A stretch of DNA of 22,474 nucleotides from a virus: positions 1-22,474 of the IMG/VR virus record IMGVR_UViG_3300035180_001180, one strand, 5' to 3'. The number at the start of each line of letters is the position of its first letter. Position 1 is the first letter of the stretch. Below are positions 1 to 22,474 of this stretch, one piece after another. The notes beneath the pieces are model-generated. The model saw nothing but the letters and a program-made list of their open reading frames with translations. It ran no database searches and had not been told where the DNA came from. Position numbers and translations under genes: made by a program.

Positions 1-149
1 GGATACTCGACAATACTTACTGAAGCCTGCCCTAGTTCTGGCGAGTATCCTGCAACAGCCGTCTTTCTGTACTTGTTCTCTCCGATGTCGGAGAATCCAA
101 ATTCGTTAATCAGCTCTGCAACAGCCTCATCAAAGTCCTGAGAATACAC
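1..149 (-). CDS. Partial small phage protein downstream of the connector gene
   Basis: The reading frame is open from a GTG at 149 to the window edge and gives about 49 residues beginning MYSQDFDEAVAELINEFG. A GAGAGG Shine-Dalgarno-like stretch lies just upstream. It overlaps the end of the preceding gene by 20 nt, which is normal translational coupling in this operon. The alternative ATG at 130 reaches a stop after six codons, so GTG is the likely start. Position after the capsid and connector genes suggests a head-tail joining or minor tail protein, but this is inference from gene order; I recognise no domain. The gene is cut by the window edge. Confidence 0.7.
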   Translation of the reverse strand, partial: MYSQDFDEAVAELINEFGFSDIGENKYRKTAVAGYSPELGQASVSIVEY

Positions 150-534
150 CGTGGGCCTCTCTATCTAGTGCGTAGCTGTCGTTCCACTGATTCACAAACG
201 AAATCAGCGGATGGTCCCCCGTAACACTCCCTGTGTACGGAACTGGGGACATTGACATCATGTTAGGGTTCAAAACAGTCAACTTCAGAAACTCGACGTA
301 GTTTTTGAACTGTTCGCCAGACCAAGTTTCAAGTTGAGAAATCTTCCGGTGCGTCTTGGCAGTCAGCGTAGCGAGGATGTACTGCGCACAAAGGCTTGCA
401 GCGCGAGGGACATTCCCTTGGCAGTCATCGAGAGTGGCTTGAATAACGCTGTCTGGTAGAATGGTAAGATCGCGCCAGTCTCCAATTCGGAGGCGAATCT
501 TCCCGATTGGGGTAGAGGGATCAATGACGGTCAT
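130..534 (-). CDS. Putative head-tail connector / head-completion protein
   Basis: This 134-residue protein is soluble and largely helical in appearance, with no signal peptide or membrane segment. It follows the major capsid gene, where tailed phages usually keep head-tail connector (gp6/gp10-like) or head-completion proteins. Its N-terminal part (residues about 10-45, ending in a helix-rich stretch with a buried-looking LCAQYILATL) resembles the layout of such adaptors. The ATG at 534 is preceded by AAAGGA. A rho-independent terminator separates it from the capsid gene, so its expression probably depends on partial readthrough or its own promoter. The functional call rests mainly on context. 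Confidence 0.6.
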   Translation of the reverse strand: MTVIDPSTPIGKIRLRIGDWRDLTILPDSVIQATLDDCQGNVPRAASLCAQYILATLTAKTHRKISQLETWSGEQFKNYVEFLKLTVLNPNMMSMSPVPYTGSVTGDHPLISFVNQWNDSYALDREAHGVFSGL

Positions 535-552
535 ATAAAATCCTTTGCCAGT

Positions 553-583
553 AAAAAAGCGACCCCCCTACCGGAGAGGCCGC
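553..583 (-). terminator. Rho-independent terminator after the major capsid gene
   Basis: On the minus strand a GC-rich hairpin (GCGGCCTC paired with a G-rich 3' arm ending GTCGC) is followed by six Ts (553-558). It lies 30 nt beyond the capsid stop codon and would reduce transcription into the connector gene, a common arrangement after abundant capsid genes. Confidence 0.75.
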
Positions 584-612
584 CCCTACAACCCCGTCAG
601 GGGCGCGTCTAA

Positions 613-1629
613 TTAGTTAGACGATGTGAATTCCACAACCAGCGCGGGGCGCAGGAGGGCGTTCACGAAGTTCGATTCGCTTTCGATTTCGATCTTCGTT
701 CCCTTGGCGTCAGCCGACTCAAACACGTAAACTTGTTCGCCGAGCGTGTTGACCAGTCCGAAACGGTTCGCAGGAGAGAAGTACGTCTTGAATGCGTCAG
801 TTCCCATCGGAACCATGTAAGCCTTGCCAACAGGGATGAGACGCTGGCCGGCATACGTGTCACGCATTTCAACGAACTTCGTTCCGCCAAACTCGAACTG
901 ACGGTGGAGAGCCGAAGCACCACCCAGACGTTGACGCAGAGGCTCTTGCGTGCTCATGTAATACTGGTACGCAGTCTTGATCGAAGCATGCGAAATCAGC
1001 TTAGCGAAGAATTCCGGCGAGGTCAGAACAACAGTTCCAGTCACCGACGCGCCGAAGGCATTGTCTTGAATCTGGGCGATACCAGCTTCAATCTTCGCAA
1101 TCACTTCAGTCGTACTAGTTCCGAGCAGGAAGTCCACAGACGTGCGTGTCACACCGAATTCAGTGTTCCAGTTCTGCGAGACAGTGCCGTTTGGCGAGTA
1201 CACGGTAGCAGCCGTGATAGTCTGTGCGCGGGCGAATTCCAGCGTCCAAGCATGGTTTTGGCGAATACGCTCAAGCTTACGTGCGCGCACGCTTTCGATG
1301 GTTTCTACACCAGCAGCCGCGCCATAAGCGCGCTTGCCTTGGAGGTCTTGCGGGCTGATGTAGTCGTCATGCGGGAAGTGAGGAACCGCGAAGGTGTGCA
1401 GCTTGCGCGTTGCATCCCTACCGACAATGCCACGGTCGCCGCGAACACGGTCAACAAGCAGTCCACCGTCCTTGGTGATTTCTTCAAAAACCACCACATG
1501 CTCAGCAACAGATTCTTCTTGGAAGAGTCCGAGCTGGCCGATTGTGCCCCACTGATTCGGGACTACGTTGACTTCTTGTGTCCAGTCTTGAACTTCAAAG
1601 CCGTTAGCAAAGCTACGAATGATAGCCAT
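613..1629 (-). CDS. Major capsid protein, lambda gpE-like family
   Basis: This 338-residue protein has the length and organisation of the lambda gpE family of HK97-fold major capsid proteins. Seen features include an N-terminal arm, an acidic loop region rich in Asp/Glu/Arg (residues 45-75), the conserved stretch around residues 80-105 (HTFAVPHFPHDDYISPQDLQ) and a C-terminal beta-rich segment ending LLRPALVVEF. There is no N-terminal delta-domain large enough for internal scaffolding, which fits the separate scaffold gene upstream. GGAAGGAA sits just before the ATG. It directly follows the decoration-protein gene, the lambda D-E order. It builds the icosahedral shell. Confidence 0.9.
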   Translation of the reverse strand: MAIIRSFANGFEVQDWTQEVNVVPNQWGTIGQLGLFQEESVAEHVVVFEEITKDGGLLVDRVRGDRGIVGRDATRKLHTFAVPHFPHDDYISPQDLQGKRAYGAAAGVETIESVRARKLERIRQNHAWTLEFARAQTITAATVYSPNGTVSQNWNTEFGVTRTSVDFLLGTSTTEVIAKIEAGIAQIQDNAFGASVTGTVVLTSPEFFAKLISHASIKTAYQYYMSTQEPLRQRLGGASALHRQFEFGGTKFVEMRDTYAGQRLIPVGKAYMVPMGTDAFKTYFSPANRFGLVNTLGEQVYVFESADAKGTKIEIESESNFVNALLRPALVVEFTSSN

Positions 1630-1648
1630 TTACAAATTCCTTCCAGAA

Positions 1649-2056
1649 TTAGATTGCGGTTTCGACCAGAAGGCCGGCACCAGCGAGAGCAGTCTTCACG
1701 GAGGCCACAGTATGACCAGTTCCGAGTTGCAGACCAGCATCAGCCAGAATCACGGGACCGCGCACAAGGACGATTGCCTTTGCGTCAGTGCCACTTGTAA
1801 GGGCGATGTCGGTCGAAAGACCAAGACCGTCAGCGATGATAATCGCAGCGGGAGTTTGCGAGCCGTCAGCAGCAGCCGAGAGCGAGAGCTTGTACTTGCC
1901 GGTGGCAGTAACCTTGCCGAGAACAGCACCAACCTTCAGGTTGAGGTTAGCAGTATCGTTCAGTACAACCGATTCACGGCAGTATGAAGTGGCAGGATCA
2001 AACTCGTACTTTACGACGCCAGACAGGCGAGTTGAGTCAGTTGCGAAAACAGACAT
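1649..2056 (-). CDS. Head decoration protein, lambda gpD-like
   Basis: This 135-residue protein is rich in Ala, Gly, Thr and Val with predicted beta structure. It matches the lambda gpD / bacteriophage head decoration family, including the central region with GAVLGKVTATGKYK (residues about 43-56), the VLVRGPVILAD stretch and the late GAGLLVE. Family members trimerise on the outside of the expanded capsid and stabilise it after DNA packaging. The gene lies immediately before the capsid gene, with AAAAGGA upstream of its ATG. Family assignment is good from pattern and context. Confidence 0.85.
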   Translation of the reverse strand: MSVFATDSTRLSGVVKYEFDPATSYCRESVVLNDTANLNLKVGAVLGKVTATGKYKLSLSAAADGSQTPAAIIIADGLGLSTDIALTSGTDAKAIVLVRGPVILADAGLQLGTGHTVASVKTALAGAGLLVETAI

Positions 2057-2086
2057 TGATTTTCCTTTTAGCTAAAGAGGATGCGC

Positions 2087-2623
2087 TTACTTTGCGCCGT
2101 ACTTTTCACGGAGAATCTTCATTTCAGCAGATTCTTCGACCTTCGCAGCGTCAGCTTCAGCAGCTACGCCGACTTCTTTGAACATACCAGTCTTGCCTTC
2201 GGCATCAACTGACAGGCTCAGAGCCGACACAACAGCGTCAAACGCTGCGTCATCGAGCGATTCAGTTGCGGCCATAAGCGCGTCTGACTTCGACGTTCCT
2301 ACAGCAGCTTCAATCTTTTCTTTGCGAGCTGTGAGACGCTTTGCAGCGGATTCAGCTTCGGCAGCAACCTTCTCGGCATTTACAGCTTCGAGTTGTGCTT
2401 GGAGTTCTGCCACCTTGGCATATGCCTCTGCAACAGCAGCTACGGCTGTTTCAAGGTCGGTAGAGACTTCTTGGAGTTGAGCAGCAGCATCTGCAAGCGC
2501 GGACTCTGAAGACGCCTTGAAGGCATCAAACTCTGCCTGAAGGGTTTCAACGCTTGCGGACACAACAGGCTCAGAAGCTCCGAGCTTCGCCATCAGGCGA
2601 GAAAGCATTGTATTTTGCTTCAT
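2087..2623 (-). CDS. Capsid scaffolding protein (coiled coil)
   Basis: The 178-residue protein is dominated by Ala, Glu, Lys and Ser, with a long heptad-like coiled coil over residues about 20-105. It is acidic and has no membrane segment. Its start overlaps the stop of the S49 protease by four bases (ATGA), so the two are translationally coupled, as expected for a protease and the scaffold it removes during maturation. In lambda the scaffold is nested in the protease gene; here it is a separate cistron. The C-terminus (EMKILREKYGAK) is basic, as in scaffolds that bind capsid protein. The role is inferred from composition and position. Confidence 0.75.
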   Translation of the reverse strand: MKQNTMLSRLMAKLGASEPVVSASVETLQAEFDAFKASSESALADAAAQLQEVSTDLETAVAAVAEAYAKVAELQAQLEAVNAEKVAAEAESAAKRLTARKEKIEAAVGTSKSDALMAATESLDDAAFDAVVSALSLSVDAEGKTGMFKEVGVAAEADAAKVEESAEMKILREKYGAK

Positions 2624-3471
2624 TGCATTTCCTTTTGAATTTGAGCGACGTATGCAGAGAACTGCTTATTCGTCATGACAGCATTTGCAAGCCCCTTTTC
2701 AACTGCTGTTGCAGCATCAAAGACTTTGGCTTCAAATCCAGTGATAGTCTTTACATCAAGACCTGTGTACTTGCTGACGTGTGTTGCAAACTCTAAGTTG
2801 AGCCTGTCCACATCAGATTGAGTCTCTGCGAGGAACGACTTCTTAAACGACCCATCTTCAGCAAATGGAACCTTGGACTCGCCAGACGTTACGAAGATTC
2901 TCTTCAGTCCTGCGTTATCCATCGCCTTAGAAGTGTCCAACAGCGCAACAACGCAGCCGATAGACCCAAGAGAAGCAGATGGGTTTGCAATAACTTGATC
3001 GCACACGCAGATGAGGGCGTAGGCCGCAGATGCTGCGATAGTGTCGGCGTATCCAATCAGGGTGATTTCGTTTTCGTCGCAGATTGCGCGAATATCTTCG
3101 CAAGCTTGGAATACGTGTGAGGCTTCACCGCCGCCAGATGTCACTTCCATGACGATTGTTTTTACGCCAGCTTCTGCCATGTCTTCGACTTGGTTTACAA
3201 GAGACTGGTAGCTTGTACCAGCCTCTCCGCAAAGCGTCATAACCGGCTTATACGTCAGGCTACCATCTACTCGAAGGATGCCAAGGCCGTTGGCATACAT
3301 TGGAGCTTCTTGATCGTCTTCTGGGTCAGGCCCGTCAATGAAGTCCATTCTAAAATCCCGCGAATTACGGGAATCTAGATAGTCAAGCACGACGCTGAAA
3401 GCTTCTGGTGTGATGAGGTGAGGTGTGTTGTAGATTTTCGAGGAAAGCCTTAGAAGGCTATGAGGGTGCAT
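2620..3471 (-). CDS. S49-family (SppA / lambda gpC-like) head maturation protease
   Basis: The 283-residue protein has a ClpP/crotonase-like fold signature of the S49 family: VMEVTSGGGEAS near 107-118, then TIAASAAYALICVCDQVIA (144-162) with the likely catalytic Ser148, then NPSASLGSIG. The catalytic Lys is probably Lys200 in the SGESKVP segment. Such phage enzymes cleave scaffold and sometimes portal during prohead maturation. I place the start at the ATG at 3471 because AGGAGTT lies six bases upstream; a TTG at 3489 in the same frame would encode that ribosome-binding site. It sits between portal and scaffold, the canonical order. Confidence 0.88.
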   Translation of the reverse strand: MHPHSLLRLSSKIYNTPHLITPEAFSVVLDYLDSRNSRDFRMDFIDGPDPEDDQEAPMYANGLGILRVDGSLTYKPVMTLCGEAGTSYQSLVNQVEDMAEAGVKTIVMEVTSGGGEASHVFQACEDIRAICDENEITLIGYADTIAASAAYALICVCDQVIANPSASLGSIGCVVALLDTSKAMDNAGLKRIFVTSGESKVPFAEDGSFKKSFLAETQSDVDRLNLEFATHVSKYTGLDVKTITGFEAKVFDAATAVEKGLANAVMTNKQFSAYVAQIQKEMQ

Positions 3472-3485
3472 TTGAACTCCTATTG

Positions 3486-4997
3486 TCAAGCGGCGTTATC
3501 GGCGTTAGCCGTGGAAGTGTCCTTACCGCCTTGCGGGTTCTTAGCTGTCCCATTTCCAGTCGTACCGACTTCCATGCCTGCACCGGACTTGCTAGAATTA
3601 CCGGCAAGTGCTGATGGAAGGTTTTCCTTGTCAACAGGCTCATCATCTGGCTTCTCAGGAACGCCGAGAACCTTGCGGACGCGGTTGAGAACAGAACGGT
3701 CAACTTCAATGGCACTCGTAGAGAACACCCGTTGCACAGCCTTGCTGAACTCTTCGAGGCTTACCTCTTCGATGTCAGAGTAGACAAACTTAGCCATTTT
3801 GCTTGTGTCCCACCCGTTCATTTCGTACAATGTACGCATGAGGTGAGAGTTAAGCACCTCGGCGATTTCTCGGAGGCGGTAGTCGATTGCAAGCGCAAGA
3901 ACAGAACTCTTACTCTCAGCGAGAGAGAATGAACCCGAGCCTTCTGCTCCAAGCTTGAGAATGTCTACGCTAAGGGCAGATAGGATATCACCTTGCAGGC
4001 GACGGATAACTGATTCAGTGTCGTACTTCGCGCCACCCTTTGACTCCATCAAGTCGTAGGTAAACAGCGGAAGCTTTGATTCCGGGTCGATCATGTTCGG
4101 GACAAGCAGGCCACGCTGAGTGCCAGCGTTGTAGTTGTCGATGATAGTCTGGAATGCAGCTACAGCAGCTTTATCTTCTGGCGAAGCATTCGGGTCAAGA
4201 TATCGCGGGGGAATTGCGATCTTGAGAATACCTTGAACGTCCTTTGCAATGCCAACTAGCTCTTGATTTTGGAGCAAGGAAAGCTGCTTGAACGCAAGAT
4301 AAATGTTTTTGTAGATCGAATTGCCTTCTGGGTTCCCCTTTGTCGCGCTTGCCGAGAACAGGAGAAACTTCTCTCTGTCAATCTCAAGCCGTCCATTGAC
4401 GTTTATGCGGTTCTGGAAACGATAGGCGTTTTCGATGTTTGTGAGGGATTGCTCTACTTTGAGAAGGTCTGCACCATCCTCTGAGAACACCCAGCCGCAG
4501 ATTGTGTCTTGGCTACGTGGTGCCAGCTTCTTGAGGCCAATAAGACCGTCATTGTGCTTAGACCCATTGCGCTTCAGTCTGCGACGCAGTACAATCTCGT
4601 TTACAGCAAAGCCGTACTCAAGGTACGGGATGACACTTTCGATAAAAGACGACCAAGAGCCGTCCATGTCATGCATCATCGTTCGGATGGCCTCTGTCCG
4701 AGCCTTGTCTTGGTCGGTTGCATCCTCTGCTGGCTCTACACACCATTGCACGCGAGAAATCATCATTCTGTAAACGTTCATAGCCGCACCAACTGTAGGG
4801 TTGTTGCGCATTTCATTCACAGTTGAGATAAAATTCGGATAGCGGAATGCTTGTTGAGCTTCTTCTAGAATTCGCTTGTTTCTGGTCTTAAGACCTAGGA
4901 CACCTTGCTCGCCGAGCTTGAGTCGAGGAACGACTGCTTGCGGGTCTGGAGCCAGGGCAGCGGAGTCTACGCCATCTGGCGTATTCGCTTCAGGCAT
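3486..4997 (-). CDS. Portal protein, DUF935-like
   Basis: This 503-residue protein has the hallmarks of a phage portal of the DUF935 (Mu gp29-like) group. They include an N-terminal segment with MRNNPTVGAAMNVYRMMI (residues about 62-79), the SFIESVIPYLEYGFAVNEIV stem/wing region, a KFLLFSASAT strand and a helix-rich C-terminal crown. The final 50 residues are low-complexity (Gly, Asn, Thr, Lys) and probably flexible. Twelve copies form the ring through which DNA enters the head. It lies between terminase and protease, and AAGGAGC precedes the ATG. A promoter at 5023-5051 allows transcription independent of the terminase. Confidence 0.88.
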   Translation of the reverse strand: MPEANTPDGVDSAALAPDPQAVVPRLKLGEQGVLGLKTRNKRILEEAQQAFRYPNFISTVNEMRNNPTVGAAMNVYRMMISRVQWCVEPAEDATDQDKARTEAIRTMMHDMDGSWSSFIESVIPYLEYGFAVNEIVLRRRLKRNGSKHNDGLIGLKKLAPRSQDTICGWVFSEDGADLLKVEQSLTNIENAYRFQNRINVNGRLEIDREKFLLFSASATKGNPEGNSIYKNIYLAFKQLSLLQNQELVGIAKDVQGILKIAIPPRYLDPNASPEDKAAVAAFQTIIDNYNAGTQRGLLVPNMIDPESKLPLFTYDLMESKGGAKYDTESVIRRLQGDILSALSVDILKLGAEGSGSFSLAESKSSVLALAIDYRLREIAEVLNSHLMRTLYEMNGWDTSKMAKFVYSDIEEVSLEEFSKAVQRVFSTSAIEVDRSVLNRVRKVLGVPEKPDDEPVDKENLPSALAGNSSKSGAGMEVGTTGNGTAKNPQGGKDTSTANADNAA

Positions 4998-5022
4998 GTA
5001 ATTGCTCCTTTGATTATCTGTG

Positions 5023-5051
5023 ATTGTAGCACGGTTTTACGTATTTGTCAA
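5023..5051 (-). promoter_or_regulatory. Sigma70-type promoter for the portal-head operon
   Basis: On the minus strand TTGACA (5051-5046) and TACAAT (5028-5023) are separated by 17 bp, with TGC directly before the -10 box (extended -10). It overlaps the 3' end of the large terminase gene and fires into the portal gene. Confidence 0.75.
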
Positions 5052-6536
5052 GCCATACACAGTTGGTACAGGACTTGCTTGTGAAAGTACAGGCACTGCA
5101 AACGTCGGAAGCTGCACTTGACGTGAGAGGGTATTGAATGCGTCTGATGTGGCATCAACTTGGTCATCTTTCTGATTCCGAGAACCTTCAAAATGCTCAA
5201 GCTCTGCGAGATATTCTTCATTCCAATCTCCACGCACAATCCTCACCATCCCAGCTTCGGCCAGCGCGCAGAACGGTAGGAATCTAGCAATCTTCCCAGA
5301 GTGCCCGGAGATAGGTACAGACTTTGCAGCAATTCCGTTCTCAGCTAGTTGCGCCATGAAGAAACGATTAGCGGCAGCGCCTCCAGCTCCAGGGTCTTTT
5401 GGAATTGTCACTGCGCACTCAGGTGGGGGGCCGTCGTCGTGTCCAGTCTCCACAAGCTCTTGAATAACGCCATCAGAAAGCTTTCTGAAGCGGTTTACGT
5501 GCTCGATATAGTAGTACCCCCACTTATCCCGAGACAGCCTTACACCGGAAGTCCAGTCTGGATTTGGGTTACTCTCTGACGGTACTGATGCTGCCAAATC
5601 CCATGAGCGAACCTTTGATACAGGGTTTACCGGGGGAAAGTCAACAACCTCTACCCACTCTCTACGGAAGAATCCTGAACCTTCCGCACGAGCAGTCCAA
5701 GACCCATGAAGGTATCGAAGTTGATTTACACGCGGCTGCGACAGCAGGTTTGCAAGATACCCAGAGTTATTCTTGAGCAGAATAGGGTTGTCATAAACAG
5801 TGAGAGGGATGAATCTGAAGCTCTTAGGAAGGAATGTGATCTTTCCATTTGATGGGTCGCGGTTCTTGCCAAGCGGCTCTCCGTGCTTTTCCCAAAGCTC
5901 TTCAATGCTGTCAGCCCAGTACATCTTGCCGGATTCGTTGAAGAAATACCGACGAATGTCTTCTGTTCCGTTGCGCGGGATTCCGTCAGCTTCATTGAGT
6001 GAATACTTAACCCACTCATACAAGAACGAGTCACGAGACGGATTGCACGTCATCGTGATATTCATGTGTCCCTTGTACTTTGCACCACGAAGACGCGACA
6101 GCAAGAACAAGATTTCTTCTTGGGTGAATTCTGCTGCTTCGTCAACAAGAATGTTTGTCGCTTGCAGGCCCTGCCACTCCCCGAGGTTATCCGGGATGGC
6201 TGCGAACTGGATCGTCGCACCGTTAGGGAATACCCAGGTCAGTGCTTGAATCTTCAGCACCCCGCCAAAGTGCGTGTAGATGCCCTTAGATTCGTCTACA
6301 AGGCCGCCAGACAGCTTCAGCATAGGGTAGCTGCGCCGGACGATCATTACACGCGCTGCGGGGTCATTGATGTACTTCAACGCCTTTGTCAGACAGGTGT
6401 GGGACTTCCCACCTCCAGCACCACCACCGCAAAGCAGCAAATCTGTTTCGTCATCGAGAAGAATCTGCTGCTGCTTTAGACTGCATGGTGCGAAGATTAG
6501 CCGGTCAACAGCATCCGCGAATTCCGTATTTTTCAT
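5037..6536 (-). CDS. terL: Terminase large subunit
   Basis: The 499-residue protein is a two-domain packaging motor. The N-terminal ATPase carries Walker A GGGAGGGKS (residues 37-45), Walker B ILVDEA (129-134) and a coupling-type motif in NITMTCNPS (around 160). The C-terminal RNase H-like nuclease contains an Asp in SWDLAAS and the late acidic pair in KDDQVDATSDAFN. It cuts concatemeric DNA and translocates it into the prohead through the portal. GGAGG lies just before the ATG. The small subunit is not adjacent but lies 1.5 kb upstream beyond the tRNA array. Length and motif order are normal for the family. Confidence 0.95.
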   Translation of the reverse strand: MKNTEFADAVDRLIFAPCSLKQQQILLDDETDLLLCGGGAGGGKSHTCLTKALKYINDPAARVMIVRRSYPMLKLSGGLVDESKGIYTHFGGVLKIQALTWVFPNGATIQFAAIPDNLGEWQGLQATNILVDEAAEFTQEEILFLLSRLRGAKYKGHMNITMTCNPSRDSFLYEWVKYSLNEADGIPRNGTEDIRRYFFNESGKMYWADSIEELWEKHGEPLGKNRDPSNGKITFLPKSFRFIPLTVYDNPILLKNNSGYLANLLSQPRVNQLRYLHGSWTARAEGSGFFRREWVEVVDFPPVNPVSKVRSWDLAASVPSESNPNPDWTSGVRLSRDKWGYYYIEHVNRFRKLSDGVIQELVETGHDDGPPPECAVTIPKDPGAGGAAANRFFMAQLAENGIAAKSVPISGHSGKIARFLPFCALAEAGMVRIVRGDWNEEYLAELEHFEGSRNQKDDQVDATSDAFNTLSRQVQLPTFAVPVLSQASPVPTVYGLTNT

Positions 6537-6552
6537 TCGACCTCCAATGTGG

Positions 6553-6585
6553 AAAACCCCGCAGCAGAGTTTCCTCTGAGCGGGG
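6553..6585 (-). terminator. Hairpin terminator between the tRNA array and terL
   Basis: On the minus strand CCCCGC pairs with GCGGGG through a CAGAG/CTCTG inner stem and a GAAA loop, followed by TTTT (6556-6553). It stands immediately before the terL ribosome-binding site, so tRNA transcripts would be attenuated before terL. Confidence 0.65.
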
Positions 6586-6594
6586 CCGTGTTAT

Positions 6595-6655
6595 CATTTA
6601 GCTCTACCTCTAAGCCCAAGGAGAAGGAGAAACAGCCTAGAGGCAGAGCTAAATG
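6595..6655 (-). repeat. Large imperfect inverted repeat (18-bp arms) at the end of the tRNA array
   Basis: Arms at 6595-6612 and 6638-6655 are complementary with one mismatch and enclose a 25-nt loop. On the minus strand the loop is pyrimidine-rich with two CTCCTT-like units, complementary to Shine-Dalgarno sequences. It does not fold as a tRNA. It starts five bases past the 3' end of tRNA-Pro, so it could protect the 3' end of the array transcript or guide its processing. Confidence 0.7.
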
Positions 6656-6659
6656 ATTG

Positions 6660-6736
6660 TGGTCTGGATGGGTGGACTCGAACCACCGGCCTCAAGCTTC
6701 CAAAGCTCGCCGTCTACCAACTGACAATACACCCAG
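6660..6736 (-). tRNA. tRNA-Pro (anticodon TGG)
   Basis: The minus strand folds as a cloverleaf with acceptor CTGGGTG/CATCCAG, anticodon stem CGAGC/GCTTG with loop TTTGGAA, and T-arm GGTGG/CCACC with loop TTCGAGT. The discriminator is A and CCA is encoded. It is the last gene of the array. Confidence 0.93.
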
Positions 6737-6742
6737 ATTGTT

Positions 6743-6818
6743 TGGCATATCCCTGTGGACTCGAACCACAACTGCAAGGATTTGGAGTCCTGCCGACTTC
6801 CGATTGTCTTATAGATAT
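6743..6818 (-). tRNA. tRNA-Trp (anticodon CCA)
   Basis: The anticodon loop is CTCCAAA and the T-arm is TGTGG/CCACA. The discriminator is G, as in bacterial tRNA-Trp, and CCA is encoded. The acceptor has a mismatch at position 7-66, and the anticodon stem has one mismatch at its outer pair. Confidence 0.88.
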
Positions 6819-6819
6819 A

Positions 6820-6895
6820 TGGTAGACAGGGTAGGGATCGAACCTACGACGCCCGGCTCTTCAGGCCGGCGCTCTACCATCTGAGCTACCTGTCC
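6820..6895 (-). tRNA. tRNA-Phe (anticodon GAA)
   Basis: The cloverleaf is complete: acceptor GGACAGG/CCTGTCT, anticodon stem CCGGC/GCCGG with loop CTGAAGA, T-arm GTAGG/CCTAC, A73 and an encoded CCA. A single base separates it from tRNA-Trp. Confidence 0.95.
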
Positions 6896-6901
6896 ATATT
6901 T

Positions 6902-6976
6902 TGGCTGGCAAAAGTGGGATCGAACCACTGACCGTCCGGTTAACAGCCGGATGCTCTACCGCTGAGCTATATGCCA
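6902..6976 (-). tRNA. tRNA-Asn (anticodon GTT)
   Basis: The anticodon stem is TCCGG/CCGGA with loop CTGTTAA. The acceptor TGGCATA/TTTGCCA has one mismatch. The T-loop is TTCGATC, the discriminator is G and CCA is encoded. Confidence 0.93.
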
Positions 6977-6986
6977 ATATGTCTGT

Positions 6987-7059
6987 AGCACCTAGAGGGA
7001 CTTGAACCCTACATTCACTGATAGAAAGTCAGTTGTCCTAACCTTTAGACGATAGGTGC
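6987..7059 (-). tRNA. tRNA-Glu (anticodon TTC)
   Basis: The acceptor is GCACCTA/TAGGTGC. The anticodon stem is ACTGA/TCAGT with loop CTTTCTA, and the T-loop is TTCAAGT. CCA is not encoded (ACA follows), unlike most of the array. Its 5' end abuts the permuted element with no spacer. Confidence 0.92.
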
Positions 7060-7148
7060 ATACTTGGCGACTTTACCGATTTGTCTACCCGCCCGGAATG
7101 GACAGGGCTGGACTCGAACCAGCAACACTTGCGTGTTTTTGCCAATAC
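7060..7148 (-). tRNA. Circularly permuted class II tRNA-like gene (3' half before 5' half)
   Basis: This 89-nt block fills the space between tRNA-Val and tRNA-Glu exactly. Read 5' to 3' on the minus strand it holds GTA, anticodon-stem 3' strand TTGGC (7145-7141), a long variable arm AACAC-GCAA-GTGTT, T-arm GCTGG-TTCGAGT-CCAGC, acceptor 3' strand CCTGTCC, linker ATTCC, acceptor 5' strand GGGCGGG, TA, D-arm GAC-AAATCGGTAAA-GTC, anticodon-stem 5' strand GCCAA (7068-7064) and GTAT. Joined end to end it gives a full class II cloverleaf: acceptor 7/7 (two G.U), anticodon stem 5/5, T-stem 5/5, variable stem 5/5, D-stem 3/3 and a 7-nt loop (4+3). That loop would carry anticodon ATG. If the junction is instead 2+5, using two bases of the upstream CCA, it reads CAG (Leu), which suits a class II tRNA with A73. 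Specificity is therefore uncertain. It could instead be two half-pseudogenes from a tandem duplication. Confidence 0.62.
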
Positions 7149-7223
7149 TGGTGGATTCTGTAGGGATCGAACCTACGACCTACGCCTTGTAAGGGCGCCG
7201 CACTACCGCTGTGCTAAGAATCC
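7149..7223 (-). tRNA. tRNA-Val (anticodon TAC)
   Basis: The acceptor is GGATTCT/AGAATCC, the D-stem GCAC/GTGC, the anticodon stem GCGCC/GGCGT with loop CTTACAA, and the T-arm GTAGG/CCTAC. A73 and CCA are encoded. The permuted element starts at the very next base. Confidence 0.94.
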
Positions 7224-7228
7224 TATCT

Positions 7229-7305
7229 TGTTGCGTGAGGTTGGCTTTGAACCCACGACCGTCAGCTTATGAGGCTGCTGTTCTACCGAACTGAACTACT
7301 CCGCA
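7229..7305 (-). tRNA. tRNA-Met-like (anticodon CAT), partly degenerate
   Basis: The anticodon loop CTCATAA and D-stem GTTC/GAAC are normal. The 3' acceptor strand carries one extra A (a bulge against TGCGGAG). The T-stem GTGGG/CCAAC has a mismatch and the outer anticodon-stem pair is mismatched. The 3' end reads ACA rather than CCA. It may be functional but damaged; the anticodon alone does not separate elongator from initiator Met. Confidence 0.7.
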
Positions 7306-7312
7306 TCAATTC

Positions 7313-7391
7313 TGGTGCCCACCGCTTGACTCGAACCCATATTTACCAGATTCACAGTCTAGTTCTTTACCATATTAAGATAACGTCACGC
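7313..7391 (-). tRNA. tRNA-His-like (anticodon GTG) with broken 3' half
   Basis: The D-stem TCTT/AAGA and the anticodon stem CTAGA/TCTGG with loop CTGTGAA identify tRNA-His. Past the T-loop (TTCGAGT) the T-stem 3' strand and the acceptor 3' strand do not pair with their partners, although CCA is present. This looks like a replaced or decayed 3' half. The 5' end is approximate. Confidence 0.6.
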
Positions 7392-7402
7392 CAAAGAATT
7401 CG

Positions 7403-7478
7403 TGGAGCGGGTAGCCAGTAACGATCTGGTCTACTCAAGCTTGGAAGGCTAGCATGTATCCATAAACACCTTACCCGC
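7403..7478 (-). tRNA. tRNA-Gly (anticodon TCC), divergent
   Basis: The acceptor GCGGGTA/TACCCGC is perfect, and the anticodon loop is CTTCCAA with one mismatch in its stem. The T-loop is ATCGTTA instead of TTCGANY, and position 8 is A instead of T. CCA is encoded. It is probably a real but unusual tRNA. Confidence 0.82.
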
Positions 7479-7648
7479 ATGTGGTATTCTCTCCGTCACC
7501 TTCATTGGCCGTAGCCTCCAGCAACTCAACTATTTAACTCGCATACCTGAGAGTTTATCTAGATTTTTGTTTCCAACGGGCGACCGATGGATTCTCATCA
7601 TGCAGTCTCTAGCTGTTACTGCACTAGCTGGAGCTATCAAGCACGTTA
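7479..7648. other. 170-nt unexplained gap inside the tRNA array
   Basis: I find no cloverleaf and no convincing reading frame. The minus strand holds several short pairing segments, for example GCAGT/ACTGC near 7608-7628 and GATG/CATC near 7585-7600, and a 3' part beginning GGAGGCTACGGCC that vaguely recalls a tRNA 5' half without matching T-loop sequence. It may be tRNA debris or an unrecognised structured RNA. Confidence 0.4.
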
Positions 7649-7733
7649 TGGTGCGGTTGAGAGGACTCGAACCTCCACGGATTTCTCCACAGCGACCTCA
7701 ACGCTGCGCGTCTACCAATTCCGCCACAACCGC
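7649..7733 (-). tRNA. tRNA-Leu (anticodon GAG)
   Basis: A standard class II tRNA: acceptor GCGGTTG/CAACCGC, anticodon stem CAGCG/CGCTG with loop TTGAGGT, a long variable arm, T-loop TTCGAGT, A73 and an encoded CCA. Confidence 0.95.
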
Positions 7734-7740
7734 ATAGACT

Positions 7741-7816
7741 TGGTGCCCTCTGTCCGACTCGAACGGACGACCTACTGCTTACAATGCAGTTGCTCTACCA
7801 ACTGAGCTAATGGGGC
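7741..7816 (-). tRNA. tRNA-Thr (anticodon TGT)
   Basis: The anticodon stem is ACTGC/GCAGT with loop ATTGTAA. The T-arm is GTCCG/CGGAC. The acceptor GCCCCAT/AGAGGGC has two mismatches near its base. CCA is encoded. Confidence 0.92.
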
Positions 7817-7822
7817 AAATTA

Positions 7823-7898
7823 TGGTGGACCGTGTGGGAATCGAACCCACCGATAACTGCTTGCAAAGCAGCCAAGAACCCCAGCTCAATCACAGCCC
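7823..7898 (-). tRNA. tRNA-Ala (anticodon TGC)
   Basis: The anticodon stem is GCTGC/GCAGT with loop TTTGCAA. The acceptor GGGCTGT/ACGGTCC contains the G3.U70 wobble pair that identifies alanine tRNAs. The D-arm is unusual (GAG pairing TTC). CCA is encoded. Confidence 0.9.
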
Positions 7899-7906
7899 AT
7901 TTCGTC

Positions 7907-7934
7907 ATTGTACTCGACAATCAAAATTTGTCAA
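7907..7934 (-). promoter_or_regulatory. Internal promoter of the tRNA array
   Basis: On the minus strand TTGACA (7934-7929) and TACAAT (7912-7907) are separated by 16 bp. It lies in the 49-nt spacer between tRNA-Tyr and tRNA-Ala and would drive the remaining tRNAs. Confidence 0.7.
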
Positions 7935-7947
7935 GCACGTCATTGTT

Positions 7948-8034
7948 TGGTTGGCGCCATAGGTATCGAACCTATCATGGCCCGTAGGGCGGCGGTGTTA
8001 CAGCCCGCTCCCGCACCATTGCGGGGAGACGCCC
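7948..8034 (-). tRNA. tRNA-Tyr (anticodon GTA)
   Basis: A class II tRNA with D-arm CCCGC/GCGGG, anticodon loop CTGTAAC, variable arm GCCC-TAC-GGGC, T-arm ATAGG/CCTAT, A73 and an encoded CCA. The terminal acceptor pair is mismatched. It is the first gene of the array. Confidence 0.9.
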
Positions 8035-8050
8035 TCCTCTACTTGCAGCT

Positions 8051-8078
8051 ATTCTACACGAGAACCGCCGTATGTCAA
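8051..8078 (-). promoter_or_regulatory. Promoter upstream of the tRNA array
   Basis: On the minus strand TTGACA (8078-8073) and TAGAAT (8056-8051) are 16 bp apart, about 17 nt before the tRNA-Tyr 5' end. It lies just past the small terminase stop codon. Confidence 0.7.
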
Positions 8079-8093
8079 TAGCCATGGAGAAAT

Positions 8094-8456
8094 TTATTCG
8101 ACAGAGCGAATTGTTGTGAAGTCCACGAGAGGCCGAGACTTCTGTTCTTCGACTGGGACAAGGTTGCTCTTAGGGTTCTTAACCAGCTTTACCTCTGCAA
8201 TGAGGCGTTGTATCTGGTCAGAGCTAAGTTCCTTTGCCACCGACACCTGGAATTCTAGCAGCTTCGTTGCCGCTGTCAACTTGATCTTTGGGTCAGGACT
8301 CTCTAGCATCGACACCAAAGCATCTATGGCGGCTTTGGAGTGTCGTTTGATGTCCGTGTGCAGCTTCTTCAGGTCTACACTGTTCGTCAGGAAGCTTGGG
8401 GCTTCCTCTTGCATCACCACTACAACAGAGGCAGTGGAGCTGTCATGATTGCTCAT
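8094..8456 (-). CDS. Probable terminase small subunit
   Basis: The 120-residue protein has a helical core (residues about 28-95) with DIKRHSKAAIDALVSMLESP and a KLTAATKLLEF segment, a layout frequent in small proteins next to large terminases. Small terminase subunits recognise packaging sites and load the large subunit. I start at the ATG at 8456 because GGAGGT lies six bases upstream; an in-frame ATG at 8468 would contain that site. It is the first gene of the minus-strand late unit, driven by the promoter at 8485-8512. The assignment is by pattern and position and is not certain. Confidence 0.65.
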   Translation of the reverse strand: MSNHDSSTASVVVVMQEEAPSFLTNSVDLKKLHTDIKRHSKAAIDALVSMLESPDPKIKLTAATKLLEFQVSVAKELSSDQIQRLIAEVKLVKNPKSNLVPVEEQKSRPLVDFTTIRSVE

Positions 8457-8484
8457 TGCTACCTCCATCGTGTCAGAAGCCGTA

Positions 8485-8512
8485 ATTGTAGCACGAAAAA
8501 ATTTATTGTCAA
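8485..8512 (-). promoter_or_regulatory. Late-side promoter for the small terminase
   Basis: On the minus strand TTGACA (8512-8507) and TACAAT (8490-8485) are 16 bp apart, with TGC before the -10 box. The start would fall about 22 nt before the small terminase ATG. Confidence 0.75.
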
Positions 8513-8596
8513 GCCCCTACGGGGCCAGTCCTGCACAGGAAGACGGACCCTGCCGGGCAGGAATTCTCAACAATGAGAACTGGCCCTCTCCAGGGC

Positions 8597-8625
8597 TTGA
8601 CAAGACTGACTTCGTGCTGTACACT
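8597..8625 (+). promoter_or_regulatory. Early-side promoter for the plus-strand operon
   Basis: TTGACA (8597-8602) and TACACT (8620-8625) are separated by 17 bp. It reads into a 170-nt AT-rich leader and then the small genes from 8802. Confidence 0.75.
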
Positions 8626-8671
8626 ATAGTTATATGACTAAGACAACTTCTAAGTAATACTAAAGTATACT

Positions 8672-8766
8672 ACTTAGACAATACTTAGTTATTTTACTGA
8701 GAGGGTATTTAGTCAGGTAGTAAGGTGTTTACTTAGACAATAACTTAGACAATGACTTAGATATAC
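8672..8766 (+). repeat. Iterated ACTTAGACAAT elements in the early leader
   Basis: Exact ACTTAGACAAT copies lie at 8672-8682, 8731-8741 and 8743-8753, and a partial copy (ACTTAG) starts at 8755. The last three are spaced at 12 bp, close to one helical turn. The same 11-mer recurs at 22377-22387. They may bind a phage regulator. Confidence 0.7.
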
Positions 8767-8801
8767 CTCTTAATCATTAACTTTGACTGGAGGTATTATC
8801 T

Positions 8802-8936
8802 GTGCCCCGAAATCATGACGAAGCCCCTGAGTGGGGAGACGACGTTCTTGTCGATCTTCTCACCGTAATCGAACAACTGGACATTGGAAGTTACATGGAA
8901 GAAGCGCTACTGGAGGATGAGAATGAAGAACAGTAA
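8802..8936 (+). CDS. Small acidic protein, first gene of the early operon
   Basis: This 44-residue protein starts at GTG (8802) behind GGAGGT. It is very acidic (many Asp and Glu, ending LEDENEEQ) and has no membrane segment. Its 3' end overlaps the start of the next gene. I do not recognise it. Small acidic early proteins in phages often bind host enzymes or act as DNA mimics, but nothing here proves that. Confidence 0.7.
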   Translation: MPRNHDEAPEWGDDVLVDLLTVIEQLDIGSYMEEALLEDENEEQ

Positions 8937-9159
8937 GGCTATTCTGACTGGCAACCTCGAATCGTTTGTTGTGCAAATCCTTGAGGCATCAGACGAGGGC
9001 TGGGAAATAGACCCATCTAATCCTCCTACCATGCTTGGGTACAACTTCGAGTGCATCATGCTCCGTGACAGCGACATCAAGGACGAGGCCAAGCTTACTC
9101 GTGCAGAGATTCTGGCGAACGCAAGGGCTGCAAAAGCAGCTAAGAGGGAGCAATCGTGA
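8923..9159 (+). CDS. Hypothetical early protein
   Basis: The 78-residue protein starts at ATG 8923, with GGAGG at 8912-8916 inside the previous gene. It has a globular N-terminal half (SFVVQILEASDEGWEIDPSN, then a GYNFECIML strand) and a charged helical tail rich in Ala, Lys and Arg. It overlaps the next start. I recognise no family. Confidence 0.75.
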   Translation: MKNSKAILTGNLESFVVQILEASDEGWEIDPSNPPTMLGYNFECIMLRDSDIKDEAKLTRAEILANARAAKAAKREQS

Positions 9160-9356
9160 GTGCATCAGTTGCAAGGCTCAAGCAGCGTGTAATCGACGCT
9201 GAGCAGCAGGCTGAGCACTACAAGAGCCTCCTAGACACGTTCTTCACTGGGGATATCCCTGACAATGCAACGTTCGATCATCTGATCATTGCAAAATGGG
9301 GGCGCAAGCGCCTTGAAGAGCAAAAATCGCAGCCAGCTTTGCTGCGAGTTGATTGA
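9156..9356 (+). CDS. Small coiled-coil hypothetical protein
   Basis: The 66-residue protein starts at GTG (9156), which overlaps the preceding TGA, behind GAGGGA. Residues 3-30 form a probable amphipathic helix or short coiled coil. The function is unknown. A promoter for the next gene overlaps its stop codon. Confidence 0.7.
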   Translation: MSASVARLKQRVIDAEQQAEHYKSLLDTFFTGDIPDNATFDHLIIAKWGRKRLEEQKSQPALLRVD

Positions 9357-9381
9357 CTATGCCATGTACGTGGTGTATAAT
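9353..9381 (+). promoter_or_regulatory. Promoter for the phoH gene
   Basis: TTGACT (9353-9358) and a consensus TATAAT (9376-9381) are separated by 17 bp, about 50 nt upstream of the phoH start. Confidence 0.75.
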
Positions 9382-9434
9382 CAGCTCAGGTCAAAGCCAT
9401 GTCGGCTTGAAATTGACAAGTATTGGAGGTGAAA

Positions 9435-10241
9435 TTGGGAAGCAAATTTAAGGCCCGTCGCCAGACTCGCCGCGAAAAGATCGACAACACGCCCGATCCG
9501 CGATTCATCCGGTCACACGAGTACGCCTCTAACGACGCTCCTGCACCGACTGCGACAGCAGTTCCAAAACTGGAGCCGAAGAACAACAATCAACGCAAGG
9601 CCATCGGTCTTCTGACAGACGGTGTTCCAATCATCTTCCTGACTGGGAGTGCTGGGACAGGAAAGTCGATGCTGGCGGCGTATCGCGTTGCCCAGCAGCT
9701 CAGAAGCAAGCGAATAAAGAAGGTGTTCCTTGTTCGCCCAGCAGTTAGCGTCGGAAAGTCTGTCGGACTCCTGCCGGGAGACATCAAAGAAAAGCTTGCC
9801 CCGTACTTTGCTCAGACAATGAGCCATCTTGAGAAGTTTCTCGGTGCAGGATATGCAAAGTATTGCCTCGAAAAAGAGGTAATCGAAATGAAGCCAGTAG
9901 AGTACCTGCGTGGCATGTCATTCGAGGATTGCATTGTCATTGCAGAGGAAGTGCAGAACTTCACTTCCGAAGAAATGGAAATGATGCTTACCCGGCTTGG
10001 ATACAATTGCCAAATCGTCTTCACTGGAGATACGAAGCAGCACGACCTGAATGGAACTAGCGGGCTTGAGACTACGCTTAAGCTTCTTGACAAGATTCTT
10101 CAAGGCCACCCCGAGTACATGACGCACGACGACATGGACGAACTCGATGATGGCATCGGAGTGGTACGATTCACGCCTGAAGATGTCGTTCGTTCTGGAC
10201 TGACCCGTGCGTTCGTGAAACTCTACTACCACAATTCATGA
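9435..10241 (+). CDS. phoH: PhoH-like P-loop ATPase
   Basis: The 268-residue protein has a basic N-terminal tail followed by a PhoH domain. Walker A is GSAGTGKS (residues 71-78), followed by VFLVRPAVSVGKSVGLLPGD, a Walker B-like IVIAEEVQN and the FTGDTKQHDL motif. PhoH proteins are RNA-helicase-related ATPases common in phages; their role in infection is not settled. I choose TTG at 9435 because GGAGGTG sits five bases upstream; the in-frame TTG at 9423 precedes that site. The Walker B strand has AEE where many relatives have DEA. It has its own promoter. Confidence 0.9.
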   Translation: MGSKFKARRQTRREKIDNTPDPRFIRSHEYASNDAPAPTATAVPKLEPKNNNQRKAIGLLTDGVPIIFLTGSAGTGKSMLAAYRVAQQLRSKRIKKVFLVRPAVSVGKSVGLLPGDIKEKLAPYFAQTMSHLEKFLGAGYAKYCLEKEVIEMKPVEYLRGMSFEDCIVIAEEVQNFTSEEMEMMLTRLGYNCQIVFTGDTKQHDLNGTSGLETTLKLLDKILQGHPEYMTHDDMDELDDGIGVVRFTPEDVVRSGLTRAFVKLYYHNS

Positions 10242-10252
10242 AAGGAGCATAA

Positions 10253-10873
10253 ATGCGAAAGTTTGGCGTAACTACCACCACTCAGAAGTCTGCTGATGAC
10301 TCTGAATACGAAGACGCAAGCGCGTTCCGTGTTTCGTATGTACCCGCAAGTGCTGGTGTATACAACATCTTCCTGTACGGACCAATCTACGATGCCTCGC
10401 AGTTTGTAGATGCTCTTCAAGCAATGAGCGTTGCGTCTGAGAACGACGTTGTGCAGATTTACCTATCAACCCCCGGAGGTTCCCTTGATGCGACGGATAC
10501 GTTCATTCACGGCATGCGAGAATGTAGTGCTCGAATCATCGTAAAAGCATCCGGCGGTGTCCACTCTGCTGGTAGTGTCATCTTGCTGAACGCAGATGAA
10601 TTCACTCTCTCTGAGAATTTCAACTGCTTGATCCACAACGGCTCAGTTGGCCCTGCTGGAAAGTTCTCAGACTGGCGCGCAGAGACAAAGCACACAGACG
10701 CTTACATGGAGCGGGTGATGCGCTCGACATACGAATGGTTTCTGTCAGAGGAAGAGCTTGACAATCTTCTTGCTGGCAAAGACATCTGGCTAGACGCAGA
10801 GAGCTTCGTCGCCCGCTGGGAAGCGCGCAATGCTGCCTACGAGGCTGCAATCGAAGCGGCTGAAGACGAATAA
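10253..10873 (+). CDS. ClpP-like serine protease
   Basis: The 206-residue protein has the ClpP/crotonase fold signature: VVQIYLSTPGGSLDATDTFI (residues 67-86), a nucleophile motif GGVHSAGS with probable Ser105, and His128 in CLIHNG. The first 25 residues are low-complexity and acidic. ClpP forms rings that degrade proteins with an ATPase partner; no such ATPase is visible here, so it may act alone or with host ClpX/ClpA. It is distinct from the S49 head protease. AAGGAG precedes the ATG. A terminator follows directly. Confidence 0.85.
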   Translation: MRKFGVTTTTQKSADDSEYEDASAFRVSYVPASAGVYNIFLYGPIYDASQFVDALQAMSVASENDVVQIYLSTPGGSLDATDTFIHGMRECSARIIVKASGGVHSAGSVILLNADEFTLSENFNCLIHNGSVGPAGKFSDWRAETKHTDAYMERVMRSTYEWFLSEEELDNLLAGKDIWLDAESFVARWEARNAAYEAAIEAAEDE

Positions 10874-10900
10874 CGAGCTGGCGGAAGCCTCTCTACAGCG

Positions 10901-10932
10901 GCCCGCTGCGCATTCCGCGTGGCGGGCTTTTT
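10901..10932 (+). terminator. Rho-independent terminator after the ClpP-like gene
   Basis: GCCCGC (10901-10906 side) pairs with GCGGGC near 10922-10927 and is followed by five Ts, 28 nt past the stop codon. Confidence 0.85.
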
Positions 10933-10960
10933 ATTGCCTTCACACCTTGAAAGGACTACA

Positions 10961-11422
10961 ATGAAGAAGGTACTAGCGGCCCTGGCGCTGCTTTCGACCT
11001 TGGCGCTGCCTGTCAGCGCGCAAGAAATCTGGACGACTGCCATGATCCGGTCTTACCACTCAGACCGTTCTGCACACTTCAACGAGCAGAACACTGGGTT
11101 AGGTTTCGAGTATAGGGCCAAAGACGAGGATCAAAAAGTTGTTGCAGGAGCCTACAACAACAGTTACAATCGACTCTCGATCTACGCAGGAAAGGCTTGG
11201 CTTCCGTGGTCACAAGGGAACTGGTCTGCCGGTGCGATCTACGGCCTCGTAAGCGGCTATCCTCGTTACAAATATAACCTTGGACTTCTCGGCCTTGGTG
11301 TGCTACAGTACGAGAATGGCAAGTACGGAGCCAACATTCTTGTTGTACCTCCTGTCCCTGATCCAAGCGGGGACAAGCCTACAGCAGTAGTTGCGCTTCA
11401 GTTGAAGATGCGCTATAATTAA
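10961..11422 (+). CDS. Exported beta-barrel-like protein
   Basis: The 153-residue protein begins with a clear signal peptide (MKKVLAALALLSTLALPVSA, cut before QE). The mature part alternates aromatic and small residues in likely transmembrane beta strands (LGFEYRAKD, SIYAGKAWL, AGAIYGLVSG, LGLLGLGVLQYE), with a proline-rich loop before the last strand (VALQLKMRYN). This looks like a small outer-membrane barrel or periplasmic lipocalin-like protein. It could modify the cell surface of the infected host, for example for superinfection exclusion, but that is inference. The ATG at 10961 has AAGGAC upstream. Confidence 0.75.
   Translation: MKKVLAALALLSTLALPVSAQEIWTTAMIRSYHSDRSAHFNEQNTGLGFEYRAKDEDQKVVAGAYNNSYNRLSIYAGKAWLPWSQGNWSAGAIYGLVSGYPRYKYNLGLLGLGVLQYENGKYGANILVVPPVPDPSGDKPTAVVALQLKMRYN
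11391..11419 (+). promoter_or_regulatory. Promoter at the 3' end of the exported-protein gene
   Basis: TTGCGC (11391-11396) and TATAAT (11414-11419) are separated by 17 bp. Together with the hairpin that follows, it may form an attenuated start for the genes from 11492. Confidence 0.6.
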
Positions 11423-11452
11423 AGTCTGACGGCGCCTCAATGCGCAAAAATT

Positions 11453-11475
11453 CTCCCCGCCAGTGCGGGGAGCTT
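11453..11475 (+). terminator. Strong hairpin with short T-run
   Basis: CTCCCCGC and GCGGGGAG pair perfectly around a CAGT loop and are followed by CTTTC. The weak T-run suggests partial termination or RNA protection. Confidence 0.6.
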
Positions 11476-11491
11476 TCACAAAGGAGAAACC

Positions 11492-11707
11492 ATGCCCCGC
11501 GAATTTATTTTCAAGCCCCAAGTCAATGAAGTCATCAGTCTCGACCCTGATGAGGGCTCTTTTTCAACCCCGGTGATGTAGGCTGACATCAACTACCGCT
11601 TTGACAAAGACAACACAGTCCGCCTGGATATCCCAGGTATGTGGATGAAAGAAGATGACATCGAAGACCTTATTGCGTTCCTCACCGCTGTGAAAGAAGC
11701 TCTGTGA
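11492..11707 (+). CDS. Small phage protein interrupted by an in-frame TAG
   Basis: AAGGAGA precedes ATG 11492. The frame encodes 29 residues (MPREFIFKPQVNEV... ending FSTPVM), then TAG at 11579-11581, then 41 more convincing residues (from ADINYRFDKD, including GMWMKEDDIEDLIAFLTAV) to TGA at 11705-11707. The downstream part has no ribosome-binding site of its own. The simplest reading is one 71-residue protein with UAG read as an amino acid (Gln would need a single C-to-T change of CAG), or a recent nonsense mutation. I do not recognise the family. Confidence 0.65.
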
Positions 11708-11713
11708 AGACAC

Positions 11714-11748
11714 GGCACAACGACATCAAACTATAGTTACGTTGTGCC
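11714..11748. repeat. Inverted repeat (9-bp arms) before a small gene
   Basis: GGCACAACG (11714-11722) and CGTTGTGCC (11740-11748) enclose a 17-nt loop containing ACTATAGTTA. The same 10-mer occurs at 8622-8631 beside the early promoter. It could be an operator or a transcript hairpin. Confidence 0.55.
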
Positions 11749-11754
11749 AGGGTT

Positions 11755-12124
11755 ATGTGCAACTCTCAAGACGACTACATCAGTTTTGAAGTCAAAGCCC
11801 CTGTATCTGGAATCTGCATCCTAGATTTTGACATGAGCCTCGCCGAATTCGGGGCGTTAGTATCTGGCCCTGGGCGTGTAAAACCTAAAGGCTCTCTGAG
11901 GGGTCTTGACAAAATTGGTAAGAAGTGCGTCAGAGAAAACCGCACTATTGACGCTCCAGGCTTGGGGGTACAACTCTCAAGTTTACGAGGCGTGGCTGAA
12001 AGAGAACTACTCTGAAGATGGCTGGGAAGTTTCTAACTATCTTGGAAGTCAAGGCTCGATTTCATCAGGCAAATCTGGTGGCAAAACACTAAAGTTCTGG
12101 GTATACAAGTACGTGGAGGTATAG
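11755..12124 (+). pseudogene. Frameshifted small phage gene
   Basis: From ATG 11755 the first frame gives a protein-like stretch (MSLAEFGALVSGPG, then RGLDKIGKK). After about 11945-11960 the convincing sequence moves to the +1 frame (from AWGYNSQVYEAW through ENYSEDGWEVSNYLG to YKYVEV), ending at TAG 12122-12124. The two parts join near GCTCCAGGCTTGGGGG. One inserted or missing base would restore a protein of about 120 residues. I see no classic slippery heptamer, so mutation or sequence error is more likely than programmed frameshifting. The function is unknown. Confidence 0.6.
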
Positions 12125-12125
12125 A

Positions 12126-12302
12126 ATGGCAGACATTTCGATGTGCAGCGGAGCTGGTTGTGACAAGAAAGAGCAATGCTACCGTCACACTGCGCCTGTC
12201 AACACGTACAGGCAGTCGTACTTCTGCGCTCCGCCTGTCAAGATCAATACTGATGGTAAGCGTCACTGCGACTACTTCTGGAGCAATGAATGGCGGAAAT
12301 GA
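12126..12302 (+). CDS. Small cysteine-rich phage protein
   Basis: The 58-residue protein begins MADISMCSGAGCDKKEQCYR, with Cys at 7, 12, 18, 34 and 48 and many aromatic residues near CDYFWSNEW. The cysteine spacing suggests a small metal-binding fold. GGAGGT upstream lies at the end of the preceding gene. It overlaps the next ATG (ATGA). This resembles a widespread family of small phage and prophage proteins without known function. Confidence 0.75.
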   Translation: MADISMCSGAGCDKKEQCYRHTAPVNTYRQSYFCAPPVKINTDGKRHCDYFWSNEWRK

Positions 12303-12565
12303 GCAGGCCAATGACGTTCAAAGAGTTTTCAGACTTGGCAAATCACGTAGCTCAGGACCACAGCCCGTTCTCGCGCAGAACTCGCAAAGGTGTTGTGACT
12401 GTCAAGTACATGGACCCTGTGTTCGATTTCAGGTCTAACACGGTGTTCTCCGTTACTTTCAGGACGTTTGGCGGGTGTGAGATAGTCTTGCACTGCCAAA
12501 ACGAGTGCCGTGACCTTGAAAAGAGCCTTTACGAGCGTTGCAGGGAGGCGCTGCACAGTGCATGA
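12299..12565 (+). CDS. Hypothetical protein
   Basis: The 88-residue protein starts at ATG 12299, overlapping the previous stop. It is basic in its first half (TRKGVV region), with several predicted strands (VVTVKYMDP, TVFSVTFRT, EIVLHCQNE) and a C-terminal helix. I recognise no family. The next gene starts inside its 3' end. Confidence 0.65.
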   Translation: MSRPMTFKEFSDLANHVAQDHSPFSRRTRKGVVTVKYMDPVFDFRSNTVFSVTFRTFGGCEIVLHCQNECRDLEKSLYERCREALHSA

Positions 12566-12701
12566 AAAAGAGTTGACACTGCACATGCAGTTGGCTATCA
12601 TGCTGAGCAAGTTAGGCATCCCGTGCTTACCTGTAAACGACGTAGGCGGGTATGTCCCGCACCTAGATGCGGTCTTCGTTAAGACTGCTGCAAACAACTG
12701 A
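12558..12701 (+). CDS. Small hypothetical protein
   Basis: This 47-residue frame starts at GTG 12558, eight bases before the upstream stop, behind AGGGAGG. It has one helix (LHMQLAIMLSKLG) and a beta-like tail. It lies immediately upstream of the RNA ligase. The function is unknown. Confidence 0.6.
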   Translation: MHEKELTLHMQLAIMLSKLGIPCLPVNDVGGYVPHLDAVFVKTAANN

Positions 12702-12711
12702 AGGAGAAAAT

Positions 12712-13914
12712 ATGCGGAAGCTTGCTTCTATTCAACGTGTCATCAACGTTCGCCCAATCCCTGGTGCAGACCTAATCGAAGCAGTCGATGTCCTTGGCTG
12801 GACTGTCGTCTGTAAGAAGGGACAGTTCGCTGTCGGCGACCTGTGCGTGTACTTCGAGATTGACTCGTTCCTTAACGCAGACGATGAGCGTTACGCCTCG
12901 TTTGAAGACCGCTTCACTAATTGGGGCACGAAACGCGGCATGCGTCTGAAGACTATCAAGCTGCGAAAGCAAATCAGCCAAGGGCTGATTATGCCAATCA
13001 GCGGCTACTTTGAGCTGTCGCCATCTGTCCGTATGAACCCAGTTGTCGAGGGCGAAGACGTTACTGAACTTCTCAAGATTGAGAAGTGGGAGCCGGCTGA
13101 AGAAGCAACTAGCAACGCTGGCGGAATTGGCAAGGTTGCCGGCTCCAAGCCGTTCCCGTCCTTCCTGCGAAAGACTGACCAAGAGCGCGTTCAAAACTAC
13201 ATTGGCGAGCTTCCGAAAGTTGCAGACCAGTCTTTCGAGGTCACTATCAAGCTCGACGGGTCTTCAATGACGATTTTCCATGTCAACAAGCTAAGCCCGC
13301 ATTACGCGCATGCAGCGGAGGATATCGAAGTACGCGCTGTCAAGCGTATGAGCTGGTTTGGCAAGAAGTGGCACGCAATCAAGAAGGCTGTCGGGCTTGT
13401 CCAGACTCCAACGTTCATTGACGGTCTGTGCAGTCGTAACATTCAGCTCGACATCAATGATGGAAACCACTTCTCGCAGTATGTCCGTGAGCACTGCCTT
13501 CTTGAAGCCCTGGAGAACTACGGTCAAAACATCGCTGTTCAAGGCGAACTGATTGCCCCCAGCATCCAAGGTAACTATGAAAAGGTTGCAGGCTTCGAGT
13601 TTTACGTGTATGATGTCTTCGACATCGACGCTCAAGGCTACCACTCACCTGAAGTCGCGCGAGAAATCGTCAAGGCACTTGGCCTGAAGTATGTCCCGGT
13701 ACTTCAGCACGGTGCTATGTTAGTTGACTTCGGTTTCGCTGAAGGAACGCCTGTGCGAGACGTTGTTGACAACATCCTGGCATTCGCCGAAGGAGACGGT
13801 ATGAACAAAGGCGTGAAGCGTGAAGGCGTCGTGTTCAAGTCGAACGGCAGTGAATTCAGCTTCAAGGCAATCAGCAACAGCTACCTTCTGCACAAGGAAA
13901 AGAAGGCAGCATAA
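12712..13914 (+). CDS. RNA ligase, Rnl5 (DRB0094)-like
   Basis: The 400-residue protein joins an N-terminal OB-like module (residues about 1-120, with GQFAVGDLCVYFEID) to a covalent nucleotidyltransferase domain. Motif I is KLDGSS with the AMP-accepting Lys180; motif III/IIIa lies around QGEL (277-280) and YVYDVF (298-303); motif IV is EGVVFK (371-376); motif V is FSFKAIS with Lys385. The N-terminal OB position is characteristic of the Deinococcus Rnl5 type rather than T4 Rnl1 or Rnl2. It would seal 3'-OH/5'-phosphate RNA nicks with ATP. It lies close to an RtcB remnant in a phage carrying many tRNAs, which fits tRNA repair. AAGGAG precedes the ATG. Confidence 0.88.
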   Translation: MRKLASIQRVINVRPIPGADLIEAVDVLGWTVVCKKGQFAVGDLCVYFEIDSFLNADDERYASFEDRFTNWGTKRGMRLKTIKLRKQISQGLIMPISGYFELSPSVRMNPVVEGEDVTELLKIEKWEPAEEATSNAGGIGKVAGSKPFPSFLRKTDQERVQNYIGELPKVADQSFEVTIKLDGSSMTIFHVNKLSPHYAHAAEDIEVRAVKRMSWFGKKWHAIKKAVGLVQTPTFIDGLCSRNIQLDINDGNHFSQYVREHCLLEALENYGQNIAVQGELIAPSIQGNYEKVAGFEFYVYDVFDIDAQGYHSPEVAREIVKALGLKYVPVLQHGAMLVDFGFAEGTPVRDVVDNILAFAEGDGMNKGVKREGVVFKSNGSEFSFKAISNSYLLHKEKKAA

Positions 13915-13919
13915 CAACA

Positions 13920-13933
13920 GGGGCTTCGGCCCC
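13920..13933 (+). terminator. Compact TTCG-loop hairpin after the RNA ligase
   Basis: GGGGC and GCCCC pair around a TTCG tetraloop, directly past the ligase stop and before the next ribosome-binding site. There is no T-run, so it is more likely an RNA stability hairpin than a full terminator. Confidence 0.5.
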
Positions 13934-13950
13934 TTCAACAAGGAGAAAAT

Positions 13951-14171
13951 ATGCACACCTGACTGAAGACCTCGGCATCCCTCGGGAGTGGGCCTCTCGC
14001 ATGGTGTCGGCTCCGCGTCCAGACAAGTTTCCATACGAGTCTGCTTTCGGTGCCGTCATGGCGTTTGACAGTTGGAGCTTCACAGAAGAAGGGTTCGGCT
14101 TTTGGTGTCATGTTGCTGGCATTGTTAGCGAACACGGAGTTGCATGCTTCGACATGCCCGCGCTACCATGA
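13951..14171 (+). pseudogene. Small phage gene with start-codon frame lesion
   Basis: AAGGAGA is followed by ATG at 13951, but that frame stops after three codons. The frame one base earlier is open to TGA at 14169-14171 and looks strongly protein-coding (LTEDLGIPREWASRMV, then FDSWSFTEEGFGFWCHVAG). One extra base right after the ATG would restore a protein of about 73 residues. A possible restart at an in-frame ATG 17 codons in has a distant GGAG. This is a mutation, a sequence error or a non-standard start. The family is unknown. Confidence 0.55.
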
Positions 14172-14338
14172 TCGAGTGCTACTACGGCGAATGCCAGTAC
14201 CACTCGTGCAACTTCGTAGATGACGAAGGCCCGTTCTGTTATGAGAGAGAATGCCTTGCAACACCAGAGCAAATCGTGGTATTCTCTCGTACACGCGAAG
14301 AGTGGCTACGCGCAAACAACATAAACAGTCCGTACTGA
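14168..14338 (+). CDS. Small cysteine-rich protein
   Basis: The 56-residue protein starts at ATG 14168, overlapping the preceding TGA. It has Cys at 4, 9, 14, 24 and 29 in a CYYGEC...C pattern, suggesting a zinc-binding knuckle, then a charged helix (TREEWLRANN). The function is not recognised; it resembles other small metal-binding phage proteins. Confidence 0.7.
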   Translation: MIECYYGECQYHSCNFVDDEGPFCYERECLATPEQIVVFSRTREEWLRANNINSPY

Positions 14339-14350
14339 AAAGGAACCTCT

Positions 14351-14695
14351 ATGCAAGTCATCCACGATGTAGGCTCCCGCCCTATCAAGGCATGGGTCGG
14401 AACAAAGGAAAAGTTATGGGAGCTTGAAGGGGCTGCGATCCCGTTCAAGGTGCCTGATATCGAAGATGCCGCGCTTGAGCAAGCGAAGAATATCGCACGA
14501 CTCCCGTTCATCCACCAGAATGGTGTGGCTCTTATGCCGGATGTCCATGCTGGAAAGGGCTCTACGGTCGGAACCGTCATTGCGACGGATAAGGCTGTGA
14601 TTCCAGCCGCAGTTGCTATAGCAACGACTATGGCAGTTCGAGTGACACCAGTTCGTGTAGCGACTCAAGCTACAGTTCGTCCGACTGACACATGA
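14351..14695 (+). pseudogene. rtcB: N-terminal remnant of RtcB RNA ligase
   Basis: Residues 1-86 match the N-terminus of RtcB, including IARLPFIHQNGVALMPDVHAGKG-type sequence (MPDVHAGKG at 62-70) and IATDKAVIPAAV. The family normally continues with VDIGCGM, whose Cys binds the catalytic metal, and about 300 further residues. Here the sequence becomes AIATTMAVR and then a short repetitive tail (VTPVRVATQATVRPT) to TGA. All later metal-binding histidines and the guanylylated His are missing, so it cannot be an active ligase. It is either a degraded gene or a retained short derivative. Its stop overlaps the next start. Confidence 0.8.
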
Positions 14696-14883
14696 AGTAC
14701 GGAGTAGCTAACGGTCAGGTCTACATATCATCTTCTGGCGGTATGGTTAGAGTAGTTGACTGTGAAACCTACGCTTGGTGCGATGATGTCATTGTTGAAT
14801 GCCTCTCTAGAGGCGTATTCTACAGAATCGACGTGTACAAGCTGTCAACGGTTCGGTATTCCTTATTTGAAGGAGAAGAATGA
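14692..14883 (+). CDS. Hypothetical protein
   Basis: The 63-residue protein starts at ATG 14692, overlapping the previous TGA by ATGA. Its first half is beta-rich (GQVYISSSGGMVRVV) and its second is helical or mixed with two Cys. Its end overlaps the next gene in the same way, so the run is translationally coupled. I recognise no family. Confidence 0.65.
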   Translation: MKYGVANGQVYISSSGGMVRVVDCETYAWCDDVIVECLSRGVFYRIDVYKLSTVRYSLFEGEE

Positions 14884-15077
14884 ACAACTTTGGAACAGCC
14901 GCTATCGCGGTAGCTGGGCTGAGCATGCTCCCACCAGACCAAAACAAGCCTCAACGCTGGCGTTGCTACATAACTGCCGACTTCTGCCTGGCGCCAGCGC
15001 CAGGAGAGCAGCCGAACGTCTTCCAGCGCAAAATGCAAGAAGTGTTATTCGGGTGGAAATGGGTGCGTGTCGAGTGA
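14880..15077 (+). CDS. Hypothetical protein
   Basis: The 65-residue protein is encoded from ATG 14880 behind AAGGAGA. It contains RWRCYITADFCLAPAPGEQP followed by a basic helix and a Trp-rich end (FGWKWVRVE). It is coupled to both neighbours by overlapping stop and start codons. The function is unknown. Confidence 0.65.
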   Translation: MNNFGTAAIAVAGLSMLPPDQNKPQRWRCYITADFCLAPAPGEQPNVFQRKMQEVLFGWKWVRVE

Positions 15078-15307
15078 GCGTAATCTACATTCTTTGCGAA
15101 GATATTGATCTAGGATACCACGTAGTTTGTGGGTATCCAGACGCTGAACGAGCAGACTCGGATTGCGCAGCTCGGAACAAGAAGCACACGGAAGAAATGA
15201 TTTTGGCTCTGCAACGGGGTTGCGGATATGACGAAGCAAGAGCTATTGCCTACGTTTCGCAATCACGTCAAAGGTTCTTTGTCGAAGTCATAGACCTAAA
15301 GGAGTAA
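15074..15307 (+). CDS. Hypothetical protein
   Basis: The 77-residue protein starts at GTG 15074, overlapping the previous TGA (GTGA); an in-frame ATG at 15059 is the alternative. It is a small alpha/beta protein, with VIYILCEDIDLGYHVVCGY followed by a charged helical region (NKKHTEEMILALQRG) and a final FFVEVIDL strand. I recognise no family. Confidence 0.65.
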   Translation: MSVIYILCEDIDLGYHVVCGYPDAERADSDCAARNKKHTEEMILALQRGCGYDEARAIAYVSQSRQRFFVEVIDLKE

Positions 15308-15314
15308 CATACCT

Positions 15315-15656
15315 ATGAGATTTCTACTTGAGGTTGTTGGCGATGCCAATGACGGTGACTACGTTCGTCAGTTGACTGAGGTTCAAGAGGGGCAGATAGC
15401 CCTCCTTCACAAGTTTGCGCATGCGGTCAAGATCGAAAATGGTAACTGGCCGTCAAGTGAGTATGCGGATGGATGGGTAGAAGACATCTACGGACCTCAT
15501 TTCACAGAAAACGAACTGGGTGAAGTTCAGGGGTGGGTGCCATACGGAGAGTATGGTATTCATACTCTGATAGACATCACAGTCTACGAGTTTATTGGAA
15601 AGACGGAGCTGCTGTTAAAGTTGAGACGCGAGAGCCAGAGTTTAAACCAATCGTAA
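15315..15656 (+). CDS. Hypothetical phage protein
   Basis: The 113-residue protein starts at ATG 15315. The main body is coherent (LTEVQEGQIALLHKFAHAV, then EYADGWVEDIYGPHFTE, then IDITVYEFIGKTELL). The last 15 residues are basic and unlike the rest, and they run out of frame with a second convincing gene. A natural end just after GKTELL may have been lost by a small deletion around 15610-15620. The function is unknown. Confidence 0.65.
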   Translation: MRFLLEVVGDANDGDYVRQLTEVQEGQIALLHKFAHAVKIENGNWPSSEYADGWVEDIYGPHFTENELGEVQGWVPYGEYGIHTLIDITVYEFIGKTELLLKLRRESQSLNQS

Positions 15657-15784
15657 TTGTCCTTGAAAGTAGTGAAGACTTCTCAGCATTTTCTTGGATA
15701 GTTCACAAGGCATACGGCTATGCCGATGTCGGAACCAACTCAAATGCCATGTGCGAAGAGCTGATTAGCGAGCTTGACCTGTGA
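15533..15784 (+). CDS. Hypothetical phage protein with unclear start
   Basis: The convincing part is VKVETREPEFKPIVIVLESS through to MCEELISELDL (about 15613-15784). No ATG, GTG or TTG occurs at its natural beginning, although GGAG lies at 15606-15609, so I give the nearest upstream in-frame ATG (15533). That start creates a long overlap with the previous gene. The true start codon may be altered. The stop overlaps the GTG of the SLOG gene. Confidence 0.55.
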   Translation: MGAIRRVWYSYSDRHHSLRVYWKDGAAVKVETREPEFKPIVIVLESSEDFSAFSWIVHKAYGYADVGTNSNAMCEELISELDL

Positions 15785-16170
15785 AGCTGATCATCGCAGG
15801 TAGCCGTGGCGTGGACGACTACGAAGCCCTACGTTTTGCGATGGTTGACAGTAGACTGTGGAAGCAGCACAGGCAATCTATAGAGGTTGTTTGCGGAATG
15901 GCCCAAGGCGCTGATGCCTTGGGCCTTTTGTTTGCTGAGAGTAACAACCTAACAGTTCACAAGTTCCCTGCTGACTGGGACAATCACGGAAAGAGGGCAG
16001 GGTATCTGCGCAATGCCGAAATGTCGGCGTCTGCGAACGCCTGCCTTATCTTATGGGATGGACAGTCAAAAGGTAGCGCCCACATGCGTGACATCGCAAT
16101 CAAGCGTGGTCTTGATACGTACTTTTACAAGTACATAGTCAAGACTAAGGATGTTGTAAGGCTCTTGTAA
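15781..16170 (+). CDS. SLOG-fold DUF2493 (YspA-like) protein
   Basis: The 129-residue protein begins KLIIAGSRGVDDY, the GSR glycine-rich motif of the DUF2493/YspA branch of the SLOG superfamily. It continues with VVCGMAQGADALGLLFAE (the second nucleotide-binding motif), KFPADWDNHGKRAGYLRNAEM and a late ILWDGQSKGSAHM segment. SLOG domains bind nucleotides or nucleotide-derived signals; the ligand of phage members is not established. It starts at GTG 15781, coupled to the previous stop. A perfect hairpin lies in its coding sequence at 15900-15929. Confidence 0.88.
   Translation: MKLIIAGSRGVDDYEALRFAMVDSRLWKQHRQSIEVVCGMAQGADALGLLFAESNNLTVHKFPADWDNHGKRAGYLRNAEMSASANACLILWDGQSKGSAHMRDIAIKRGLDTYFYKYIVKTKDVVRLL
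15900..15929 (+). terminator. Terminator-like hairpin inside the SLOG gene
   Basis: GGCCCAAGGC (15900-15909) and GCCTTGGGCC (15916-15925) pair perfectly around a 6-nt loop and are followed by TTTT. It lies in codons for the conserved MAQGADALGLL motif, so it may be coincidental or an intragenic attenuator. Confidence 0.5.
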
Positions 16171-16232
16171 GCTTCAACATTCACTATTCGTACATCAACA
16201 AACGGAACTAGCCTATCGAAAGGGGCCCCTCC

Positions 16233-16697
16233 ATGAAGAACATCATCGCCGCAGCTACCATCGCTATTGCTGCCTCGGCATCTGCACAAGAACTCAAGCC
16301 ACTTGACTTGGAGTACAAAGGCGGGAGCCAGCGAGTCGAAGTTGTTCAAGTGGAGCAGCCCAAGTTAGAGGCCACTTCGTCGTGTGCTGTCAACCTGAAG
16401 ACCGACCCCCTGACGTATGCAACTGTCGCAGCCCTGGTTGCTGACTTGGGCACGACACGCAACGTCGCCAAAGACCCGAGGCATTACAGGGAGACCGGCC
16501 CTGCCTCTATCTTCATCGGGAACACGCCGAGCATGGGAGAAGTGAACGTGTATTTCATATCCCTCATTGCACTAAACCTCGCCACACGATGCTACGCCCC
16601 AAAGTGGGCTAGCAACATCATTCTAAGTGTAAACACCGTAGCTCACGGCAGCGCAGCCATTGGCAACTACCGTGTTGGTGCAAAGATTTCATTCTAA
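16233..16697 (+). CDS. Exported hypothetical protein
   Basis: The 154-residue protein has an N-terminal signal peptide (MKNIIAAATIAIAASASAQ). A charged linker of about 40 residues follows, then a hydrophobic C-terminal region with possible membrane-associated helices (PLTYATVAALVADLGTTRNV; VYFISLIALNLATRCYA; IILSVNTVAHGSAAIGNY). The RHYRETGP...GNTPSMGEV segment between them recalls small multi-helix membrane proteins annotated only as hypothetical in phages. It may act in the envelope. GAAAGGGG stands upstream of the ATG. Confidence 0.7.
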   Translation: MKNIIAAATIAIAASASAQELKPLDLEYKGGSQRVEVVQVEQPKLEATSSCAVNLKTDPLTYATVAALVADLGTTRNVAKDPRHYRETGPASIFIGNTPSMGEVNVYFISLIALNLATRCYAPKWASNIILSVNTVAHGSAAIGNYRVGAKISF

Positions 16698-16708
16698 AAA
16701 GGAAGACA

Positions 16709-17125
16709 ATGTTACAAAAGTATGAAGCAGAGCAGAAAGTCTTATAGGCTGCTAAGGCGCTTGTTGCAGCACAGGCAGCTCTTACAGACGTTATGCGTGA
16801 GCGAGTTGCAGCAGCGGAGGATTACGCTAAAAAGGTAGGCGTACCATACAAGTACATCCGTTATAAAAAATTAAATGACGCTCTTCCGTGGGAATTTGAC
16901 ATCCAGCACATCGTTTCAGACCCAGACAATGTGAAATGGGACAGAGACTGTTGCAATTACTACATTGATGTAGTCTGTGCGTGCTCAGGTAGGCCGACGA
17001 GGGCTACATTGAACATCTATCCGCCAGAAGACGGCTCTACTGGTGTGTTCATTGAGAAGGTGCGCAACTACGTACGTGATGAGAACTTCCATGATATGAT
17101 GGATGAAGAACTTTCAACTGATTGA
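16709..17125 (+). CDS. Hypothetical protein with an in-frame TAG at codon 13
   Basis: AAGGAAG precedes ATG 16709. Twelve codons (MLQKYEAEQKVL) are followed by TAG at 16745-16747, and the same frame continues with AAKALVAAQAALTDVMRERVAAAED as an uninterrupted amphipathic helix, then a globular region (EFDIQHIVSDPDNVKWDRDC...) to TGA. Coding character is equal on both sides of the TAG. As in the gene at 11492, CAG would fit the position. An ATG at 16793 could restart translation without a good ribosome-binding site. The function is unknown. Confidence 0.7.
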
Positions 17126-17131
17126 GAGAGG

Positions 17132-17236
17132 ATGTGGTATTACTCCGGTGTGGCCTGTTGCCAGAAAGAAATCTACAGGCGCCGAGCCAGTCTGAAGAAA
17201 GCTGTCGAACTACTCTCTTCCATTAAGAGTAGCTAG
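17132..17236 (+). CDS. Very small basic protein
   Basis: This 34-residue frame starts at ATG 17132 behind GAGAGG, seven bases after the previous stop. It begins MWYYSGVACCQKEIYRRR and ends in a helical KKAVELLSSIK. It stops at TAG 17234; if UAG were decoded it would extend four residues to TAA at 17246. This is one of two small frames here that would use TAG as a stop. Confidence 0.55.
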   Translation: MWYYSGVACCQKEIYRRRASLKKAVELLSSIKSS

Positions 17237-17253
17237 GCGCCAGGGTAAAATCC

Positions 17254-17301
17254 AAAAAAAAAAAATTTCTGGCCACCCGCTGTAAAAGGCCGGTGGCTTT
17301 T
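17254..17301. terminator. Bidirectional terminator with a 12-base A/T run
   Basis: GCCACC (17272-17277) pairs with GGTGGC (17292-17297). On the plus strand TTTT follows, ending the small-gene operon. On the minus strand twelve Ts (17265-17254) follow, ending any leftward transcript. Confidence 0.85.
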
Positions 17302-17396
17302 CTGCTTGTGGAAATATATCGCAGGGTCGAGTGGGGTGCTTAACACACACCAGCCTGCCCTCCGCTACCACACCAAATTGATAAAATATCTGCATA
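17254..17396 (-). ncRNA. Candidate small RNA, about 140 nt
   Basis: A minus-strand promoter (17401-17430) would start transcription near 17395, and the strong T12 terminator ends it near 17254. The ATG at 17395 would be at or next to the transcript start, and its frame runs through the terminator, so coding is unlikely. The body has pairing segments such as GGTGTG and CACACC-type repeats. Confidence 0.45.
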
Positions 17397-17400
17397 CCTC

Positions 17401-17430
17401 ATTCTATCATCAGTTGCAAAGCCCTGTCAA
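17401..17430 (-). promoter_or_regulatory. Promoter for the candidate small RNA
   Basis: On the minus strand TTGACA (17430-17425) and TAGAAT (17406-17401) are separated by 18 bp. Confidence 0.65.
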
Positions 17431-17560
17431 GCGAGTGGTCTGACTGTTACTCTTCGTCGCGTACACGCAACGGAATAGGCCTAGAACAAATCCTGTAATG
17501 CCCCTTTAGGTTTTGTTTTCGGTGCTATACTGGCGGCATACCACAGCAGAAAGGCACCTG

Positions 17561-18262
17561 ATGAAGATCGTTTTATATACCCGCGTATCGACCCGCGAGC
17601 AAGGCGACAGCCGAAACGGGCTAGAGGCGCAGCTAGACAAACTGCAACGCTTTGCACAGGCGGAAGGGGCGGAAGTGATTGCACATCACACAGACGTGAT
17701 GAGCGGCGCACTAGGACTAGAACAGCGTGCGGGGCTACGCGCTGCACTGGCAGACACCCGCAGGCACAAGGGCGCCGTGCTGCTAGTGGCTAAGCTTGAC
17801 CGCTTAAGCCGATCAGTCGAGTTCATCGCACGCCTAATGAATGAGGGGGTACGCTTTGCCAGTGTAGAGGATGGCCTAGACTGTCAGCCGTTCATGCTGC
17901 ACCTTAAGGCGATGATGGCAGAACAGGAAAGGCGCCTCATCTCAGAACGCACTATGGCGGCCCTACAGGCGAAGAAAGCACGCGGTGAAGCCCTAGGCAT
18001 ACACACGCACAAAAAGCCCCTAGAAACAGGTGATAAGGCCCGCGCTGCGGCTTCCCTTGCAGTCAAGGAAGGGGCGGATGCTTTCGCCTTGCATGTCGCT
18101 CCTGTGGTGTTGCGCATGAGGCGGGCGGGTATGACTACACAAGCAATTGCAGATGAACTAAACGCACAGGGGAACCGCACGGCAAGGGGTGGACAGTGGC
18201 ACGGATCGACCGTGAATAATGTTCTGAAAAGGCTTGCACAACAGGGAAAAACTGTGGGATAA
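17561..18262 (+). CDS. Serine recombinase (resolvase/invertase family)
   Basis: The 233-residue protein has the serine-recombinase catalytic domain at its N-terminus: YTRVSTREQ with nucleophile Ser10 and Arg8, then KLDRLSRS with Arg81 and Arg84, then the MMAEQERRLISERT helix (119-131). A C-terminal helix-turn-helix-like region (MTTQAIADELNAQG, then HGSTVNNVLKRL) would bind DNA. Such small enzymes resolve, invert or integrate DNA. The start is ATG 17561 with GAAAGG upstream. It opens a compositionally distinct island rich in CTAG-containing palindromes and short minus-strand genes, suggesting transfer from a plasmid or bacterial element. No repressor or attachment site is evident. Confidence 0.88.
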   Translation: MKIVLYTRVSTREQGDSRNGLEAQLDKLQRFAQAEGAEVIAHHTDVMSGALGLEQRAGLRAALADTRRHKGAVLLVAKLDRLSRSVEFIARLMNEGVRFASVEDGLDCQPFMLHLKAMMAEQERRLISERTMAALQAKKARGEALGIHTHKKPLETGDKARAAASLAVKEGADAFALHVAPVVLRMRRAGMTTQAIADELNAQGNRTARGGQWHGSTVNNVLKRLAQQGKTVG

Positions 18263-18947
18263 TACAGGCTGGCGGGTGGTCAGGCCCGGCCTATGGCTGG
18301 CCCCCCACAGGGCGGGGCTGTTGGCAGTGGCTCGCTTGTGGTGGCGGGCTTCCTGCTGCAATTTAGGACCGTTTTGCTTAACTGCGAAAACTGCATTTTT
18401 AAGCAAACCCTCCTTTTTCTGTCTTTCTCTATTCCGCGAACACTCCTTTTCTGTGCTAGCCTATCCGCCAGCACTGCCCGAGGGTCTATCCTAGGCCATA
18501 GAAAGGCCCTTACAGGGCTTGAAACGCTCTAGGCAACACTCACCCCTCCGGGGCTCGTTTCAGGCCCTTACAGGGCGTTTTAATGGCTCGATTGTTACAT
18601 CATAGATACTGAATTTTTGTGCATGTAAGCTATTGATTTCATTGTAGTTTTTGCGCAACATCAGGTAAAGCGCCCTAGGCGCCGGCAAGCAAAAGGCGTG
18701 CCACACGCGGGCGAACGGGCGAACCCGTCCGCGTGTTTATTGTGCAATGCTTGCCCCTTCGGGGCTTGTTTGTGGTGCAATGAATGGCGCCTAGGCGCCT
18801 TTTTATGGCGGACTGGTCCGCAAGCAAGAAAGGCCCCAAAAGGGGCCAAAACAGGCGCAAAGCGCCTATAAACTGGGCTTTTTGGGGCGGCTTGTCCGCC
18901 ACTCGCCCGGCAAAAAGAAAGCCCGCACTAGGCGGGCTGTATGGCGC
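18263..18947. repeat. Palindrome-rich non-coding region
   Basis: I find no credible gene in these 685 nt. They contain many inverted repeats: AGGCCCTTACAGGGC at 18504-18518 and again at 18562-18576; CCTAGG-centred palindromes at 18670-18683, 18786-18799 (followed by TTTTT) and 18943-18957; GGCCCCAAAAGGGGCC near 18833-18848; AGGCGCAAAGCGCCT near 18852-18866; and GCCCGCACTAGGCGGGC at 18921-18937, which recurs at 19888-19904. Some act as terminators. The density suggests an origin, recombination target or array of regulatory hairpins. Confidence 0.65.
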
Positions 18948-19163
18948 CTAGGGCGCCTTTAATCGATAGCCTAGCACTGCTCGAGACTGTGCCAGAGTCT
19001 CGACACAATCGAACACAGAAACCGCCGTTCCATCCGGCAGGATGTCGATTGATTCAATCCGCACAAACCCGCCTTGAACCAAAACGGCACGCGGGCGGGT
19101 CAGCCCGATGTCGTGCGTGTTGACGAAGTTTTCAATGCGGACCAGTTCGTTAGAATTTGCCAT
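18948..19163 (-). CDS. Hypothetical protein of the accessory island
   Basis: The 71-residue protein reads as a small beta-rich fold (LTRPRAVLVQGGFVRIESIDILPDG, then AVSVFDCVETLAQ). GAAAG lies a short way before the ATG. Its stop falls in the palindromic repeat at 18943-18957. There is no signal peptide or membrane segment. I do not recognise it. Confidence 0.65.
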   Translation of the reverse strand: MANSNELVRIENFVNTHDIGLTRPRAVLVQGGFVRIESIDILPDGTAVSVFDCVETLAQSRAVLGYRLKAP

Positions 19164-19232
19164 TTCGTGCTTTCGTTTGGCTGTTGAGGGAATGCTTGTA
19201 TTCTGGCCCCTTTCGCGGCCTGTGTCAATTGG

Positions 19233-19325
19233 TCAGCAGAAGAAAAATCGAATGAATTCAACCGCATCGTCAAGAATAAAATCCACAGTGGCGATGAACG
19301 AAATAACCGAAACGATTTTACCCAT
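19233..19325 (-). CDS. Tiny hydrophobic protein
   Basis: A 30-residue frame starts at ATG 19325 behind AAGGGGC. It is hydrophobic and Phe-rich (MGKIVSVISFIATVDFILDD ... FFFC) and could span or attach to the membrane. It was found by reading the gap between neighbouring genes. No function can be assigned. Confidence 0.45.
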   Translation of the reverse strand: MGKIVSVISFIATVDFILDDAVEFIRFFFC

Positions 19326-19403
19326 GATTTGCCCCTTTAGGCGGTTTGGCATGTCTGCCGTTGTTGATGTCTCAATTCTGAGGCTTTCAGAAAACCCTAT
19401 CAA

Positions 19404-19420
19404 GGGCTTTTTGAAAGCCC
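19404..19420 (-). terminator. Hairpin after the gene at 19437
   Basis: GGGCTTT and AAAGCCC pair around a 3-nt loop. The T-rich tail on the minus strand is weak, so termination is probably partial. Confidence 0.45.
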
Positions 19421-19436
19421 CTTTCGGGTCTGTGGA

Positions 19437-19619
19437 TTACCCGTGAGAATGCCCGGCTTCCATCGTGTCAGCGTCCACATTGTAACGCTTGCCATCTTCC
19501 GCCTTGACACTGTAGGACAAAAGCCGGTCAAAGCACCAATTACGTCCTTCCACAGTTGCCGTGAGAAATTCGCCGTCAATGGTCTTGATGATGACAGTAG
19601 CGCCGATTTCGTGTTTCAT
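19437..19619 (-). CDS. Hypothetical protein of the accessory island
   Basis: The 60-residue protein looks like a single small beta-barrel (EIGATVIIKTIDGEFLTATV, then WCFDRLLSYSVKAEDGKRYNV). It ends in an acidic, His-containing tail. It has its own promoter at 19656-19683. I do not recognise the family. Confidence 0.65.
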   Translation of the reverse strand: MKHEIGATVIIKTIDGEFLTATVEGRNWCFDRLLSYSVKAEDGKRYNVDADTMEAGHSHG

Positions 19620-19655
19620 GGTCTGTTCCGTTTGGTCTGTTGCTGGAATTGGTCC

Positions 19656-19683
19656 AGTGTAGCACTGTGGCAGGGGCTGTCAA
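19656..19683 (-). promoter_or_regulatory. Promoter for the gene at 19437
   Basis: On the minus strand TTGACA (19683-19678) and TACACT (19661-19656) are 16 bp apart, with an extended -10 TGC. Confidence 0.7.
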
Positions 19684-19882
19684 GCCCCTTTAGTAATTGT
19701 GGGCATTGTCGCCTTTCCTTGTTCTGCCGGGTTGTCTGAAATGCACTAGGCCAGCAGGAAGGCCCTAGAACGCGCCACAGGCGCGATTTAATGGCCTAGG
19801 CTATGCCGTGGCATTGCCAACAATGAAATCGGCTTAAATCGCGTTTTAATCGGTCGGCTGTTACACTTGCTGTTTAGGCATG
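19684..19882. other. Short intergenic stretch with repeats
   Basis: No gene is seen. It holds GCGCCACAGGCGC and CCTAGG-containing palindromes. A segment ending GGCTGTTACA after TTTTAAT recalls one near 18580-18600 and may be a diverged repeat. Confidence 0.4.
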
Positions 19883-19904
19883 AAAAAGCCCGCACTAGGC
19901 GGGC
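19883..19904 (-). terminator. Rho-independent terminator
   Basis: GCCCGC and GCGGGC pair around a 5-nt loop and are followed on the minus strand by TTTTT (19887-19883), just past the stop of the gene at 19910. The same 17-bp palindrome lies at 18921-18937. Confidence 0.8.
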
Positions 19905-19909
19905 TTTAT

Positions 19910-20158
19910 TTAATCTTCGTTTTCAGTCTCTAACGTCATGTCATGCTTGATTTGCAATAACCTTTCAAGCTTTGCCGTGTTCTGGTCGAGCCACTCGCAA
20001 GAAAGTGTAAAATTCGTCATTCTTATTTGACGAACGATTTCTGTAAGAGTATCACCATATAACCTGTCAAGGTGTCTTTCAGCTTGCGCCTGTGTGTGTC
20101 GTGTCGGACATGACCGAAAGTTTCGACAATTGTGATTTTGCGCATTTTTGACTTTCAG
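19910..20158 (-). CDS. Hypothetical protein, apparent CTG start
   Basis: The frame is open from a stop just before CTG 20158 to TAA at 19912-19910 and gives 82 residues. The sequence looks fully coding (NFRSCPTRHTQAQAERHLDR, then LYGDTLTEIVRQIRMTNFTL, then an acidic end). No ATG, GTG or TTG occurs before the middle of the protein. CTG is the first codon after the upstream stop and would give a natural N-terminus (MKVKNAQNH). A terminator follows immediately. A shorter ATG frame (40 residues) overlaps out of frame and looks less coding. The function is unknown. Confidence 0.55.
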   Translation of the reverse strand: MKVKNAQNHNCRNFRSCPTRHTQAQAERHLDRLYGDTLTEIVRQIRMTNFTLSCEWLDQNTAKLERLLQIKHDMTLETENED

Positions 20159-20208
20159 TTACTTCGGGGCATTGAATATTGCACGGCGCCTTGCAAGTGG
20201 GATGGCCC

Positions 20209-20236
20209 ATTGTAGGCCATCTGTTCGCGTTGTCAA
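20209..20236 (-). promoter_or_regulatory. Promoter for the gene at 19910
   Basis: On the minus strand TTGACA (20236-20231) and TACAAT (20214-20209) are 16 bp apart. It overlaps the stop codon of the next gene upstream and starts about 45 nt before the CTG. Confidence 0.75.
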
Positions 20237-20421
20237 GCGGTTTTTAGACCATGCGCAACATCTAACACCATGACGAATTTAACATGGTCAGTTCCACGCA
20301 TTCCGCATGCCATGTTGATGATATAGGCAAGCCCTGCGAAGTCGTGCGTTTCTGCGGCTGTTTTCGCATCCTTGAGAATTTCAAGGGCTTTGATCTTTTC
20401 GATGATTTGGGATACAGTCAT
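20233..20421 (-). CDS. Hypothetical protein of the accessory island
   Basis: The 62-residue helical protein (MTVSQIIEKIKALEILKDAK, then FAGLAYIINMACGMRG) has a good promoter 33 nt upstream and an A-rich leader. There is no signal peptide. Its helical pairs suggest a small regulator or bundle, but no family is recognised. Confidence 0.65.
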   Translation of the reverse strand: MTVSQIIEKIKALEILKDAKTAAETHDFAGLAYIINMACGMRGTDHVKFVMVLDVAHGLKTA

Positions 20422-20453
20422 TTTTTCTGGGCTGTTTGTTTCAGTGTGGCTAG

Positions 20454-20483
20454 ATTATAGGCGGGTTTCTAGCCACAATGCAA
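20454..20483 (-). promoter_or_regulatory. Promoter for the gene at 20233
   Basis: On the minus strand TTGCAT (20483-20478) and TATAAT (20459-20454) are 18 bp apart. Confidence 0.65.
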
Positions 20484-20514
20484 GCCCCTACAAACTATAT
20501 GGGCTTTGCTGTGT

Positions 20515-20691
20515 TTACGATTTGTGCAGTGCGCGGATTGCTTGCAGGTTTTCGTCTGCGGATTTCAGTTCTTCAGTTAGTGCGGCTTTGATGTTGACAA
20601 CTTCGCCGGCCGCTTTGCTGCCGTCAGCGTTCCACAGGTCAGCCGCGCCACGCTTTGCGGCCCTGTCAAGAGTTCTGTGAGTAGTTGACAG
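20515..20691 (-). CDS. Small helical protein, apparent CTG start
   Basis: A 58-residue protein is read from CTG 20691 to TAA 20517-20515. It begins STTHRTLDRAAKRGAADLWN after the initiator and continues as two charged helices (VVNIKAALTEELKSADENLQ). No ATG, GTG or TTG is available in this frame near the start. The CTG lies three bases after the DNA ligase stop, and GAGT of the ligase end is the only Shine-Dalgarno-like sequence. An ATG-to-CTG change would explain it. The function is unknown. Confidence 0.55.
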   Translation of the reverse strand: MSTTHRTLDRAAKRGAADLWNADGSKAAGEVVNIKAALTEELKSADENLQAIRALHKS

Positions 20692-20693
20692 AT

Positions 20694-21665
20694 TTACTCG
20701 GACATATCCTCTTCAGCACGGATGCACAAGAACGTCGGGAAGCGCGGCTTGTCTTTGATGCCTTTTGGGAAGAACTTCGCCTTTCCAATTTTTCCGATGA
20801 GCAAATCTTGTTGCTCGAAGAACTCCACGCGATCTTCGTGCAGCATAGAGCCGGGACCGACATCCACGATTTGATCCTTCTCGATCAAAATCTTGCCGTC
20901 AAGTTCCACGTTTTGCAGGGCCTTGAACTGCACCATTCCGACCATGCCCTTCGGCACCATGTTCTCTTGGTGCGTGCCGCGCTCCGTTCGCCCGAGTTCA
21001 TTCGTCTTGGCCTCGTTCGTGTTTTCCATCGCTTCCGTGATGTTCACGACAATACCCTCAAAGTCGATGAACCGCTTGATTCGCAGGTAGCTCCCGCCCT
21101 TCACAGTGGCACGCCCAGATTTGTGCATGCCATTAGGGTCGCGGATGATTACACCCTCAAAGCCGTCATCAAGGCACAATTGCTCGAAGGCCAAAAGCTC
21201 TTCAACCGAATTGACCAGTTTGTAAGGCACAGTCGCAATCAGTCCAGGGAACTCTTGCATACGGCCGATCTTGACTTCTGCCGCTGCAATACGCTCTGCG
21301 TAGGGCAGATCAATCACATCATCTGCCAAGTAGTCGAAAACGTACCAGACAAGTTGCTCGCTCTCGGTCGGCTTACCGGGTTTCGGGGACTTCCGGTTCA
21401 CAAAGCCAGTTGTGTCGCTGCACAGAGTATCCGAGGTCCAGTTACCAAGCGCCAGCTCTCCATCGAAGCCTTTGAACTGCGGCCCAGAAAATCGCCGAGT
21501 GACAAAGCTGTTTTTGAAAGCCTTCAGTGAGCGCCCAGTCAGGTTGCCGTCTAGGTTGATGCCACGAACGCCGTCAATCTTTGCAGAGACAATGACAGGA
21601 AACCGAAGCTTGTCTTGATCGAAATCGCAAGCCAACTGAGGGCGAATTTTGTTGTCTTTAGCCAT
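20694..21665 (-). CDS. ATP-dependent DNA ligase
   Basis: The 323-residue protein has the covalent nucleotidyltransferase motifs in order: motif I AKIDGVRG with Lys29, FDGEL with Glu70, the LVWYVFDYL strand (motif III), EGVIIRDP (motif IV) and YLRIKRFIDFEGIV (motif V). A C-terminal OB domain follows (FKALQNVELDGKI... to PRFPTFLCIR). The length and two-domain form match T7-type phage DNA ligases. It would seal nicks during replication and recombination. Its start overlaps the end of the endonuclease gene by eight bases, so the two are co-transcribed. Confidence 0.9.
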   Translation of the reverse strand: MAKDNKIRPQLACDFDQDKLRFPVIVSAKIDGVRGINLDGNLTGRSLKAFKNSFVTRRFSGPQFKGFDGELALGNWTSDTLCSDTTGFVNRKSPKPGKPTESEQLVWYVFDYLADDVIDLPYAERIAAAEVKIGRMQEFPGLIATVPYKLVNSVEELLAFEQLCLDDGFEGVIIRDPNGMHKSGRATVKGGSYLRIKRFIDFEGIVVNITEAMENTNEAKTNELGRTERGTHQENMVPKGMVGMVQFKALQNVELDGKILIEKDQIVDVGPGSMLHEDRVEFFEQQDLLIGKIGKAKFFPKGIKDKPRFPTFLCIRAEEDMSE

Positions 21666-22188
21666 GATTAGCGAACTCCTTATGTTGTGTTGATCTTACA
21701 GCTATTGCTGCCTGTTCAGCCTGTTCAAGACTGTCGAAGTACCCGATGTGAGTTCTTTTTGATCTGACCTGCACACGGGCTTGCCACTTTCCTACCCTTG
21801 CGTGCCACGACACACCTTTCACACCTGATGTGTTATCGGCTCGCACGAATTGATTGCAGTTGTTTGATGATCTGTATGCAATACGGAGATTTTCAATCCT
21901 GTTGTCCTGTTTGTCAAGGTTTACATGATCTATGAACCCGTTAGGCCACTCGCCAAAGTACATGCACCACGCCAGCCTGTGTACGAGGTATGCAGTACCA
22001 TCGACCTCCGCTGACAGGTAGCCTTTGTTGTGCTGTGTTCCTGCAACGTCTCCGGGTTTTGCCCTGCCCTTTGAAACTTTCCATGTAAGCACCCCAGAAA
22101 CAACATCATACGAGAACAACTCTTGCAAGTCTAGTGACGAGTGGGCATTGTTTGCCACTCTTAACGAATCGTCTATAATTTCCTCCAT
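21658..22188 (-). CDS. HNH endonuclease with AP2-type DNA-binding domain
   Basis: The 176-residue protein combines an HNH_3-type nuclease with an AP2-like DNA-binding domain. The nuclease part runs from GVLTWKV through YLVHRLAWCMYFGEWP to FIDHVNLDKQDNRIENLR, with His and Asn of the active site. The AP2-like part is SGVKGVSWHARVGKWQARVQ to THIGYFDSLEQAEQAA. Free-standing enzymes of this type are homing endonucleases common in phages. I start at ATG 22188, about 13 nt below the predicted transcript start; a longer frame to 22263 crosses the promoter. The Shine-Dalgarno is weak. It sits directly before the DNA ligase, possibly having invaded that locus. Confidence 0.85.
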   Translation of the reverse strand: MEEIIDDSLRVANNAHSSLDLQELFSYDVVSGVLTWKVSKGRAKPGDVAGTQHNKGYLSAEVDGTAYLVHRLAWCMYFGEWPNGFIDHVNLDKQDNRIENLRIAYRSSNNCNQFVRADNTSGVKGVSWHARVGKWQARVQVRSKRTHIGYFDSLEQAEQAAIAVRSTQHKEFANHG

Positions 22189-22207
22189 GCCTAAACGTAA
22201 TGGAGTA

Positions 22208-22236
22208 AGTCTAATACACATGCCACAACCTGTCAA
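22208..22236 (-). promoter_or_regulatory. Promoter for the endonuclease-DNA ligase pair
   Basis: On the minus strand TTGACA (22236-22231) and TAGACT (22213-22208) are 17 bp apart. A CCTAGG palindrome (22237-22250), identical to that at 18670-18683, abuts the -35 box. Confidence 0.65.
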
Positions 22237-22250
22237 GCGCCCTAGGCGCC

Positions 22251-22409
22251 AACATTTGCACAATCAATCCGGCATGTACATGCCATAGTCTTAGACTATT
22301 ACTAGCTCTGTAAGAGCCTTATAACTAATACTTGTAAGACTACCGTCAGGTAGTCCGTATTCTACTAAGTTATACAACTTAGACAATGCTTAAACAATAC
22401 ATTATATAT
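22251..22409 (-). promoter_or_regulatory. Structured leader upstream of the endonuclease gene
   Basis: No gene is seen. On the minus strand the transcript from the distal promoter would contain GACTACC/GGTAGTC (22338-22355), GCTCT/AGAGC (22305-22317) and a perfect 14-bp palindrome GGCATGTACATGCC (22271-22284). These may be attenuator or operator elements. Confidence 0.5.
22377..22398. repeat. Distal copy of the ACTTAGACAAT element
   Basis: ACTTAGACAAT at 22377-22387 is followed directly by the variant GCTTAAACAAT (22388-22398). This is the same motif as the tandem units at 8731-8766, here beside a leftward promoter. Confidence 0.65.
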
Positions 22410-22438
22410 AAAATAGCACAATCCTAAAACATTGTCAA
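22410..22438 (-). promoter_or_regulatory. Distal leftward promoter
   Basis: On the minus strand TTGACA (22438-22433) and TATTTT (22415-22410) are 17 bp apart, with an extended -10 TGC. It reads through the ACTTAGACAAT repeats toward the endonuclease gene. Confidence 0.6.
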
Positions 22439-22474
22439 CAGTAGTGTCGTTTTTATGACACACCTATATGGGGT

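Follow-up and report, generated by a model that had tools for sequence, protein, structure and literature searches.

The tRNA array and the element between tRNA-Val and tRNA-Glu

The window, meaning the whole stretch of DNA analysed here, is a 22.5-kb IMG/VR fragment of a tailed phage in which terminase, portal and major head genes were recognised; the nearest cultured terminases are ~41% identical and belong to Pseudomonas phages of roughly 95-100 kb. Its minus strand carries a tRNA array, with a small gene on one side and terL on the other. Eleven tRNAs were called in the array by ARAGORN and Rfam together, to which a Tyr-like and a His-like gene were added by reading the sequence. Between tRNA-Gly and tRNA-Leu, a stretch of 170 nt (7479-7648) has a fold z of -1.4, with no tRNA assigned and no Rfam match. 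A near-perfect inverted repeat of ~20 bp (6590-6655) separates the array from terL and is conserved in the relative L129. The window also encodes an intact ATP-dependent RNA ligase, a candidate, judging from its domains, for sealing 5'-P/3'-OH ends, and a truncated rtcB, unlike the full copies present in the contigs of relatives L124, L137 and L140 (Table 1).

The 89 nt between tRNA-Val and tRNA-Glu, read from 7148 to 7060 as part of the minus-strand array, hold the 3' half of a tRNA-like RNA, a short loop and then the 5' half, and therefore depart from the order of a linear tRNA gene. The first-pass annotation had described these swapped halves with their stems paired across a 5-nt linker, and the anatomy is real: all five stems are paired, giving 25 bp without a mismatch, and single-strand folding returns a clean cloverleaf at -30.5 kcal/mol (z -3.2), with one of 200 shuffles as good. 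ARAGORN, which that annotation had proposed running on the circularised sequence, finds no tRNA in the linear element but calls one once the element is joined, doubled or circularised. The D arm is of a kind common mostly to phage tRNA-Leu. Both sequence and fold indicate an intact tRNA elbow, a closed acceptor, whose AUUCC cap is not a special tetraloop, and the absence of an anticodon loop. Between the closing stem and the flanking tRNAs there are 3 and 4 nt, GTA and GTAT. The two tRNAs do abut the element directly, but the "zero spacer" reported earlier is true by construction, the element being defined as everything between them.

Table 1. Features of the element, its neighbours and related genes in the window
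Feature	Position	Strand	Remarks
Whole element, permuted tRNA-like RNA	7060..7148	-	3' half, short loop ATTCC (5 nt), 5' half
Closing ("anticodon") stem, 3' strand TTGGC	7141..7145	-	5/5 pairs with 7064-7068
Closing stem, 5' strand GCCAA	7064..7068	-	pairs with 7141..7145
Long variable arm AACAC-GCAA-GTGTT	7124..7137	-	5 bp, GNRA tetraloop
T arm GCTGG-TTCGAGT-CCAGC	7107..7123	-	5/5 pairs
Acceptor stem CCTGTCC/GGGCGGG	7088..7106	-	7/7 pairs, two G-U; no CCA
Loop ATTCC closing the acceptor	7095-7099	-	
D arm GAC-AAATCGGTAAA-GTC	7069..7085	-	3/3 pairs, conserved GG
tRNA-Val(TAC), upstream neighbour	7149..7223	-	intact, encoded CCA, directly abuts element
tRNA-Glu(TTC), downstream neighbour	6987..7059	-	intact, directly abuts element
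Sigma-70-like promoter TTGACA-16-TAGAAT, head of array	8051..8078	-	11/12 matches, consensus only
Second sigma-70-like promoter	7934-7907	-	11/12 matches, consensus only
ATP-dependent RNA ligase	12667..13914	+	intact; PHA02142 OB domain and RNA_ligase (Pfam)
Truncated rtcB	14351..14695	+	first ~50 of 426 profile positions left

Junctions, chance pairing and close relatives

The Val-side junction, CACCA followed by GTATTGGCAAAAACACGCAAGTGTTG, is identical in two relatives, L129 and L122, which match the first 26 nt of the element letter for letter, although the adjacent Val genes of the window and L129 differ at 9 of 76 positions. After these 26 nt, a deletion by T-arm recombination fuses the start of the element to the 3' end of tRNA-Pro. 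Both relatives have therefore lost the element, which indicates that it is dispensable, and, the junction being repeated in them, the swapped order cannot be put down to misassembly of the window contig. A collapse of two tandem tRNAs during assembly, which the first-pass annotation had raised, is thus contradicted on the Val side, whereas the Glu-side junction is seen in the window only. L129 additionally carries a tRNA-Met whose anticodon arm is split by ~440 nt with a PDDEXK_5 endonuclease ORF (8568-9075), and a group I intron in terL (10065-10280, Rfam), which is also present in L122.

The search for relatives with the same permuted order yielded none with the whole element, and the 31 loci of portal relatives hold no second intact copy. 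BLAST against 50,697 phage records gave no match for the joined tRNA or for nine naked (stem-less) elements, and a pattern retaining the ATTCC loop and D arm found no match in IMG/VR. Among 1,074 adjacent pairs of linear tRNAs, the acceptor strands (3' of one, 5' of the next) pair 7/7 in seven and the anticodon strands 5/5 in 25, with both occurring jointly in one.

Recurrence of stem-less modules in phage arrays

IMG/VR was scanned completely with two patterns, in which a tRNA ending in CCA has a T arm close behind it and a D arm after that; the patterns of the first collection had mostly returned tandem linear tRNAs. The scan gave 63 distinct matches, 35 of them outside linear tRNAs. At least six of the seven acceptor pairs form in 25 of these 35, and all seven in 20, compared with 1.8 on average and 8 at most when halves were randomly re-paired 10,000 times. 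In 84,980 prokaryote genomes, a search with one of the two patterns gave 56 matches; 50 of these are 3' tRNA remnants with an intact tRNA behind them, and none of the six outside linear tRNAs has a paired acceptor.

Some of the 25 phage modules have Y stems, and about a dozen are naked like that of the window (for example L184, L291, L294, L296, L297, L302, L306, L319, L322, L332, L333 and L366). Nine stem-less modules (L184, L291, L319, L322, L302, L306, L331, L333 and L366) resemble the element in adjoining intact tRNAs, in their permuted order and paired stems and in having no NCCA end in the acceptor loop, while differing from it in sequence. The acceptor is directly capped by UUCG in L306 and L366, by CUUG in L302 and by GAAA in L287, and such caps speak for an end that is to stay closed. 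In a family of modules (L184, L289, L291, L319 and L322, with L352 weaker), an acceptor loop TCAAG..CAG absent from the window is kept while all six adjacent acceptor pairs vary in a compensatory way. These six naked modules, which come from different phages, also have a D arm TAGTTTAA.TGGTAAAAC in common while their stems vary, and represent a distinct RNA family.

Of 13 contigs carrying Y-stem modules, 9 yielded a Ro-like gene, as against 3 of 19 carrying naked modules (p 0.0035); the contigs are fragmentary, such that absence from them is not proof. DUF2828 was the informative family in this comparison, the TROVE profile giving one weak match only. Several contigs with naked modules, one of them of 329 kb, yielded neither RtcB nor a PF09414 ligase; the PF09511 ligase profile had no match anywhere, the controls included. 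Six Y-stem modules (L261, L288, L314, L334, L353 and L356) have acceptor loops starting with NCCA (e.g. GCCATTAATT), which look like an encoded CCA end kept inside the loop and occur in none of the naked modules. In L287 and L311, whose contigs do have a DUF2828 gene, a naked module is followed by a conserved structured stretch, ACCAACCTGGCAAGGTGGC..GCTTTCAC..GTGAAAG.

Relation to bacterial Y RNAs

The bacterial Y RNA YrlA has two parts, a stem to which Rsr, the Ro60 orthologue, binds, and a tRNA-like domain similar to D, T and acceptor arms (PMC8394870). The first-pass annotation had missed this precedent for the swapped order. Rsr is tethered to PNPase by Y RNA in Deinococcus, and for the tRNA-like domain of YrlA a role as competitive inhibitor of an anticodon nuclease has been suggested (PMC7790460). 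Y RNAs have also been reported from mycobacteriophages, according to a work cited in PMC12282133. The permuted tRNA-like domain is thus already known, including from phages.

The Rfam YrlA model RF02553 matches 7127-7069 of the window at positions 27-81 of 114, within the tRNA-like domain only. The score of 24.3 bits (E 0.0034, for a search of 251 nt) falls short of the gathering score of 69. This domain would be matched by any permuted tRNA, and the match cannot separate a mimic from a permuted tRNA. No outer helix forms near the element, because intact tRNAs abut it on both sides, and its ends offer no Ro60-binding stem. Reading of the ORFs of the 22-kb fragment recognised no Ro60-like gene, which could lie elsewhere in the phage genome.

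Relatives with 68-70% terL identity (L124 and L125) carry rows of hairpins in the same terS-terL tRNA array, one or two of which enclose permuted tRNA modules of the Y-RNA type; that of L124 matches the YrlA model over its full length (Rfam). The hairpins are followed by a DUF2828/DUF7788 protein (checked in L125). The DUF2828 gene is present in L124, L125 and L141 and absent from L129 (a 61.8-kb contig). An AlphaFold model built from 19 phage homologues (pLDDT 82.5) has Ro60 structures as all ten of its best PDB matches, one of them from Thermus phage phiLo, and the protein is accordingly predicted to have a Ro60 fold. Permuted tRNA modules in this phage group therefore have a known counterpart. 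Rfam found no YrlA in the arrays of relatives L137-L141.

Interpretation of the element

On balance, the element is best explained as a Ro-independent tRNA mimic of the YrlA type, reduced to its tRNA-like domain and excised by the processing of the flanking tRNAs. With an acceptor that is capped and cannot be charged, and no anticodon loop, it probably does not decode. Promoter-like sites upstream (Table 1) make co-transcription with the tRNA array probable, and release by processing of the neighbours, as proposed in the first-pass annotation, is plausible: once tRNA-Val is matured at its 3' end and RNase P cuts at tRNA-Glu, the product would be an 89-nt RNA whose ends form the base of the would-be anticodon stem, with the T arm, closed acceptor and D arm between them. 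Such an RNA would more likely occupy proteins that bind the tRNA elbow, namely PNPase, as YrlA does; alternative targets may be host or defence nucleases acting on tRNA, as proposed for YrlA. An elbow without an anticodon loop could bind such enzymes uncut, and the lack of a Ro60-binding stem, unlike YrlA, suggests that it would act without Ro60. It is a more speculative and rather unlikely extension that permuted tRNA-like RNAs independent of Ro form a recurrent class in phage tRNA arrays, are released by processing of their neighbours, are perhaps circularised by the phage RNA ligase and serve as uncleavable decoys against host defence that targets tRNA.

The chief rivals to the mimic are a functionless relic and a true permuted tRNA. 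The former, a YrlA or tRNA copy whose outer parts were lost through recombination as the array changed rapidly, is possible though doubtful: a single intact copy, the T-arm deletion in L129 and L122, the truncated rtcB and the lack of a recognised Ro60 gene in the window would be consistent with it, but the mismatch-free stems, the fold z and the identity of the first 26 nt beside diverging Val genes count against it. Stem-less modules also recur in unrelated phages with compensatory acceptor changes, and the 3' tRNA remnants of bacterial genomes never have a pairing 5' half.

For a circularly permuted tRNA gene, as first proposed, processing of the neighbours would be followed by joining of the anticodon-loop ends by RNA ligase, opening of the acceptor loop by RNase P and 3' processing, and addition of CCA. 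The swapped order, the 7/7 acceptor, U33, A73, the Leu-like D arm and the long variable arm agree with this, as does the intact RNA ligase, since the substrate ends would be 5'-P and 3'-OH. The 3- and 4-nt ends do add up to the seven nucleotides of an anticodon loop, but only if the G directly after the D stem counts towards the first anticodon-stem pair. This G is normally base 26. As a rule, anticodon loops have a pyrimidine at 32 and a purine at 37. The joined loop, GUAUGUA, has G32 and U37, and among 3,072 distinct linear tRNAs from these phage loci, a sample somewhat biased by ARAGORN's preference for canonical loops, G occurs at 32 in 15, T at 37 in 51 and both in none.

The anticodon would be AUG, read by ARAGORN as His(ATG) on a class II body, which is not a canonical decoding tRNA; A34 on such a body fits no meaningful isoacceptor, and the array seems to hold a linear His gene already. 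The alternative junction that borrows two bases of the Val CCA (Leu CAG) was rejected, as it gives a 9-nt loop with CAG off-centre. Known permuted tRNA genes have a bulge-helix-bulge (BHB) motif at the junction (PMC3978253, PMC3218864), which cannot form here, where only GTA, GTAT and then the two tRNAs lie beyond the 5-bp closing stem. The element encodes no CCA, and the rtcB of the window is truncated. In other naked modules the acceptor is capped or the joined loop measures 6, 13 or 15 nt, and several such modules are on large contigs without RtcB and PF09414 ligases. With an intact RNA ligase and a truncated rtcB, ligation of the ends is possible and nothing demands it; the reading as a decoding tRNA is not supported and is considered quite improbable. 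An assembly or chance artefact, in which unrelated tRNA remnants came to lie side by side or tandem tRNAs collapsed, is very improbable, since a metagenomic contig with a Glu-side junction seen once and joint pairing in 1 of 1,074 linear pairs are outweighed by the Val-side junction of two other contigs, by the recurrence of the class and by five stems, a GNRA arm and cloverleaf spacing that fit together.

Y RNAs have been studied as partners of Ro60. A limited literature search gave no earlier account of copies that lack the stem, are independent of Ro and sit between tRNA genes. That a mimic module stands alone there without a Ro stem, and mainly in phages where no Ro60 gene was recognised, suggests that the mimic is useful in its own right. 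Linear tRNA finders overlook elements of this kind, as does Rfam at its threshold, and what looks like a "permuted tRNA" in a phage can be mimicking a tRNA and need not be a split tRNA gene.

Comparison with known systems

The element resembles the permuted two-piece tmRNA (RF04321) in the swapped order of its acceptor strands, and differs in having D and closing stems and no tag reading frame, with a match of 11.2 bits over a short stretch only. With the permuted tRNA genes of algae and Thermofilum (PMC3978253, PMC3218864) it shares a 3' half upstream of the 5' half and stems that pair across them, whereas it lacks the BHB motif and an evident isoacceptor, has a non-canonical joined loop and is found in a phage. 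YrlA (RF02553), which occurs in phages near a gene for a Ro60-fold protein, has the same order of T arm, closed acceptor and D arm and the same tRNA elbow; in contrast to YrlA, the element is without the Ro60-binding outer stem, abuts tRNA genes directly and has a long variable arm.
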